Below are positions 1-64,000 of a stretch of 64,000 nucleotides of DNA, one piece after another. The stretch is from contig JAFYRW010000025.1 in assembly GCA_017546785.1 (NCBI GenBank), forward strand, positions 1 through 64,000. The letters are read 5' to 3'. Within the stretch, counting starts at the first letter, position 1. The number at the start of each line of letters is the position of its first letter. The stretch is from Bacteroidaceae bacterium (GTDB lineage: Bacteria; Bacteroidota; Bacteroidia; Bacteroidales; Bacteroidaceae). Under the pieces are notes generated by a model. That model was not told where the DNA came from. It was given only the letters and a program-made list of their open reading frames with translations, and ran no database searches. The translations under genes were made by a program, and so were the position numbers.

Positions 1-1485
1 GGTCAGGAGACTGAGCTTGGCGCTGTTAACGTAATGACAGGTGTTTACACCGGCCGTTCTCCCAAAGACAAATTTATCGTTAAGGATGCAACTTCTGAGA
101 ACACTGTATGGTGGACATCAGACGAGTATAAAAACGACAACAAGCCTGTAACAACTGAGGCTTGGAACGCTCTCAAGGAGATTGCAACAAAAGAGCTTTC
201 TAACAAGAGACTCTTCGTTATCGATGCATTCTGCGGTGCTAACCCCGCTACACGTCTCAAAGTTCGCTTCATTATGGAGGTAGCTTGGCAGGCACACTTT
301 GTAAAGAATATGTTCATCCGTCCTACAGAGGAGGAGTTGGCTAACTTCGGTGAGCCCGACTTTATCGTTTACAACGCTTCTAAGGCTGCAGTTTCTAACT
401 ACGCTGAGTTGGGATTGAACTCTGAGACAGCTGTTGTATTCAACCTCACATCACGTGAGCAGATTATCCTCAACACTTGGTACGGTGGTGAGATGAAGAA
501 GGGTATGTTCTCTATGATGAACTACTACCTCCCCTTGCAGGGTATTGCTTCTATGCACTGCTCGGCTAACACAAACGAGAAGGGTGAGACAGCTATCTTC
601 TTCGGTCTCAGCGGTACAGGAAAGACTACTCTTTCTACCGATCCCAAGCGTATGCTTATCGGTGACGACGAGCACGGTTGGGACGACGAGTGCGTATTCA
701 ACTTCGAGGGTGGTTGCTATGCAAAGGTTATCAACCTTGACAAGGATAGCGAGCCCGATATCTACAACGCTATCCGTCGCGACGCACTTTTGGAGAACGT
801 AACAGTTGATGCTAACGGCAAGATTGACTTTGCTGATAAGAGCGTTACCGAGAATACTCGTGTATCTTATCCTATCAACCACATCAACAACATCGTTAAG
901 CCCGTATCTAAGGCTCCCGCAGCTAAGAAGGTTATCTTCCTTTCAGCTGACGCATTCGGCGTTCTTCCTCCCGTTTCTATCTTGTCACCCGAGCAGACTC
1001 AGTACTACTTCCTCAGCGGATTTACAGCTAAGTTGGCAGGTACAGAGCGTGGTATCACAGAGCCCACTCCTACATTCTCAGCTTGCTTCGGTGCTGCATT
1101 CTTGAGCCTCCACCCCACAAAGTACGGTGAGGAGCTCGTTAAGAAGATGGAAGCAAACGGTGCTAAGGCTTACTTGGTAAATACCGGTTGGAACGGAACA
1201 GGCAAGCGTATCTCTATCAAGGATACACGCGGTATCATCGACGCTATCCTCGATGGCTCAATCGATACAGCTCCCACAAAGACAATTCCTTACTTTGACT
1301 TTGTTGTTCCCACAGAGTTGCCCGGTGTTGATCCCGCTATCCTCGATCCTCGCGACACTTACGCAGAGGCTTCTGAGTGGGAGGCAAAGGCTCAGGACTT
1401 GGCTGGTCGTTTCATCAAGAACTTCACAAAGTACACTGGTAACGACGCAGGTAAGGCTCTTGTTGCTGCTGGTCCTCAGCTCTAA
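1..1485 (+). CDS. pckA: Phosphoenolpyruvate carboxykinase (ATP), 5'-truncated by window edge
   Basis: ATP-dependent PEP carboxykinase interconverts oxaloacetate and PEP plus CO2; in anaerobic Bacteroidales it usually runs towards CO2 fixation and succinate formation. The frame is open from base 1, so the first ATG in the window (34) is internal. About 40 N-terminal residues are missing against the roughly 535-residue family length. Visible motifs, numbered from the window edge, are the P-loop GLSGTGKTT (about 202-210), the metal-binding kinase-2 box DDEHGW (about 222) and the substrate loop TGRSPKDKF near the start. Pro CCC, Arg CGT and Leu CTC codons dominate, which suggests strong expression. 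A strong terminator follows. Identity is near certain. Confidence 0.97.
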
Positions 1486-1507
1486 TATAAGATTACCTTA
1501 TATATTT

Positions 1508-1539
1508 AACGCTTGCCCCAAAAGGGCAAGCGTTTTTTT
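1508..1539 (+). terminator. Intrinsic terminator of pckA
   Basis: Perfect 11-bp stem AACGCTTGCCC / GGGCAAGCGTT (1508-1518 with 1524-1534), loop CAAAA, followed by a run of T. It lies 22 nt after the pckA stop. Confidence 0.93.
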
Positions 1540-1574
1540 GCGCACCATACTATAGCAATATAGCCAAAAAGAGC

Positions 1575-1582
1575 TATCTTCG
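1575..1582 (+). promoter_or_regulatory. -7 box for the methyltransferase gene
   Basis: TATCTTCG matches the Bacteroidetes -7 consensus TAnnTTTG except C for T, and lies 18 nt before the ATG at 1601. No convincing -33 TTTG box is seen at the expected distance. Confidence 0.55.
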
Positions 1583-1600
1583 CACCATTAAACAGCATTT

Positions 1601-2776
1601 ATGATACCCGACAAGCTTACAGCCGAATTCATCAATGAGCATCGCAACGACGACGTACGCAAGCTTGCGCTATTGGGCGCACGCTATCCCGGCGTAAATA
1701 TACGTCTGGCTGTAACACAGATTGAGGGGCGGCAATTGGCTAAGAGCAAGCTACCTGCGTGGAGCGCTACCGATGGTGTCATATACCCCGCGCGCCTCTC
1801 TATGGAGCAATGTTCATCGGAGGAGACGGCGCGCTACAAAGCATCGCTCATAGAGGGAGAATCCATTGCCGACCTTACCGGAGGCTTTGGCATAGACTGC
1901 AGCTATATGGCCGAGAAGATGAAGAAGGGCATATACATTGAGCGCAACAGCGAGCTATGCGATATTGCAGCACACAACTTTGCTCTATTAGGATTACCAC
2001 ATATAGAGATACGCAACGGCAACAGCGAGGATATTCTCCCTACACTGCCCCACTGCGACTGGATATTCATTGACCCTGCCCGACGCGACGGAGCCGGCCG
2101 TAAGGTTGTTGCCTTGAGCGACTGCGAGCCCGACGTAAGCGCACTATGCGACACACTGCTCGAACGCGCCAACAATGTTATGATAAAATGCTCCCCGATG
2201 CTCGACATTACCGCAGCCTGTCGCAGCCTGCGCAATGTAAAGGATGTACACGTCGTTGCTGTAAACAACGAATGCAAGGAGCTGTTGCTCATACTCTCTC
2301 AGCAGGAGTACGAGACAAAGATAGAGTGTGTAAATTTAACAGGAGCAGGGAAGCAGCATTTCAGCTACATACAAAAGGAGGAGAGCGCAAGCAGCGTACC
2401 CATTGCAAAGAGACTCGGCAGCTACCTATACGAGCCTAATGCGGCTATTCAGAAGGCAGGAGCAAGTGGCACCCTTGCCAACCATTATAACATAGAGAAA
2501 CTACACCCCAACAGCCAATTGTATACGTCCGATAATCTAGTAGAGGAATTCCCCGGACGAAAATTCCGCATAGAGGCTGCCGGCAGTTTCTCAAAGAACG
2601 ATATTAAAGTATTACTGAACGACACACGACAAGCTAATATTACAGTGCGCAATTTCCCCGAGACGGCCGATGCGTTACGCCGCCGCCTTAAGGTTGCCGA
2701 CGGAGGAGATATTTACCTCTTTGCCACCACCCTCGCCGACAACAGGAAGGTGCTTATAAAATGCCGAAAAGAATAA
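1601..2776 (+). CDS. Class I SAM-dependent methyltransferase with THUMP-like C-terminus
   Basis: A 391-residue cytoplasmic protein resembling the PG_1098-type family, which is probably an RNA methyltransferase of unknown target. The SAM-binding region starts at IADLTGGFGIDCSYMA (motif I), followed by an acidic strand end IYIERNSE and the DWIFIDPARRDG segment, whose DPAR resembles the catalytic motif IV of N-methyltransferases. The C-terminal third, with FRIEAAGSF and TVRNFPETADALRRRLK, fits the THUMP-like domain described for this family. It is monocistronic, with its own -7 box and a terminator shared with the convergent S41 protease. The substrate is not known. Confidence 0.8.
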   Translation: MIPDKLTAEFINEHRNDDVRKLALLGARYPGVNIRLAVTQIEGRQLAKSKLPAWSATDGVIYPARLSMEQCSSEETARYKASLIEGESIADLTGGFGIDCSYMAEKMKKGIYIERNSELCDIAAHNFALLGLPHIEIRNGNSEDILPTLPHCDWIFIDPARRDGAGRKVVALSDCEPDVSALCDTLLERANNVMIKCSPMLDITAACRSLRNVKDVHVVAVNNECKELLLILSQQEYETKIECVNLTGAGKQHFSYIQKEESASSVPIAKRLGSYLYEPNAAIQKAGASGTLANHYNIEKLHPNSQLYTSDNLVEEFPGRKFRIEAAGSFSKNDIKVLLNDTRQANITVRNFPETADALRRRLKVADGGDIYLFATTLADNRKVLIKCRKE

Positions 2777-2814
2777 TTCCCTCGAATGCTTAATATGGCA
2801 TATTCGAGGGAATT
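2775..2814. terminator. Bidirectional terminator between convergent genes
   Basis: 13-bp stem AATTCCCTCGAAT (2775-2787) / ATTCGAGGGAATT (2802-2814) between the convergent methyltransferase and S41 protease. The plus-strand tail is ACTTTTATTT and the minus-strand tail is TTATTCTTTT, so it can serve both genes. Confidence 0.85.
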
Positions 2815-2832
2815 ACTTTTATTTGAGCCTGA

Positions 2833-4440
2833 TTATCTCTTCTGCTTCATAAGCAGAGCATCAATATCGCGCTGTTTGACAAGCTCCAATGCCTTGTTGA
2901 ACACCTCATTGTCGGCATTCATAATTTGCAGATACTCGGCAGTACCCCAAAGGTCGCGAGCGAGAAGAGCCTTAAGCTGTCGGGTTATCTGCGGCAGAGA
3001 ATTGTTGTACTCCTCCTCGCCACCGGCAATCTTAATTCCGTCAGCCTCTCCCTGAGTGCGCAGCATTGTAAGCAGCTGCTCATCAACCTCGAATTTGGTA
3101 TTGAATTCAGCCATTGTGGGATATTTCTCCTTTAGCTCGTCGCGATTGTCGTCGATGTAACGCAGCGTTGCCTGCAATATTGAGCCGTGACGCACAAGGT
3201 CGCGATGATAGTCTGTATATTTATTTGTGTCGAGAGGTACAAAATAGTCGGGCATTATACCTCCGCCGCCATAGACCGTACGTCCCAGACGCTTTGTCTT
3301 CATCATCAGCGAGTCGGGGAAATGTATGCTGTCGGCGCTCATAAGTTCACCGCTGTTGTAGCGCATAACAAGATCCTTTGTATATGGTATTGAGTCGCCA
3401 TAGGGCTTTTGAATATTACGTCCCGAAGGGGTATAATAGCGCGCTATTGTGAGACGAATCATTGAACCGTCGGGTAGATTAAACGAGCGCTGCACCAATC
3501 CTTTACCAAAAGAGCGGCGACCTACAACGACGCCTCTATCCCAATCCTGGATTGTTCCCGCAAGAATCTCGGCAGCCGACGCTGATGTCTCGTCGATGAG
3601 CACAGCAACATTTCCTTTGGTGAATTTGCCTCCGCCCTTTGCCACATAGTCGTAACGCGGGAAGACACGGCCCTCGGTATATACTACAAGCTGCTGTGGC
3701 TGCAACAGCTCATTTGCAATGTCTACCGCAGCATTGAGATAGCCTCCGCCATTGCCCTGAAGGTCTATTATAAGATTCTTCATTCCTCGGCGTTTGAGAG
3801 AATCGAGTTTTGTCGAGAATTCTTCGTATGTAGTCGCGCCAAAAGAGGCTATACGGATGTAACCGTTCTTTTTGTCTACCATATATGCCGCATCGACGCT
3901 CGATGTTGCAATCTTGTCGCGGATGATGGTAAAGTTCAACGGACGTTCTACTCCGCGGCGACAAACCTTGACATTTACCTCGGAGCCTTTGGGGCCACGC
4001 AGACGGCGCATAATCTCACCACGCTCCATCTTTACTCCAGCAATCACAGTATCATTGACTGCCACAATGCGGTCACCGGCAATAATACCCACCTTCTCCG
4101 ACGGGCCACCCTGTGTAGTGTGAATAACATAGAGTGTGTCGCTGACAATATTGAACTGCACGCCTATTCCCTCGAAGCTGCCCTGCATAGCCTCCATAAG
4201 AGCCTTTACCTCTTTTTGGTCTGAGTATGTAGAGTGAGGGTCAAGGTCCTTGAGCATTGCCTTTATTCCCGACTCGACCATTTTTACCTCAGGGATAGAA
4301 TCGACATAAAAGCGCGAGATAATATTGTGTGTAAACATCAGTTTGGTCAGTTGTTCGGGCATTTTAACCTCGCCATTCTGCGAGAAGAGCGAGAGGCTAC
4401 AGACGAGAGCCGCAACAACAGAAAGTATTCTCTTATTCAT
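2833..4440 (-). CDS. S41 family C-terminal processing peptidase
   Basis: Periplasmic tail-specific protease of the CtpA/Prc type, 535 residues. An N-terminal signal peptide (MNKRILSVVAALVCSLSLFS) is followed by a PDZ domain (about residues 85-170) with the GDRIVAVND loop. The S41 catalytic domain has the nucleophile box SASAAE with Ser288 and general base Lys313 in SFGKG, the 25-residue spacing seen in E. coli Prc. It is the last gene of parE-coaD-S41, 9 nt after the coaD stop, an order common in Bacteroidales. The protein substrate is not evident. Confidence 0.93.
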   Translation of the reverse strand: MNKRILSVVAALVCSLSLFSQNGEVKMPEQLTKLMFTHNIISRFYVDSIPEVKMVESGIKAMLKDLDPHSTYSDQKEVKALMEAMQGSFEGIGVQFNIVSDTLYVIHTTQGGPSEKVGIIAGDRIVAVNDTVIAGVKMERGEIMRRLRGPKGSEVNVKVCRRGVERPLNFTIIRDKIATSSVDAAYMVDKKNGYIRIASFGATTYEEFSTKLDSLKRRGMKNLIIDLQGNGGGYLNAAVDIANELLQPQQLVVYTEGRVFPRYDYVAKGGGKFTKGNVAVLIDETSASAAEILAGTIQDWDRGVVVGRRSFGKGLVQRSFNLPDGSMIRLTIARYYTPSGRNIQKPYGDSIPYTKDLVMRYNSGELMSADSIHFPDSLMMKTKRLGRTVYGGGGIMPDYFVPLDTNKYTDYHRDLVRHGSILQATLRYIDDNRDELKEKYPTMAEFNTKFEVDEQLLTMLRTQGEADGIKIAGGEEEYNNSLPQITRQLKALLARDLWGTAEYLQIMNADNEVFNKALELVKQRDIDALLMKQKR

Positions 4441-4449
4441 AGTAGTTTA

Positions 4450-4938
4450 TTATTCTTGTTTGTTAGTATCTATTACATAGTCCTCGGGGAGGAGAGCCTT
4501 TACATCTTTTCCATAGGCAAGAAGCTCGCGCACGACACTGCTGCTCAACGCAGCATACTGAGGCTCGGTAGTCATTATTAGAGTCTCTATATTTCCGACC
4601 ATACGGTTAATGTCGGCAAGATCGCGCTCATACTCAAAATCCTTTACGCTGCGCACTCCGCGCAACAGGCAGCAGGCACCCGCCTTTTGTGCATACTCAA
4701 CGGTGAGCCCGTCGTATGTATCAACCGACACGCGCGGCTCATTGGCATAAAGAGCCTTTATCGACGACACGCGCTCGTGGAGAGTAAACATTGTTCTCTT
4801 TTCGGAATTATGACCTACGGCTATCAGCACTCCATCGAAAATATCGAGGGCACGCAGCACCAACGAATGGTGGCCGCGAGTGTAGGGGTCGAAAGAACCT
4901 GCAAAGAGTGCTATGCGCTTATTCCCGTTACTCTTCAT
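4450..4938 (-). CDS. coaD: Pantetheine-phosphate adenylyltransferase
   Basis: Transfers AMP from ATP to 4'-phosphopantetheine to give dephospho-CoA, the fourth step of CoA synthesis. The frame is open up to 4971, but the start chosen is the ATG at 4936-4938. It gives 162 residues, the family norm, and begins [20 protein letters not shown]. The nucleotidylyltransferase motif [10 protein letters not shown] is at residues 12-21. The ATG overlaps the parE stop by 11 nt, so the two are translationally coupled. Confidence 0.95.
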
Positions 4939-6877
4939 CGGCCTTGTCCTCCTCGACAACAAGATTGTCAATAATAAAATTCTGACGCTCCATTGTATTC
5001 TTACCCATATAATAGCCCAAAAGCTCCTCGACCTTGTCGTCTTTGTGAAGCGTCACTCGCTCCAGGCGCATATCCTCGCCTATAAAATTACGGAACTCAT
5101 CGGGAGATATTTCTCCGAGACCTTTGAATCGGGTAATCTCGGGGTTAGGCGACAGCTTTTCTATTGCAGCTATACGCTCCTCCTCGGAGTAGCAGTATAT
5201 TGTCTCAAAATCACCCTTACCCTTGTTCTCCTCGGCATTTTTCTTGCCACGAGGCACCTTACGTTTGTTGCGCACACGGAAGAGCGGTGTCTGCAGGATA
5301 TATACGTGTCCCTTCTTCACAAGCTCGGGGAAGAACTGCAGGAAGAATGTTATTATGAGCAGACGAATGTGCATTCCATCAACATCGGCATCGGTTGCAA
5401 CAATAACCTTGTTGTAGCGCAATCCCTCAAGGCCATCCTCGATGTTCAGTGCAGCCTGCAAGAGATTAAATTCCTCATTCTGATAAACGACGGCACGGCT
5501 CAGTCCGAAGCAGTTCAGAGGCTTACCTCTCAAGCTGAACACAGCCTGTGTATTAGCGTCGCGGCTCTTTGTTATTGAACCGCTCGCAGAGTCTCCCTCG
5601 GTAATAAAGATACTGCTCTCGTCCATACGGTCGCCCTTAGTGTCGTTAAAGTGTATGCGGCAGTCGCGCAATTTACGATTGTGCATATTCACCTTTTTAG
5701 CCTTCTCACGCACCTGTTTGGTGAGTCCTGCAAGCTCCTTACGCTCCTTCTCCGATGCAAGAATCTTTGCGAGCATCGCCTCGCTGATGTCGGGGTTACG
5801 ATGCAGGAAATTGTCTAGTTCCTCTTTAACAAAGTCACCGATAAACTTCTTGACGCTTATGCTGTTCTCGTCGGGAGCAATGCGCAACGAGCCGAGCTTG
5901 ACCTTTGTCTGACTCTCAAAGACAGGCTCCTGCACATTGACGGCAATAGCCGCTACAATACCGTTGCGAATGTCGCTGTATTCAAAGTTCTTTGCACTAA
6001 AAAAGTCGTGTATGGTCGATGCCACAAGCTCCTTAAAGGCACTCTGATGCGTTCCTCCCTGCGAAGTATGCTGTCCATTGACAAAGGAATAATACTCCTC
6101 GCCATACTGTGCAGCGTGGGTGAATGCAATCTCAATATCCTCGCCCTTAAGATGAATTATAGGATAGAGACTGTCGGCTGTCATATTGTCGGTAAGAAGG
6201 TCGGCAAGACCGTTGCGCGACAATATGCGGCGACCGTTGAATATTATTGTCAGTCCTGTGTTCAGATAGGTGTAGTTGCGGAGCATTGTCTCTATGAACG
6301 CGGGACGGAACTCATAGTTGGGGAAGAGTTTGTTGTCGGGAGTAAAGGCAATGTAGGTACCATTCTCCTCGGTACTTTTGCTTGTCTCATCCGAGGAAAG
6401 CACACCCGAAGCAAACGACGCTGCACGGACAACGCCATCGCGGTAGCTACGAACCTCAAAATGTGTAGAAAGAGCATTCACAGCCTTAAGACCTACTCCG
6501 TTAAGACCAACGGACTTTTTAAAAGCCTTGCTGTCGTACTTTCCTCCGGTATTCAGCATACTCACAGCCTCAATCATCTTACCCTGCGGAATACCGCGGC
6601 CATAGTCGCGCACCGTGACCGACGAGTTATTCTCAATGTCAATTTCTATGCGACGGCCGGCACTCATCTTAAACTCATCGATACTGTTATCTATGACCTC
6701 CTTCAAAAGCACATATATACCATCATCATTCTGGGATCCATCGCCCAATTTACCGATATACATACCTGGGCGGGTACGTATATGCTCCATATCATCAAGA
6801 TGGCGGATATTATCGTCGGTATATGCCACCTGCTCCTGTGGCATACTGTCGTCTATCAACAAAGTCTCTTCACTCAT
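4928..6877 (-). CDS. parE: DNA topoisomerase IV subunit B
   Basis: ATPase subunit of the type IIA topoisomerase that decatenates daughter chromosomes. The 649-residue protein has the GHKL ATPase fold with [10 protein letters not shown] and GRGIP, the GxxGxG-type segment [12 protein letters not shown], and the Toprim region ITEGDSASG and [10 protein letters not shown]. The C-terminal [10 protein letters not shown] supports ParE/GyrB, and the overall shape matches Bacteroides ParE. A lysine-rich insert of about 20 residues (roughly 535-555, [15 protein letters not shown]) lies just before the YCYSEEE segment. It is the first gene of parE-coaD-S41. The gyrB paralogue is not in this window. Confidence 0.93.
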
Positions 6878-6889
6878 ATATTATTCCCT

Positions 6890-8023
6890 TTATTTAATCT
6901 CTTTTTTATAAGCACGACGGCGTTTGTGCTGTACCTTATCGAATGCATCCCACTGCGCCTGTATCTTATCGTTCATTTCAAGCTCGGGGTTACTCTCCAC
7001 ATCAATTATTCCCATTTCGAGATAACGCGGCAGAAGGTCGTTTATAATCATTGCATTCACTCCCTTGTTCTGATATTCCGGCTTTATGGCCATAAGCAGA
7101 AAGTCGAGATGCTTGGGCTTACGGTCGAGCAGAGGCTTAAGGAAATGCACCCAACCGAACGGAAAGAGGCGTCCCTTTGATTTACGCAGAGCCTGCGCAT
7201 AAGAGGCAAGGCTTATGCCCAATCCCACAAGATTGTCATTCTCGTCGGCAATAAACGACACCAATTGCATATTCACCAACGGGAAATACATCTTTATAAA
7301 CTGCTCTATCTGAGCATCGCTCAACGGCGAAAAGCCATACAACGGTGAATAAGCCTCGTTTACTATCTCAAAGACCTGTTTGCCGTAACGGGCAGCAAGT
7401 TCCTTTAGGGATTTTGCGCGTACAACGTGCAATTTATAACGTCGGGCAACCAACGCCGACAGACGCTCGGCTTTCTCCCAATTCTCGGCAGGGGGAGTAA
7501 AGAGGAATTCCACCCAATCGACATCCTTTTCGTATCCCAAAGAAACAATATGTTCGGGATAGTAGAGATAGTTGTAGATGGTAGCCATTGTACCCAGACG
7601 GTCAAAGCCCTCGATGAGCATTCCCTCGGGATCAAAGTCTGTAAAGCCCAACGGTCCCTGAATCTCGGTCATTCCACGCTCCTTACCCCACTGCTCCACA
7701 GTATCGAGCAGAGCCTTAGAGACCTCTTTGTCGTCTATAAAATCAATCCAACCGAAGCGTACAGCCTTGACATTCCATTTTTCGTTTGCGCGATTATTTA
7801 TGATTGCAGCCACACGTCCCACAATCTTTCCGTCGCGATAGGCAAGGAAATAGTCCGCCTCACAGAATTCAAATGCAGCATTACGATCCCTGCGCAATGT
7901 ATTCAGCATATCCTCGTATAGCTCATACACTGCATACTCATTGTTCTTGTATAGCTCGTAATTGAAACGAATAAACTTCTTAAGTTCAGACTTAGTAGTT
8001 ACCTTAACAATAGTTACCGACAT
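6890..8023 (-). CDS. GNAT-fold N-acetyltransferase-like protein
   Basis: A 377-residue cytoplasmic protein of the large two-part GNAT-like family common in Bacteroidota. An N-terminal half contains YFLAYRDGKIVGRVAAIIN, typical of GNAT beta strands 2-3. The C-terminal acetyl-CoA loop is seen in MAIKPEYQNKGVNAMIINDL, with QNKGVN in place of the classic Q/RxxGxG/A. The tail is strongly basic (KRRRAYKKEIK). It lies 12 nt upstream of parE and may feed transcription into that operon, but has its own candidate promoter. The acceptor substrate is unknown. Confidence 0.72.
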   Translation of the reverse strand: MSVTIVKVTTKSELKKFIRFNYELYKNNEYAVYELYEDMLNTLRRDRNAAFEFCEADYFLAYRDGKIVGRVAAIINNRANEKWNVKAVRFGWIDFIDDKEVSKALLDTVEQWGKERGMTEIQGPLGFTDFDPEGMLIEGFDRLGTMATIYNYLYYPEHIVSLGYEKDVDWVEFLFTPPAENWEKAERLSALVARRYKLHVVRAKSLKELAARYGKQVFEIVNEAYSPLYGFSPLSDAQIEQFIKMYFPLVNMQLVSFIADENDNLVGLGISLASYAQALRKSKGRLFPFGWVHFLKPLLDRKPKHLDFLLMAIKPEYQNKGVNAMIINDLLPRYLEMGIIDVESNPELEMNDKIQAQWDAFDKVQHKRRRAYKKEIK

Positions 8024-8045
8024 TTTTACTTATATTAAATTCGTG

Positions 8046-8077
8046 TAAATCTAATGATTTTTGGTTAAAAATACAAA
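8046..8077 (-). promoter_or_regulatory. Candidate promoter for the GNAT-like gene
   Basis: On the minus strand TTTG (8077-8074), a 20-nt spacer, then TAGATTTA (8053-8046), a near match to TTTG-N19-21-TAnnTTTG with A for the last G. It sits 22 nt before the ATG. Confidence 0.4.
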
Positions 8078-9031
8078 TTATGATACATATATGAGATAAG
8101 AGAGGTAAGCAACGTATGACGTTACCAGAATGCCTCCCTCCCAACGGTTTATTGTGCTCTTACCCCAGAATCGGCCCACAATATATACGAGCAGCGAAGC
8201 GGCCAACAGCACATAATAATCCACAAAGCTGAAGCCATCCAATGGGATAGGAGTAATTGAGGCACTGCAACCTAGAATAAAGAATATATTCAATATGTTA
8301 CTGCCGAGCACATTACCAAGCGCAATGCCTACATTGCCTTTGCGGGCAGCATTCACCGACACGGCAAGTTCGGGCAGGGAGCTTCCGGCCGATACGATTG
8401 TTATTCCTACGACAGCCTCGGAAACACCCAATGAGGTAGCAACAGCTACTGCGCCGTCCACAAAAAGGTTACCGCCGGCTATAAGGGCACTAAGACCGCA
8501 AACGATTAAGAGAGCTATCTTCCAGAAGGGTACAGTGCTATGCTGCTCCTCAGCATCATCGGTTGCCGATATTGAGAATGTGTAACGGATGAATATCGCA
8601 AGGAAGCAGAGCAAAAGCATTCCTCCGTAGCGTGTAATACTCTCATTATCAGCTCCTCCTACCAGCATACTGCCCGACACAAGGATAAGTGCCACCGATG
8701 CCAGCAGATTAAACGGAAGCTCACGAGAGAGCATCTTTGAACTGAATCTTATAGGAGAAATAAGCGCCGCAACACCCAATATTAATAGGGTATTGAAAAT
8801 ATTGCTGCCTATAATATTACCTAAAGAGATTCCGGAATTTCCTCTTATTGCCGCCCCCAGACTTATCACAAATTCCGGCAGCGACGTTCCTAATGCCACA
8901 ATGGTAAGACCAATGACAAGCTCGCTTATTTTAAAGCGTCGGGCAAGTTCCGAAGCACCTTTCGTGAGCCAGTCGGCACCATAAATCACACACAGAATTC
9001 CCGCGATAAAAGAGATTATAGAGAGTATCAT
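8078..9031 (-). CDS. Calcium/sodium antiporter (CaCA family)
   Basis: Inner-membrane exchanger of the YrbG/CaxA type, 317 residues with about ten hydrophobic helices. The two inverted alpha repeats that line the ion path are clear: GTSLPEFVISLGAAIRGNSG followed by GNIIGSNIFN, and GSSLPELAVSVNAARKGNVG followed by GNVLGSNILN. The acidic PE residues in each repeat are the expected cation ligands. It is monocistronic, with its own -7 box. Ion specificity (Ca versus other divalent) cannot be read from sequence. Confidence 0.92.
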   Translation of the reverse strand: MILSIISFIAGILCVIYGADWLTKGASELARRFKISELVIGLTIVALGTSLPEFVISLGAAIRGNSGISLGNIIGSNIFNTLLILGVAALISPIRFSSKMLSRELPFNLLASVALILVSGSMLVGGADNESITRYGGMLLLCFLAIFIRYTFSISATDDAEEQHSTVPFWKIALLIVCGLSALIAGGNLFVDGAVAVATSLGVSEAVVGITIVSAGSSLPELAVSVNAARKGNVGIALGNVLGSNILNIFFILGCSASITPIPLDGFSFVDYYVLLAASLLVYIVGRFWGKSTINRWEGGILVTSYVAYLSYLIYVS

Positions 9032-9054
9032 CGTACTATTTATTATTTTGCACG

Positions 9055-9062
9055 CGAAGATA
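9055..9062 (-). promoter_or_regulatory. -7 box for the antiporter gene
   Basis: TATCTTCG on the minus strand, 23 nt upstream of the ATG at 9031, followed by GC as in other promoters of this window. Confidence 0.55.
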
Positions 9063-9130
9063 CTAATTTATTTGCTTTTAGCGAAGAAAATAAATGAGTC
9101 TTACAGATACTCTTTATTTAAAATAAATTA

Positions 9131-9170
9131 AAAAAAGCATTAAAAGCGGGAGGCTGTAGGCAACCACCCG
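9131..9170 (-). terminator. Terminator of the 52-residue peptide gene
   Basis: On the minus strand CGGGTGGTTG / CAGCCTCCCG pairs with one T-T mismatch around the loop CCTA (9147-9170), followed by CTTTTAATGCTTTTTTT. Confidence 0.7.
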
Positions 9171-9193
9171 ACATTCAAAAAAAACGGGTAAGG

Positions 9194-9352
9194 TCAATTG
9201 CTCCACACATCACCCCATTTTCCTCCTTTGGAATCACCGGCATTGTCCATTGTCTCGATTGAACGGGCATTGAGAGGGGCAGAGGCTGCAAGCATCGCAC
9301 AATTTTCCACAAGTACAATCGTCACCTCGGGTTTTAAATATTTTCGTTTCAT
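9194..9352 (-). CDS. Small leader-like peptide, 52 residues
   Basis: Reading from the ATG at 9350-9352 gives a 52-residue peptide. It has a basic start (MKRKYLKPEVTIVLVENCAM), a short LAASAPLN segment, then a polar Gly/Asp/Lys/Trp-rich tail. Small Bacteroidales proteins of the pattern MKKxYxKPxxxxxxxxxxxLLAAS are frequent and have no assigned function; this placement is from recalled family patterns. The frame continues open to 9508, but that longer form would run through the terminator and promoter region, so the short start is preferred. A terminator on each side (9457-9495 and 9131-9170) makes it an independent transcription unit. Confidence 0.55.
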   Translation of the reverse strand: MKRKYLKPEVTIVLVENCAMLAASAPLNARSIETMDNAGDSKGGKWGDVWSN

Positions 9353-9407
9353 ACAATTCTTTCTTTTAGTATAAAACTGAAACAAGCAAAAAGGCCATTT
9401 TGTTTCG

Positions 9408-9440
9408 CGAAAAGAAAGAATTATGCCACCGCCAGCAAAA
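9408..9440 (-). promoter_or_regulatory. Candidate promoter of the small peptide gene
   Basis: Minus strand TTTG (9440-9437), a 21-nt spacer, then TCTTTTCG (9415-9408) against TAnnTTTG. It falls between the gpmI-DUF3109 terminator and the peptide ATG, which is the only place a promoter could be. Confidence 0.3.
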
Positions 9441-9456
9441 GAGTCCTTATGGGACA

Positions 9457-9495
9457 AAAAAACATTCGCACCGCGATAATACGCAGTGCGAATGC
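9457..9495 (-). terminator. Terminator of the gpmI-DUF3109 operon
   Basis: Minus-strand 13-bp stem CATTCGCACTGCG / CGCGGTGCGAATG with a single T-G pair, loop TATTAT, followed by seven T. Confidence 0.93.
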
Positions 9496-9513
9496 TATTT
9501 AAAAACAATTGTA

Positions 9514-10098
9514 TTATTTTATGTAGCCCTGTCCTATAAGCTCGTTGGCAACAACAAGAAGCTCATCGTACCATTCTTTTCCGAAGCGCTCAATAAGCGG
9601 TTCTTTAAGAAACTGATAGGCGCGTATGCCTTTACGGCGTCCGGCTATCTGCGCAGTGCGACAGACATCCCATTTGTGGAAATTCACAGCTGTAAGGTCG
9701 CCGGTCTTACTCAAACGGGCAGGATAAAGGTAGCAAGAGATTGGCTTGCGCCACTCTGTGCGCCCCTCGTTGAAGGCCTTTTCGATTAGACAGATACAAC
9801 AGCCATTCTCGTCTCGCGAGGCAAAGACACAATCTTTTCCGTTCACGATAGAGGTTACAAGGTCTCCGTCGCGGTCGCTGTACACAACACCCTGCTGCTC
9901 AACGACAGCACGCGCCTCGGGAGTCATCTCCTCCTCAACAATGGGCAAAGCCTCCTCGAGTTTCTCAACCTCATCGAGAGCAACGGGAGCACCCGCATCA
10001 CCCTCTACACAGCATATTCCTTTGCAGTGCGAGGGGTTACAGCAGAAATACTCCTGAAACATTGCAAATGATACTATTGCATCGCCTATCTGTACCAT
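9514..10098 (-). CDS. DUF3109 family cysteine-rich protein
   Basis: A 194-residue protein of the DUF3109 family, related in pattern to YkgJ-type proteins with clustered cysteines. Cysteines are seen in YFCCNPSHCKGICCVEGD (about 18-35), in DENGCCICLIEKAF and in KPISCYLYP, suggesting a bound metal or Fe-S cluster, although this is inference. There is no signal peptide. It follows gpmI by 19 nt in the same operon and ends before a strong terminator. The biochemical role is unknown. Confidence 0.82.
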   Translation of the reverse strand: MVQIGDAIVSFAMFQEYFCCNPSHCKGICCVEGDAGAPVALDEVEKLEEALPIVEEEMTPEARAVVEQQGVVYSDRDGDLVTSIVNGKDCVFASRDENGCCICLIEKAFNEGRTEWRKPISCYLYPARLSKTGDLTAVNFHKWDVCRTAQIAGRRKGIRAYQFLKEPLIERFGKEWYDELLVVANELIGQGYIK

Positions 10099-10117
10099 AC
10101 TCTTAACTTGATGTCTA

Positions 10118-11617
10118 TTAGATAAGGCAGGTTCCTGTCATATCAGCAGGAGCGTCGAGACCCATAATCTTGAGGATTGTAGGAGCAACGTCGGCAAGGA
10201 TACCGTCCTTTATTGTCGCATTCTTATCCTCGGTAACATAAACACAGGGAACAGGGTTGAGCGAGTGCGCTGTGTTGGGCGAACCGTCGTTGTTCACTGC
10301 ATTGTCGGCGTTACCGTGGTCGGCAATGATAATAGACTCGTAACCGTGAGCCTTAGCAGCCTCGATAACATCCTTAACGCAAGCATCAACTGCGACAACA
10401 GCCTTTTCTATAGCGCTGTAGATACCTGTGTGACCAACCATATCACCGTTAGCGAAATTTACAACGATAAACTCATATTTCTCTGAGTTAATCTCGGCAA
10501 CGAGCTTATCCTTAACCTCGTATGCGCTCATTTCGGGCTGAAGGTCGTATGTTGCAACCTTAGGAGAGGGAACAAGGATACGCTCCTCACCCTCGTAAGG
10601 AGTCTCACGACCACCGTTGAAGAAGAATGTAACGTGTGCATATTTCTCTGTCTCGGCAATATGCAACTGCTTCATTCCCTGCTTAGATACATACTCACCG
10701 AGAGTGTTTGCAACGTTCTCTTTGTCGAAAAGGATGTGTACTCCTGTGAACTTTGCATCGTAGGGAGTCATACAGTAATACTGAAGGCCGGGGATTGTGT
10801 GCATACCAGCCTCGGGCATATCCTCCTGTGTCAATACAACGGTCAATTCCTTTGCGCGGTCGTTACGGTAGTTGTAAAAGATAACAACGTCGCCCTCGCC
10901 GATACGGCCGTCGAGATTGCTGTTTACGATAGGATTCACGAACTCATCGGTAACACCCTCGGCATAAGACTCCTCCATTGCCTTAACCATATCAGCAGCG
11001 GGCTTACCCTCGCCATTAACCAAAAGGTCGTAAGCGATTTTTACGCGTTCCCAACGTTTGTCGCGGTCCATTGCATAGTAACGGCCAACGATTGTAGCAA
11101 GATTCATACCCTTGTCGCTGAGCTGCTTAATGAAGCCTGCACCGCTCTTGGGGTCAGTGTCGCGACCATCCATAAAGCAGTGGACATAAACATTCTTAAC
11201 ACCCTCATCGACAGCCATTTTATACATAGCCTCGAGATGCTCCAAAGAGCTGTGTACACCACCGTCAGAGGTCAATCCCATAAAGTGAAGCTTCTTGCCG
11301 TTGTTCTTTGCATACTCAACAGCCGATACAAGCTCGGGATTCTGACGGATTGAACCGTCGGCAATGGCACGGTTGATTTTAAGAAGATCCTGATAAACTA
11401 CACGACCGCCACCGATATTAAGGTGACCAACCTCACTGTTACCCATCTGTCCTGCGGGAAGACCTACATTCTCGCCGCTCGCCTGAAGCTCAGAATGAGG
11501 ATAGTTGCTTACAAGATAATCCCAATAGGGAGTAGGAGTATTGTAAATAACATCGCCTTTACCGTTGTTACCGATACCCCAACCGTCCAAAATTACCAAA
11601 AGTGCTTTCTTGTTCAT
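10118..11617 (-). CDS. gpmI: 2,3-bisphosphoglycerate-independent phosphoglycerate mutase
   Basis: Interconverts 3- and 2-phosphoglycerate in glycolysis and gluconeogenesis using two Mn ions. The 499-residue length fits the alkaline-phosphatase superfamily iPGM. Motifs include [10 protein letters not shown] at the start, the catalytic serine in [35 protein letters not shown], and the C-terminal metal ligands IADHGNADN and [10 protein letters not shown]. Codon choice resembles pckA (Pro, Arg and Leu preferences), consistent with strong expression. It is the first gene of the gpmI-DUF3109 operon. Confidence 0.96.
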
Positions 11618-11665
11618 AATATTTGTATTTTAAATAATTTGCTTTACTAAGGACAAAACCATCTG

Positions 11666-11673
11666 CGAAGATA
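11666..11673 (-). promoter_or_regulatory. -7 box for gpmI
   Basis: TATCTTCG on the minus strand followed by GC, 49 nt upstream of the gpmI ATG. No clear -33 TTTG is seen. Confidence 0.5.
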
Positions 11674-11788
11674 GTGTAAAAAAATAAGATTATGCGATTG
11701 GTTAAGAAAAAACTGCACTATATAATTTAAATTATACTAATAAACATATATTTTCACAAAAAAGGGGCTATAGCCTACCAAAAAAGCG

Positions 11789-11796
11789 TATCTTTG
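11789..11796 (+). promoter_or_regulatory. -7 box for the NUDIX gene
   Basis: TATCTTTG is a perfect match to TAnnTTTG. It overlaps an upstream in-frame TTG (11794), which therefore cannot be the start; the ATG at 11824 is 27 nt downstream. Confidence 0.65.
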
Positions 11797-11823
11797 CAGA
11801 ATGCAGATTTAATATTTACCAAA

Positions 11824-12354
11824 ATGGAACATCCTTTGCATCTATTCGGATATTGTCCGCGCTGCGGAAGCAACAGATTCGCAATAAACGACGTAAAGTC
11901 CAAGCGTTGCGAGGATTGTGGCTTTGTGCTCTATTTCAACGCCATTGCAGCAACCGTTGCCCTGATAATGAACAAACAGGGGGAGCTTCTTGTTGCACGA
12001 CGCTCAAAAGAGCCGGCAAAGGGCACGCTCGACCTTCCCGGAGGCTTTGCCGACAGTATGGAGACAGCCGAGGAGGGAGTAGCGCGAGAGGTAGCCGAAG
12101 AGACAGGCCTTAAGGTTACAGCCACAAGATATCTCTTTTCGCTGCCCAACATTTATGTATATTCGGGCTTTGAAGAACATACGCTCGACCTTTTCTTCCT
12201 TTGCGAGGTAGAGGACGACACTCTCCCCACAGCCAACGACGATGTTGAGGAACTTATGTGGATTAAGCTGCAGGATATTGACGATTCACTCTTCGGACTG
12301 CAATCGATAAGAAAAGGGGTTAAGAAATTTATCAAGGAACACGCAAAAAGGTAA
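11824..12354 (+). CDS. NUDIX hydrolase with N-terminal zinc ribbon
   Basis: A 176-residue pyrophosphohydrolase. It starts at the ATG 11824 because the upstream in-frame TTG lies inside the promoter. An N-terminal zinc ribbon, CPRCGS and CEDCGF (about residues 11-30), precedes the Nudix fold. The Nudix box GX5EX7REUXEEXGU is complete in GFADSMETAEEGVAREVAEE and the following TGL. The arrangement resembles NudC-like NADH pyrophosphatases, but the SQPWPFPxS array is absent, so the substrate is open. It leads an operon with the TPR gene 10 nt downstream. Confidence 0.88.
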   Translation: MEHPLHLFGYCPRCGSNRFAINDVKSKRCEDCGFVLYFNAIAATVALIMNKQGELLVARRSKEPAKGTLDLPGGFADSMETAEEGVAREVAEETGLKVTATRYLFSLPNIYVYSGFEEHTLDLFFLCEVEDDTLPTANDDVEELMWIKLQDIDDSLFGLQSIRKGVKKFIKEHAKR

Positions 12355-12364
12355 CACAAGATAT

Positions 12365-15300
12365 ATGAAGAAAATTTTTATTTTTTTACTCGCTGCTGGA
12401 CTGGGAACAGCTGCTTTTGCACAGACAACAGAGACCGGCGACAGCAGAGAGTGGACATTGAATGAGAGCCGACGATTATATGCCGAAAAGGAATTCTCTA
12501 CGGCAAAGAGCCTCCTCGACCGTCTGCAATACGACAAGCTTACACCCACAGAGCAGCAGGAGTATGAGTATCTGCGTGCAATAACGACATTCGAGGTTGA
12601 GCCTCGCGAGGGACGCGCCCTTATGCTGCAATATATTGACAAATACCCTGACAGCGGAAAGAAAGGTATTCTGGCAATATACATTGCACAATCGTACTAT
12701 TTCACCCACAATTTCGAGCAGGCCAACGAGTGGTTCAAGAATGCCGATTTTTCGCGAGTATCGTCCGACGAAAAATACCGCAGCGAGTTATACTATGCCC
12801 TCACCCTGCAGGAGCTTGGCGAGGAGGAGCAGGCAAAGAGCCTGTTGAATTATCTGCGTCTCACAAGCAAGAATTATCGCAGCGATGCAATATTCCATCT
12901 TGCCGTGATAGACTACGACAACAATAATCTGCAGCAGGCCTACGAGGCATTTAAGTCTATAGAGAATGACAAGAAATACAAATTGGACATTCCATACTAT
13001 ATTGCCGGCATTCACCTTAAGAAGGGAGAATACAAGGCAGCCGAAGATATTGCCGTAAAGTTCCTTGACGAGAACAGCAAGAAGAGTCAGTGCATAGCAA
13101 TGCGTCAGATTCTCGGAGCATCATATTTTGGTCAGGAGCGATACTCAAAGGCATCGACTCTGTTGCAGCAGTATATCGACGAGAGCAAGGAGCCTCAGCG
13201 CATAGCCTATTATCAGCTAGCGCTCTCAAAATTCTATTCAGCCTGCTATCAGGATGCAATTCCTCTTTTCGACAAATGTACCAACAAAGAGGATGCCATA
13301 GCACAGAATGCCTATCTTCATCAGGGAATAATACAGCTGAAGTTCAATGATATGCGCAAGGCACGCCTCGCATTCGAGCTTGCCGCTGCAATGAACTGCG
13401 ACAACAGCGTACGCGAGGAGGCTCTCTACAATTATGCCCTCTGCATCCATCAGACACGCTACTCTCCTTTTGCCGAGAGTGTAAAGGTATTCGAGCAGTT
13501 CCTGAATGAATATCCCAATTCTCCGCACGCTGCGCAGGTAAACAAATACCTTGTCGAGGTATATATGAACACACGCAACTACGACGTTGCTCTCGAGTCT
13601 ATCGGCAAGATTGAGAATCCAGGAGAGAGCATTCTCGAGGCTAAGCAGAATATCCTCTACCGCTTGGGAGTACAGGCCTTCATCGACAATAATATGCAGG
13701 AGTGTATCGACTATATGAACCGCTCGATTGAACTGTCGCGATACAATGCTGGAACACACTCCGACGCTCTCTATTGGCGCGGAGAGGCACAATATGCCTT
13801 AAAGAACTACAATGCAGCGTCGAACAGCTACAGCAGCGTCATTGCATTGGGAGGCGAGAATGTAGGAAAAGCACTCTACGGCCTTGCCTACACTCTGTTC
13901 CAGAAGAAAAAATATATAAACTCGCTCAATGAGTTCAACCGTTCGTTGAAGCACATTCAGGAGTCCGAGTCGGCGTTGCGTGCCGATGTATACAACCGCA
14001 TAGGCGATTGTCATTTCTACAACCGCAACTACAAGAATGCCGAGCAATACTACAAAAAGTCGATAGACACAAACAAGACCTATGGCGACTACTCTCTCTA
14101 TCGCGCGGCATTGTCACAAGGACTCACCACCGACTATGCAGGCAAGATAAACTCATTGCAGAAGCTAATAAACAGCTATCCCAACAGTTCGTACACCAAT
14201 CAGGCTTACTACGAAATGGGCCGCTCTTATGTAGAGCAGGAGCTCTTCAACGAAGCAATAGGCAGCTTCGAGACTCTGACAAAGAGAGCGCCTAAGAGCA
14301 ATCTTGCGCGCCGTGCCGCTGCCGAGATTGCGATGATACACAACCGATTGGGCAACCAGCAGACAGCAATAAACGCATATAAGAGAATCATACGCGACTA
14401 TCCTCAGAGCGAGGAGGCACAGATTGCCGCACAGGACCTTAAGAACATTTATGTTGAATTAGGCCAGATTGAGGAGTATGCGATATATGCAGCATCGACT
14501 CCAGGAATGAAGGCAATGGAGAGCAGCGAGCGCGACACTCTCACATACGTTGCAGCCGAGAAGATATACAGCCGCGGCGACATCACCGAGGCAAAGCAGC
14601 AGTTTGAGAGCTATCTCAAGAGCTTCCCCAACGGTTCATTCGCGGTGAACAGCCACTACTATCTTGGAGTAATAAACTACAACAATAACTCACAGCAGGA
14701 GGCTTTGTCGCATTTCGAGAAGATACTATCGTTCCCCGACAACAAGTACACCGAGGAGACAATGGCCATAACCGCCGAGCTATACTATTCAAACAAGGAG
14801 TACCGCAAGGCAATGATGCTCTACGACCAGCTATCGACAAGCAGCGAGGATGAGGAGCGTCGCAGAGCCTGCAAAATGAATGTAATGCGCTGCGCCTACA
14901 CCATTGGCGAGGAGCATTATGCCATTGCAGCGGCCGGCGAGCTATTGTCGATAGCAAACATCAGCCCTGAGTGGGAGCGCGAGGCTCTGTACACACGTGC
15001 AAAATGTCATATAAACAAGGGCGACAAGGAGAGTGCCGTAAACGACCTCAAGAAGCTATCGACCGACACACGTAGTAAGCAGGGAGCCGAGGCAAAATAT
15101 CTGTTGGCGCAATACTATTTCGACAAGAAGAACTACGATGCTTGCGAAAAGGAGATTCTGAACTACATAGAGGAGAGTACTCCGCACGCCTATTGGCTGG
15201 CAAGAAGTTTTGTCCTTATCGCCGATCTTTATATTGAGCAGAATCGTCTAATAGAGAGTAAACAGTATCTGCTCTCTCTGCAGCATAACTATTCGGGCGA

Positions 15301-15367
15301 CGATGATATTGCCGGACTTATAAAAGAGCGTCTCAAGATTATTGAGAAAAAAGAGCAAGCACAGTAA
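12365..15367 (+). CDS. Exported tetratricopeptide repeat protein, 1000 residues
   Basis: An envelope protein with a signal peptide (MKKIFIFLLAAGLGTAAFAQ) and TPR-like helical pairs over almost its whole length; repeats such as ALYWRGEAQYALKNYNAASN and YYLGVINYNNNSQQEALSHF are easy to see. Such solenoids act as protein-binding scaffolds, probably in the periplasm here. It is followed 28 nt later by an outer-membrane beta-barrel gene, so the two may form an uncharacterised envelope pair; this pairing just upstream of topA recurs in Bacteroidales as far as I recall. No enzymatic motif is seen. Confidence 0.85.
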   Translation: MKKIFIFLLAAGLGTAAFAQTTETGDSREWTLNESRRLYAEKEFSTAKSLLDRLQYDKLTPTEQQEYEYLRAITTFEVEPREGRALMLQYIDKYPDSGKKGILAIYIAQSYYFTHNFEQANEWFKNADFSRVSSDEKYRSELYYALTLQELGEEEQAKSLLNYLRLTSKNYRSDAIFHLAVIDYDNNNLQQAYEAFKSIENDKKYKLDIPYYIAGIHLKKGEYKAAEDIAVKFLDENSKKSQCIAMRQILGASYFGQERYSKASTLLQQYIDESKEPQRIAYYQLALSKFYSACYQDAIPLFDKCTNKEDAIAQNAYLHQGIIQLKFNDMRKARLAFELAAAMNCDNSVREEALYNYALCIHQTRYSPFAESVKVFEQFLNEYPNSPHAAQVNKYLVEVYMNTRNYDVALESIGKIENPGESILEAKQNILYRLGVQAFIDNNMQECIDYMNRSIELSRYNAGTHSDALYWRGEAQYALKNYNAASNSYSSVIALGGENVGKALYGLAYTLFQKKKYINSLNEFNRSLKHIQESESALRADVYNRIGDCHFYNRNYKNAEQYYKKSIDTNKTYGDYSLYRAALSQGLTTDYAGKINSLQKLINSYPNSSYTNQAYYEMGRSYVEQELFNEAIGSFETLTKRAPKSNLARRAAAEIAMIHNRLGNQQTAINAYKRIIRDYPQSEEAQIAAQDLKNIYVELGQIEEYAIYAASTPGMKAMESSERDTLTYVAAEKIYSRGDITEAKQQFESYLKSFPNGSFAVNSHYYLGVINYNNNSQQEALSHFEKILSFPDNKYTEETMAITAELYYSNKEYRKAMMLYDQLSTSSEDEERRRACKMNVMRCAYTIGEEHYAIAAAGELLSIANISPEWEREALYTRAKCHINKGDKESAVNDLKKLSTDTRSKQGAEAKYLLAQYYFDKKNYDACEKEILNYIEESTPHAYWLARSFVLIADLYIEQNRLIESKQYLLSLQHNYSGDDDIAGLIKERLKIIEKKEQAQ

Positions 15368-15395
15368 CATTAGAGTAAAAACAGAATATATATAT

Positions 15396-17048
15396 ATGAG
15401 AAGAATAAATCTCTTGATAGCGACACTGCTCATAGCAGCAGGCGCATTTGCACAGGATGATAAATTGGATGCCATTATAGAGGTTGAGAATGAGTATAAT
15501 CCTGTTGAGACCAAAGCAACAAAGCAGAGCTTTACCCCCAAGATTGCAATAGCAAAGGAGGAGACTCCTCTGGGACTCGTATTCTCGCAGAAGGCAACTC
15601 CCTACACACAGTTTGTGGGCGAGCGCAATGTCAAGGAGGCTATGCCCAAGCAAGAGACAGAGTTTCCCGGATACGCACGATTGGGCTACGGCAACAACAA
15701 TAATATCGATGCAAAAGTAGGCTACCGCACCACATTCAGCAAGAGAGACTATCTGAGCGCAATAGCGTCGTTCGACGGATTCAAGACCAAGATGAAGGGT
15801 ATTTACAACAATTGGGATTCCCGTATGTTCGACACAAAAATAAAGGCCGATTATATGCACCGATTCAACATTCTCGATATTGGTGTCTCTGTTGGAGCAA
15901 GCAATAGGGCATTCAATTATCAGAAGCACTCGTTGGCAGCGGGTGGCAGCGACAAGCAGCAGAGCAACCGTGTAAGCGCCCTCTTGAATGCAAAGTCGAA
16001 CTTTACCGGACCGCTGTCGTTAGACATAAGGGCAGGATATAATATGAACAGCCGCAGATACGTAAACGGCGTACATAATATGCTTATGGAGCATAATATC
16101 ACCGGTGACGGAACAGTGTCGTACGAGATTATATCTAAAATGGTGCAGAATGCAGGATTAACCTTTGACATTGACGGATTCCTGTACAACAAGAACCTTC
16201 GCGACAATATAGCAAGCAACTACCGCGACTATGTATCGATACGCCTCAACCCATACGCAAATTTCATTTTCGGCGGATGGAAGATGAGAGCCGGCCTTCA
16301 TCTTGATATGCACACCACACACCGAGGATTCCTTGCTGTTGCTCCCGACTGCAGCATCCACGGCTATATAAATAATTTGGTGAGCATCTATGGCTCTATC
16401 ACAGGCGGCCGCACAGCCAACAGCTTCGGTACATTGGAGGAGCTGTCGCCCTACTGGGACTACTCTCACATAGGATCGTCGCGCATTGTACCCACCTACA
16501 GAATCGTTGATGTCAAGGCTGGCGCGCGATTCAATGTAGAGCCGTTCACCGTAAACTTCTACGCAGGATACGCCTTTACTCAGGATGATATTCTGGCAAA
16601 GGAGGGCTACGACATTATAGGCAGCCACACAATAACAGAATTCGGGCAGTATAATACAAACAATGTTCACGTAGGCACACGCCTCGCCTGCGACTATGCC
16701 GGATGGTTCAACATTTACGCCGATGCCCGTTACGACTTCTGGAGCAGCAACGCCAACAAAAACTGGTTGAAATATAAGCCCGAGTTTACCGTCGAGGCTT
16801 GTGCCGAGGCTCGTATATTCAAGGATTTCTATGCCAATGTAAGCTATAATTTTGTGAGCTACACAAAAGGCGATGCGGCACGTATCCCCTTTACGAATAA
16901 TCTGAGCGCAAAGATAAGCTACGACTTTCTTAAGAGATACTCTGTATTTGTGAAAGGAAGCAACCTTATTAACAGCAAATATTTCATCTTCCCCGGATAC
17001 TATGCTCAGGGAGTGAACATTATTGCCGGAGCGAGCATTAACTTTTAA
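15396..17048 (+). CDS. Outer-membrane beta-barrel protein (TonB-receptor-like barrel)
   Basis: From the ATG at 15396 the product is 550 residues with signal peptide MRRINLLIATLLIAAGAFAQ. The in-frame TTG at 15342 lies inside the end of the TPR gene and would place charged residues before the signal, so it is rejected. The body is alternating aromatic/polar beta strands ending in ASINF, with the terminal Phe typical of outer-membrane proteins. The terminal strands (NLINSKYFIFPGYYAQG) resemble TonB-dependent receptor barrels. No plug domain or TonB box is visible, so transport function is unproven. It probably works with the upstream TPR protein. Confidence 0.8.
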   Translation: MRRINLLIATLLIAAGAFAQDDKLDAIIEVENEYNPVETKATKQSFTPKIAIAKEETPLGLVFSQKATPYTQFVGERNVKEAMPKQETEFPGYARLGYGNNNNIDAKVGYRTTFSKRDYLSAIASFDGFKTKMKGIYNNWDSRMFDTKIKADYMHRFNILDIGVSVGASNRAFNYQKHSLAAGGSDKQQSNRVSALLNAKSNFTGPLSLDIRAGYNMNSRRYVNGVHNMLMEHNITGDGTVSYEIISKMVQNAGLTFDIDGFLYNKNLRDNIASNYRDYVSIRLNPYANFIFGGWKMRAGLHLDMHTTHRGFLAVAPDCSIHGYINNLVSIYGSITGGRTANSFGTLEELSPYWDYSHIGSSRIVPTYRIVDVKAGARFNVEPFTVNFYAGYAFTQDDILAKEGYDIIGSHTITEFGQYNTNNVHVGTRLACDYAGWFNIYADARYDFWSSNANKNWLKYKPEFTVEACAEARIFKDFYANVSYNFVSYTKGDAARIPFTNNLSAKISYDFLKRYSVFVKGSNLINSKYFIFPGYYAQGVNIIAGASINF

Positions 17049-17090
17049 CAATAGAGAGAGCAGTCACACTGCAGAAAAAATCACACCTAA

Positions 17091-17110
17091 TAAAATAATA
17101 TATTATTTTA
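17091..17110. repeat. 20-bp perfect AT-only palindrome
   Basis: TAAAATAATA followed by its exact reverse complement, in the 177-bp gap between the outer-membrane protein and topA. It could be a weak terminator (no T-run follows) or a dyad binding site. Being AT-only, it may also be chance. Confidence 0.5.
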
Positions 17111-17178
17111 AGGTAGCGAACGGTTAAAAGCGGTTAATTTTTTTCGAAAAATAGAACATTATATACAGGAAACTTTAA

Positions 17179-17186
17179 TACTTTTG
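17179..17186 (+). promoter_or_regulatory. -7 box for the topA operon
   Basis: TACTTTTG, a perfect TAnnTTTG match, followed by CCGC; the topA ATG is 39 nt downstream. Confidence 0.6.
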
Positions 17187-17224
17187 CCGCGAGTTTGAGA
17201 AAAAAAGAGACTGATTAAAGTTGT

Positions 17225-19564
17225 ATGCAAAAGAATTTAGTAATAGTTGAGTCACCTGCAAAGGCAAAGACCATAGAAAAATTTCTAGGTAAAGAGTACA
17301 AGGTATTATCGAGTTACGGACATATATGCGACCTCAAGAAAAAGGAATTCAGCATAAACACCGAGACATTTGAGCCGGAATATGAGATTCCACTCGAGAA
17401 GGAGAAGCTTGTAAGCAGCCTGCGCAACGAGGCTCTAAAGGCAGACACTGTGTGGTTGGCATCCGATGAGGACCGCGAGGGAGAGGCCATAAGTTGGCAT
17501 CTTTACACAGTGCTTGGATTAAACCCCGAAAAGACCAAACGAATTGTATTCCACGAGATTACAAAGAACGCCATATTGAATGCCATTGAGACACCGCGCA
17601 GCATAGACACCAATCTTGTGTATGCACAGCAGGCACGTCGTGTACTAGACCGTATTGTGGGATTCAAGCTTTCTCCTGTATTGTGGCGTAAGGTTAAGCC
17701 TGCGCTATCGGCCGGACGTGTACAGTCGGTAACAGTGCGACTGATAGTAGAGCGCGAGCGCGAGATAAACAAATTCGTCAGCGAGTCGAGCTACAAGGTA
17801 ACGGCGCAGTTCGAGCTTCCCGAGAATCAGCAGGGCAAGAGAGAGCTCGCGGCAGAGCTTACACGCCGCTTCGCCACACGCGAGGAGGCATCAGCATTCC
17901 TTGAGTCTTGTGTTGGAGCGAACTTTGTCATCGACGACATAAACACAAAGCCTCTAAAGAAGAGCCCTGCAGCACCTTTCACAACATCGACACTGCAACA
18001 GGAGGCAGCACGCAAATTGGGCTTTACCGTATCTCAGACTATGATGGTGGCACAGCGACTCTATGAGTCGGGATATATTACCTATATGCGTACCGACTCG
18101 GTGAACCTGTCGTCGCTCTGTATAAATTCGTGCAAGAAGGTCATCGATGAGATGTACGGAGAGAAATATATAAAAACCCGTCAATACTCAACAAGCTCAA
18201 AAGGTGCGCAGGAGGCTCACGAGGCTATCCGTCCTACCTATATGGAGAACAGCACCATCGACGGCTCGGTACCCGAGAAACGTCTGTACGAGCTTATATG
18301 GAAGCGCACCATTGCTTCGCAGATGGCCGATGCACAGGTAGAAAAGACCACCGTAAGCATTGCCATAAGCAGCAGCGAGGAGAATTTTGTCGCTACTGGC
18401 GAGGTAACGCTCTTCGACGGATTCCTGCACGTTTACCGCGAATCGACCGACGATGAGAACAACCCCGATACAACCGTTCTTCCTGCAATGAGCAAAGGCG
18501 AGGAGCTTGTGCCTATGGAGATTACAGCCACAGAGCGCTTCACACAGCACCCGCCGCGTTACACCGAGGCTAGCCTTGTACGCAAGCTCGAGGAGTTAGG
18601 CATCGGACGCCCTTCAACATACGCGCCTACCATAAGCACCATCCAGCAGCGCGGATACGTAGAGAAAGGCAACAAGAGCGGTACCAGCCGTAAATACAGG
18701 ATAATCACTCTCAAGGGAGAGAAGATAAGCTCAAAGGATGGCAAAGAGACTGTCGGAGCAGAAAAGTCAAAGCTGATGCCTACAGACATCGGTATTGTTG
18801 TCAATGACTTCCTGCTCGAATATTTCCCCGAGATTATGGACTATAATTTCACTGCCACCGTAGAAAAGGACTTTGACGACATTGCCGAGGGTAACAAGGA
18901 GTGGGTAGCTCTGATAAAGGAGTTCTACGCTGAATTTGAGCCCAAGATAGAGGATATTACAAACGCAAAGAACGAATATAAGGTTGGCGAGCGAGTGCTC
19001 GGCAACGACCCCGCAAGCGGCAAGCCTGTGTCGGTGAAGATCGGACGCTTCGGCCCCATTGTACAGATTGGTTCGGCCAACGACGAGGAGAAGCCCCGAT
19101 TCGCACAGATGAAGCCCGGACAGACTCTCGAGACAATAACACTCGAGGAGGCACTGAGCCTCTTTAGCCTGCCGCGTCAATTGGGAGAATTCGAGGGAGA
19201 GAACGTAACCATCGGTGCCGGACGCTTCGGACCATACATCAAGTTCGGTGCGGCGTATGTATCGTTGCCCACTAGCCACGACCCTCTTGCAATATCATTG
19301 GAGGAGGCAGTAGAACTTATACTCGAAAAGCGTAAGGCCGATGCTGAAAAAGTGATAAAGAAATTCGACGAGGAGCCCGAGCTTCAGGTGCTCAACGGAC
19401 GCTTCGGACCATACATTGCTTACAAGAAGAACAACTACAAGCTGCCAAAGAGCGTCACTCCCGCCGAACTTTCACTAGAAGAGTGTTTCGAGATAATACG
19501 CAAGCAGGACGAGGGTGAGAAGCCTGCAGCAAAGACACGTAAGAAATATACAAAGAAAAAATAA
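17225..19564 (+). CDS. topA: DNA topoisomerase I
   Basis: Type IA topoisomerase that relaxes negative supercoils, 779 residues. The N-terminal Toprim domain has VIVESPAKAKTIEKFLG and ASDEDREGE. The active-site tyrosine lies in GYITYMRTDSVNLS. Instead of clear four-cysteine zinc fingers, the C-terminus carries three GRFGP-type repeats (GRFGPIV, GRFGPYIKF, GRFGPYIAY) and a lysine-rich tail (KTRKKYTKKK), as in other Bacteroidota TopA proteins. The aroK ATG follows the stop codon with no gap. Confidence 0.96.
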   Translation: MQKNLVIVESPAKAKTIEKFLGKEYKVLSSYGHICDLKKKEFSINTETFEPEYEIPLEKEKLVSSLRNEALKADTVWLASDEDREGEAISWHLYTVLGLNPEKTKRIVFHEITKNAILNAIETPRSIDTNLVYAQQARRVLDRIVGFKLSPVLWRKVKPALSAGRVQSVTVRLIVEREREINKFVSESSYKVTAQFELPENQQGKRELAAELTRRFATREEASAFLESCVGANFVIDDINTKPLKKSPAAPFTTSTLQQEAARKLGFTVSQTMMVAQRLYESGYITYMRTDSVNLSSLCINSCKKVIDEMYGEKYIKTRQYSTSSKGAQEAHEAIRPTYMENSTIDGSVPEKRLYELIWKRTIASQMADAQVEKTTVSIAISSSEENFVATGEVTLFDGFLHVYRESTDDENNPDTTVLPAMSKGEELVPMEITATERFTQHPPRYTEASLVRKLEELGIGRPSTYAPTISTIQQRGYVEKGNKSGTSRKYRIITLKGEKISSKDGKETVGAEKSKLMPTDIGIVVNDFLLEYFPEIMDYNFTATVEKDFDDIAEGNKEWVALIKEFYAEFEPKIEDITNAKNEYKVGERVLGNDPASGKPVSVKIGRFGPIVQIGSANDEEKPRFAQMKPGQTLETITLEEALSLFSLPRQLGEFEGENVTIGAGRFGPYIKFGAAYVSLPTSHDPLAISLEEAVELILEKRKADAEKVIKKFDEEPELQVLNGRFGPYIAYKKNNYKLPKSVTPAELSLEECFEIIRKQDEGEKPAAKTRKKYTKKK

Positions 19565-20092
19565 ATGACACGCATACTGCTCATAGGCTATATGGGAGCC
19601 GGCAAGACAACGCTGGGACGCGCTCTTGCCAAAGAATTAGGGCTTACATTTGTGGACCTCGACAATTTCATCGAGGAACGATACTGCAAGAGTATCTCAC
19701 AGATTTTTGCCGAGAAGGGCGAGGAGGAATTCCGTTGCATTGAGCAGCGTATGCTACACGAGGTATCGGAATTCGAGGATGTGATAATATCGACAGGAGG
19801 AGGAACACCCTGCTTCTTCGACAATATCGACTATATGAACCGACAAGGAACGACAGTGTTCCTCGACGTACCGGTAGAGAGGCTTTTCATCCGTTTGAGC
19901 ATTGCGCGCAAACAGCGTCCCCTGCTCAAGGACAAGAACGACGAAGAGCTACGCGCATTCATTGCCGAGCAGTTGGCTAAACGTCTGCCCTACTACAGCA
20001 GAGCAAAATATTCGTTTACAGCCGACAGATTAGAGGACAAGGAACAGATAGAAGATTCTGTTAAAAGTTTCCGCGAACAGTTCGCACTATAG
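19565..20092 (+). CDS. aroK: Shikimate kinase
   Basis: Phosphorylates shikimate at O3 in chorismate synthesis, feeding aromatic amino acids. The 175-residue protein has the P-loop GYMGAGKTTLGRAL (residues 8-21), the shikimate-binding region DLDNFIEER, the Walker-B-like STGGGTPCF, and the LID arginines in RKQRPLLKD. The start directly abuts the topA stop codon, which implies coupled translation. Confidence 0.95.
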   Translation: MTRILLIGYMGAGKTTLGRALAKELGLTFVDLDNFIEERYCKSISQIFAEKGEEEFRCIEQRMLHEVSEFEDVIISTGGGTPCFFDNIDYMNRQGTTVFLDVPVERLFIRLSIARKQRPLLKDKNDEELRAFIAEQLAKRLPYYSRAKYSFTADRLEDKEQIEDSVKSFREQFAL

Positions 20093-20128
20093 TTATTTAT
20101 TCAATCTTAACACAAACAGCACAAAGAG

Positions 20129-22024
20129 ATGAGAAAATGGCGCATTGAAGACTCAGAGGAGCTTTACAACATAAAAGGTTGGGGAGCATCCTATTTCAGC
20201 ATCAATGAGAAGGGTAACGTTGCCGTTACTCCCAAAAAAGACGGAGTCAGTGTCGATTTAAAAGAGCTGATGGACGAGCTACAGTTAAGAGACGTCTCAG
20301 CACCTGTACTTTTACGCTTTCCCGATATTCTCGACAATCGCATCGAGAAAATCTCGGGCTGTTTCAAAATTGCCTCCGAGGAGTATAACTACAAGGCAGA
20401 GACGTTCATCGTTTATCCTATCAAGGTGAACCAGATGCGTCCCGTAGTCGAGGAGATTATGAGTCACGGAAAGAAGTACAATATAGGCCTCGAAGCAGGT
20501 TCAAAGCCCGAGCTTCACGCTGTTATTGCTATGAATGCCGAGAGCGACTCACTGATTATATGCAACGGCTACAAGGACGACAGCTACATTGAACTTGCTC
20601 TGTTGGCACAGAAAATGGGACGCCGCATCTTCCTTGTGGTAGAGAAACTCAACGAACTTAAGAGAATTGCCAAGATTGGCAAGCGTATGGGAGTACGTCC
20701 CAACATTGGCATACGCATCAAGCTCGCATCGGAAGGTAGCGGAAAATGGGAAGAGAGCGGAGGCGACGCAAGTAAGTTCGGCCTTACATCGAGCGAGCTT
20801 CTCGAGGCACTCGAGATTCTCGATAAATACGACATTAAGGACTGTCTAAGGCTCATTCATTTCCATATAGGTAGTCAGGTAACAAGAATACGCCACATAA
20901 AGACAGCGTTGCGCGAGGCATCGCAATTTTACGTTCAACTGCATAAATTGGGCTACGAGATTGAATTCACCGACATTGGCGGCGGATTAGGAGTAGACTA
21001 CGACGGTACACGTTCGTCGAGCAGCGAGAGTAGTGTGAACTACTCTATTCAGGAGTATATAAACGACGCAGTCTTTACCTTTGTCGATGCTGCCGACAAG
21101 AACGGTATACCACACCCCAATATCATCACCGAGAGTGGACGTTCGGTATCGGCACACCACGCTATACTCATCTTTGAGGTATTGGAGACTGCCGCGCTCC
21201 CGCAGATGGACGAAGATTGGGAGGTAAGCGCCGAGGATCACGACCTTGTAAAGGAGCTATACAAGATATGGTGCGAATTAGACCAGCGAACAATGCTGGA
21301 GGCTCTGCACGATGCCCAGCAGATTCGCGAGGAGGCTCTCGAGCTCTTCAGTCACGGTATTGTGGACCTTAAGACCCGTGCACAGATTGAGAGTATGTTC
21401 TGGAGCGTGACACGCGAGACTCTTGCCATAGCAAAGAATATGAAGCACGTGCCCGATGATTTTCGCAAGCTGCCTAAATTGTTGGCCGACAAATATTTCT
21501 GTAACTTCTCACTATTCCAGAGCCTGCCCGATAGCTGGGGTATAGACCAATTCTTCCCCATTATGCCTATCCACCGACTCGATGAGCGTCCCGACCGCAG
21601 CTGTACCATTCAGGATATGACCTGCGACAGCGACGGAAAGGTGTCCGACTTTATACACTACAACAGCAAGGCCGACTCGCTGAAGGTGCATAAAGTAAAG
21701 AGCAACGAGTCGTACTATCTAGGTGCGTTCCTTGTAGGTGCTTATCAGGAGATTCTGGGAGATATGCACAATCTTTTCGGAGACACCAATGCCGTACACA
21801 TAAGCGTAGACGAAAAGGGATACAGCATTGAGAAGATTATAGACGGTGAGACCATTGCCGATGTATTGGATTATGTTCAGTACGATGCAAGAAAGCTTGT
21901 CCGCACATTGGAGCGTTGGGTAACAAGCGCCGTAAAAGAGGGACGCATTAGCCTCGACGAGGGCAAGGAGTTCCTTTCGAACTACCGTTCGGGACTTTAT
22001 GGTTACACATATCTCGACTACTAA
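20129..22024 (+). CDS. speA: Biosynthetic arginine decarboxylase
   Basis: PLP enzyme converting arginine to agmatine, the entry to polyamine synthesis. The 631-residue length matches SpeA. The PLP lysine lies in VYPIKVNQMRPVVEEI, the phosphate-binding glycine loop is FTDIGGGLGVDYDG, and the C-terminal NNF-type end is replaced by SGLYGYTYLDY. It is followed 7 nt later by argB, so synthesis and use of arginine precursors are in one transcription unit. Confidence 0.95.
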   Translation: MRKWRIEDSEELYNIKGWGASYFSINEKGNVAVTPKKDGVSVDLKELMDELQLRDVSAPVLLRFPDILDNRIEKISGCFKIASEEYNYKAETFIVYPIKVNQMRPVVEEIMSHGKKYNIGLEAGSKPELHAVIAMNAESDSLIICNGYKDDSYIELALLAQKMGRRIFLVVEKLNELKRIAKIGKRMGVRPNIGIRIKLASEGSGKWEESGGDASKFGLTSSELLEALEILDKYDIKDCLRLIHFHIGSQVTRIRHIKTALREASQFYVQLHKLGYEIEFTDIGGGLGVDYDGTRSSSSESSVNYSIQEYINDAVFTFVDAADKNGIPHPNIITESGRSVSAHHAILIFEVLETAALPQMDEDWEVSAEDHDLVKELYKIWCELDQRTMLEALHDAQQIREEALELFSHGIVDLKTRAQIESMFWSVTRETLAIAKNMKHVPDDFRKLPKLLADKYFCNFSLFQSLPDSWGIDQFFPIMPIHRLDERPDRSCTIQDMTCDSDGKVSDFIHYNSKADSLKVHKVKSNESYYLGAFLVGAYQEILGDMHNLFGDTNAVHISVDEKGYSIEKIIDGETIADVLDYVQYDARKLVRTLERWVTSAVKEGRISLDEGKEFLSNYRSGLYGYTYLDY

Positions 22025-22031
22025 TTGACAG

Positions 22032-22802
22032 ATGGATAAGATTACAGTTATAAAGGTTGGAGGAAAGATTGTTGAGGAGAAAGAGAGTCTCGACAATCTT
22101 CTCGACCGCTTTGCCGCCATCGAGGGATACAAGATTCTTATTCACGGCGGCGGACGCTCGGCGACACGCATTGCCGAGAAATTGGGCATAGAGAGCCGTA
22201 TGATAGACGGCCGCCGCGTAACCGACGAGGCTACATTGCAGGTAGTTACAATGGTGTACGGAGGATTGGTAAACAAGAATATTGTAGCAGGGTTGCAGGC
22301 TCGCGGAGTGAATGCATTGGGCCTTACCGGTGCCGATGCTAATGTTCTACAGGCACACAAGCGCCCCGTAAAAGAGGTTGATTGGGGCTTTGTAGGAGAT
22401 ATTGACAAGGCCGACGGAGCAATGCTCGAGAGGCTGATAAAGCAGGGCATTATACCTATAATGGCTCCTCTCACACACGACGGCAAAGGCAATCTGCTGA
22501 ACACAAACGCCGACACCATTGCCGCCGAGACAGCAAAAGGACTCGCCACCTATTTCGACGTAACACTGACCTACTGTTTCGAGCACCCGGGAGTGATGCG
22601 TAACCCCGAGGATTCCACAAGCGTCATTAAGCTTATAGACAGCAACATCTACAAGGAGCTATTGGCCGATGGAACAATAAGCGGCGGTATGATTCCAAAG
22701 ATTGACAATGCCTTCAACGCACTAAAAGGAGGCGTCTCAAAGGTTATAATAACCAAGGCCGACGCAATAGAGAGCGAACAAGGCACACATATAATTCTCT
22801 GA
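22032..22802 (+). CDS. argB: Acetylglutamate kinase
   Basis: Phosphorylates N-acetylglutamate in arginine synthesis. At 256 residues it is the short E. coli-like form rather than the arginine-inhibited hexameric one with an N-terminal kinked helix. The amino-acid-kinase fold begins ITVIKVGGKIVEE, followed by LIHGGGRSAT and the substrate loop NTNADTIAAETA. Its TGA stop overlaps the ATG of the next gene (TGATG), indicating coupling. Confidence 0.95.
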   Translation: MDKITVIKVGGKIVEEKESLDNLLDRFAAIEGYKILIHGGGRSATRIAEKLGIESRMIDGRRVTDEATLQVVTMVYGGLVNKNIVAGLQARGVNALGLTGADANVLQAHKRPVKEVDWGFVGDIDKADGAMLERLIKQGIIPIMAPLTHDGKGNLLNTNADTIAAETAKGLATYFDVTLTYCFEHPGVMRNPEDSTSVIKLIDSNIYKELLADGTISGGMIPKIDNAFNALKGGVSKVIITKADAIESEQGTHIIL

Positions 22803-23506
22803 TGTCTGCAAAGAAAAGCAGTTTCAATCACCCCAAATTCGGACAAATAGTAATTGTACGCAACGCAAGGGCGCGACGCATAATATTGCGTGCGCGCCCC
22901 GATGCTATATATATAACACTGCCCATTGCTGCCGGCAGGCAGCAGGCAATGGATGCCCTACAAAAGTATGGAGAAAAGCTACAGCAACAACGCACCAATA
23001 TAACAAGGCACATTGATTTTAATTACAGCATAGATGCTCCACTCTTCAAATTACGCTTAAAGGCCATAGAGAGCGGCCGTTTCTATATGAAGAGAGAGGG
23101 TGAGGAGTTTATCCTTCTGTGCCCCACAGAGACAGATTTTTACGACAGCAGCCGTCAGCAGTGGCTACAAAAGAGCATAAAGAACAGGCTGAGAGCCTGT
23201 GCAGGAGAATATCTTCCAGCAAGATTGCAGCGACTATCGGCCGACAGCCAATTAAAGTTCGGCAAGCTGTCGATAAGGGACAGCCACTCACGCTGGGGAA
23301 GCTGCAACAGCCGTGGCGACATAAGCCTGAGTATTTATCTTATGCTGTTACCACAGGAGCTTATCGATTATGTATTGCTGCACGAGTTGTGCCACACAAA
23401 GGAGATGAACCACGGAGAAAGATTCTGGCAACTGCTCGAAAAGCTAACCAACGGGCAGGCAAAAGAGCTTCGCAGCAGGCTGAAAGGCTATAGGACGGAC
23501 ATTTAA
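22802..23506 (+). CDS. YgjP-like (UPF0758/SprT-type) zinc metallopeptidase
   Basis: A 234-residue protein of the YgjP/DUF45 family, predicted zinc metal-dependent hydrolase. The HExxH motif is HELCH with a third ligand histidine in KEMNHGERFW; upstream DSHSRWGSCNSRGDISLS is the family's other signature. Cysteine inside the HELCH motif is slightly unusual. There is no signal peptide, so it should be cytoplasmic. It overlaps argB at the start and the convergent CPBP gene by 4 nt at the end. Its physiological substrate is unknown. Confidence 0.85.
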   Translation: MSAKKSSFNHPKFGQIVIVRNARARRIILRARPDAIYITLPIAAGRQQAMDALQKYGEKLQQQRTNITRHIDFNYSIDAPLFKLRLKAIESGRFYMKREGEEFILLCPTETDFYDSSRQQWLQKSIKNRLRACAGEYLPARLQRLSADSQLKFGKLSIRDSHSRWGSCNSRGDISLSIYLMLLPQELIDYVLLHELCHTKEMNHGERFWQLLEKLTNGQAKELRSRLKGYRTDI

Positions 23507-24402
23507 CCGTTCGCATCGTCGGCAGGCTCGCCCGCATCGCGCCACGGGCGCTCAACAGCAGGCAGAGAGCGATTCATACGCAACGCCAGCCACAAGGCAG
23601 CCAATGCAAAGAGAACAACAATAGAGAGCAGTCCGCTTATACCGCCCGAGGTAAGAATCTCCTCCTCGGCATCACCTAACAGAAACATTGAGAGCGTAGC
23701 CAACGAGTTATTCAGAATGTGTCCTATTATAACCGGCAGCAGGCTTCTTGTTCTATAATATATCCAACCGAGGATAAAGCCCAGCAAAGAAGCATATACT
23801 ATCTGAATGGGGTTAAGATGAAATACTCCAAAGACCAGCGAAGCGATGATTATTCCCACATAAGGATTCTTGAAACAACGCATAAGATAGCCCTGTATAG
23901 TCCCTCGGAAGAGAACCTCCTCCAATATAGGAGCCACAAAAGTAATTGATATTACTCCCACCACATTGTGCGACAACCCCAAGAAGGCATCCTGCATAAA
24001 GTCGGGGATAGGATAGAACTCATTGACAAGCTGCACTGCCGCATTCAAGAAGAACATCGAGCAGAATACCAATGCCGTAGATACCAACAGAGAGCCTCTG
24101 TCCAATGTGGTAAAAGTCTCCCTGCGCACTACAAAGAATTTGAATTTGACAAGGAACCACAGCATAAAAAGAGCCGAAAGAAGCAACGAGAGAGCCATCG
24201 ACCAAGTAAAATAACCGCCATCCATCACAATCTGCTGCATAGCGTCGATATTCATATCAAATGACTCTATTGGCAAATTACCCGAGTAAGAGGCGGCAAA
24301 CAACGCAATTATTACCGCAATATAGGTAAACACTATCTGGAGAGCAGAATACAAGAACAGCAGGCCAGCTATTCTTCCTGCAATAAGAATATACTTTTTC
24401 AT
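23503..24402 (-). CDS. CPBP family intramembrane glutamic endopeptidase
   Basis: A polytopic membrane protein of 299 residues with about eight hydrophobic helices. The Abi/CAAX-protease motifs are all present: EEVLFRG (motif 1), FGVFHLN (motif 2) and HILNN (motif 3). Family members range from prenyl-protein proteases to bacteriocin self-immunity proteins; nothing here supports an immunity role, and the flavin-synthesis neighbour suggests only co-transcription. It is the last gene of HAD-ribF-CPBP, 6 nt after ribF. Confidence 0.9.
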   Translation of the reverse strand: MKKYILIAGRIAGLLFLYSALQIVFTYIAVIIALFAASYSGNLPIESFDMNIDAMQQIVMDGGYFTWSMALSLLLSALFMLWFLVKFKFFVVRRETFTTLDRGSLLVSTALVFCSMFFLNAAVQLVNEFYPIPDFMQDAFLGLSHNVVGVISITFVAPILEEVLFRGTIQGYLMRCFKNPYVGIIIASLVFGVFHLNPIQIVYASLLGFILGWIYYRTRSLLPVIIGHILNNSLATLSMFLLGDAEEEILTSGGISGLLSIVVLFALAALWLALRMNRSLPAVERPWRDAGEPADDANG

Positions 24403-24408
24403 AATATC

Positions 24409-25326
24409 TTATATTTTATTTATCGACGCAACATCCTTTTCTATCTGACGGCGCAATTCCTCGAGCGAGGCGAAACGACGCTCCTCGCGTATGCGGCGCA
24501 GAAACTCTACACGCACATTGCTATTATAAATATCGTCGTTAAAATTAAGGATAAAGACCTCTATTGTGCGCTCCTCGCCACCCACCGTTGGCTTATGGCC
24601 AATATTCATCACTCCACGATACTCTGCGCCCGAGAGAATCACCGCACACTCGTACACTCCGTCGATAGGGAGCATCTGCATAGGTTCGTGCAGCACAATG
24701 TTCGCCGTAGGGAACCCTATGGAGCGTCCCAACGCAGCGCCGTGCACAACAGTACCGCAAATAGAATAGTTACGGCCCAGAATATCGGCAGCAGCCGTTA
24801 CCTCTCCTGCATCGAGCTGGCGACGCACCGCCGAAGAGCTTATATTAACGCCCTCGGGAAGATAGGGATTCATTGGACGAACCTCTATGCCTGCGCTGCG
24901 ACCATATTCAATATATTGTTGCATTCCCTCGCCACTATGCGGTGAACCGAAGCGATGGTCGTAACCAACAGCCAAAAGTTTTACCGACAGCTTGTCGCGC
25001 AGAATATCGAACATAAATTCGCGTGCCGACAGAGCAGCCATCGCCCTATCGAACGGCAGCAGTATGCAGCGGTCCACCCCACAGTGACGCAACAACGACA
25101 ATTTCTCCTCTAACGACGATAGCAGGAAAGGCTGTTGCGATGGCTTGAACAGCAGTCGCGGATGAGTGGTAAATGTTATAACCGTCAAAGGCAAATTATG
25201 CTCCACAGCCAGAGAACGCGCCTCGGCAATCATTGCTGCGTGCCCTCTATGCACTCCGTCGAACGAGCCTATTGTTGCTACAGTATCTACGGGAGTCAGT
25301 GAATTTATATCGGTTATTATCTCCAT
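24409..25326 (-). CDS. ribF: Bifunctional riboflavin kinase/FAD synthetase
   Basis: Makes FMN and then FAD from riboflavin. The 305-residue protein has an N-terminal FAD synthetase domain with ATIGSFDGVHRGH (residues 17-29) and a C-terminal riboflavin kinase domain with the GRSIGFPTANI motif (about 200). It lies 1 nt after the HAD stop codon, so co-translation is likely; an HAD phosphatase beside flavin synthesis could act on a flavin precursor, but this is speculation. Confidence 0.95.
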   Translation of the reverse strand: MEIITDINSLTPVDTVATIGSFDGVHRGHAAMIAEARSLAVEHNLPLTVITFTTHPRLLFKPSQQPFLLSSLEEKLSLLRHCGVDRCILLPFDRAMAALSAREFMFDILRDKLSVKLLAVGYDHRFGSPHSGEGMQQYIEYGRSAGIEVRPMNPYLPEGVNISSSAVRRQLDAGEVTAAADILGRNYSICGTVVHGAALGRSIGFPTANIVLHEPMQMLPIDGVYECAVILSGAEYRGVMNIGHKPTVGGEERTIEVFILNFNDDIYNSNVRVEFLRRIREERRFASLEELRRQIEKDVASINKI

Positions 25327-25327
25327 T

Positions 25328-25972
25328 CTAATCGTTCATAAAAAAATCGGTCCACAGCGAATTGCGCTCCACAAGCACCGCCTCAATGCCCAGAGAGCGT
25401 GCCGCATCGCAATTCTCCTTTGAGTCATCAAAGAAGATACACTCGTCGGGATGTGCTCCTTCACTCTTTAGCAGTTCAAGTAAAATCTCCTTGCCGGGCT
25501 TACGCATATTCATTCTGTACGACAGATAGAGGGCATCGAAACAGTCGTCAAGGTGGGCACCTATAGCAAAATAGAGCCTACGCTCAATCTCGTTCCAATG
25601 TCCCTCGTTGGTATTACTCAAAAGCACTACCCTATGCCCTCTGTTGCGTAGCTCCTCTATTCGGTGCAGCTTATCCCTGTCGTAACTGCCCAGCATCATA
25701 TTCCACACCTCGTGGATGCGCTCGCGCAGTTCCTCGGCAGGAATATCGTGCGCCCACAAAGGCAACAGCGATGCTATATAATCATAGAACTCCTCACAAG
25801 AAATTTCTCCGCAGTCGAAGCGCTGCATCATTGCATTGAACGGGCTGTTATCCTCGGAGAGAACAGCAGAATCGATGCCCAACGCAACAAGCGCACCAAA
25901 GGTGCGCTCTACGTGAATATCGAGTATCACGCCTCCAAGGTCGAATATTACGATTTTCTTTTCAAAAGACAT
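25328..25972 (-). CDS. HAD superfamily phosphatase
   Basis: Haloacid dehalogenase-type hydrolase of about 214 residues. The start chosen is the ATG at 25970-25972 (MSFEKKIVIFDLGGV); the frame runs on to 26014, but that segment lies next to or inside the promoter. Motif I is FDLGGVI, motif II LLSNTNEGHW, motif III lysine in RKPGKEI, and motif IV FFDDSKENC. The family resembles YihX-like sugar-phosphate phosphatases. It leads the operon with ribF and CPBP. Confidence 0.87.
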   Translation of the reverse strand: MSFEKKIVIFDLGGVILDIHVERTFGALVALGIDSAVLSEDNSPFNAMMQRFDCGEISCEEFYDYIASLLPLWAHDIPAEELRERIHEVWNMMLGSYDRDKLHRIEELRNRGHRVVLLSNTNEGHWNEIERRLYFAIGAHLDDCFDALYLSYRMNMRKPGKEILLELLKSEGAHPDECIFFDDSKENCDAARSLGIEAVLVERNSLWTDFFMND

Positions 25973-26003
25973 AACAGCATTGCATTTTTGAGAAAAATCA
26001 TTG

Positions 26004-26011
26004 CAAAGATA
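26004..26011 (-). promoter_or_regulatory. -7 box for the HAD-ribF-CPBP operon
   Basis: TATCTTTG on the minus strand, a perfect match followed by CA, 32 nt upstream of the ATG at 25972. It is back to back with the tRNA promoter. Confidence 0.6.
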
Positions 26012-26030
26012 CATTTTTTAGCAACAAAGT

Positions 26031-26062
26031 CTTGTATTTACAAATAAAATGTACTACTTTTG
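26031..26062 (+). promoter_or_regulatory. Promoter of the tRNA gene
   Basis: CTTG (26031-26034), 20-nt spacer, then TACTTTTG (26055-26062), a full -7 match. The predicted start falls about 15 nt before the tRNA. Confidence 0.65.
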
Positions 26063-26085
26063 CAGCGTATTTCTGAGAAATACTC

Positions 26086-26159
26086 GGGCTTTTAGCTCAG
26101 TTGGTTAGAGCAACAGACTCATAATCTGGAGGTCCTAGGTTCAAGCCCTAGATGGCCCA
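26086..26159 (+). tRNA. tRNA with CAT anticodon, probably elongator tRNA-Met
   Basis: A 74-nt cloverleaf with D arm GCTC/GAGC, anticodon loop CTCATAA (anticodon CAT) and T arm CTAGG/CCTAG around TTCAAGC. The acceptor stem GGGCTTT / ATGGCCC contains one T-T mismatch (position 6-67) and a T-G pair. The base of the anticodon stem has an A-G pair (27-43). CCA is not encoded after the discriminator A. It is not an initiator, since the three G-C pairs of the anticodon stem are missing. Isoleucine-type CAU (read after lysidine modification) is the alternative. Confidence 0.9.
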
Positions 26160-26160
26160 C

Positions 26161-26191
26161 AAGAGAATCGCAACAGCGGTTCTCTTTTTTT
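26161..26191 (+). terminator. Terminator of the tRNA transcription unit
   Basis: Stem AGAGAATCGC / GCGGTTCTCT (one T-G pair) around AACA, then seven T, starting 2 nt after the tRNA. Confidence 0.9.
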
Positions 26192-26284
26192 GTTTAATAT
26201 GCGCTTATCTTCGTTGTATTGTTTGCCCTGATACACTGACGGCAAACAAATATTTTACACATTACTGAGTTTTTACATATAAAA

Positions 26285-26316
26285 ATTGTATATTTTTATG
26301 CTAAATAATATTTTTG
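26285..26316 (+). promoter_or_regulatory. Promoter of the PSD-like lipoprotein gene
   Basis: ATTG (26285-26288), 20-nt spacer, TATTTTTG (26309-26316). This promoter overlaps the upstream in-frame TTG at 26286, so translation must begin at the ATG at 26331. Confidence 0.65.
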
Positions 26317-26330
26317 CAAAAAATACAACT

Positions 26331-27605
26331 ATGAAAAAATATTCTTTTATTACCGTATCGGTATTAGCATTTGTCGCTGTACTATCGACAATGCTTTTTG
26401 CGTGCAATCCTAAAGTAGCTCAAGAGAAAGAGTACAACGAGACTACAAAGGAGCTTATTAGAATTGTCGAGGAGAATCCTCAAGTAAAAATGTTGCTCAC
26501 AAAGGCCATTGAGAAGGGTAAGGCAATAAACCCCGACAAGAGCACTAACCCTGCACAGTCGCTCGAGGAGTATTACGACTTTGTGGACTATTCACAGAAA
26601 GTTATGCCCTGGGACGTTATATTCTGTCCCGGACAGCCCTCAATATTCGGCAGAATGTATCAGGCTCTCTGCTACTGTTATTTTATAAACTGTATGCCTC
26701 TCGAGGAGCTTGAGAATGAGAATTTCTTCACAAATTCGGTGCAGTATGTAGAGCCCTACCGTAGTTGGTTGGTAAAATATTGTAAGTCGTGGGGAGAGTA
26801 TCTGTCGTCGCCCGCATCGTGGAACAAGGAGTACGAGGAGCTTATGATGCAACAAGAGGAGCTTGGTATGACAAAAGGTTGGTACGAGGATGCCGACAAT
26901 TGGCATTCGTTCAACGACTTTTTTGCTCGTCACCTAAAATCGCCCGAGCAGAGACCTATTACATCGCCAGAGAATAATTCAGTGGTTGCATCGCCTTGCG
27001 ACTGCGTGCCACAAGGAGCGTGGAATATCGACAGCGAATCTTACATAATCACCGACGATAAGATTGCTGTAAAATCGAGAGTATTTGATTCGGTACGTAA
27101 CCTTATAACACCCGAAAGCCCCTATTGCGACTCGTTCGCCAATGGAGTCTTTTATCACGCATTCCTGAACGCCAACGACTATCACCGTTACCATTTCCCA
27201 TTGGACGGCGTTATTAAGGAGTTGCGTATAGTACCCGGTGACGATGCCCTCGGTGGAAAAATCACCTGGGAGCCCGAATTGCAGCAGTATGTTGTCGATT
27301 GTTCGGTACCCGGTTGGCAGAGCATTGAGACTCGTGGCCTTGCCATAATTGAGACCGAGGAGTATGGCCTTGTGGCTGTTATGCCTATTGGAATGTCGCA
27401 GGTAGCATCGGTAAATTTCGAGAAGAACCTAAAGGTTGGCGACAAGGTGAAGAAGGGTGATATGCTCGGTTATTTCCTCTTTGGAGGTTCCGACTTTGTC
27501 CTTGTATTCCAGGAGAAAGCACGCTTCAAGCTCACAGCTCCCACCGAGGAGGGTGGTTGGGCACACATTCTCACAGGAGAGAAGCTCGGTGAGCTTGGCA
27601 AATAA
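26331..27605 (+). CDS. Lipoprotein-type phosphatidylserine decarboxylase-family enzyme (PsiD-like)
   Basis: A 424-residue pyruvoyl-dependent decarboxylase family protein with a lipoprotein signal (MKKYSFITVSVLAFVAVLST then MLFAC, lipobox Cys 24-25). An N-terminal domain (about 40-190) ending SFNDFFARHLKSPEQRPI matches the PSD-related layout also found in fungal tryptophan decarboxylase PsiD. The catalytic region has NDYHRYHFPLDG (His285, His288). The self-cleavage site is FGGSD, where Ser387 would give the pyruvoyl group, with Asp instead of the usual Thr/Ser after it. Its export as a lipoprotein and its solitary position argue against routine phosphatidylethanolamine synthesis; an amino-acid or exogenous lipid substrate is possible. 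Confidence 0.82.
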   Translation: MKKYSFITVSVLAFVAVLSTMLFACNPKVAQEKEYNETTKELIRIVEENPQVKMLLTKAIEKGKAINPDKSTNPAQSLEEYYDFVDYSQKVMPWDVIFCPGQPSIFGRMYQALCYCYFINCMPLEELENENFFTNSVQYVEPYRSWLVKYCKSWGEYLSSPASWNKEYEELMMQQEELGMTKGWYEDADNWHSFNDFFARHLKSPEQRPITSPENNSVVASPCDCVPQGAWNIDSESYIITDDKIAVKSRVFDSVRNLITPESPYCDSFANGVFYHAFLNANDYHRYHFPLDGVIKELRIVPGDDALGGKITWEPELQQYVVDCSVPGWQSIETRGLAIIETEEYGLVAVMPIGMSQVASVNFEKNLKVGDKVKKGDMLGYFLFGGSDFVLVFQEKARFKLTAPTEEGGWAHILTGEKLGELGK

Positions 27606-27620
27606 TTGTTTGAAAGATAG

Positions 27621-27653
27621 AAGGCTCAACATTAAAAGTTGAGCCTTTTTTTT
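27621..27653 (+). terminator. Terminator of the PSD-like gene, overlapping the next promoter
   Basis: 10-bp stem AAGGCTCAAC / GTTGAGCCTT, loop ATTAAAA, eight T. The last T residues and the next G form the -33 TTTG of the following gene. Confidence 0.93.
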
Positions 27654-27681
27654 GTACATAACAAAATGTATGTTATTTTTG
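27651..27681 (+). promoter_or_regulatory. Promoter of the 741-residue membrane protein gene
   Basis: TTTG (27651-27654), 19-nt spacer, TATTTTTG (27674-27681): a perfect Bacteroidetes promoter, 52 nt before the ATG. Confidence 0.75.
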
Positions 27682-27732
27682 CGTACAAGAGACTTAAAAA
27701 TACAACACTCATAATCAACCCATTAAAATAGT

Positions 27733-29958
27733 ATGGCAACAAAAAAACATTCGTGGAACTACGATAATATAGGTGGCTCCACACGTGTTAAGATAACTAC
27801 TGGCGCCGACATTGCTCGCCTCGGAGAATTGGACCTTAAAAAGTGGACGGTGCTATCGTGCCCCACTACAGGATTGAACATTGACGAGAAGAGTCTAAAG
27901 TATATAGACACCGACAATGACGGACGCATTCGTGTAACCGACGTTATTGCCACCGCCCAATGGCTTACTGCGGTGCTCAACGATGCCGACGCATTGATTA
28001 AAGCTACCGACAGCATTGATATTAAACAATTTAACCAAGAGAATGCCGACGGTAAAAAGCTATATAATTCAGCAAAGCAGATTCTTGTAAATCTTGGTAA
28101 AGAGGGTACAAAAATCTCTTTGAGCGACACAAAAGATATTACTGCTATTTTTTCAAAGACACGCTTCAACGGCGACAGCATAATAACCGAACAGACAGCA
28201 GAGAATGCCGAGGAGAAGGCTGCAATAGCGGCAATAATAAACACCGTCGGCAGTATAACCGACCGTAGCGGAGAAAAAGGTGTCAATGCCGAGCTTATAG
28301 AGAAATTCTATCAGGCATTGAACGACTATAAGGCGTGGTACGATTCGGCAGTAGAGGCTCCTTACGGTGCCGACACAGACAAGGCAATAGAAGCATATAA
28401 TGCTCTGGATATTAAGATAAAAGACTATTTTGTACGTGCTAAGCTCGCTTCATTCTCTCCCGAGAGTGCTACAAAGCTTGACGTTCAGACAGCGCTCATA
28501 GAGGCTATCAGCAGCGATAATCTCACCGGCAAGAGCAACGAGATTGCTACCTACCCCATTGCACGCCTTACCGGCAAGGCCGAATTAGATATTGACGCGG
28601 CAATAAACCCTGCGTGGGCTGCGACATTCAACACCCTTATAAGCATTGTAAAGCCTAAGGAGAAGGCTCTTACCGAGAAAAGTTGGGCCGAGATTGGCGC
28701 ATCGTTCGCATCGTACAGCGCGTGGAAAGCTGCCAAAAAAGGCACAGAGGTTGAGCCGTTGGGAATAGAAACAATAAAGAGCCTGCTCGCCGACAACAAG
28801 AAGCAACCGTTGATGGAGCTTGTAGCACAGGATGCTGCGCTCAAGGAATCGGCCGAGGGCATTGATATGGTGGATAAGTTCCTGCACATATACCGCGACT
28901 TCTATCGTCTGCTGCGTAACTTTGTAACATTCCAGGATTTCTACTCAATGGATAAAAGCGTCAAGGCAATATTCCAGAGCGGACATCTTCTCATTGACCA
29001 GCGCGAATGCCGTATGTGTATGCAGGTCAATGATATGGCAAAGCATAACACAATGGCTGCAGCGAGCGGAATGTATCTAGTGTATTGCGACTGCACAACA
29101 AAAACAAGCCCCACCAAACTGAATATTGTTGCGGCAATCACCGTCGGCGACATTGGTGACCTTGCCGTGGGAAAGAATGCCATTTACTACGACAACAAAG
29201 GACAAATGTGGGACGCTGTAATAACAAAAATCATCGATAATCCCATCAGTGTAGGTCAGGCATTCTGGTCGCCCTACCGCAGAATGGCTACCACAATAGA
29301 GAATCTTATCAGCAAAAGCGCTGCCGACAAGGACGCTGCAATGATGAAGGACGCCAATGCAAAAATAAACGCGGTGCCTACTACTGCTCCAAAGGCTGAC
29401 GAGGCAAAAGCTCCCGCCCAACCGTTTGATATTGGTAAATTCGCCGGAATATTTGCTGCGTTAGGAATGGCCGTCGGTATGATTGGTACAGCCTTGACAA
29501 GCATCTTCAAAGGAGTGTTTGCTCTCGTATGGTGGGAGAGAATAGCTGCGTTCGTGGGTATTATGCTCGTCATTTCGGGACCGGCAATGATTATGGCGTG
29601 GTTAAAGTTGCGTCGCCGCAATATTGCCCCCTTGCTGAATGCCAACGGATGGGCTGTGAATGCCGCATCTAAGATAAGCATTCCCTTTGGTGAGACTCTT
29701 ACCGACATTGCAAAATTCCCCAAATTGAAGATTAAGGACCCCTATGCAAAAAGAGGCATTCCTGCTTGGGAGAAATGGCTCATATCATCATTGCTAGTAG
29801 CTATTGTGCTTGTTGTATTGTGGTTGGGCAATATCTTTTCGTGGATAGACGCTCCGTCGCCATTGCCATTCTTTGACAAAGAGAAGGTTGTGATTGTAGA
29901 ATCGCCGGCACAGGAGACTATTACCGAAGAGGCTACCCCCGAAGCAACAAACCCTTAA
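27733..29958 (+). CDS. Unknown 741-residue membrane protein with an EF-hand-like loop
   Basis: I do not recognise the family. The first 540 residues are soluble and Ala/Asp/Lys rich, without a signal peptide. They include a canonical 12-residue calcium loop DTDNDGRIRVTD (59-70; ligands at 1, 3, 5, 12, Gly at 6, Ile at 8) and a later CRMCMQVNDM (about 425) with a CxxC pair. Three hydrophobic segments follow at about 570-592, 600-625 and 683-707, then an acidic tail (ESPAQETITEEATPEATNP). The large N-terminal part is thus probably cytoplasmic or faces an unknown side. It is monocistronic, with its own promoter and terminator. A calcium-sensing role is inference only. Confidence 0.7.
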   Translation: MATKKHSWNYDNIGGSTRVKITTGADIARLGELDLKKWTVLSCPTTGLNIDEKSLKYIDTDNDGRIRVTDVIATAQWLTAVLNDADALIKATDSIDIKQFNQENADGKKLYNSAKQILVNLGKEGTKISLSDTKDITAIFSKTRFNGDSIITEQTAENAEEKAAIAAIINTVGSITDRSGEKGVNAELIEKFYQALNDYKAWYDSAVEAPYGADTDKAIEAYNALDIKIKDYFVRAKLASFSPESATKLDVQTALIEAISSDNLTGKSNEIATYPIARLTGKAELDIDAAINPAWAATFNTLISIVKPKEKALTEKSWAEIGASFASYSAWKAAKKGTEVEPLGIETIKSLLADNKKQPLMELVAQDAALKESAEGIDMVDKFLHIYRDFYRLLRNFVTFQDFYSMDKSVKAIFQSGHLLIDQRECRMCMQVNDMAKHNTMAAASGMYLVYCDCTTKTSPTKLNIVAAITVGDIGDLAVGKNAIYYDNKGQMWDAVITKIIDNPISVGQAFWSPYRRMATTIENLISKSAADKDAAMMKDANAKINAVPTTAPKADEAKAPAQPFDIGKFAGIFAALGMAVGMIGTALTSIFKGVFALVWWERIAAFVGIMLVISGPAMIMAWLKLRRRNIAPLLNANGWAVNAASKISIPFGETLTDIAKFPKLKIKDPYAKRGIPAWEKWLISSLLVAIVLVVLWLGNIFSWIDAPSPLPFFDKEKVVIVESPAQETITEEATPEATNP

Positions 29959-30016
29959 AATGCGACAGAGAATATTTGCAATATAGACTCCTGTGGCTAA
30001 AGTCACAGAGATTATA

Positions 30017-30048
30017 CATAAGGCGGGAATCCCCCGCCTTATGTTTTT
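30017..30048 (+). terminator. Terminator of the 741-residue membrane protein gene
   Basis: 11-bp stem CATAAGGCGGG / CCCGCCTTATG around AATCC, followed by TTTTTAT. The rest of the 228-bp gap up to 30186 is AT-rich leader sequence; a -7 box there is not convincing. Confidence 0.9.
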
Positions 30049-30185
30049 ATGTTTCGCGGCTAACCTATTCGTTAAAAACAAGATTATCCTTGTCCATTAA
30101 AAAGATTTTCACCATATTTACACAATTTTACAAATAAGAGGAAAAAGGAAACATAAATAACTACTAATTCATAAAACTTATCACT

Positions 30186-33100
30186 ATGTTAAAGAAGCTC
30201 TATTTTTTACTTATTGCCCTTTTGACAGTAAGTATGGTAAATGCTCAGAATGGACTTCCTGCATTCTCTACAGAGGCTGAGCCAGTATGGCACTCTGTTG
30301 AGTTCAAGACCGGAGGCCACTTCCTTTCTGAGAATGGTGTAAACAACAGCCTTATAACAACAGCAAGTGTTGAGGGCGATGCTCAGCTTTGGATTTTCAT
30401 TGGTTCAAAGGACAATTTCACAATGAAGAACAAGGCCGGCAACTACGTTGGTTGGAACGGCAGCCGATTCACTGCTGTCAATGCACAATCATCGGCTGTT
30501 ACTATGCGCTTTGTTCAGGGTAATGCCGATGCTACTTGGGAGTTCCAACGTACAGCTTCATCGAACAAATGTATGAACCAGAATGGAGGCTCAAACGTTG
30601 GTGTACAGATTGGCGAGTGGGACGTAAACGACGTCAATAACCCAACATACATTGAGCCTTTCGATATCAGTACATTGGTAAGCCCCTACATTGAACCTAA
30701 GTTCAGCGACGACAGCAACGAGCATTGGTTTATGATTCAGTTTGCCAAAAACAGCCACCATATGGCAGCCGGCAACGTTGGCGAGCAGGCTGTTACATCT
30801 GTTTTCAAGAATGTAAAATCGCAATACTGGAAGTTTGTAGGTGACGCAAACAAATTCCAGCTTGTAAACAAGAATGGTGCTTATGCTACAATAAAGAACA
30901 ACGCACAGGCTACCAACGGACAGACTGGTAATCTTGTTTATATGCAGGCAGAACCCGACGCATCGGGCTTTAAGATTGAAAAATCGGGTAACTCAAATTA
31001 TCCCGACGCATACGAGATTCGTTACAACGGCACAGCAAGCGACCAGAACACATTCAACCAGTGGGGCGGCGCCGAGGCAGGAATGTCTATCGGATTGTGG
31101 AAAGGCAACAACGACGACAACAACCCCTTATATATCTATATGCCTAGCGGTGATTTGCTTTCTCCTTTTGAGTTGCAGCCCATACAGGGACACACTCCCA
31201 AGAATTCCCTCACATTGTGGTACACCAACGCAGCAAGCAATGCTTCGGTAGGAGACCAGTGGATGGAGTACTCTTTGCCTATCGGTAACGGTCAGTTCGG
31301 TGCAAGTATCTTTGGTGGCGTTGCACAGGAGCAGGTACAGTTCAACGAGAAGACATTGTGGAGCGGCACAAAGAATGACGTAGGAGCGGAGTATGGCGAC
31401 TATGAGAATTTCGGTAGCGTATATATCAACGACATAAGCAATGTATTCGACGAGAATAAGCCCGTGAAGGATTACTATCGCGACCTTGACCTCACAAACG
31501 CAACAGCAAGCGTACACTACAAGAGCGCCGACGGTACAAACTTTACACGCGAATATATTTCGAGCAACCCCGACAATGTTGTCGCTATGCGCTTTGCTGC
31601 CGACAAAAAGGGTCAGATTGCTCTTAAGATTACTCTCGCTGCCGGCCGTCCCGGATTGCGTGCAAACGCTTCGTACAGCGACGGTACAGCTACATTCGCC
31701 GGCAAATTGGAGACAATCAGCTACAAGGCTCTCTTGAAGGTTGTTCCCACTGGTGGTGATATGACAACAGACGCTAGCGGTATTACTGTAAAGAACGCCG
31801 ACGAGGTGATGATTATCTTGGGCGGTGCTACCGACTTTGACGCATACGCAGACAACTATACATCGGGCACAGACAAGCTCCCTGCATTGGTTGAGGAGCG
31901 CGTGAATGCTGCTGCAGCAAAAAGTTGGAAGACAATCTACAATGCTCACGTAAAAGACTACAAGAGTTACTTTGACCGTTGCAGCTTCAACCTTGTAGGT
32001 TCGGCTAACACAATGCCTACCGACGACCTTGTAAAACAGTACGCGAAACGTTCAACAGGAATGGAGGATTACGCTCTTATGCTCGAGCAGATTTATTTTG
32101 CTTACGGACGTTATCTCGAGATTTCTTCGTCTCGCGGTGTAGACCTCCCCAGCAACCTTCAGGGTATTTGGAACAACAGCTCAGAGCCCGCTTGGAATGC
32201 CGATATTCACTCTAACATCAACGTTCAGATGAACTACTGGCCCGCAGAGCCCACAAACTTGAGCGAAATGCACGTTCCCTTCCTCAACTATATTATAAAT
32301 ATGGCCGAGAGCGAGCAGTGGAAGAAATATGCTAAAGATGCAGGACAGTCTCGCGGTTGGACCTGCTACACCGAGAATAACATCTTTGGTGGTGTAGGTA
32401 GCTTTATGCACAACTACGTTATTGCTAACGCTTGGTACTGCTCTCACTTGTGGCAGCACTACCGCTACACACTCGACAAGGAGTTCCTTGCTAAGGCATT
32501 CCCCGCAATGTGGAGTGCATCAATGTTCTGGGCCGACCGTCTGAAACTCGACACAGACAACACTTATGTTTGTCCTAAAGAGTATTCACCCGAGCACGGA
32601 CCTACCGAAGATGGTGTAGCACACGCTCAGCAGCTTGTTTGGGAGTTGTTCGACAATACTCTCGATGCTATTGATATTCTCGGCAAGGAGAATGTTACAA
32701 TTAACGCAGATGACCTCACAAAGCTTCAGGACCGCTTTGACAATCTCGATACCGGATTGGCAAAAGAGACTTACAACGGTAACTGGGGCAATGCTATTGC
32801 CAACGGCGCAGAGTTGTTGCGTGAGTGGAAGAAGAGCGCATACACAAGCGGAGCGAACGGCCACCGTCATATGTCTCACTTGATGTGTCTCTACCCCTTC
32901 AGTCAGGTAACTCCCGAAAGCGAGTATTTCCAGGCAGCTATCAACTCAATGAAGCTCCGCGGCGATGCTTCTACCGGTTGGTCTATGGGTTGGAAGATTA
33001 ACTTGTGGGCACGTGCTATGGACGGCGACCACTCTCACGATATTCTCGAGCTTGCGCTCCGTCACCACAGTGTTTCAGGAGGAGGTGTTTACTACAACCT

Positions 33101-33620
33101 CTACGACTCACACTCACCCTTCCAGATTGACGGTAACTTTGGTGCTTGCGCCGGTATTGCCGAGATGTTGTTCCAGAGCCACACAGGAGTATTGGATATT
33201 TTGCCTGCACTCCCCAGCGTATGGAAGAACGGTAGCATCAGAGGTCTTAAGGGTGTAGGAGACTTCACTGTAGACATTGACTGGAAGGACAGCAAGGCTT
33301 CTGTTGTCAGAATTGCCAACAACAAGGGCGAGGCTTGCGAGGTTAGATACAACGACGCAGCAGCTCTCGAGGCAGCCAAGATTTATGTAAACGGCAAGCC
33401 TGTAACAGCAACCAAGAATGGCAACGTTGTTACAATAGACTCTAACGCTGGCGACAATATCGTTATTGACTTCTCGGGCGAGTTCACTACAGGCGTTGAG
33501 GAGAACATCACAATAGAGAATGGTAACGGTACTACATACGACCTTACCGGTCGTGTAGTAGACAACACTGTTGCCGGAGGCATCTACATTAAGAACGGTG
33601 ATAAATTCCTTGCAAAATAA
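30186..33620 (+). CDS. GH95 family glycoside hydrolase (alpha-L-fucosidase-like) with N-terminal ricin-like repeats
   Basis: Exported 1144-residue enzyme, much longer than the roughly 800-residue GH95 norm. After signal peptide MLKKLYFLLIALLTVSMVNA come two related modules (about 25-160 and 165-325) that share HWF/WHSV...KNK...W patterns and look like ricin-type lectin folds. The GH95 part starts about 340 (LTLWYTNAAS). Candidate catalytic residues are Glu803 (SPEHGP) and Asp982 (QIDGNFG), plus the HSNINVQMNYWP loop; this assignment follows the known inverting 1,2-alpha-L-fucosidases. The end, YDLTGRVVDNTVAGGIYI, resembles short type 9-secretion-related C-termini of Prevotella and Bacteroides proteins. 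Codons are of the highly expressed type. It is monocistronic, with no SusC/SusD nearby. Confidence 0.88.
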   Translation: MLKKLYFLLIALLTVSMVNAQNGLPAFSTEAEPVWHSVEFKTGGHFLSENGVNNSLITTASVEGDAQLWIFIGSKDNFTMKNKAGNYVGWNGSRFTAVNAQSSAVTMRFVQGNADATWEFQRTASSNKCMNQNGGSNVGVQIGEWDVNDVNNPTYIEPFDISTLVSPYIEPKFSDDSNEHWFMIQFAKNSHHMAAGNVGEQAVTSVFKNVKSQYWKFVGDANKFQLVNKNGAYATIKNNAQATNGQTGNLVYMQAEPDASGFKIEKSGNSNYPDAYEIRYNGTASDQNTFNQWGGAEAGMSIGLWKGNNDDNNPLYIYMPSGDLLSPFELQPIQGHTPKNSLTLWYTNAASNASVGDQWMEYSLPIGNGQFGASIFGGVAQEQVQFNEKTLWSGTKNDVGAEYGDYENFGSVYINDISNVFDENKPVKDYYRDLDLTNATASVHYKSADGTNFTREYISSNPDNVVAMRFAADKKGQIALKITLAAGRPGLRANASYSDGTATFAGKLETISYKALLKVVPTGGDMTTDASGITVKNADEVMIILGGATDFDAYADNYTSGTDKLPALVEERVNAAAAKSWKTIYNAHVKDYKSYFDRCSFNLVGSANTMPTDDLVKQYAKRSTGMEDYALMLEQIYFAYGRYLEISSSRGVDLPSNLQGIWNNSSEPAWNADIHSNINVQMNYWPAEPTNLSEMHVPFLNYIINMAESEQWKKYAKDAGQSRGWTCYTENNIFGGVGSFMHNYVIANAWYCSHLWQHYRYTLDKEFLAKAFPAMWSASMFWADRLKLDTDNTYVCPKEYSPEHGPTEDGVAHAQQLVWELFDNTLDAIDILGKENVTINADDLTKLQDRFDNLDTGLAKETYNGNWGNAIANGAELLREWKKSAYTSGANGHRHMSHLMCLYPFSQVTPESEYFQAAINSMKLRGDASTGWSMGWKINLWARAMDGDHSHDILELALRHHSVSGGGVYYNLYDSHSPFQIDGNFGACAGIAEMLFQSHTGVLDILPALPSVWKNGSIRGLKGVGDFTVDIDWKDSKASVVRIANNKGEACEVRYNDAAALEAAKIYVNGKPVTATKNGNVVTIDSNAGDNIVIDFSGEFTTGVEENITIENGNGTTYDLTGRVVDNTVAGGIYIKNGDKFLAK

Positions 33621-33640
33621 GGATTACCCCATACAACAAA

Positions 33641-33669
33641 AAAATGCTCCCTTTTGGGGAGCATTTTTT
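33641..33669. terminator. Bidirectional terminator between GH95 and flavodiiron genes
   Basis: 11-bp stem AAAATGCTCCC / GGGAGCATTTT around TTTTG, with T-runs on both strands, between two convergent genes. Confidence 0.92.
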
Positions 33670-33710
33670 GTTTATATCAATTGCAATATTGCTTATATGG
33701 TATCATAATC

Positions 33711-34868
33711 TTAGGCCAGAAGAGTGCCGGCAAGCTGCTCCATAAGTGCAGTGTCGGCCTTGCTCATTCTCGAGCGTATGGTGAGCACAGGCTCTACAAT
33801 CTCTACGCTCTTCATTCCCTCGAGCATTGCACGCATTACTCGTCCGGCGGTGGGAGCCCACGTTCCGTTCTCTACCACAGCAACCTTACGATTCTGGAAA
33901 TTCTTTAATTTAAGATGGTGCAGAAAGCTGTGCATAGGCGGGAAAAGGTCGGCATCGTACGAGGCAGCGCAAACAACCATATGGCTGTAGCGGAAGGCAT
34001 CCTCAATGGCATAGGAGACGTCGTTGCGGCAAAGGTCCATTGTTACGGCCTCTACTCCTCTCCTGCGTACAATCTCGGCAAGTGCCTCGGCAGCAGCGGC
34101 TGTTCCGCCGTATATCGAGGCGTAGGGAATGAATACCCCCTTGCTCTCGGGCTCATATTTGCTCCATATATTATAGAGGTTAATGTAGTGCCCAAGATTC
34201 TCAGTCAATATAGGGCCGTGCAAAGGACATATTGTTCTTATATCAAGGGTGGCGGCCTTTTTTAATAGTGCCTGCACCTGATTGCCATACTTTCCGCAGA
34301 TATTTATGTAGTAGCGGCGGGCCTCACACTCCCAACTGTCGTCGCAGCACAATGCTCCGAACTTTCCGAACGCATCGGCCGAGAAGAGTATCTTCTCGCT
34401 CTGCTCGTAGGTTACAATAACCTCGGGCCAATGTACCATAGGAGCAGTAAAAAACTGCAGTGTGTGCACACCAAGTGACAATATGTCGCCCTCCTTTACG
34501 GCAATGCCGCGCGACTCAAAATCGACGCCCTCAAAGAAATTGGCGAACATCTGCAATGCCTTTGCCGTTGCTACAATCTTAATGGCGGGATATTTCTCGA
34601 GAACCTCTGCTATGAGCGAGGCGTGGTCGGGCTCTGCGTGGTGCGAGACAAGATAGTCGGGGGTGCGTCCATCGAGTGTCTCCTCTACATTCTTCCACCA
34701 CTCGACACGCTTGCGCGCGTCGGCAGTATCCATTATCGCAATCTTCTCGTCGAAGATTATATATGAATTATACGATATTCCCTCTGGAACGGGATATTGA
34801 GACTCAAAGAGGTCAATATCCTTGTCGTCAATGCCGATATATTTTATTGTTGGTGTTATTTCCATCAT
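33711..34868 (-). CDS. Flavodiiron protein (A-type flavoprotein, O2/NO reductase)
   Basis: Reduces O2 to water (or NO to N2O) to protect the anaerobic cytoplasm. With the ATG at 34866-34868 it is 385 residues; codons upstream to 34904 lie in the leader. The N-terminal metallo-beta-lactamase-like domain binds the di-iron site with SHHAEPDHASL (HxExDH). The C-terminal flavodoxin domain binds FMN with YASIYGGTAAAAE (about 250). No fused rubredoxin is seen, so a separate electron donor is needed. It forms one transcription unit between two terminators. Confidence 0.93.
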   Translation of the reverse strand: MMEITPTIKYIGIDDKDIDLFESQYPVPEGISYNSYIIFDEKIAIMDTADARKRVEWWKNVEETLDGRTPDYLVSHHAEPDHASLIAEVLEKYPAIKIVATAKALQMFANFFEGVDFESRGIAVKEGDILSLGVHTLQFFTAPMVHWPEVIVTYEQSEKILFSADAFGKFGALCCDDSWECEARRYYINICGKYGNQVQALLKKAATLDIRTICPLHGPILTENLGHYINLYNIWSKYEPESKGVFIPYASIYGGTAAAAEALAEIVRRRGVEAVTMDLCRNDVSYAIEDAFRYSHMVVCAASYDADLFPPMHSFLHHLKLKNFQNRKVAVVENGTWAPTAGRVMRAMLEGMKSVEIVEPVLTIRSRMSKADTALMEQLAGTLLA

Positions 34869-34923
34869 TATAAAATTTAGATTACACAATATTATGCTTA
34901 TCACTATTGTCGATAGGCGTATG

Positions 34924-34931
34924 CAAATTTA
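34924..34931 (-). promoter_or_regulatory. -7 box for the flavodiiron gene
   Basis: TAAATTTG on the minus strand, a perfect match followed by CA, just after the terminator of the upstream operon and 56 nt before the ATG at 34868. Confidence 0.55.
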
Positions 34932-34988
34932 GAAAAAAAGTTCCACAGCCCAAGATGCCGGATAGACATTTGGAGGCAGTGGAACTTT
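34932..34988 (-). terminator. Terminator of the sialate esterase-GH123 operon
   Basis: Minus-strand stem AAAGTTCCACTGCC / GGCTGTGGAACTTT (34975-34988 with 34937-34950, one mismatch) followed by a run of T. The loop is long (24 nt) and holds a weaker inner pairing. Confidence 0.85.
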
Positions 34989-35033
34989 AAATTTCCTTAA
35001 AAAAACAGCGATGGTTCTTTTGCCGGATATTGC

Positions 35034-36698
35034 TTACATTGCATTAAGCCCGTCGCGGAACTCCTTGACCATTCGCTCACTCTCATTGGCAATCTTTGTG
35101 ATATTTACCTTTTTGAGGAGCTTCTGCAGACGAACCTCGGCACTCTTGTTTCCGTTGGCGCGAGCCTCGGCAAGCAATATCTTATATTTCTCAAACTGCT
35201 GGATGCCTTGTACCAAGCGCTCCCAACGTATAGAACTTATGCTGTAGGGATAAATTACATAGGTGTCGCCGGCAGGCCACGCTGTAAAGCGCGAGTCACT
35301 CTCTGGGTCGGCGGTCCAGCTGTTGTATGCCCAACGCAGATAGCCGTCGAGATTCTTTACCAATGCCTCGAGGGCTATGAATTCAGCATCGGCAGGGTCG
35401 GTAAAGGTAAAGAGGTTGGGATACTCGGCCGAGCAGCAGGTGTAGTATGTTGATATTTTACCCTCGCTGCGACGACGCGCCAAAAGTTCGGGAGTGTAGG
35501 CACTGTATGTCTCAATATCGAGGCAATAGTCGGTAATGTCGGCCTCAATCTCGGGGTGATAAAGACTCGCCATAGAGATTTTCATTCCGGGAGCATACTC
35601 CTTTATCACCTTTATTGCTGCCTGCATCTGTCCCAAGCTACGCTCGTCCATTGATATAAATGTCTTTTCGAACCATCCTTTCTCCTTCAGATGAGCGGCA
35701 AACTCCTTTAACATTCCTCCCCAGAATTGTGCATAGGCCTCCTCGCCGGGCGCACATTTCATCTCTTTATGGCTGTCAGTAGCCTGATCATAGTATCGGA
35801 ACGAGAGAGCCCACGGTATCATAGAGAAGCAGGTAATCTCCTTGTCAATGCCGCACGACATCATAAATTCCACCCATTTGTCGAAGATTGTAAAGTCGTA
35901 CCACCAAGATCCGTCGGCCTTACGCACCCACGTAACCATACTGCCGAATGGGTCGTATGTCTGTCCGTTCCACGGCTTATGGGTGAGCGTTGCGGTAATT
36001 ACCTTTTGTCCTCCGGCAGCCAATTTAAGCATATAGGGGCGCAATGCCTCGAAATGCTCGGGCGACCATAGTTCCACATTGTGCACGCGGGCAACGGCAT
36101 AAGGATTCTGCCATAGGTCTAAGTGAAACTGCCAATCGCAAGGAGCAGGAAGAGTGCGGGCAAGCACCTTTACTGTGTAGTTGCTCTTGTAGCTCTTGCC
36201 GTCGGCCTTAAGCGTTATGCTACCCGAGTATGTGCCGGGCTTTGCGTCGCGAGGAACCTCTACTGTAAGCCACAGGCCACGATTGGTTCCTGCCGATATT
36301 ACTGTAGGATTAGTGTCTGTTATGCGGTCGGCCGAGAGATTCTCGCCATAAGCATCGACAGCGTGAAGGCCGCAGCCTGTGAATTTGTCTGTAATCACCG
36401 GCTGGACAAAGCCACCGACAATATTTGTCGAAGGGATAGTGGCACTGCCGCAGCGCAATTCGCTGAACTCATATTCCACGCTGCAGTCGCAGGCATTGTC
36501 TCCGCTGTTGGTTACCAGCAGCTGCAGGTTCACACGCTCTCCGCGCCAAGCAGAAGCACTATTCACACGCTTTTTGTTTGTCAATGACTCTACATTATCG
36601 GGGTAACGTGTATCGATATTTCCCCACTGCGACACAATCTGCGATTGCGCCGACACTACAAACAGCACTAATAAAGAGGCTAAAATAGTTCTTTTCAT
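35034..36698 (-). CDS. GH123/DUF4091-type glycoside hydrolase
   Basis: Exported 554-residue enzyme, signal peptide MKRTILASLLVLFVVSAQSQ. The N-terminal beta-sandwich (about 25-190) carries Ca-type jelly-roll features. The catalytic barrel includes the adjacent pair Asp351-Glu352 in FISMDERSLGQM, matching the Asp-Glu pair of GH123 N-acetyl-beta-galactosaminidases that use substrate-assisted catalysis. Conserved aromatic sites SAYTPELL and WAYNSWTADP fit the family. It is translated 7 nt downstream of the sialate esterase gene. A role in removing GalNAc from host glycans is inferred from family knowledge. Confidence 0.85.
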   Translation of the reverse strand: MKRTILASLLVLFVVSAQSQIVSQWGNIDTRYPDNVESLTNKKRVNSASAWRGERVNLQLLVTNSGDNACDCSVEYEFSELRCGSATIPSTNIVGGFVQPVITDKFTGCGLHAVDAYGENLSADRITDTNPTVISAGTNRGLWLTVEVPRDAKPGTYSGSITLKADGKSYKSNYTVKVLARTLPAPCDWQFHLDLWQNPYAVARVHNVELWSPEHFEALRPYMLKLAAGGQKVITATLTHKPWNGQTYDPFGSMVTWVRKADGSWWYDFTIFDKWVEFMMSCGIDKEITCFSMIPWALSFRYYDQATDSHKEMKCAPGEEAYAQFWGGMLKEFAAHLKEKGWFEKTFISMDERSLGQMQAAIKVIKEYAPGMKISMASLYHPEIEADITDYCLDIETYSAYTPELLARRRSEGKISTYYTCCSAEYPNLFTFTDPADAEFIALEALVKNLDGYLRWAYNSWTADPESDSRFTAWPAGDTYVIYPYSISSIRWERLVQGIQQFEKYKILLAEARANGNKSAEVRLQKLLKKVNITKIANESERMVKEFRDGLNAM

Positions 36699-36705
36699 AA
36701 TATTG

Positions 36706-38787
36706 TTATTTTACATTTATTTCGAATGTACTCGATGGTAATCCCTCGCTATTCACAAGATTGGCTGTGGTGTATGGTTGCCAGCCGTAGCGTACGCAGC
36801 AGGGAGTTTTTACCTTTTTTGATGATATTGTTATTGTTGTATCCTTTACTGTAATATCGTCGGCAGGATAGAAAAGGCCATCCTCTCCGGCTATTTCAAA
36901 GGTGCGTATAGGTTCACCGTCGGAGCTACACATTCCATCGGCCCAATCGAACAGAAGGGTTACACGCGCGCCTTTATGTTCGGCCGAATGCACTACAGGA
37001 CCCGATGGCACGACATTCCTGTTGCCATAGGTACGATATAGAGCCTGACGCGCCAGACGCTCACCGACAAATTGCTTGCCGTCGGGGTGAACATTCGTAG
37101 GGTGTCCCTTGTCGCTCGACACAGCCATAGCACAATTGCTCAATTTAGCAGCCAAGCGTCGTTGAGAGTCGCGGAAATGAGGCCAAGAGGGACGGTTGAT
37201 ACTAGACAGCTGCACAAAGTAGAAAGGAAACTCATAGCCCCAAGCTGTGCGCCAGCTTTGCAGCAACTGCTCGAAAATAGCTTCGTGAAGCTCCACATTA
37301 TGGGCATTCGATTCTCCCTGATACCATATTGCCCCCTTTATGGGATAGCCTACCAACGGTGCTACTCCTGTCTCGTAGAGGAAACAGGGCTCGTATGGGT
37401 GACGCTGAAGGCTATTGGTAGCATTCTTGAGATTCTCCGACGCACGGCCACGGCACCAATCCTGTATCATATTGTTGTTGCGCCAATTGTATAGAATATC
37501 CACAAGCTGATGATTATGTTCGAGGCTCTTGCGGTCAATGAACGCCTCGGCGGGAGCGCCACCAATGGCATTGCATATAAGGCCTACAGGCACTCCCAAC
37601 GAATCGGCGAGCATTACTCCGAAATGGTAGGCCACCGCCGAGAAATTGGCGGCATTGCTGCTGTTTATCTGCTGCCACGCTGTAGGGATATAATAATTGT
37701 GGTTGTTTACATTATCAAGCTCCTCGACACTCCACGCGTCCTTATCGGTTATCACGCAGGGCTTCATATCATAGAGGCGGATATTCTTTGTTGCAGCCTC
37801 GGCGCAATATCTATCGCAATCGGCAAAGCGGTTGAGCATCCACTCCATATTGGACTGTCCCGAACAGAGCCACACCTCTCCAACAGCAATATTCCTATAC
37901 TCTATAGTCTGCGATTCGCTCTTTACAACAAGAGTATACTCCTTGCCGTCGGCCTTCAGCGGCTTAAATTCAGCCTGCCACTTTCCATCGGCAGCGGCTA
38001 TTGTCCTTATTTTTTGACGTCCCAGCGACACTGTTACCTCGGCAAAAGAGTTTGCTGTACCGCGAACAAGGAAGGGAGCGTCGCGCTGAACAATCATATT
38101 GTCGCTGTATATGGCTGGAAGCGAGAGGCCTCCGCAGTTGCCTGTTATAGCCGAAAAGACCTTATTGGCAATAAGAGTTGCTCCATAAGAGTCGGGGTGC
38201 AAAGCATCGGGCATAAGGTCGGGGCGCGAATAGAGAATCTCGTTAAGGTCAATAAGCCCCACATTGGCAACCTTTGCAACCTTTTCTATTGCTAGCTGAA
38301 TTTGCCAATACCAATCGCGTGTGCCGGCCTTGAAGCGGCTGTGCCAATGGAATATTGGGCTCATTCGGCATATCCACACTTTTACTGCGGGATTTACTGC
38401 GCGCAATGTGTCTATAAGCGACAGATAATCGGGGATAAATTCGTCGCGATGATTGGGCCAATTGCGGGGGTCGGTGTCGTTGAGTCCAAGATGTATTATT
38501 GCAATATCGGGGGCAAACTCAAGAGCTTTCCGATAGACTGCCTGCTGAGTATAAGGCCTATGGCCTTTGTTTAGCAGAGTGGCTCCCGAATGGCCGAAAT
38601 TACGGACATCGTATTCCCCGCCGAGTATACGTCCCAATTGTACAGGATAGGATGTCTCTGACGGATTCTCGTGTTTAAAGCCATAGGTAACGCTATTGCC
38701 TATGCAGGCAACCTTTACTTTATCCTGCGCAACAATAGACAGAATAAACAGAAATGATAATAATCCAATAACAAGAACCCGTTTCAT
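36706..38787 (-). CDS. Two-domain sialate O-acetylesterase
   Basis: Exported 693-residue esterase. The start is the ATG at 38785-38787, giving signal peptide MKRVLVIGLLSFLFILSIVA; the frame is open to 38868, but that would run over the promoter. The N-terminal SGNH/GDSL lipase-like domain has the serine in ACIGNSVTYG, the HLGLND block and a DALHPDSYG His-Asp box. The C-terminal SASA-type domain follows a beta-sandwich and has VWLCSGQSNMEW (block I) and WYQGESNA. The double esterase suggests removal of O-acetyl groups from sialic acid or xylan-like substrates; linkage with GH123 favours sialoglycans. A -7 box (38808-38815) precedes it. Confidence 0.88.
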   Translation of the reverse strand: MKRVLVIGLLSFLFILSIVAQDKVKVACIGNSVTYGFKHENPSETSYPVQLGRILGGEYDVRNFGHSGATLLNKGHRPYTQQAVYRKALEFAPDIAIIHLGLNDTDPRNWPNHRDEFIPDYLSLIDTLRAVNPAVKVWICRMSPIFHWHSRFKAGTRDWYWQIQLAIEKVAKVANVGLIDLNEILYSRPDLMPDALHPDSYGATLIANKVFSAITGNCGGLSLPAIYSDNMIVQRDAPFLVRGTANSFAEVTVSLGRQKIRTIAAADGKWQAEFKPLKADGKEYTLVVKSESQTIEYRNIAVGEVWLCSGQSNMEWMLNRFADCDRYCAEAATKNIRLYDMKPCVITDKDAWSVEELDNVNNHNYYIPTAWQQINSSNAANFSAVAYHFGVMLADSLGVPVGLICNAIGGAPAEAFIDRKSLEHNHQLVDILYNWRNNNMIQDWCRGRASENLKNATNSLQRHPYEPCFLYETGVAPLVGYPIKGAIWYQGESNAHNVELHEAIFEQLLQSWRTAWGYEFPFYFVQLSSINRPSWPHFRDSQRRLAAKLSNCAMAVSSDKGHPTNVHPDGKQFVGERLARQALYRTYGNRNVVPSGPVVHSAEHKGARVTLLFDWADGMCSSDGEPIRTFEIAGEDGLFYPADDITVKDTTITISSKKVKTPCCVRYGWQPYTTANLVNSEGLPSSTFEINVK

Positions 38788-38807
38788 ACTTAGATTGTTT
38801 CTATATG

Positions 38808-38815
38808 CTAAGATA
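38808..38815 (-). promoter_or_regulatory. -7 box for the sialate esterase operon
   Basis: TATCTTAG on the minus strand, one mismatch to TAnnTTTG, with TTTG 22 nt further upstream (38841-38838). It lies 20 nt before the chosen ATG and inside the longer open frame. Confidence 0.5.
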
Positions 38816-38866
38816 CGACGAAGTTGTGTAAAAATGGCAAAATTGTACTGAAATAATCTTAAATAC

Positions 38867-38906
38867 AAAAAGCATCTGATAAGCGGACGGCCTATCAGAT
38901 GCTTTT
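38867..38906 (-). terminator. Terminator of the TonB receptor-lipoprotein operon
   Basis: Minus-strand stem AAAAGCATCTGATA / TATCAGATGCTTTT (38893-38906 with 38868-38881), 11-nt loop, followed by TTTTTGTATTT. Confidence 0.93.
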
Positions 38907-38929
38907 ATATTAGCATAAAGAAAGGAGTA

Positions 38930-39376
38930 TCAATTGGTTACAAAAGAAAAATCGCCTTTTTTGCAGGTAGCCTCAAAAGATAGCGAAGAGGCTGTAACCA
39001 CTCCCTCTATTTTGCTGAAGGCGTAAATGGTTGCAAATTTCTTTGCAATGCCCGACGGTTCCTTGTAACCCTCGAATGTGAATATCACAGCATCCTCGGT
39101 TACCACACAAGGAATATCATTTAATGTAAAATCAATGGTTAAAGGCATTCCTGCTGCGAATTTCACATTAAACATTGTAAGATTCATCACTCCCTCTGTT
39201 TCGTTTATCTCAACAGCACACTCAACATTATTACGCACAAAAGGTTTACTATCGCCTGCTGCAAGAACCTGTAATGTTCCGTTATAATAGGTTCCATCGG
39301 CACCTACAGTCACATTCGAACAAGAAACAACAACGATTGAGATTATAAATAACAGCAAATATTTTAGTCTAAGCAT
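38930..39376 (-). CDS. Calycin-like lipoprotein
   Basis: A 148-residue lipoprotein with lipobox near IISIVVVSCSNVTVG (Cys 19), then beta strands of a small barrel in the style of the calycin-like domain of Bacteroidota surface proteins (DGTYYNGTLQV near the start). It follows the TonB-dependent receptor by 6 nt and shares its terminator, so it is probably the partner surface protein of that receptor. The ligand is unknown. Detection of the domain is by pattern, so family membership is only fairly sure. Confidence 0.68.
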   Translation of the reverse strand: MLRLKYLLLFIISIVVVSCSNVTVGADGTYYNGTLQVLAAGDSKPFVRNNVECAVEINETEGVMNLTMFNVKFAAGMPLTIDFTLNDIPCVVTEDAVIFTFEGYKEPSGIAKKFATIYAFSKIEGVVTASSLSFEATCKKGDFSFVTN

Positions 39377-39382
39377 ATTGTA

Positions 39383-41614
39383 TTAAAGATTTATATTAAA
39401 CGTTGCACCTATCTGCAAAGGCTTTCCTTGTGCAAAAAAGTCATTGCCTATTGATTTAAAATAGAATGTATTGTATTTCTGATTATATAGATTCTTTCCC
39501 CATATTGAGGCACCAAAATGTCCCTTCTCCCACGATAAAGAGGCCGACAGTAGCCCATAGAAAGGCTGGGAGAGAGAATTATCCTCGTTCCAATATATAC
39601 GTCCTACGCCGTTCCAGCCTATATTGAGGACAAAAAAGTTGGCAAAGCTACGCGACACAGGGATATTGTAGGAGACATTTGTCGCTACAGTCTCACGCGG
39701 AGCATATGGCAGGAATTTTCCCGAATAGTCGTCATTGCCACTGATATACTCCTTGAATCGGGCGTATGTATAGCCAAAAGAGGCGTTAAAGATAAAGTTG
39801 TCTATTCTGTAGTTAGCAGCAAATTCCGCTCCTGTGCTGTATGATTTTCCAGCATTGGACATCATACGCCCGGTAGACTCTCCCGGAGGAAACACCGTCA
39901 GCTGCTGATTGCGGCAGTCTATATAGAATAGCGCCGCCGACAGTTGCAGGCTCCTATCGGAGAGCAGCGACAGATGCGTTCCAAGCTCGTAGCTCCAATT
40001 GGTCTCGGGGTGATAGACTGTCGAGGAGGCATCTTCTCGATTGTTGGCACCTATAAGGTCGAGCGTAAGCTTCTGCTGCAGAATATCGGAGAATAGCTGA
40101 GTGTTAAAGCCCCCGGCCTTGAATCCTCGGCTGGCAGTAGCATATATATTACCCCACGCTTTTTTATATGATAGGCTGAATGTAGGCAAAAATTCCAATG
40201 CATCGACACTCTTGTTTCCCTTGAAGCGGCTGTCGAGACGCTCAAAGGCTTCATCGGCACTAAGGCGGTAATTGAGTGTTGCGTAACTATTATAATTCAT
40301 AAACGAATATTCATAGTCGATGCGCAGCCCTGCCGCTATATCAAAATCACCAATAGAGTATGCCGCACGGCCATATATTGCCGCGCCCACGGTAGGTATT
40401 ACGAATTTATCCTCTATAACAAAATTGTCCTCGAGAAATTCGAGATTGTAGCCATTGTCGTTAAAGAAATATTCGTTGGCATTCTTTAAGATAAGATTGT
40501 CTATTCCATATTTCTTAAAATGCACCGGCGCGTCGAGTCGCAGATGCTTGAAGAAAGCAAAAGAGCCCACCAGCCAACGGAAAGCATTGTCGTCCGATGA
40601 TTTAACAATAAGTTCCTCGGTCAATGAGTGCTCCTTTTGATACTGCCCCAATGTAAAATAGTCGAGTACCAAAAAGTCGTTGTCCATATTCATCCTATCG
40701 TCGGTATACTGATAGGCTGTCGTCGAGGAGAGTGTAACATCGTCAAAAAGACATTTTACGGTAAACGCATCGGACAATGAGAAACGTCGATAGGCGCAAG
40801 GATCGTTGTAGGCTACAGGCGACAATATGCCAGTCTGTGAATCGTAGGCTCCGTAGGCATAGCCGCCCTCGTCGAGATAACCAACTGCTAAGGCATTGTC
40901 GATGCTTGTATACTCCGACGGCTTGAATTGCAGACGCAGACGAGCCGAGAAATTATCGCCTCCGTCGCATTTTTTGTTAAGATAGGTATTCTTGAAAAAG
41001 CCGTCGCTATGAGAGTAGTAGGCACTGACCGACCAACCGAAATTATCGGAATATTTGCTATAGTGCGATGCTTTTGCACGGATAGTATTTGCCGTTCCAT
41101 ACTCCAGCGACAATCGTTTGCCCTGAAACACCAACGGCGAGAGTGTCTGCACGTTTATTGCACCGCCTACAGTGTTTCGGCCATACAGTGTACTCTGTGC
41201 GCCACGGATTATCTGCACCGACGAAACATCGAAAAAGTCAAAATCGTAGTTATTCTTGTTGAGGACCGGCACTCCGTCGATATTCATTCCAACGACAGGC
41301 TGATCGATGCGCGAGCCAAAGCCTCTCACATATATCGAAGAGGTCATTCGTGAGCCATAGTCGGGTTGATAGAAATTGGGTGCGATTGACGATAGTTCCT
41401 TAAGCGACACAATGTGTCGGTTCTCTAACTGCGCACGCCCCATTGTGGTCGATGAGAATTCACTTACATTCTCGTCGGTATGCTTGAGCGACGCGACAAT
41501 GTCTACACTCTCGAGCATAAACGTATCGACGGGTTCCTCGACAAGAGGAAGAAACATATATAAGAATGCAAGAAGGAAATTCACAACTACTTTTTTCGCA
41601 GATTTTTGTCGCAA
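39383..41614 (-). CDS. TonB-dependent outer-membrane receptor
   Basis: About 743 residues of the TonB-dependent receptor family. The plug domain includes SIYVRGFGSR, VVGMNIDGVPVL and VQIIRGAQSTLYGRNTVGGA, followed by a 22-strand barrel that ends GATFNINL. The start is uncertain: no ATG precedes a TTG at 41614, which begins RQKSAKKVVVNFLLAFLYMF (a good signal peptide) but overlaps a TATCTTTG motif (41612-41619). Alternatives are GTG 41584 and ATG 41557. No SusD partner exists, so iron, heme, vitamin or metal import is more likely than glycan import; nothing identifies which. Confidence 0.88.
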   Translation of the reverse strand: MRQKSAKKVVVNFLLAFLYMFLPLVEEPVDTFMLESVDIVASLKHTDENVSEFSSTTMGRAQLENRHIVSLKELSSIAPNFYQPDYGSRMTSSIYVRGFGSRIDQPVVGMNIDGVPVLNKNNYDFDFFDVSSVQIIRGAQSTLYGRNTVGGAINVQTLSPLVFQGKRLSLEYGTANTIRAKASHYSKYSDNFGWSVSAYYSHSDGFFKNTYLNKKCDGGDNFSARLRLQFKPSEYTSIDNALAVGYLDEGGYAYGAYDSQTGILSPVAYNDPCAYRRFSLSDAFTVKCLFDDVTLSSTTAYQYTDDRMNMDNDFLVLDYFTLGQYQKEHSLTEELIVKSSDDNAFRWLVGSFAFFKHLRLDAPVHFKKYGIDNLILKNANEYFFNDNGYNLEFLEDNFVIEDKFVIPTVGAAIYGRAAYSIGDFDIAAGLRIDYEYSFMNYNSYATLNYRLSADEAFERLDSRFKGNKSVDALEFLPTFSLSYKKAWGNIYATASRGFKAGGFNTQLFSDILQQKLTLDLIGANNREDASSTVYHPETNWSYELGTHLSLLSDRSLQLSAALFYIDCRNQQLTVFPPGESTGRMMSNAGKSYSTGAEFAANYRIDNFIFNASFGYTYARFKEYISGNDDYSGKFLPYAPRETVATNVSYNIPVSRSFANFFVLNIGWNGVGRIYWNEDNSLSQPFYGLLSASLSWEKGHFGASIWGKNLYNQKYNTFYFKSIGNDFFAQGKPLQIGATFNINL

Positions 41615-41726
41615 AGATACAATTTTTACACTATCCTGCGTAGCCTATTATGTTAAAGTTAAATAATCGTAACCCTTTATTGCAGTAAATATCTTATAAT
41701 ATCAGGGACAAATTTCAATTCACATT

Positions 41727-42317
41727 CTACGGTACAAGCTCGTTTATAAGAGGGATGAGCACTTTTTTCACAATCTCATCGTTCAGACGATGCTCGCCTG
41801 CGAACCATATACAGCGCTCCTCTCCATACAATTTTGCGGTGAGAGGCTGAAAATGCACAACAGGATCCTTGTCGCCGAAGAGAGCTCTGACAAGCTTTTT
41901 CTCATCTTCGTTTATGCCATCGAACTGAATCTTTTCCATCAGTTTAAACTGCTCGACAACTTTTTTGTCTACACGAAACTCCGTTGCGCCATCCTTGCGC
42001 TTAGAGGTATATTTATTGCGTCCCATCTTTCCGAAGAGCAGCGAGCGCGACATTTCGAACGAAGGATTGACCAATATTCGAGGGAAGCCCCACAGCTGCT
42101 GGGTAAACATTCCTCCCATAGAGGTTCCTACGACAATGTCGGGCTTCTCATTCTCGACGGTTGCACGCAGAAGCGCCATCGCCTCGAACGGGTCTATTGG
42201 AAGGTCGGGAGCAACCACTCTCCAACCATCCAAATAACGACGCAATGCCATTACTGTACCCGATGAGCCCGACGAAGCAAAGCCGTGCACATACATTAGT
42301 TTCTTATACTCCGACAT
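41727..42317 (-). CDS. YqiA/YcfP-type alpha/beta-hydrolase
   Basis: A 196-residue small esterase-like protein (UPF0227 style). The strand-loop MYVHGFASSGSSGTV sits where these enzymes bind the oxyanion, the nucleophile elbow is GTSMGG, and the late WFAGEHRL supplies a histidine. It starts 11 nt after the trpB2 stop codon, so it is transcribed behind the tryptophan attenuator. There is no signal peptide. The substrate is not known; a link to tryptophan metabolism is only suggested by position. Confidence 0.8.
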   Translation of the reverse strand: MSEYKKLMYVHGFASSGSSGTVMALRRYLDGWRVVAPDLPIDPFEAMALLRATVENEKPDIVVGTSMGGMFTQQLWGFPRILVNPSFEMSRSLLFGKMGRNKYTSKRKDGATEFRVDKKVVEQFKLMEKIQFDGINEDEKKLVRALFGDKDPVVHFQPLTAKLYGEERCIWFAGEHRLNDEIVKKVLIPLINELVP

Positions 42318-42328
42318 TCCTGCTTATA

Positions 42329-43678
42329 TTATAGATTGCCGACATTCTTCTCTATCTCCTCGGGGCTTACAGTGTAATTTGTCAAGCTACCCGACAGATA
42401 CTGGTCGTACGCTGCCATATCAACAAGGCCGTGTCCCGAGAGGTTGAAGAGAATGACTTTTGATTCCCCTGTCTCCTTGCAACGCTTAGCCTCCTCGACA
42501 GCTACTGCAATGGCGTGACACGACTCGGGAGCAGGAATAATACCCTCGGCCTTTGAGAAGAGCAGTCCCGCCTCGAACGACTGCAGCTGACTGACGTCGG
42601 CAGCCTCCATCAATCCATCCTTATAAAGCTGAGAGACAACCACTCCGGCACCGTGGTAGCGCAATCCTCCTGCGTGGATATTCGCCGGGCGGAAATTATG
42701 GCCCAAAGAGAACATTGGCATAAGAGGAGTGTAGGCGCTCTCGTCGCCGTAGTCGTAGCAGAATTTTCCGCGTGTAAGCTTAGGACACGACTCAGGCTCT
42801 GCTGCAATGAAGCGGGTCTTCTTGCCATCCAATATATTGTGGCGCATAAAGGGGAACGATATTCCCGAGAAGTTAGAACCTCCACCGAAACAGCCGATGA
42901 CAATATCGGGATATTCACCAGCCTTCTCCATCTGCTTCTCTGCCTCAAGGCCTATGATTGTCTGATGTAGGCTGACGTGACTCATCACAGAGCCTAACGC
43001 ATATTTGCAATTAGGTGTTGTAAGAGCAAGCTCAACAGCCTCGGAAATTGCCGTACCCAACGAACCCTGATGGTTGGGATAAAGGGTAAGGATATCCTTT
43101 CCGGCGCGCGTAGACATTGAGGGAGATGGAGTTACCTGCGCTCCGAATACCTGCATCACACTGCGGCGATAGGGCTTCTGATTGTAGCTTATCTTTACCT
43201 GATATACCGCACACTCCAGTCCAAAGACTTTAGAGGCGTAAGAAAGGGCACATCCCCACTGTCCGGCGCCTGTCTCGGTTGTTATATTGGTGGCACCCTC
43301 TTTTTTGCAGTAGTAAGCCTGCGGCAACGCCGAATTAAGTTTATGCGAACCTACGGGGCTTACACTCTCGTTCTTGAAATATATGTGAGCTGGAGTACCG
43401 AGAGCCTCCTCGAGACCATAAGCGCGCACAAGAGGCGTTGAGCGATAGTAGCGATACATCTCGAGTACAGGCTCGGGAATATCAATCCAAGCGTCGCTGA
43501 AGTTCAGCTCCTGAGAAGCAGCCTCGCGCGAGATAAGCTGCGAGAGTTCATCTACTGTAATAGGCTTCTTTGTCTTAGGGCTGAGCATAGGCTGAGGCTT
43601 ATTTTTCATATCAGCCTGTATATTGTACCACTGTGTGGGTAATTCATTGTCGGCAAGAAAATAACGTTTCTGTTTCAT
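42329..43678 (-). CDS. Tryptophan synthase beta-like protein, TrpB2 type
   Basis: A PLP enzyme of 449 residues, the longer TrpB2 class rather than the about 400-residue TrpB1 that pairs with TrpA. The PLP lysine is Lys113 in SPVGSHKLNSALPQ. The phosphate-binding loop GCFGGGSNFSG and the C-terminal NLSGHG block agree. TrpB2 condenses indole with L-serine and often acts without TrpA. The upstream leader peptide with three Trp codons directly supports a Trp-related role. The YqiA-like hydrolase gene follows in the same unit. Confidence 0.93.
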   Translation of the reverse strand: MKQKRYFLADNELPTQWYNIQADMKNKPQPMLSPKTKKPITVDELSQLISREAASQELNFSDAWIDIPEPVLEMYRYYRSTPLVRAYGLEEALGTPAHIYFKNESVSPVGSHKLNSALPQAYYCKKEGATNITTETGAGQWGCALSYASKVFGLECAVYQVKISYNQKPYRRSVMQVFGAQVTPSPSMSTRAGKDILTLYPNHQGSLGTAISEAVELALTTPNCKYALGSVMSHVSLHQTIIGLEAEKQMEKAGEYPDIVIGCFGGGSNFSGISFPFMRHNILDGKKTRFIAAEPESCPKLTRGKFCYDYGDESAYTPLMPMFSLGHNFRPANIHAGGLRYHGAGVVVSQLYKDGLMEAADVSQLQSFEAGLLFSKAEGIIPAPESCHAIAVAVEEAKRCKETGESKVILFNLSGHGLVDMAAYDQYLSGSLTNYTVSPEEIEKNVGNL

Positions 43679-43710
43679 TGTATTCCTATTTTTGTTTTAC
43701 ACATATTTAA

Positions 43711-43746
43711 AATAAAAAAGGCCCACCTTTTCGTGAGGTAAGCCTT
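43711..43746 (-). terminator. Attenuator terminator (3:4 hairpin) before trpB2
   Basis: On the minus strand AAGGCTTACCT (43746-43736) pairs with AGGTGGGCCTT (43728-43718): 11 bp with two T-G pairs, loop CACGAAA, followed by TTTT A TTT. It stands between the leader peptide and trpB2, so it ends transcription early unless pairing is disrupted. Confidence 0.93.
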
Positions 43747-43803
43747 TGTATATATCAAGCGGTGATACACAAGCAAGCTGCTCACGAAATTTTTCCTGAG
43801 CAA
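43729..43803 (-). promoter_or_regulatory. Alternative pairings of the trp attenuator (1:2 and 2:3)
   Basis: Segment 1 TTGCTCA (43803-43797) pairs with TGAGCAG (43784-43778): 7 bp including one T-G pair. Segment 2 TTTCGTGAG (43789-43781) pairs perfectly over 9 bp with CTCACGAAA (43737-43729). The second helix uses the terminator loop and the top two base pairs of its stem, so 2:3 and 3:4 exclude each other, and 1:2 and 2:3 share bases TGAG. Confidence 0.85.
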
Positions 43804-43838
43804 TGCCACCACCAATTCAGTACGCAACAATTATTCAT
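43782..43838 (-). CDS. trpL: Tryptophan leader peptide, 18 residues
   Basis: A short open frame on the minus strand reads MNNCCVLNWWWHCSGKIS and stops at TGA (43784-43782). Codons 9-11 are three consecutive TGG. Its stop codon lies inside segment 2 of the attenuator (43789-43781), so a ribosome that reaches the stop covers segment 2 and lets the terminator fold, while a ribosome stalled at the Trp codons covers segment 1 and frees segment 2 to form the antiterminator. A promoter-like pair (43864-43894) precedes it. The name follows function; homology to other TrpL peptides was not checked. Confidence 0.88.
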   Translation of the reverse strand: MNNCCVLNWWWHCSGKIS

Positions 43839-43863
43839 AATGAATTATGTTTATCTACGGTTG

Positions 43864-43894
43864 CGAAGTTATAGCATTTTATGTAAAAAGCAAC
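43864..43894 (-). promoter_or_regulatory. Promoter of the trp leader-trpB2 unit
   Basis: GTTG (43894-43891), 19-nt spacer, TAACTTCG (43871-43864) on the minus strand, one mismatch in each box. The predicted start lies about 20 nt before the leader ATG. Confidence 0.55.
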
Positions 43895-43918
43895 AGAATT
43901 GAAGAAAATATTTAAATT

Positions 43919-44623
43919 TTATTCGAAATAAAACGAAAGTGCTATCATTTTGGCAACAGCCTTATCCACCGATTGGGTAAATTTCAGATAGTTGGCATCG
44001 AGAAGGTCGTTTCTCTCCTTCTGCAGAATGTCGATAAAGCTGAAAGAGAATTTAAGCTCGGGATTGAGCTTGAAGAATGGCAGATAAAAATCGCAGCCCA
44101 ATCCAACCTCCACCATACAGTCGAACGATTTTACAAGCAGAGGACGCTGCTTCTTTATTGTAAGATCGAACATCGGGCTTAGTCCGGCAACCACATAAGG
44201 ACGGTAGTTGTTGAAACGCTCGGCGGTAATCTTTGCCTGTATGGGCACAGCAATATATGTCGATTTTATCTGCTGACGCTCAATCTTACCGCTGTTAAGT
44301 TCGCGGAATACAACCCGTTTGTCGCCAAAATACATTCCGGGCAACAGACGCAATGCCACAAAGTCGTTCAGACGAAGGTCGGCAAGCACTCCAACGGTAA
44401 AGCCGGGAGTGTAGGTATCAACGTCGGCGTACCACTGCTCGCCATCGGCTGTAACAAAATTATTATTGGCAAGCTCAAGATCCTGCATATGCAGTCCTAC
44501 ATAAAAGCCATAATGGAACCTGCGATAGTCAATGTATGGCCTATTCTGCAGCTTGCGTTCCTGAGCCACAAGCGCTGTGAGCGGCAAAATGAGCAATAAT
44601 AATATGTATAGGGTTCTTCTCAT
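43919..44623 (-). CDS. porT: PorT-family outer-membrane protein
   Basis: A 234-residue barrel protein of the PorT type, with signal peptide MRRTLYILLLLILPLTALVA and an end in LSFYFE with aromatic terminal residues. The segment HYGFYVGLHMQDLEL and the late LNPELKFSFSF agree with PorT of Porphyromonas, which is needed for type 9 secretion. PorT is also kept in species with a reduced system, so its presence alone does not prove T9SS. The gene stands alone between the trp unit and the divergent ferredoxin gene. Confidence 0.8.
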   Translation of the reverse strand: MRRTLYILLLLILPLTALVAQERKLQNRPYIDYRRFHYGFYVGLHMQDLELANNNFVTADGEQWYADVDTYTPGFTVGVLADLRLNDFVALRLLPGMYFGDKRVVFRELNSGKIERQQIKSTYIAVPIQAKITAERFNNYRPYVVAGLSPMFDLTIKKQRPLLVKSFDCMVEVGLGCDFYLPFFKLNPELKFSFSFIDILQKERNDLLDANYLKFTQSVDKAVAKMIALSFYFE

Positions 44624-44791
44624 TGAATTATATAACGAATTTTAGTGTAAAATATTGCATCGACACAAAAATTAGAGAACAAATAAAGATATTGCGGGGC
44701 ATTATATGAGCCACAGGAAAAGAAAAGAGGTTTTTATATGTAAAAATATGTTAAAATCATTATTATAGGTGGGTGTATATACAAAAAGCAC

Positions 44792-44799
44792 TATCTTCG
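44792..44799 (+). promoter_or_regulatory. -7 box for the ferredoxin gene
   Basis: TATCTTCG followed by CAAATG, 32 nt upstream of the ATG at 44832. The open frame continues upstream to 44769, but that region holds this promoter, so the short start is right. Confidence 0.6.
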
Positions 44800-44831
44800 C
44801 AAATGATAATACAAATTTAAATTTTACAACT

Positions 44832-44999
44832 ATGGCTTACGTAATTACAGACGACTGCGTTGCTTGCGGTACTTGTATTGATGAGTGTCCTCAGGGCGCA
44901 ATTTCAGAAGGCGAGAAGTATTCTATTAACCCCGATTTGTGCATCGACTGCGGTTCTTGCGCAGGTGTTTGTCCTTCAGAGGCAATCATCGAAGGCTAA
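44832..44999 (+). CDS. 2[4Fe-4S] ferredoxin
   Basis: A 55-residue low-potential electron carrier. Two CxxCxxCxxxCP motifs are seen: CVACGTCIDECP and CIDCGSCAGVCP, the full set for two clusters in clostridial-type ferredoxin. It probably donates electrons to pyruvate:ferredoxin-type and hydrogenase-type reactions in an anaerobe. It is monocistronic between a -7 box and a terminator at 45044-45083. Confidence 0.96.
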   Translation: MAYVITDDCVACGTCIDECPQGAISEGEKYSINPDLCIDCGSCAGVCPSEAIIEG

Positions 45000-45043
45000 T
45001 AAATATAAAAAACCTTTGTCGGCAACTACGCCGAATTACTTTT

Positions 45044-45083
45044 AAGGGGTGTGCAAAGTTGTTTTTGCACCCCCTTCTTTTTT
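45044..45083 (+). terminator. Terminator after ferredoxin
   Basis: 12-bp stem AAGGGG(T)GTGCAA / TTGCACCCCCTT (one bulged T), followed by CTTTTTTT. The gene for a 31-residue peptide starts 24 nt after this T-run. Confidence 0.9.
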
Positions 45084-45106
45084 AAACCATAATATTCAAA
45101 AGCAAT

Positions 45107-45202
45107 ATGTTGAAGGAACTTATATATATTCTCGTAAAGAGTACAGTGATAGTGCTTGTTGCTGTTGTCGCCTACTATACTTATATGTGGCTTACCAAAT
45201 AA
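45107..45202 (+). CDS. 31-residue single-helix membrane peptide
   Basis: ATG 45107 to TAA 45202 encodes MLKELIYILVKSTVIVLVAV followed by VAYYTYMWLTK. Residues 6-28 form one hydrophobic segment between lysines, a transmembrane helix. It sits directly after the ferredoxin terminator and directly before its own terminator (45202-45237), which argues that it is transcribed and real despite its size. No clear promoter was found in the 24 nt before it, so transcription may start inside or read through the terminator. No homologue is known to me; function unknown. Confidence 0.5.
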   Translation: MLKELIYILVKSTVIVLVAVVAYYTYMWLTK

Positions 45203-45237
45203 AAAATGCTGTGCAATGCACAGCATTTTTTATTTGA
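45202..45237. terminator. Bidirectional terminator between small peptide and rubrerythrin genes
   Basis: 13-bp stem from AAAAAATGCTGTG paired with CACAGCATTTTTT, loop CAATG, T-runs on both strands. Confidence 0.92.
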
Positions 45238-45279
45238 ATATATACAAACAACATTTTATTGCTGTTCGGGACTATCTTA

Positions 45280-45819
45280 TCAATAATTCTCGGGCTTAAG
45301 TTGGAAGTAAGCCTTAGGATGAGTACATACGGGGCACAATTCGGGAGCAGCCTTGCCAATGTGCAAGTGACCACAGTTGCGGCACTGCCAGATGCAATCG
45401 CCGTCGCGGCTGAATACAAGATTACCCTGAACATTCTCGAGAAGTTTCTTGTAACGAGCCTCGTGTGCAGCCTCAACCTTTGCTACCATATCAAAGAGAG
45501 CAGCAATCTCTACAAAGCCCTCTTCGCGAGCCTCGTTGGCCATAGTGGGATACATATCGGTCCACTCGTAATTCTCACCGGCAGCAGCATCGGTAAGGTT
45601 CTCAGCTGTACCAGAGATACCGTGAACTAATTTGAACCAGATTTTAGCGTGCTCTTTCTCCTGATCGGCTGTCTCCTGAAAGAGAGCAGCAATCTGCTCA
45701 TAACCCTCTTTCTTAGCCTTACTAGCATAATATGTATACTTATTACGAGCCTGACTCTCTCCGGCAAATGCTGCCCAAAGATTAGCCTCAGTTTTTGTTC
45801 CTTTCAATGATTTTTCCAT
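45280..45819 (-). CDS. Rubrerythrin
   Basis: Peroxide-reducing di-iron protein of 179 residues, part of oxygen defence in anaerobes. The N-terminal four-helix bundle has [19 protein letters not shown] and a QEKEHAK segment plus [11 protein letters not shown] as di-iron ligands. The C-terminal rubredoxin-like domain has CRNCGH and CPVCTHPK. It is a single-gene unit between a shared terminator and the fumarase terminator. Confidence 0.95.
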
Positions 45820-45960
45820 AATAATAAATTATTTTGTGTTATTTTTTCTGTTATTACGAGCTTTTGCTCTTTTGCGTTGCAATTATCGTAAATTATAAGA
45901 ATACACGCAAATTTTTTGTCATATTTTATAGCTGTATTTACATTTTTTTACAACTGACAT

Positions 45961-45997
45961 AAAAACAAAGGCCGATACAATATCGGCCTTTGTTTTT
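45961..45997. terminator. Terminator of the hflX-fumarase unit
   Basis: 17-bp perfect stem AAAAACAAAGGCCGATA / TATCGGCCTTTGTTTTT with a 3-nt loop, T-runs in both directions. Confidence 0.95.
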
Positions 45998-46005
45998 ATA
46001 GTTAT

Positions 46006-47655
46006 TTATTTTTTGCAACTACCGGGACATACGGGCTTAATCTGCTTGAAAAAGTCATTACCCTTGTCATCTACAAGAATAAATGCGGGGAAGTCCTCAA
46101 CCTCAATTTTCCAGATAGCCTCCATTCCAAGCTCGGGATACTCTACGCACTCAATGCTCTTTATGTTGTTCTGTGCGAGAATTGCAGCAGGACCACCGAT
46201 AGAACCAAGATAGAATCCTCCGTGCTTTTTACAAGCGTCGGTTACCTGCTGTGAACGGTTACCCTTAGCAAGCATAATCATACTACCGCCAAAATCCTGG
46301 AAGAGGTCTACGTAAGAGTCCATACGTCCGGCTGTGGTGGGACCCATAGAACCACAAGGCATTCCTGCAGGAGTCTTTGCTGGACCGGCATAGTAGATAG
46401 GATGATCCTTGATATACTGAGGCAATCCCTCGCCGCGGTCGATGCGCTCTTTGAGCTTAGCGTGAGCAATGTCACGACCAACGATGATTGTACCGTTCAA
46501 CGACAGACGTGTAGCAATAGGATACTGAGACAACTGTGCGCACACCTCTTTCATAGGACGGTTAAGGTCTACACGTACAATCTCGCCCTCTCCTGCATTG
46601 CGCAACTCCTCGGGAATGAGTGTTGCAGGCTGGTCGTCGAGTTTCTCAATCCAAATACCATCCTTGTTAATCTTAGCCTTGATGTTACGGTCGGCCGAGC
46701 AGCTAACGCCCATACCTACGGGACAACTTGCTCCGTGACGAGGGAGACGTACCACGCGAACATCGTGTGCAAGATACTTTCCGCCGAACTGCGCTCCAAG
46801 ACCTATGCGGTGAGCCTCGTCGAGCAACTGCTTCTCAAGCTCAATGTCGCGGAAAGCACGACCGGTCTCATCGCCTGTAGTAGGAAGATTATCGTAGAAA
46901 TGTGTAGATGCGAGCTTAACGGTAAGAAGGTTCTTCTCGGCCGATGTTCCTCCAATAACGAATGCAATGTGATAGGGAGGACAAGCTGCTGTACCGAGGC
47001 TCTTCATTTTTTCTACAAGAAAAGGAACGAGAGTAGTAGGATTCAACAATGCTTTTGTCTCCTGATAGAGGTATGTTTTATTGGCAGAGCCACCACCCTT
47101 TGTTACCATAAGGAACTTATACTCCATTCCCTCTGTTGCCTCAATGTCAATCTGAGCAGGAAGGTTGCATTTTGTGTTTACCTCATCGTACATATTCAAA
47201 GGAGCATTCTGGCTGTAACGCAAATTCTCCTGTGTGTAAGTGTCGAAAACTCCGCGTGCCAATGCCTCTTCGTCGCAGAAGCCGGTCCATACCTGCTGAC
47301 CCTTCTCGCCGTGGATAATGGCCGTACCTGTATCCTGACACAATGGGAGCTGTCCTTTGCACGCCACCTCGGCATTGCGCAAGAATGTGAGTGCCACATA
47401 TTTGTCGTTGTCGCTTGCCTCGGGGTCGGTAAGGATTTTAGCTACCTGCTCGTTGTGCTCGCGACGAAGCATAAACGATACGTCGCGGAATGCTGTGCGC
47501 GACAAGAGTGTCAAAGCCTCGGGAGTTACTTTAAGAATAGGTTTGCCCTCAAAATCGCCAACCGATACACCCTCTTTTGTCAAGAGATAATACTCGGTGG
47601 TGTCGGCGCCCTGCTGGAACATATGGGCGTACTTGAATTCGGGAATTGCTGCCAT
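46006..47655 (-). CDS. Fumarate hydratase, class I
   Basis: Iron-sulphur fumarase of 549 residues with the alpha and beta parts fused, as in E. coli FumA/FumB. It reversibly hydrates fumarate to malate, in these bacteria within the reductive branch leading to succinate. Motifs include [22 protein letters not shown], and the C-terminal [13 protein letters not shown]. [4Fe-4S] fumarases are oxygen sensitive, consistent with an anaerobe. The gene starts 30 nt after hflX, so partial co-transcription is likely. Codons are of the highly expressed type. Confidence 0.95.
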
Positions 47656-47685
47656 AATATTTAGTTTATAAAGGTTTATATTCTT

Positions 47686-48936
47686 TTATTCTTCGTCGTA
47701 AGTCTGATAGAGAAAATCGTTGTATGGGTATTTTTGAACGTGTAGCTCACACACTCGCTTGTAGATTACATCCTTCAGTGTGTCGATATTCTGTTTTTCG
47801 CGTGCCGAGATAAAGATGCAATTATCCGACAGCTTACCCATCCACGTCTGTTTAAGCTCGTCGAGGGTCAGATTCTCGCGTGTCTTTGGCAAAAGGTCGT
47901 CCTCATCCTTCTGCACATATGTAAAGGCGTCTACCTTGTTGAATACCACCATCATTGGTTTATCGCCACAGTTAAGGTCGGCAAGAGTCTTGTCTACAAC
48001 AGCTATCTGCTCCTCAAAGTCGGGGTGAGAGACATCGACTACGTGCAACAGCATATCAGCCTCGCGAACCTCGTCGAGAGTAGACTTGAACGATTCTACA
48101 AGGTCGGTAGGCAATTTGCGGATAAAACCTACGGTGTCCGACAAAAGAAAAGGGAGATTCTCTATGATTACCTTGCGCACTGTGGTATCGAGTGTGGCAA
48201 AGAGCTTATTCTCGGCAAAAACCTCGCTCTTGGCAAGCAGATTCATAAGTGTCGATTTTCCAACATTGGTGTATCCCACCAGCGCCACACGGATAAGACG
48301 TCCGCGGTTCTTACGCATAATGGATTTTTGACGGTCAATCTGCGACAGCTGCTCTTTGAGCAGAGACATTCGGTTAAGGATTATACGACGGTCCATTTCG
48401 AGCTGTGTCTCACCAGGTCCGCGGAGTCCCACACTACCACCCTTTCCGCTACCCGAGCCACCACCCTGACGTTCAAGGTGAGTCCACAGACGCTGCAAGC
48501 GGGGAAGCATATATTTATACTGCGCAAGCTCTACCTGTACCTTTGCGTGGGCTGTCTGTGCGCGCATCGCAAAAATATCGAGGATAAGTGATGTTCTGTC
48601 GAGAATCTTTATCTTCAGTTCCTTTTCTATATTGCGCAACTGCTTTGCAGATAGCTCATCGTCGAAAATCACCATACCAATCTCATCGTCGGTATCCTTG
48701 CGCATCTCAACAAATTCAGCAAACTCTATCAATTTACCGCTACCCACATAGGTTACAGGATGAGGATGGTCTATGCGCTGTGTAAAGCGTTTAACGACCT
48801 CGGCACCCGCTGTCTGAGCAAGAAACTCAAGTTCATCGAGATATTCATTGGTCTTACGCTCATTCTGCGAAGATGTAATTAGTCCTACGAGTATAGCTGT
48901 CTCCTTTTTTGTGGTTGAGATAACAAATTCTTTCAT
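47686..48936 (-). CDS. hflX: Ribosome-associated GTPase HflX
   Basis: A 416-residue GTPase that splits stalled ribosomes. The HflX N-terminal domain contains GSGKLIEFAEFV and a glycine-rich linker GGGSGSGKGGSVGLRGPGETQ. The G1 motif is GYTNVGKST, G3 is SDTVGF, G4 is FNKVD, and G5 is SAREKQN. It has its own -7 box and precedes the fumarase gene. Confidence 0.95.
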   Translation of the reverse strand: MKEFVISTTKKETAILVGLITSSQNERKTNEYLDELEFLAQTAGAEVVKRFTQRIDHPHPVTYVGSGKLIEFAEFVEMRKDTDDEIGMVIFDDELSAKQLRNIEKELKIKILDRTSLILDIFAMRAQTAHAKVQVELAQYKYMLPRLQRLWTHLERQGGGSGSGKGGSVGLRGPGETQLEMDRRIILNRMSLLKEQLSQIDRQKSIMRKNRGRLIRVALVGYTNVGKSTLMNLLAKSEVFAENKLFATLDTTVRKVIIENLPFLLSDTVGFIRKLPTDLVESFKSTLDEVREADMLLHVVDVSHPDFEEQIAVVDKTLADLNCGDKPMMVVFNKVDAFTYVQKDEDDLLPKTRENLTLDELKQTWMGKLSDNCIFISAREKQNIDTLKDVIYKRVCELHVQKYPYNDFLYQTYDEE

Positions 48937-48960
48937 TCAGCGCATTTTTAATTTTCTCTG

Positions 48961-48968
48961 CGAAGATA
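48961..48968 (-). promoter_or_regulatory. -7 box for hflX
   Basis: TATCTTCG on the minus strand followed by GCAG, 25 nt upstream of the hflX ATG. Confidence 0.55.
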
Positions 48969-49048
48969 ATGATATTTTTTATGGTTACTAAATTTTTTGG
49001 CAAGTAATATATTCAGTAAGATTGTAGAGAGAAAAAATAGAGGATTTT

Positions 49049-49210
49049 ATGGCTAAATTAGGCGGAGAGCCGACTTTAGGGATAAGAAAATCCTTTACGC
49101 GCCCAAAGAGATTGGCTATAAGAAAGAAGACAACAGATAATAGCCATTACCGACAGCTGTGTATAGATGAAAGCTCTATATATATAATCAGGAAAAAGCT
49201 GCCGCAATAA
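49049..49210 (+). CDS. Possible 53-residue basic protein
   Basis: ATG 49049 to TAA 49210 encodes MAKLGGEPTLGIRKSFTRPK and so on, a strongly basic peptide ending IIRKKLPQ. A GAGGATTTT stretch precedes the ATG. It fills the only 282-bp gap between hflX and dprA, convergent with dprA. No family is recognised, and the lack of a promoter or terminator leaves it doubtful. Confidence 0.25.
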   Translation: MAKLGGEPTLGIRKSFTRPKRLAIRKKTTDNSHYRQLCIDESSIYIIRKKLPQ

Positions 49211-49217
49211 TGGTAGC

Positions 49218-50345
49218 CTACATTGTCATTGCACGATAGCGGCCTCCGGCAATAGCTTTTACAAGGCCTTTCATTTCGAGCTCAAAAAGTTGCGACATTA
49301 TGTTGCTTATAGGGATATTCAGTTCAATTACAATCTGATTTATCTGTAGGCCGTCGCTGTTGGTACGCAAAAGGTCTATCAGACGTTGCTCCTGAGGAGA
49401 AAGGTCGGGGAACAATTCAGGCTCGACACTCTTTTTACGGGATTTTGGAACGCTCCAGTTCATTGCCTCCACAAGGTCGTAGGCCGATGTAATGAGAGCC
49501 GCCTTATTGTGGCTTATAAGTTCGTTGCATCCGCACGAATATTGGTCGTTCACTCTACCGGGAAAGGCGAAACAGTCGCGAGCATATCCCTGTGCCAACG
49601 ACGCTGTTATAAGAGAGCCTCCTTTTGATGCAGACTCTATTACCACCGTTGCATCGGCCATTCCTGCGACAATTCTGTTACGCTGCACAAAATATTGCGG
49701 CAGAGAGTTTGTCTCACTCATAAATTCAGTCAGAAGGCCACCGTTGGAAAGCATCTCCTTTGCAACGTTACGGTGCGTAGGCGGGTATATTCGGTCGAGG
49801 CCGTGAGCAAGCACTCCTATTGTGGGTAACGAGGCCTTAAGAGCAGCCTTGTGCGCGCACACGTCTATACCATAGGCCAGTCCACTAACAACGAGAGTAT
49901 CGGGCAACAGGCGAGCAAGGTCGGTAATGAAATGCTGGCAAAGTTCCTTGCCATACTCAGTGGCGTGTCGCGTACCAACCACCGATACAATATGCTGGGC
50001 ATTCAAATTAGCATTGCCCAATGTATAAATGACTACCGGAGCGTCGTCACACTCTCTCAGGCGGTAGGGATAATCATCATCGCCTATACAAATGAGTTTT
50101 ATTCCTTTAGACTCTACAAAATCCATTTCGCGCTTGGCGCGGTCTATTATTGTAGGGTCGGAGAGAGCTTCCACCAGTTGGGGAGATATTCCGGGAACTA
50201 CATTGTGTATATCATCGAGATTAGCAAAAAGGGATGCTGCCGAACCGGCAGCATCCACTAATTGACGTAATAAAGCAACTCTCATTCCTTTTACCCTTGT
50301 GAGCGAAAGGAGCGAGAGTTGCTCGTTAATATTGGTTTTTACCAC
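49218..50345 (-). CDS. dprA: DNA-processing protein DprA
   Basis: Loads RecA onto single-stranded DNA taken up in transformation. The 375-residue protein has a SAM-like N-terminal part, then the Rossmann domain (VVGTRHATEYGKEL, GLAYGIDVCAHKAAL, and GSLITASLAQGYAR), and a C-terminal winged helix (about 300-375, PQEQRLIDLLRTNSDGLQIN). It follows the TPR lipoprotein gene by 9 nt. Confidence 0.95.
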   Translation of the reverse strand: MVKTNINEQLSLLSLTRVKGMRVALLRQLVDAAGSAASLFANLDDIHNVVPGISPQLVEALSDPTIIDRAKREMDFVESKGIKLICIGDDDYPYRLRECDDAPVVIYTLGNANLNAQHIVSVVGTRHATEYGKELCQHFITDLARLLPDTLVVSGLAYGIDVCAHKAALKASLPTIGVLAHGLDRIYPPTHRNVAKEMLSNGGLLTEFMSETNSLPQYFVQRNRIVAGMADATVVIESASKGGSLITASLAQGYARDCFAFPGRVNDQYSCGCNELISHNKAALITSAYDLVEAMNWSVPKSRKKSVEPELFPDLSPQEQRLIDLLRTNSDGLQINQIVIELNIPISNIMSQLFELEMKGLVKAIAGGRYRAMTM

Positions 50346-50354
50346 TATAATTTC

Positions 50355-52058
50355 TTATCGGATTACAGTCTGGAAAGCCTCGCTGCTTACATACTTTGCA
50401 AACTCAAGATCTTTGAGTGCCTTCTCTGCCATAGAAGCGTCGAGCTTGATAGAAGCCTTAAGACCATCGTAGAGAAGAGCTGCATTGTCTGTACGTGCAC
50501 CAAGAACAGCCTGCAAGTAGTATGTTGTTGCGTCGGGCTGAGCTACTGCCTCGAGAGTAGCGCGTGCAGTGCTATAATCCTTGTTGAGGATCTGTGCAAG
50601 AGCTGCGCTGTTTGTATTTACACCCTCGAACATTGAAGCTGCGCGTGCATACTGACCCTGTGCGATGTAAAGGTTACCGAGAGCCTCGTTACCAACCTTT
50701 GCGTTTGCACCCTTAGCCATATATGTCTCAGCGTTAGCAACATCACCGTTGAGAAGAGCTATGTAACCCTTGTTTACATTAACCTCAGCTGCTGCAGCAT
50801 CTGCCTGAGCTGCCTTGTTGAAGTACTCCTGTGCAAGAGCATAGTTTCCTGCATTGTAAGCGATAACACCAAGGTTGTTGTAAGCACGATAATCGTTAGG
50901 ATAGAGACGTGCTGCTGTCTCGTAGATATTCTGCTTCTCCTGAACATCGTCTGTGAGGATAGCAGCGTAGAGAACCTCCTCCAAAGAGAGTTCTTTGGGA
51001 TCGTTAGCATACTGCTCTACGATCTCCTCGTCTGAACGACCGATAAGCTGGTAGTTCAATGTGATGCGTGCACGACGCAACTGGGGAAGAATCTCGTTAG
51101 CAAGCTCGCTGTAAACTGAAGAGATATTCTTAATCTGCGCCTCACGCTCCTCGGGCTCATTGTACATAGAAAGTACACGCAAGATAACGTCCTTGTCAGC
51201 AAGCTCTGAACGTGAAACTAGCTCACGGAAGCCGTCCCAGTCCTCAGCAGTGTAGTCTGTATCCAAAGCACCGTCGAGCTTAGCCTTCTTCATCTCTCTC
51301 TTAACATATTTTGCTGTGTTTTTCTCACGGCCTGTAGCAACACCCTCGTTGAGTGATACGCCACCGTCGGGAGAAGCATAAGCAGAAACCTCTACATTCT
51401 CAAGAGCAAGATTCTTTGTATCCTTAGCAACCTCAGCCATAGTAGCCTTCAACTCTTTGAGAGCGTCGCTCTTGAGCTCGCTGTTACGCAAGCTTGTCTG
51501 CTGGATAAGGAACATAATGTTAGCCTCTTTAGCCTGCTTGATTACACGCTGGAAAGCATCCTCACCGATAGCATTGTTTGCACTAGCTACAGTTGAGCGA
51601 TACAACTGCGATGTAGCAACACAACCGTCAGCAATCTTAACCTCGGGCAAAGTGTAGCTCTTCTTACCTTTAGATACTGTGAAGCTCAAATAAAGCTCAG
51701 AGTTTGACATCTCGGGAACATAGTCGAAAGACATCTTCATAGTAAAGTTACCACCCTCTTTGTAAGAAACGACGCGGTTGTTACCCTGAACCTTCTCACC
51801 CTGGAAAGTTACAGACTCAGCTGTTGCTGAACCACCCTCATACTTAAGAACTGGAGTAACAGTAAGAACTGACTTCTTGTTGAAGAATTTTGCGGGGAAG
51901 AGTCCGTCGATTGTAACGGGAACTTCGCTACCAACAACCTCCAACACCTGAGGAGTCACCTTAAAATACTCTGATTGTAAACCCTGCATTTTAGAACTGC
52001 ACGAAGAGACAAAAAGTACTGCTAAACAAGATAGCAGAAATGTGATTTTTTTAAGCAT
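50355..52058 (-). CDS. TPR lipoprotein with OmpA-like region
   Basis: A 567-residue outer-envelope lipoprotein. The signal MLKKITFLLSCLAVLFVSSC ends in a lipobox Cys at 20. Residues 20-230 form a beta-rich region, followed by an OmpA-like stretch (VSAYASPDGGVSLNEGVATG then REKNTAKYV) and about 330-567 TPR-like repeats (YRAYNNLGVIAYNAGNYALA). The codon pattern matches pckA and GH95, suggesting abundance. The gene lies upstream of dprA, has a -7 box at 52152-52159 and a leader of about 85 nt. Its role is unknown; a structural link between outer membrane and peptidoglycan is possible. Confidence 0.8.
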   Translation of the reverse strand: MLKKITFLLSCLAVLFVSSCSSKMQGLQSEYFKVTPQVLEVVGSEVPVTIDGLFPAKFFNKKSVLTVTPVLKYEGGSATAESVTFQGEKVQGNNRVVSYKEGGNFTMKMSFDYVPEMSNSELYLSFTVSKGKKSYTLPEVKIADGCVATSQLYRSTVASANNAIGEDAFQRVIKQAKEANIMFLIQQTSLRNSELKSDALKELKATMAEVAKDTKNLALENVEVSAYASPDGGVSLNEGVATGREKNTAKYVKREMKKAKLDGALDTDYTAEDWDGFRELVSRSELADKDVILRVLSMYNEPEEREAQIKNISSVYSELANEILPQLRRARITLNYQLIGRSDEEIVEQYANDPKELSLEEVLYAAILTDDVQEKQNIYETAARLYPNDYRAYNNLGVIAYNAGNYALAQEYFNKAAQADAAAAEVNVNKGYIALLNGDVANAETYMAKGANAKVGNEALGNLYIAQGQYARAASMFEGVNTNSAALAQILNKDYSTARATLEAVAQPDATTYYLQAVLGARTDNAALLYDGLKASIKLDASMAEKALKDLEFAKYVSSEAFQTVIR

Positions 52059-52151
52059 TTTGTTCGTAATTTTATATTATGATTATACAGTGTTGTGTTT
52101 AGTTCTCTCAAAAAATTGGCCTATCTTAATCAAATGCAAGCAAATTTTCGG

Positions 52152-52159
52152 CAAATATA
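52152..52159 (-). promoter_or_regulatory. -7 box for the TPR lipoprotein-dprA unit
   Basis: TATATTTG on the minus strand, a perfect match followed by CC. Distance to the ATG is 93 nt, longer than most others here. Confidence 0.45.
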
Positions 52160-52231
52160 ACCAAACTAATTGAAAAATTAGTTACCATTTGCAATATAAA
52201 TAGCATTTTTTGTATTTTTTATATATGATTT

Positions 52232-53167
52232 TCAATATTTACTGCGTGGATGATGCTCTATTATCTCTTCGCGCAGTCTGATACGGTCAATATGGGTGTA
52301 AATTTCGGTGGTCGAAATACTTTCGTGTCCGAGCATTGCCTGAATGACTCTAAGATTGGCTCCTCCCTCCAACAGATGCGTCGCAAAGGAGTGCCTGAAA
52401 GTATGCGGACTTATATTCTTTTTTATTCCGGCAAACAGCACAAGCTCCTTTACCAGATGAAAGACCGTTATTCGGGAGAGTGGCCGGCCTCGGCGGAAGC
52501 TCAAAAAGAGATACTCCTCGCAACCGGGCTTTACTCTTATGGTATTCCGTTCGTAGATATAATATTGAAGCTCGGCTATCGCTCGCGAAGAGACAGGCAC
52601 CAGACGTTGCTTGTCGCCCTTACCAAGAACCCGTATGAATTCATCATCGAGATAAAGGTCCGAGAAGCGCAGATTGCAAAGTTCCGACACACGCAGTCCG
52701 CAGCTATATAACATTTCAATTATGGCCCTATTGCGTTGCCCCTCCTCTTTTGAACAGTCTATGCTGTTTATTATACAATCTATTTCGTCGAGGGTGAGTA
52801 CCTCGGGCAGATGCAACGGCAGCTTCGGCGACTTTAGCTGTTCGGTGGGATTCTTCGTGATAAAGCCATCGAGCTTAAGAAATGAATAAAAGGAGCGGAG
52901 CGACGACAATATACGCGCTTGAGAGCGCGGGTTAATGCCGACCTCATCGAGACAGTGGATAAAGGAGCGCAGATGCTCTATTGTAGCTTCGAGCAGCGTC
53001 ACGCCACTCTCGGAGAGAAAAAGTTCCAATTTATGGACATCCGAAAGATAAGCCTCCAGAGTATTTTCGGAGAGAGACTTTTCGAGTTGCAGATGAATGC
53101 GATAACGCCCCTGAGGAGATTTATCGCCACGTATTCCGCCGCCTGCCGTTTTATTATCATTCTTCAT
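52232..53167 (-). CDS. xerD: Tyrosine recombinase XerD/XerC
   Basis: Site-specific recombinase that resolves chromosome dimers. With the ATG at 53165-53167 it has 311 residues; codons upstream to 53248 would cross the divergent promoter. The N-terminal SAM-like core-binding domain is about 15-105. Catalytic residues are visible in YSCGLRVSEL (Arg), GKGDKQRLVPV (Lys), SPHTFRHSFATHLL (HxxR), LGHESISTTEIYTH (His and Tyr). It is a housekeeping type with no associated attachment site or mobile element. Confidence 0.92.
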   Translation of the reverse strand: MKNDNKTAGGGIRGDKSPQGRYRIHLQLEKSLSENTLEAYLSDVHKLELFLSESGVTLLEATIEHLRSFIHCLDEVGINPRSQARILSSLRSFYSFLKLDGFITKNPTEQLKSPKLPLHLPEVLTLDEIDCIINSIDCSKEEGQRNRAIIEMLYSCGLRVSELCNLRFSDLYLDDEFIRVLGKGDKQRLVPVSSRAIAELQYYIYERNTIRVKPGCEEYLFLSFRRGRPLSRITVFHLVKELVLFAGIKKNISPHTFRHSFATHLLEGGANLRVIQAMLGHESISTTEIYTHIDRIRLREEIIEHHPRSKY

Positions 53168-53258
53168 AATAGCAAATGTCGCAAAAAGATGGGAACCGAC
53201 AAAATGAGAGGGGCAGAAAATATATATGCCGTAAAAAAAAGAAAACAAAAATTTTTGT

Positions 53259-53266
53259 TATTTTTG
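53259..53266 (+). promoter_or_regulatory. -7 box for the CD225-DUF2752 unit
   Basis: TATTTTTG followed by CA, 19 nt before the ATG at 53286, divergent from xerD. Confidence 0.6.
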
Positions 53267-53285
53267 CATATAAATTATTCGTAAT

Positions 53286-53576
53286 ATGGAAGAAAACAAA
53301 AATTTAACGCACCCCGACAATAATTTGGCCTGGGCGATACTTACTACCATTTTCTGCTGCACTCCTTTTGGCATTGTTTCTATAATTTACGCGTCGAAAG
53401 TAGATTCCTATTGGGCACGAGGAGAGCAAGAGCAGGCAATAAGAGCATCGAAAGAGGCAAAGAAATGGGCGATAATATCGGCAGTATCATCGGCAGTTGT
53501 ATGGATAATATATGTTCTTTGCTGCATTCTTTTTATGGCAGTACCTTTTGCTTTTGTATTTTCGGAAATGATATAA
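53286..53576 (+). CDS. CD225/dispanin-family small membrane protein
   Basis: A 96-residue two-helix membrane protein with the CD225 pattern: LAWAILTTIFCCTPFGIVSI, then YASKVDSYWARGE, then a second helix after KEAKKWAIISAVSSAV. The eukaryotic relatives are interferon-induced membrane proteins, but the bacterial members have no known function, and no defence context is seen here. It is followed 1 nt later by a DUF2752 gene, a pair that recurs in Bacteroidota as far as I recall. Confidence 0.85.
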   Translation: MEENKNLTHPDNNLAWAILTTIFCCTPFGIVSIIYASKVDSYWARGEQEQAIRASKEAKKWAIISAVSSAVVWIIYVLCCILFMAVPFAFVFSEMI

Positions 53577-53577
53577 T

Positions 53578-53961
53578 TTGAAAGCAAGAAAGCTCATATA
53601 CATTATTATTGCAACAGCAGCACTCCTGCTGTTGCTGACTATTTATTACTGCGTAAACCCCGAGACTGCATTATGGGTTCCAAAATGCAGCATAAAGACC
53701 TTTACAGGCTACGATTGCCCGGCCTGCGGCACACAGCGTGCCTTACACGCCCTATTGCACGGCCGTTTCCTAGCCGCACTGCGCTACAACCTGTTTATGA
53801 TTGTCTCTATCCCCTACTTTGTCGCAGTAATATACACCACAATAGGAAAGTCTGCTACTGCCGCGAGAATGCGTAAATATGTACAGCACCGATACGCTAT
53901 ATATACATATATTTTTCTCTTTATAGCTTGGTGGATAATAAGAAACATATACTCTCTGTAG
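53578..53961 (+). CDS. DUF2752 membrane protein (TTG start)
   Basis: A 127-residue protein starting at TTG 53578, with no usable ATG before the conserved core. Three hydrophobic helices flank the DUF2752 signature FTGYDCPACGTQRALHALLHGR (CPxCGxxRA). The cysteines and arginine suggest a cofactor or metal site on the membrane face. It lies directly downstream of the CD225 gene and shares its promoter. Function unknown. Confidence 0.82.
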   Translation: MKARKLIYIIIATAALLLLLTIYYCVNPETALWVPKCSIKTFTGYDCPACGTQRALHALLHGRFLAALRYNLFMIVSIPYFVAVIYTTIGKSATAARMRKYVQHRYAIYTYIFLFIAWWIIRNIYSL

Positions 53962-54001
53962 ACAAAGAGGGTAAAATTCCTTATATCTCCTTTTTTTTCA
54001 C

Positions 54002-54009
54002 TATCTTCG
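54002..54009 (+). promoter_or_regulatory. -7 box for the O-methyltransferase-rbfA-permease unit
   Basis: TATCTTCG followed by CGTC, 18 nt before the ATG at 54028. Confidence 0.55.
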
Positions 54010-54027
54010 CGTCGAATATCCGATGCA

Positions 54028-54663
54028 ATGAAAAACTACGAAAACTTAAACGAATATATTGAAGCGCACAGCAGCCCCGAGGGGGAGTATCTTTATAGCC
54101 TCTACCGTGCCACCAATGTCGAGATTCTGAATCCTCATATGGCATCGGGACACATACAGGGCAGGCTACTCAAGCTGCTTGTAAAGATGATACGCCCTAA
54201 GAATATTCTCGAGATTGGTACCTACACAGGATATTCTGCTATATGTATGGCCGAGGGATTGGATAGCGACGGCAGGCTATACACATTCGAAATTGACGAT
54301 GAGCTTGAGGATTTTACCCGCAAATGGATTGAGGGTTCACCCGTAGGCGACAAAATCATTTTCACAATAGGTAGCGCCCTTGAGATTGTGCCCACGCTCG
54401 GCACAAAGTTCGACCTTGTGTTCATAGACGGCAACAAGCGCGAATATATCGAATATTACGAAATGGCAATGAAACACCTTAACGACGGAGGATGGATTCT
54501 TGCCGACAACACATTGTGGGACGGTCACGTGATAGACCCTGCATACAAGGACTCACAGACCAACGGAGTGCGTGCCTTTAACGAATATATACGCAACGAC
54601 AAGCGCGTAGAGGAGGTCATACTCCCGTTAAGAGACGGATTGACAATTATCAGAAAAATATAA
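54028..54663 (+). CDS. Class I SAM-dependent O-methyltransferase
   Basis: A 211-residue enzyme of the caffeoyl-CoA/catechol O-methyltransferase family (YrrM-like). SAM motif I is ILEIGTYTGYSAICMAEG, the metal site lies around LVFIDGNKREY and WILADNTLWDG. The physiological acceptor in bacteria is unknown; some members modify tRNA wobble uridines. It starts an operon with rbfA 10 nt further on. Confidence 0.88.
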   Translation: MKNYENLNEYIEAHSSPEGEYLYSLYRATNVEILNPHMASGHIQGRLLKLLVKMIRPKNILEIGTYTGYSAICMAEGLDSDGRLYTFEIDDELEDFTRKWIEGSPVGDKIIFTIGSALEIVPTLGTKFDLVFIDGNKREYIEYYEMAMKHLNDGGWILADNTLWDGHVIDPAYKDSQTNGVRAFNEYIRNDKRVEEVILPLRDGLTIIRKI

Positions 54664-54673
54664 TATAAGGAAT

Positions 54674-55009
54674 ATGGACAGTACAAGACAAAATAAAATT
54701 TCGCGCCTCATACAAAAGGAGTTGAGCGACATTTTTCTTAAGATGGGTAAAGAGACACCCGGCATTATGGTCTCTGTAAGCATAGTACGAGTAAGCCCCG
54801 ACCTTGGCATTGCAAAGGCATATTTAAGCGTATTCCCCTCGGAGCGCGGCAACGAGGTAGTGGAGCACCTTACAAAAAATATGAAGGCTATACGCTTTGA
54901 GCTTGGAAACCGTGTACGCCACCAATTGCGTATAATACCCGAGCTACGTTTCTATCAAGACGATTCATTGGACTACATCGAGCACATAGACAATTTGTTG
55001 AAAGACTGA
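54674..55009 (+). CDS. rbfA: Ribosome-binding factor A
   Basis: A 111-residue KH-fold protein that matures the 30S subunit. It opens STRQNKISRLIQKELSDIF, a family-typical helix, and includes ISVVRV-like VSVSIVRVSPDLGIAKAYLS and the late LRFYQDDSLDYIEHIDNLL. It is encoded between the O-methyltransferase and the permease in one unit. Confidence 0.95.
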   Translation: MDSTRQNKISRLIQKELSDIFLKMGKETPGIMVSVSIVRVSPDLGIAKAYLSVFPSERGNEVVEHLTKNMKAIRFELGNRVRHQLRIIPELRFYQDDSLDYIEHIDNLLKD

Positions 55010-55019
55010 TGATTCAACA

Positions 55020-56261
55020 ATGAGACTCTCGCTCTACATTGCCAAAAGATACCTTCTTTCGAAAAAGAGCCATCAGGTAATAAATTTAATTTCGGGAGTA
55101 GCTGTTGCAGGAGTTGCCTTGGCGACTATTGCAATGATATGTACTTTATCGGTATTCAACGGATTCCAAGAGCTTGTAGCACGACAGTTCACGGCATTTG
55201 ACCCCGACATTAAGATTACATCGGCAAAGGGCAAGAGTTTCTTTACCGACAATGAGCGCATAGCTCAAATAAAGGCACTGCCCGCAGTAGAGGTTGCCTC
55301 GGCAAGCGTAGAGGACAAAGCTATGGTTGAGTACGACGGCCGACAGGTAATGGTTATTCTAAAAGGAGTAGAGAGCAATTTCAACAGCCTCACCGAGATT
55401 GACCGCACGCTTATTGGACGCGGAGAGTTCCTGTTGAGCGACAACTCATTCGACTATGTCATTCCCGGAGCTGGATTGGTAAGCGCACTGAACTGCGGAA
55501 TATATTTTGTTAAGCCTCTTGAGGTATATGCGCCCAAAAGAAAGAAGAGGGTTAATATGACTAACCCAGCTGCGAATTTCAAGAAAGAGATATTGCACGC
55601 TTCGGGGTTGATATTCTCGATGAACCAGCCAAAATATGACGACAATTATCTTCTTGCCTCGGTAGATTTTGCCCGCAGACTCTTTGGACGCAAAGAGAAT
55701 GAGGCCAACAGCTTGGAGATTAAGATTGCGAAGAGTGCCGACATTAAAAAAGCAAAAAGCGAAATTAAGTCGATTCTTGGCGACGAATTTGATGTAAAAG
55801 ACCGATACGAGCAACAGGAGGATGTGTTCCGCATAATGAAGATAGAGAAATTTATCTCTTATATATTCCTCTCTTTCATTCTGCTTGTGGCCTGCTTTAA
55901 TATTATAGGTTCATTGTCGATGCTTATAATAGAAAAGGAGAAAGATGTAAGAACGCTGCGCAGCATAGGCGCCGACGACACTCTAATATCGAACATCTTT
56001 ATTATTGAGGGATTGCTTGTATCGCTGACAGGAGCCCTCATTGGCATAATTACAGGAGTGGCACTCTGCTTTGCCCAGCAGGAATTCGGGCTGCTGTCGT
56101 TTGGTGGCGCCGCCGGAGAATATATTGTGGACAGCTACCCTGTAAAGATTATACTCAACGACATTCTGCGAACAATAGTCACTGTTATAGCCGTCGGCCT
56201 GCTGGCTGTAGGAGTACCCACAAGATACCTAACAGCCAATCTTCTGAAAAGGAGCAAATGA
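55020..56261 (+). CDS. FtsX-like ABC permease, LolC/E-like
   Basis: A 413-residue permease with one N-terminal helix (VINLISGVAVAGVALATIAM), a large periplasmic domain and three C-terminal helices ending about residue 405. FtsX/MacB signature EKDVRTLRSIGAD is present between helices 2 and 3. The layout fits the LolC/LolE lipoprotein-release permeases; the ATPase partner is not in this window. It converges on murI. Confidence 0.85.
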   Translation: MRLSLYIAKRYLLSKKSHQVINLISGVAVAGVALATIAMICTLSVFNGFQELVARQFTAFDPDIKITSAKGKSFFTDNERIAQIKALPAVEVASASVEDKAMVEYDGRQVMVILKGVESNFNSLTEIDRTLIGRGEFLLSDNSFDYVIPGAGLVSALNCGIYFVKPLEVYAPKRKKRVNMTNPAANFKKEILHASGLIFSMNQPKYDDNYLLASVDFARRLFGRKENEANSLEIKIAKSADIKKAKSEIKSILGDEFDVKDRYEQQEDVFRIMKIEKFISYIFLSFILLVACFNIIGSLSMLIIEKEKDVRTLRSIGADDTLISNIFIIEGLLVSLTGALIGIITGVALCFAQQEFGLLSFGGAAGEYIVDSYPVKIILNDILRTIVTVIAVGLLAVGVPTRYLTANLLKRSK

Positions 56262-56270
56262 TACTCCCTA

Positions 56271-57119
56271 TCAAATAAGAGTTATTTTATTGGCACGAAT
56301 AGGATGATTTAGGAAACGCGACGCCTGTTCGCGGAAACGATCATCGGCCTCAGTTGTACAAAAAGCACTATTCTCTCCCTTTGTACACAAAGCATCCATT
56401 TCGGTATGACGGTCCAAATAGTTGCGCAGAGAGTGGGCAACGGCAGTTCCCTGTGTCAATACCTCCACCCCGGCTGGAACATACTTTCTTATCTTCTCGA
56501 GCAACAGCGGATAGTGTGTACAGCCCAATATTATCGTATCGATAAGAGGGTCCTTATCGAGCAAGCGGTAAATGTCACGCTCTATAAAATAATCGGCTCC
56601 GGGATTATGATGCTCATTGGCCTCAACCAGAGAGGCCCACATTGGGCAGGCCTCACCGGTGACCTTAATATCGGGGAAGAGCTTGCGTATCTCCAAAGGA
56701 TAGGACATTGACTTTATCGTACCCTCGGTAGCAAGGACTCCTACGTGTCGGCTTTTTGTTATATCACCTATACACTCTACCGTAGGACGTATTATGCCAA
56801 GCACCCTGCGACGCGCATCAAGCGTAGGAAGGTCAAGCTGCTGTATACTACGCAGAGCCTTTGCCGACGCTGTGTTACAGGCAAGAATCACCAGATGGCA
56901 ACCCGACTGGAAGAGATAATTCACAGCCTGCCTTGTAAACTCATATACAACGTCGAACGAACGTGTACCATAGGGTGCACGCGCATTGTCGCCCACATAA
57001 AGATAGTCGTATTCGGGCATAAGACGGTGAATCTCACGGTATATGGTAAGGCCGCCATAGCCCGAATCGAATATTCCTATTGGGCCGGGGCCCGAAGGTA
57101 GATGATATATCTTAGACAT
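56271..57119 (-). CDS. murI: Glutamate racemase
   Basis: Makes D-glutamate for peptidoglycan. The 282-residue protein has GIFDSGYGGLTIYREI with the first region, catalytic cysteine in VILACNTASAKAL (first Cys), and the second in IILGCTHYPLLLEK. The start overlaps the upstream OmpH stop by one base (TAATG). It is the last gene of the envelope operon. Confidence 0.95.
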   Translation of the reverse strand: MSKIYHLPSGPGPIGIFDSGYGGLTIYREIHRLMPEYDYLYVGDNARAPYGTRSFDVVYEFTRQAVNYLFQSGCHLVILACNTASAKALRSIQQLDLPTLDARRRVLGIIRPTVECIGDITKSRHVGVLATEGTIKSMSYPLEIRKLFPDIKVTGEACPMWASLVEANEHHNPGADYFIERDIYRLLDKDPLIDTIILGCTHYPLLLEKIRKYVPAGVEVLTQGTAVAHSLRNYLDRHTEMDALCTKGENSAFCTTEADDRFREQASRFLNHPIRANKITLI

Positions 57120-57856
57120 TATTCTATAGCTGAATTTGTTTCCTGCTCACTCTTTTCGTCACACTCTACAACATTTTCGGCAGGCAGAGTGTTTGTTGCC
57201 TCCTCTTTTATATTTGTCGCATCGGTGGCAACAGCATCGTCAGCGGCGGTTACAGGCTCGGCAGCCTCTTCTGTTGCCGACTCTTCGGACTGTGAACAGA
57301 TTATCTTTTCGAGAGCCTCATCCGAAGCCTCGGTAGCAGGCACAAGCAGAGGAATCTCCTCCTCGTTCATCACAGCAATAAGCGCCGAGTCAATATCCAC
57401 TCCGAATCGAGGATTTATAAAGGCATAGCAATTCTTTTCAAGGTCTATAGCATAGGAGAGATTATTGTAGAGACATACACGCTCTACAGCCTCATCGACA
57501 GCCTGCTTTATCTTTGCGAACATAGACTCCTCAACATCCGACAGCCACTTCTTTAGCTGTATTCTGAACTTTACGCTCTTGTCCACAAGCTCTTGAAGTT
57601 CCTTTTGACGCTTACGCAAAATAGGCTCGGGAAAATCTCTCTGACCATCGAGGAAGGCTACATAAGCACGGGTAAGCTCATTCTCGTTATGCAACAATTC
57701 CTTTTCGCAACGGCGCACAAGAGTATCGTACTCTGCTTTTAGCTCAGTATACTGCGGGTGCTGCTGAAAGACCTTGTCGTGATTGAAATATCCGAATTTT
57801 GTTTGTGCCGCCACAGCAAAAGGCAATAGCAGCATAAAAAGTAAATATTTACGCAT
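57119..57856 (-). CDS. OmpH/Skp-like periplasmic chaperone with long acidic tail
   Basis: A 245-residue OmpH family protein, signal MRKYLLFMLLLPFAVAAQT. The core (about 20-165, FGYFNHDKVFQQHPQY to FVNPRF-like AFINPRFGVDID) is a coiled-coil tentacle with Skp features. Residues about 167-245 form an acidic, low-complexity tail (DEALEKIICSQSEESATEEA) absent from the two paralogues upstream. The extra tail suggests a different surface or partner from standard Skp; function of the tail is unknown. Confidence 0.85.
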   Translation of the reverse strand: MRKYLLFMLLLPFAVAAQTKFGYFNHDKVFQQHPQYTELKAEYDTLVRRCEKELLHNENELTRAYVAFLDGQRDFPEPILRKRQKELQELVDKSVKFRIQLKKWLSDVEESMFAKIKQAVDEAVERVCLYNNLSYAIDLEKNCYAFINPRFGVDIDSALIAVMNEEEIPLLVPATEASDEALEKIICSQSEESATEEAAEPVTAADDAVATDATNIKEEATNTLPAENVVECDEKSEQETNSAIE

Positions 57857-57927
57857 AATTGTCTTATTATATAAAAAGGTACAAGGGGAATGACATACAC
57901 TCCCCTCGCAAATATTGTACTAATATA

Positions 57928-58446
57928 TTACTTGCCGAGCGCAGCCGAGCCAATGCCCAACTTTGCTTTTACCTTTGCGCTGATGTCGTCGCACTGTGTC
58001 TCGCTGATATAAGGAATACCACCGGCAATGTCAAACACGCAGATATAACCACCCTCACGGCCAGCATCCTTGATAGCCTTTGCGAGAATGTTGCTGACCT
58101 CCTCGAGCTTAGACTGCTGTGCCTGCTGCAAATTCTGGAGGCTCTCCTGATAGTACTGCTCCATACGCTGGCTCAACTCCTGAAGCTCATTGTAACGACG
58201 CTGAAGGATATTCTGGGGAAGAGAATCCTTTACCTGCTCAAACTCGATACCTTTTTTCTCAAGCTCGGTACGCATATGCTGAAGCTCATCGCTATACTGC
58301 TTTTCGAGCAACTGAATATCCTTGCTGGCCTTTGTATATTCAGGCATCAACTGCAAAATCTCAGGAGCATTGACATAAGCGAACTTCTGCTGTGCAAAAA
58401 TGCTCAACGGAGCAATCATCAACAATAAAACTAAAAACTTTTTCAT
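57928..58446 (-). CDS. OmpH/Skp-like periplasmic chaperone
   Basis: A 172-residue Skp family protein with signal MKKFLVLLLMIAPLSIFAQ and core FAYVNAPEILQLMPEY...LQHMRTELEKKGIEFEQVKD coiled coil. It carries outer-membrane proteins to BamA. Second of three paralogues between bamA and murI. Confidence 0.93.
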   Translation of the reverse strand: MKKFLVLLLMIAPLSIFAQQKFAYVNAPEILQLMPEYTKASKDIQLLEKQYSDELQHMRTELEKKGIEFEQVKDSLPQNILQRRYNELQELSQRMEQYYQESLQNLQQAQQSKLEEVSNILAKAIKDAGREGGYICVFDIAGGIPYISETQCDDISAKVKAKLGIGSAALGK

Positions 58447-58510
58447 AATGTTATATTTAAAAATTCATTTATTCTGTAAAAAACCGATTGCGAAGATAAA
58501 TCATTTAATT

Positions 58511-59020
58511 TTAATAACCAAGCTTGGTAAGTACATCATTGCTAATGTCAATTTTTGGCGAGGCATATATTATACTCGCAGCCGAAGCGCGGTCTATTAC
58601 CATTGAATAGCCCTTTACCTCGCATATCTCTTTTACTGCGTTGTATATCTCCTCCTGTATGGGCGCCATAAGACTCTCGCGTTTCTTATAAAGTTCGCCT
58701 GTAGGACCAAAATAGAGGTTTCTAAGCTCGGCGGCCTGCTGTTCGAGCTTGAGGATATCCTCTTCGCGCTGATGACGCTGCTCGTCGGAGAGGAACATCG
58801 ACTCACTCTGGTAGTTCTTGTATAGGTTCTTTGCCTCTTCCGACAATTCATCAATCTCACTCTGCCAACGTTTCGACTGCTGATTCAGCTGTTCGTTCGC
58901 GCGCTCATAGGCCGGAATATTTTTTAGGATATACTCTGTATCAATGAGAGCATACTTCTGTGCCTGCGCACCAATCGCCGCAAAAAGAGAGAAGAGCGAT
59001 ATAAGCAAAAACTTCTTCAT
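58511..59020 (-). CDS. OmpH/Skp-like periplasmic chaperone
   Basis: A 169-residue protein from the ATG at 59018-59020 (an ATG two codons earlier is possible) with signal MKKFLLISLFSLFAAIGAQA. Core YALIDTEYILKNIPAYERAN and a long coiled coil (DEQRHQREEDILKLEQQAAE) match Skp. First of three paralogues, 40 nt after the bamA stop. Confidence 0.93.
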   Translation of the reverse strand: MKKFLLISLFSLFAAIGAQAQKYALIDTEYILKNIPAYERANEQLNQQSKRWQSEIDELSEEAKNLYKNYQSESMFLSDEQRHQREEDILKLEQQAAELRNLYFGPTGELYKKRESLMAPIQEEIYNAVKEICEVKGYSMVIDRASAASIIYASPKIDISNDVLTKLGY

Positions 59021-59060
59021 AATCATTTGAATTATGGCAGAAAAGCCTGCCTATTAATAA

Positions 59061-61727
59061 TTAAAATTCCTGTCCTAAGATAAAGTGGAACTGACTGCCG
59101 CCATACTGTGACGAACCAAATACCTTGTCGAATCCGTATGCCCAGTCAATACCTATAAGTCCAATCATCTGCAAGAACACTCTGACACCGACACCGGCAC
59201 TGCGCTTTAGGTCGAAGAGATTGAAGCTCTTTACATCGGTCCACGCGTTACCGCCTTCGACAAAAGCCAATCCATAGATATTGGTAGAGGTCTGCATCAG
59301 GAAGGGGAAACGAAGTTCAAGGCCTAAGCGGGCATAAGCATAACCCTCGTAACCGTAAGGAGTAAGAGAGCCATTCTCGTAACCGCGCAAGGCAACCATA
59401 TCAGTAGCATAGTTATACGAGTAACCGCTCATACCGTCACCACCCATATAGAATGTCTCAAAAGGAGACTTCTTGTATTTGTCAAAATGGCCCAGAATAC
59501 CAAAGTCGGCTCTTGTCATAAGCACAAGATTGTACTTTCCGTCGGTGAGAGATGTATATGTCTTGCTCTTGAACTTAATCTTATAATACTCAATCCATTT
59601 ATGCTTCTCGCGCAGCTCACTCTTATAGGTTGCCGATGCCGCGTTTGTTGCCAATTTAGAGTAGTCTACCCCGTCGAATGACGAATAGGGAGGAGTTATT
59701 GAACCTGTGAGGGTAAACTCCGAGCCTCGACGCGGGAAGAGAGGATTATCGACAGAATTACGCGCCAATGTCATAGTAAGGTTGAAATTGTTACATACTC
59801 CATCGGTGATAAGGAAATATTGCCAGTCTTTCAACGAATACATCTGATAGTTAAGCTCGGCAGACAAGGTAAAATAGTCGTCGGGCCATTTCAGGCGACG
59901 TCCCCAGCCAATAGAGACACCGAACATCTTGATATATTTGTCGGGGTCGTAGTACGAGGTAATATTGTTGTATCCGTATCCGTAGCCTCCGTAGTTATTA
60001 TAGTTTCCGTAACCGTACAGATAATTATAGTAGTTATTGAAATAACCCGAGTTATAATAGCTGTTGGCAACGTCAGTCTGCATAGAATAGAAGGTAGACA
60101 CCGAGAATGAGTTAGGACGTTTACGTCCCAACCACGGATCAAAGAAGGCAATATTATAAGCCTGATAATATCGTCCGTTCGTCTGTGCGCTGATGGTAAG
60201 GGTCTGTCCGTCGCCCTGCGGTATAATACCTCGGCGCACTCCGTCGCGACGGAAAAGGTTACGCATAGAGAAATTGGTGAACTTAAGCGAGAGCTTACCG
60301 ATTACTCCTGTCTGTCCCCATCCTGCCGAGAGTTCTATCTGGTCGCTGCTTTTGGGCACAAGGGTCCAATTTATATCAACAGTACCCGACTCGTCATTCG
60401 GCACAATTCCCGGATTTATTTTCTCGGGATCGAAATGTCCCATATTGGCAATCTCGCGGTAAGAGCGCTCTACTGCCTCCATAGAGAAAAGATTACCGGG
60501 GAGAGTACGCAGCTCACGACGTACAACCTCTTCGTAGAGACGGTCGTTTCCGCTGATTGTCACCTTGTTGATAGTTGCCTGCGAGCCCTCGAACACACGC
60601 AATTCAAGATCGACAGAGTCCTTCTCGACGCTAAGTTCGATGGGGATAATTCCCGAGAATACGTAACCGCGATTGTAATACATTTTCTGTATGGCATCCT
60701 CGTCCTGCGACAGACGCTCGTCAAGCAGTTTCTGATTATATATATCACCCGATTTAAGGCGTAGCAGATAGTCGAGCTGTGAGGTAGAGAAGACACTGTT
60801 TCCTACCCATTTGATATCGCGTAGATAATACTGGTTACCCTCGTCCACTTTGATATAAATATCGACACTCTTCTCATTGAAGGGCACTACACTGTCGCTC
60901 ACGATATAAGCATCGCGATAACCCAATTCATTGTATCGCTCAAGAATTTTCTCTTTATCCTCGGCATAACGCTCGGGAGTAAATTTCTTTGAGCGGAACA
61001 CAGTGTGCCAGAAATTCTTAAGAGTGGTCTTTTCGCGGGTCTTCTTCATCGCAGACTTAACCTTTTCGGCTGTAAGCGCATTGTTACCCTCGATGTTAAT
61101 AGTGTTTACCTTAATCTTGTCCTTCTTGTCAATATTTACATCCACAATCACAAGATTGTCGGCTGTAACATCGGGACGCTGCATAATGTTTATATCGGCA
61201 TTCTTGTAGCCTTTGTCATCGAAATAGCGTTTGATGAGACGTTTGGCGTGGTTCACCATATTGGGCGTAATCTGATTGCCCTTTATAAGGCCTACCTGTG
61301 CCTCAAGATCCTCGCGCTCCGACTTTTTCACGCCATTGTAATTTATCTGCGAGACTCGGGGACGCTGCTTGAGATTTATTCCCAAATATATCTTGCCATC
61401 GACGATACTGTCGGCTGCAATGCTTACATCGGAGAATAGTCCGTGCTTCCAGTAGCGCTTTATGGCACCGGTTATCTGCTCACCCGGAACAGTGATTACA
61501 TCTCCCACCGAGAGTCCCGACAAGCCTATGATAATATTGGGTTCGTAATTGTCTACGCCCGACAGATTTATTCCTCCAATCTCATAGGTCTTTGGTGAGC
61601 CGGTATAGAGAATTGCCGGCTTATCGACCTTTTGCGCCTGCAATGCCGCCACGCAGACAAAGAGTGCGAAAAGCAGCGAGAAAGGACGAAGGATTAACGT
61701 ATATCTCATTTTTTTCAATTTATTCAT
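59061..61727 (-). CDS. bamA: Outer-membrane assembly factor BamA
   Basis: Core of the beta-barrel assembly machine, 888 residues. The signal peptide is followed by POTRA repeats (about 60-440) and the Omp85 barrel with [10 protein letters not shown] and the [10 protein letters not shown]-like [12 protein letters not shown] signature near the end, plus terminal Phe (FILGQEF). A loop at about 550-597 is rich in Tyr, Asn and Gly ([20 protein letters not shown]). The start overlaps the uppS stop as ATGA. Operon order uppS-bamA-ompH is typical for Bacteroidales. Confidence 0.95.
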
Positions 61728-62464
61728 TTTGCTACAACTTGTTCACCGGTCTTTCCGTAACGACGCTGACGTTTCTGATAGTCGCACACAGCCTTACACA
61801 ACTCATTCTTATCAAAATCGGGCCATAGCACCTCAGTAAAATAAAACTCAGAATAGGCACACTGCCACAAGAGGAAATTACTCAGTCGCTGTTCCTTGCC
61901 TGTTCTTATGAGAAGGTCGGGGTCGGGCATAAAAGATGTTGTAAGCGAAGAAGATATCAATTCATCATTTACATCATCAAGCTCAACATCGCCACTCTTT
62001 ACCTTTTGTGCTATAGAGCGCACCGCCTCGGTAATCTCCCATTTCGACGAGTAGCTAAGAGCAAGCACAAGAGTCATTGCATCGTTGTCTGCAGTATTGC
62101 GCTCGCACTGCTGAAGCCTCTCACGGACATTATCGGGGAGCTTTGCAAGGTCGCCTATTATTCTGAAACTTACATTATTCTTAACAAAAAGTTCCTCCTC
62201 TATTGAATCGAAAAGCAGAGCCATAAGCGCTGCAACCTCCTCCTGAGGGCGGCTCCAATTCTCGGTAGAGAATGTATAGAGTGTCAGATAGCGTATGCCA
62301 AGCGACAGCGCATCCTCAACAAGGCGATGAACCGTAGCAGCACCGGCCTGATGTCCCTCGCAACGAGGGAGTCCACGCAACTGAGCCCAACGTCCGTTAC
62401 CATCCATAATTATAGCTACGTGTGCGGGCACCGCCTCTTTGTTTACTTGCTCTATGTAACTCAT
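61724..62464 (-). CDS. uppS: Isoprenyl (undecaprenyl) diphosphate synthase
   Basis: Makes the C55 lipid carrier for cell-wall precursors. The 246-residue cis-prenyltransferase has [19 protein letters not shown] with the catalytic Asp, the FSTENWSRP block, and the C-terminal [19 protein letters not shown] and [13 protein letters not shown]. Overlaps the bamA start by 4 nt. Confidence 0.95.
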
Positions 62465-62470
62465 AGTATG

Positions 62471-63169
62471 TCAGTTATTGCATTTCCTGTATTTGGGAAA
62501 CAGGTCATATGTTAAAAATATCGACAAGAACGAATATGTATCCTTGTTCTTAAAAAATTCACTGTCAATCTTATACGGGTCGTCCAATGTAATATCGGCC
62601 TTTTTGTCTACGTCCAGCCTATCGCTGAAGGAGAAGCGGAACGTTAATTCGCAGCCGACATTGAAACGATGCGCAAATTTATATTTGACACCAAGGCCCA
62701 AAGGGATATTGGCGGTAAATATATGCTGGGCAGGAGCGGGCGCATAGGTCATTCCTACGCCACCGGTAAGATAGGGCACCAAACGGTGCGTGCGCTTGTA
62801 TCCGCCACCCTGACCGTAGGCAAAGAAATTATATTCAAATTGTGCACCAAGGTCGAAAAGGGTGCGCGAGAATGTAATATCCTCGCCCGGTATCTTGAAG
62901 CTATTCCCTGCTGTCGAGCCGGCAATTCCTGCTGCCACAAGATTACCTTTAACAGCCATTCGCGGGTTAATATTGTATCGGGCAATGGCACCGCCCATCA
63001 CTCTCAAATTCCTGAAGAATCCCGTGTAGTTTGCGTCGCCAAGATAGTAGCAGCCTCCCACAATGCCGCCAAGCTCCATCGTATACTCCAACTCTTCGGC
63101 ACGCACCGACATTATCGAGCAGGTAAGAATGCCCGACAACAGCAATACGAATATCCTTGAGTTTCTCAT
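62471..63169 (-). CDS. DUF6089 family outer-membrane protein
   Basis: A 232-residue protein with signal MRNSRIFVLLLSGILTCSIMSVRA, then antiparallel strands (GGIVGGCYYLGDANYTGF, VPYLTGGVGMTYAP) of a small outer-membrane barrel. It sits just before uppS and bamA, the position seen in many Bacteroidales. Function unknown; envelope role inferred. Confidence 0.82.
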   Translation of the reverse strand: MRNSRIFVLLLSGILTCSIMSVRAEELEYTMELGGIVGGCYYLGDANYTGFFRNLRVMGGAIARYNINPRMAVKGNLVAAGIAGSTAGNSFKIPGEDITFSRTLFDLGAQFEYNFFAYGQGGGYKRTHRLVPYLTGGVGMTYAPAPAQHIFTANIPLGLGVKYKFAHRFNVGCELTFRFSFSDRLDVDKKADITLDDPYKIDSEFFKNKDTYSFLSIFLTYDLFPKYRKCNN

Positions 63170-63177
63170 TTTAGCAA

Positions 63178-64000
63178 TTATTGTAGGTTATTAGCCTCAT
63201 ACTCGTAGCGGTTGAGTATGCCTCTCCACACGCAAGGCTGGTCACCACCCTGAATAATCCAAATATAGTTGTTGCTGTCCACCACTGTGGCATAAGGAGC
63301 AGTCGCGCCCAAAAGCTCGTCGGGCAATTTAGCCTTTACACCGTCGGTAATCCACGTCAAGCCATTGTCCGACGACACATAAAATGCCGAGAAGGGAGCA
63401 ACGCTGTTGCCATTATGATTGGCCGCTCCTCCAAAAGCATAGAGACGCGCATTGTAATATATCACCGACATATTCTCGAACGAGGGACAGGCAAAAGCCT
63501 CATTTGCGCCATCGGAATAGCTTACCCAACCATTTTCGTTTGAGAGTTTGCTCCACACTGCAGGAACTTTTGATTCGCCTGGATATCCCACAAGAATATA
63601 TCTCGAAATATATGGATTGGTTCTCAACGGATAAACAGCCGATGAGATATTGTTCACAGGAAAATTGTCGGCAACAGGCTGTACCTGCACAAAGTCGGTA
63701 GCATTAAGGGTGTATGAAACTGAATCACCCGATATTGCCCAAAGTTCATTCTCCGACGCAAACAAAAGTTCAGAAACAGCGCACTCTGTAGAAACAGCAT
63801 CCCACTCGGCACCATCCTGCGAAGAGTACAATGCACCGTCGGCTGCAACATAAAAGCTGTCGCCAAAGAGCAGCACACATTCCAGAAGAGCACTCTCGGG
63901 CAGGCCCGATATTGTCTGCGGGGCACTCCAATCGGCAGGAGCATCCAATGCCGCAGTAGAGAGGAGCGCCTCTCCGCTATTATGTTTACCGAAAAGATAG
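63178..64000 (-). CDS. DUF6242-like exported protein, N-terminal part beyond window
   Basis: The frame is open to base 64000, so only the C-terminal about 273 residues are seen. Repeated beta-propeller-like units occur: FYVSSDNGLTWITDG, LYAFGGAANHNGN, NNYIWIIQGGDQPCVWRG, in the style of a sialidase/kelch-like fold as in DUF6242. It is the most upstream visible gene of the envelope operon, 8 nt before DUF6089. Its function is unknown. Confidence 0.75.
   Translation of the reverse strand, partial: YLFGKHNSGEALLSTAALDAPADWSAPQTISGLPESALLECVLLFGDSFYVAADGALYSSQDGAEWDAVSTECAVSELLFASENELWAISGDSVSYTLNATDFVQVQPVADNFPVNNISSAVYPLRTNPYISRYILVGYPGESKVPAVWSKLSNENGWVSYSDGANEAFACPSFENMSVIYYNARLYAFGGAANHNGNSVAPFSAFYVSSDNGLTWITDGVKAKLPDELLGATAPYATVVDSNNYIWIIQGGDQPCVWRGILNRYEYEANNLQ

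Follow-up and report, generated by a model that had tools for sequence, protein, structure and literature searches.

In the leader of the E. coli trp operon, tandem Trp codons lie in segment 1, segment 2 alternates between pairing with segment 1 and pairing with segment 3, and segments 3 and 4 form the terminator. For the Bacteroidota, a Bacteroidete tryptophan peptide leader RNA was listed by Weinberg et al. 2010 (PMC2864571) and is curated as RF01692 (Bacteroid-trp). We analysed a window of 64,000 nucleotides from a Bacteroidaceae bacterium, in which a short leader precedes a stand-alone trpB2 gene, and conclude that this leader very probably regulates trpB2 by ribosome-mediated transcription attenuation, sensing charged tRNA-Trp. 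The proposed mechanism resembles that of E. coli trpL in its tandem Trp codons, its segment 2 alternating between segments 1 and 3 and its intrinsic 3:4 terminator, but the window leader targets a single trpB2 gene instead of a biosynthetic operon and carries its stop codon inside segment 2. Trp-responsive attenuation would thereby be tied to a stand-alone enzyme in organisms without a Trp pathway.

The first-pass annotation had suggested looking for a matching leader in Rfam, and a related family does exist there, although its match to the window falls below the gathering score. With relaxed thresholds, RF01692 aligns to positions 43860-43737 at 39.5 bits (E = 0.0016; gathering score 49), and this is the only match to the family in its genome. 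At gathering scores, an Rfam scan of the window returned a tRNA as its sole match, and the Rfam family Trp_leader did not match the window leader. The RF01692 alignment is full-length (positions 1-131), brings UGGUGG into register and also takes in AAAGGCUU of the terminator 5' arm, with some non-standard pairs flagged. Both elements belong to the Bacteroidota and have a short ORF with adjacent Trp codons, a 1:2 stem and the same segment logic. They differ in what they precede: among 201 family genomes, strong RF01692 matches are found some 6 kb upstream of trpA, where canonical trp operons begin, whereas matches in front of trpB2 are sub-threshold, all 20 leader-bearing trpB2 loci staying below the gathering score. 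A second RF01692 match in genome G020 has no Trp-codon ORF at the site and was set aside as noise. Judged by sequence, we regard the window leader as a diverged relative of RF01692 below the curated cut-off and do not assign it to the family formally. Since RF01692 already covers Trp leaders of the Bacteroidota, elements of this type were known before; the novelty lies in the trpB2 target, the position below the Rfam cut-off and the leader's exchange between trpB and trpB2. A search of the available literature found no paper on a trpB2 attenuator in Bacteroidota, and the present analysis extends the curated leader family to a set of leaders before trpB2 that fall short of the Rfam cut-off.

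On the minus strand, which carries all parts of the leader, the order read from the sequence is porT (43919-44623; NF052311 match), promoter, short ORF, terminator and trpB2 (42329..43678), with 80 nt between the end of porT and the leader ATG. Promoters of the Bacteroidota have the consensus TAnnTTTG at their -7 element, to which the putative -7 element TAACTTCG (43864..43871) comes close, with the -33 element TTG (43891..43893) 19 nt upstream. The leader peptide ORF MNNCCVLNWWWHCSGKIS (43782..43838) runs from an ATG at 43838-43836 to a TGA at 43784-43782. It has 18 codons, with TGG TGG TGG at codons 9-11 (43806..43814), exactly as the first-pass annotation had described. Beyond the 449-aa trpB2 product, an ORF resembling the esterase YqiA (41727-42317) begins 11 nt past trpB2 on the same strand; its match is weak (43 bits against a cut-off of 252), and it would be co-transcribed with trpB2 under the attenuator.

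The regulated gene had been called TrpB2-type, and profile searches bear this out. Its product, a TrpB-like PLP enzyme, scores 681 bits against NF009057 (cut-off 366) and 583 bits against TIGR01415 (cut-off 519), and reaches 142 bits against the canonical TrpB family TIGR00263, below the cut-off of 392; solved relatives include 6hul, 4qys and 6hte. Neither trpA nor trpC (IGPS) was found in any of 41 genomes of the genus, while 14 of 14 control genomes were positive for each, and the window genome yielded no trpD and no other TrpB, canonical trpB included, an absence to be read against its being a MAG that is 90.6% complete. Because the genus has neither trpA nor trpC, TrpB2 probably salvages indole. 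The simplest reading of these gene absences in a 90.6%-complete MAG is that the organism is a Trp auxotroph which makes Trp from the indole of others by means of TrpB2. Gut bacteria of the genus Bifidobacterium salvage exogenous indole by tryptophan synthase (PMC11085991). Indole salvage seems to have been lost as well in 21 of the 41 genus genomes, which have no TrpB of any kind, although some of these may reflect MAG gaps.

On balance we favour an attenuator dedicated to indole salvage, in which, among gut Bacteroidaceae that no longer have the Trp pathway, the leader sits on the last beta-subunit gene able to make Trp (trpB2 where it is alone, canonical trpB where both are present) and Trp starvation would turn on the scavenging of indole from the community. 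The alternative with most to recommend it keeps the Trp-responsive attenuator but gives TrpB2 some other task, using O-phosphoserine or catalysing beta-elimination, so that Trp would act only as a signal. For archaeal TrpB2, dependence on O-phosphoserine has been described, and the NCBI families label the window protein merely 'TrpB-like'. We nevertheless think this unlikely, because the same type of leader also heads canonical trp operons, and sister genomes have it before a stand-alone canonical TrpB in place of TrpB2, as expected if both enzymes serve Trp supply. A pair of TrpB paralogues from T. kodakarensis also acts in indole salvage, according to the title of a work cited in PMC11085991. 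Tying Trp-responsive attenuation to a stand-alone enzyme opens regulated indole scavenging by gut Bacteroidaceae to direct testing.

Within the genus, the placement of the leader differs with the set of TrpB genes. A WW leader precedes trpB2 in 15 of the 15 genomes in which TrpB2 is the sole TrpB, 14 having been found by a covariance model (R1) and the degenerate one in G085 by eye. Five genomes (G172, G201, G208, G215 and G221) encode both canonical TrpB and TrpB2 but no TrpA, and here the WW leader stands before TrpB in 5/5 and before TrpB2 in 0/5, some of these two-TrpB genomes being fragmentary and absence from a MAG being weak evidence. The full-length leaderless TrpB2 proteins and a second copy from G205 group in a single clade (support 100/100); the swap of the leader is therefore one event and not replicated evidence. 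Even so, an exchange between trpB and trpB2 within one genus provides a compact case in which regulation tracks function and not the gene. A family-wide rule, that the leader is present only where TrpB2 is the sole TrpB, was considered and dropped: the association (24/50 versus 7/91, p = 7e-8) is driven by two genera, falls to p = 0.10 without them and gives p = 0.16 when permuted within genera. A family-wide link between the leader and a lack of trpA or TrpB is therefore confounded by genus, and we do not claim the rule as general.

Outside the genus, G051, G058, G137 and G009 have a leader in front of a stand-alone canonical trpB without a neighbouring trpE. At four loci (L143, L152, L153 and L157) spread over several genera, a stand-alone canonical trpB has a WWW leader and is followed by an asparaginase-like gene (VLLIYTGGTIGM) instead of trpE; the trp operon has thus repeatedly been pared down to trpB, with the old leader kept. 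Locus L151 (G030:C15:65500-69600) encodes a distant TrpB2 of 53% identity behind a leader whose core, WWWRPLQL, is of the canonical type, unlike that of the window genus, and which was possibly acquired independently. Two contigs titled Roseburia sp. and Bacillota (L085 and L099) carry a Bacteroidaceae-type trpB2 with 77-78% identity to that of the window and are probably misbinned or mislabelled MAG contigs.

The leader RNA contains the three pairings on which attenuation of this kind depends. Segment 1, the 5' arm of the anti-antiterminator (TTGCTCA, 43797..43803), pairs with TGAGCAG (43784-43778) in a 7-bp helix with one G-U. Segment 2 (43778..43789) includes the leader stop codon and, through TTTCGTGAG (43789-43781), forms a perfect 9-bp helix with segment 3, CTCACGAAA (43729..43737), which corresponds to the terminator loop and the top two stem pairs. 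These two helices and the position of the stop codon are as first annotated. The intrinsic terminator (43711..43747) and its T-run are likewise present, but the stem has 12 bp where 11 had been counted: its arms are AAAGGCTTACCT (43747-43736) and AGGTGGGCCTTT (43728-43717), around a 7-nt loop of CACGAAA (43735-43729). No other site in the 3.5 kb scanned has 12 pairs, and the hairpin 43746-43711 folds at -14.7 kcal/mol. The leader RNA as a whole has a folding z of -3.8, with 0/200 shuffles equally stable, and TGGTGGTGG occurs once in the window against an expectation of 0.2. The complementarity of segments 2 and 3 in the window alone is modestly unusual (p = 0.012).

Folding from successive start points reproduces the alternation. 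RNA beginning at segment 1 folds into the 1:2 helix plus the terminator (-29.1 kcal/mol), whereas RNA beginning at segment 2 forms the 2:3 helix with the terminator broken (-26.0 kcal/mol). When the 3' arm of the terminator is left off, 2:3 pairing is preferred even with segment 1 present (-24.7 kcal/mol). Each of these three folds outperforms shuffles by 3.4 to 4.6 standard deviations, and a predicted hairpin between segments 2 and 3 (43749..43771; 9 bp, loop of 5) is kept in both alternatives. Exclusion between antiterminator and terminator had been thought partly steric. That description suits the 9-bp core, but with segment 1 removed the antiterminator is predicted to pair further, AGCUU (43775..43779) with AGGCU (43741-43745), and to occupy about 7 of the 12 bases of the terminator 5' arm, so exclusion would be mostly competition for bases and not steric alone.

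The spacing of these elements fits a ribosome. Segment 1 begins 3 nt and segment 2 17 nt past the last Trp codon, and the footprint of a ribosome stalled at the Trp codons would hide segment 1 and leave segment 2 free, while a ribosome at the stop codon would hide both. In the proposed mechanism, RNA polymerase would start near 43860 and a ribosome would translate the leader behind it. With Trp-tRNA scarce, the ribosome would stall at codons 9-11, covering segment 1 but not segment 2, and the freed segment 2 would pair with segment 3 before the 3' arm of the terminator is made, allowing read-through into trpB2. TrpB2, the sole TrpB homologue found in the window genome, would then make Trp from external indole. 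With ample Trp-tRNA, the ribosome would reach the stop codon in segment 2, or would leave and let 1:2 pair; in either case the 3:4 terminator would follow and transcription stop near 43711.

Conservation among relatives was assessed in a family set of 141 trpB2 upstream regions, counting as a leader any ORF that starts with ATG, spans 8-45 codons, contains adjacent TGG codons and lies within 260 nt. WW leaders are present in 31 of the 141. The same ORF search over these regions with 11 other codons returned 0-3, shuffled sequences gave 0-1 and reverse complements 6. The leader type recurs in several other genera, and the motif TAnnTT[T/C]G lies no more than 75 nt upstream of the ORF in 28 of the 31 leaders, compared with a mean of 1.7 in shuffles; a TTG at the -33 position accompanies most of them. 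In nearly all leaders with a found terminator pairing, segment 2 starts 17-24 nt past the last Trp codon. The first-pass annotation had looked to relatives for Trp codons kept in the same position and for covariation in the three helices, and both are seen, with compensatory changes in 1:2, 2:3 and 3:4. Within the core of the 1:2 helix 98.8% of cells are paired, and C-G is replaced by T-A in 6/21 sequences. The 2:3 helix is paired in 92.9%, against at most 55.8% for slid versions, and has double changes at 4/9 pairs, while the terminator stem has them at 5/9; the 2:3 and 3:4 covariation counts refer to 14 leaders, drawn from those before trpB2 of other genera and before canonical trpB. In the window genus, segment 3 is displaced slightly compared with these 14 and falls on the 5' side of the loop of the terminator, whereas in other RF01692-type leaders it lies in the loop and the 3' arm. 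Native pairs of segments 2 and 3 are more stable than swapped ones (means of -17.5 and -13.8 kcal/mol; permutation p = 5e-5, uncorrected for relatedness). The hairpin between these segments has no sequence conservation among relatives. On these comparative grounds we take the element to be a conserved RNA switch belonging with the classic trp attenuators.

The thermodynamic flip from terminator to antiterminator is confined to the window and a few others. In most relatives, full-length RNA folded from segment 2 onward still has the terminator in its minimum-energy structure, from which it follows that antitermination there must be kinetic, with the order of synthesis decisive. Searching the window genome with R1 turned up no further Trp leader, such as one in front of a transporter; a weak match elsewhere in that genome (G000:C25, E = 0.8) was taken as noise.

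The pattern of conservation bears on two further rival readings. A short Trp-containing leader peptide in front of a Trp-related gene also recalls TnaC, in which spaced residues act together with one Trp codon, and in a system of that kind the peptide would bind free Trp in the ribosome tunnel and stall, so that high Trp changes expression. We consider this very improbable for the present leader, in which the constant feature is two or three adjacent TGG codons while the N-terminus of the peptide is free to vary and RNA segment 1 accounts for the residues that follow WWW; the 1:2, 2:3 and 3:4 helices are moreover all conserved, and trpB2 makes Trp and does not degrade it. That the terminator simply insulates trpB2 from porT, the ORF being fortuitous and regulation absent, is scarcely credible and was rejected: porT does end close upstream on the same strand and the terminator is intergenic, but a promoter sits between porT and the leader, and other genera retain the WW codons and segments 1 and 2 with almost constant spacing.

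His and Leu leaders of Bacteroidota also appear as low-score RF01692 matches with terminators, differing from the window leader in their control codons and target genes. At L146 (G168:C44:16500-20500), the leader ORF MRNYTTHRHHHYLT is followed by a terminator in front of a hisG-like gene (RF01692 E = 0.09); this is probably a His attenuator built in the same way. At L148 (G132:C34:1000-4500), a short ORF and a terminator with a weak RF01692 match precede a 2-isopropylmalate-synthase-like gene (leuA), making this locus a candidate Leu-type attenuator.
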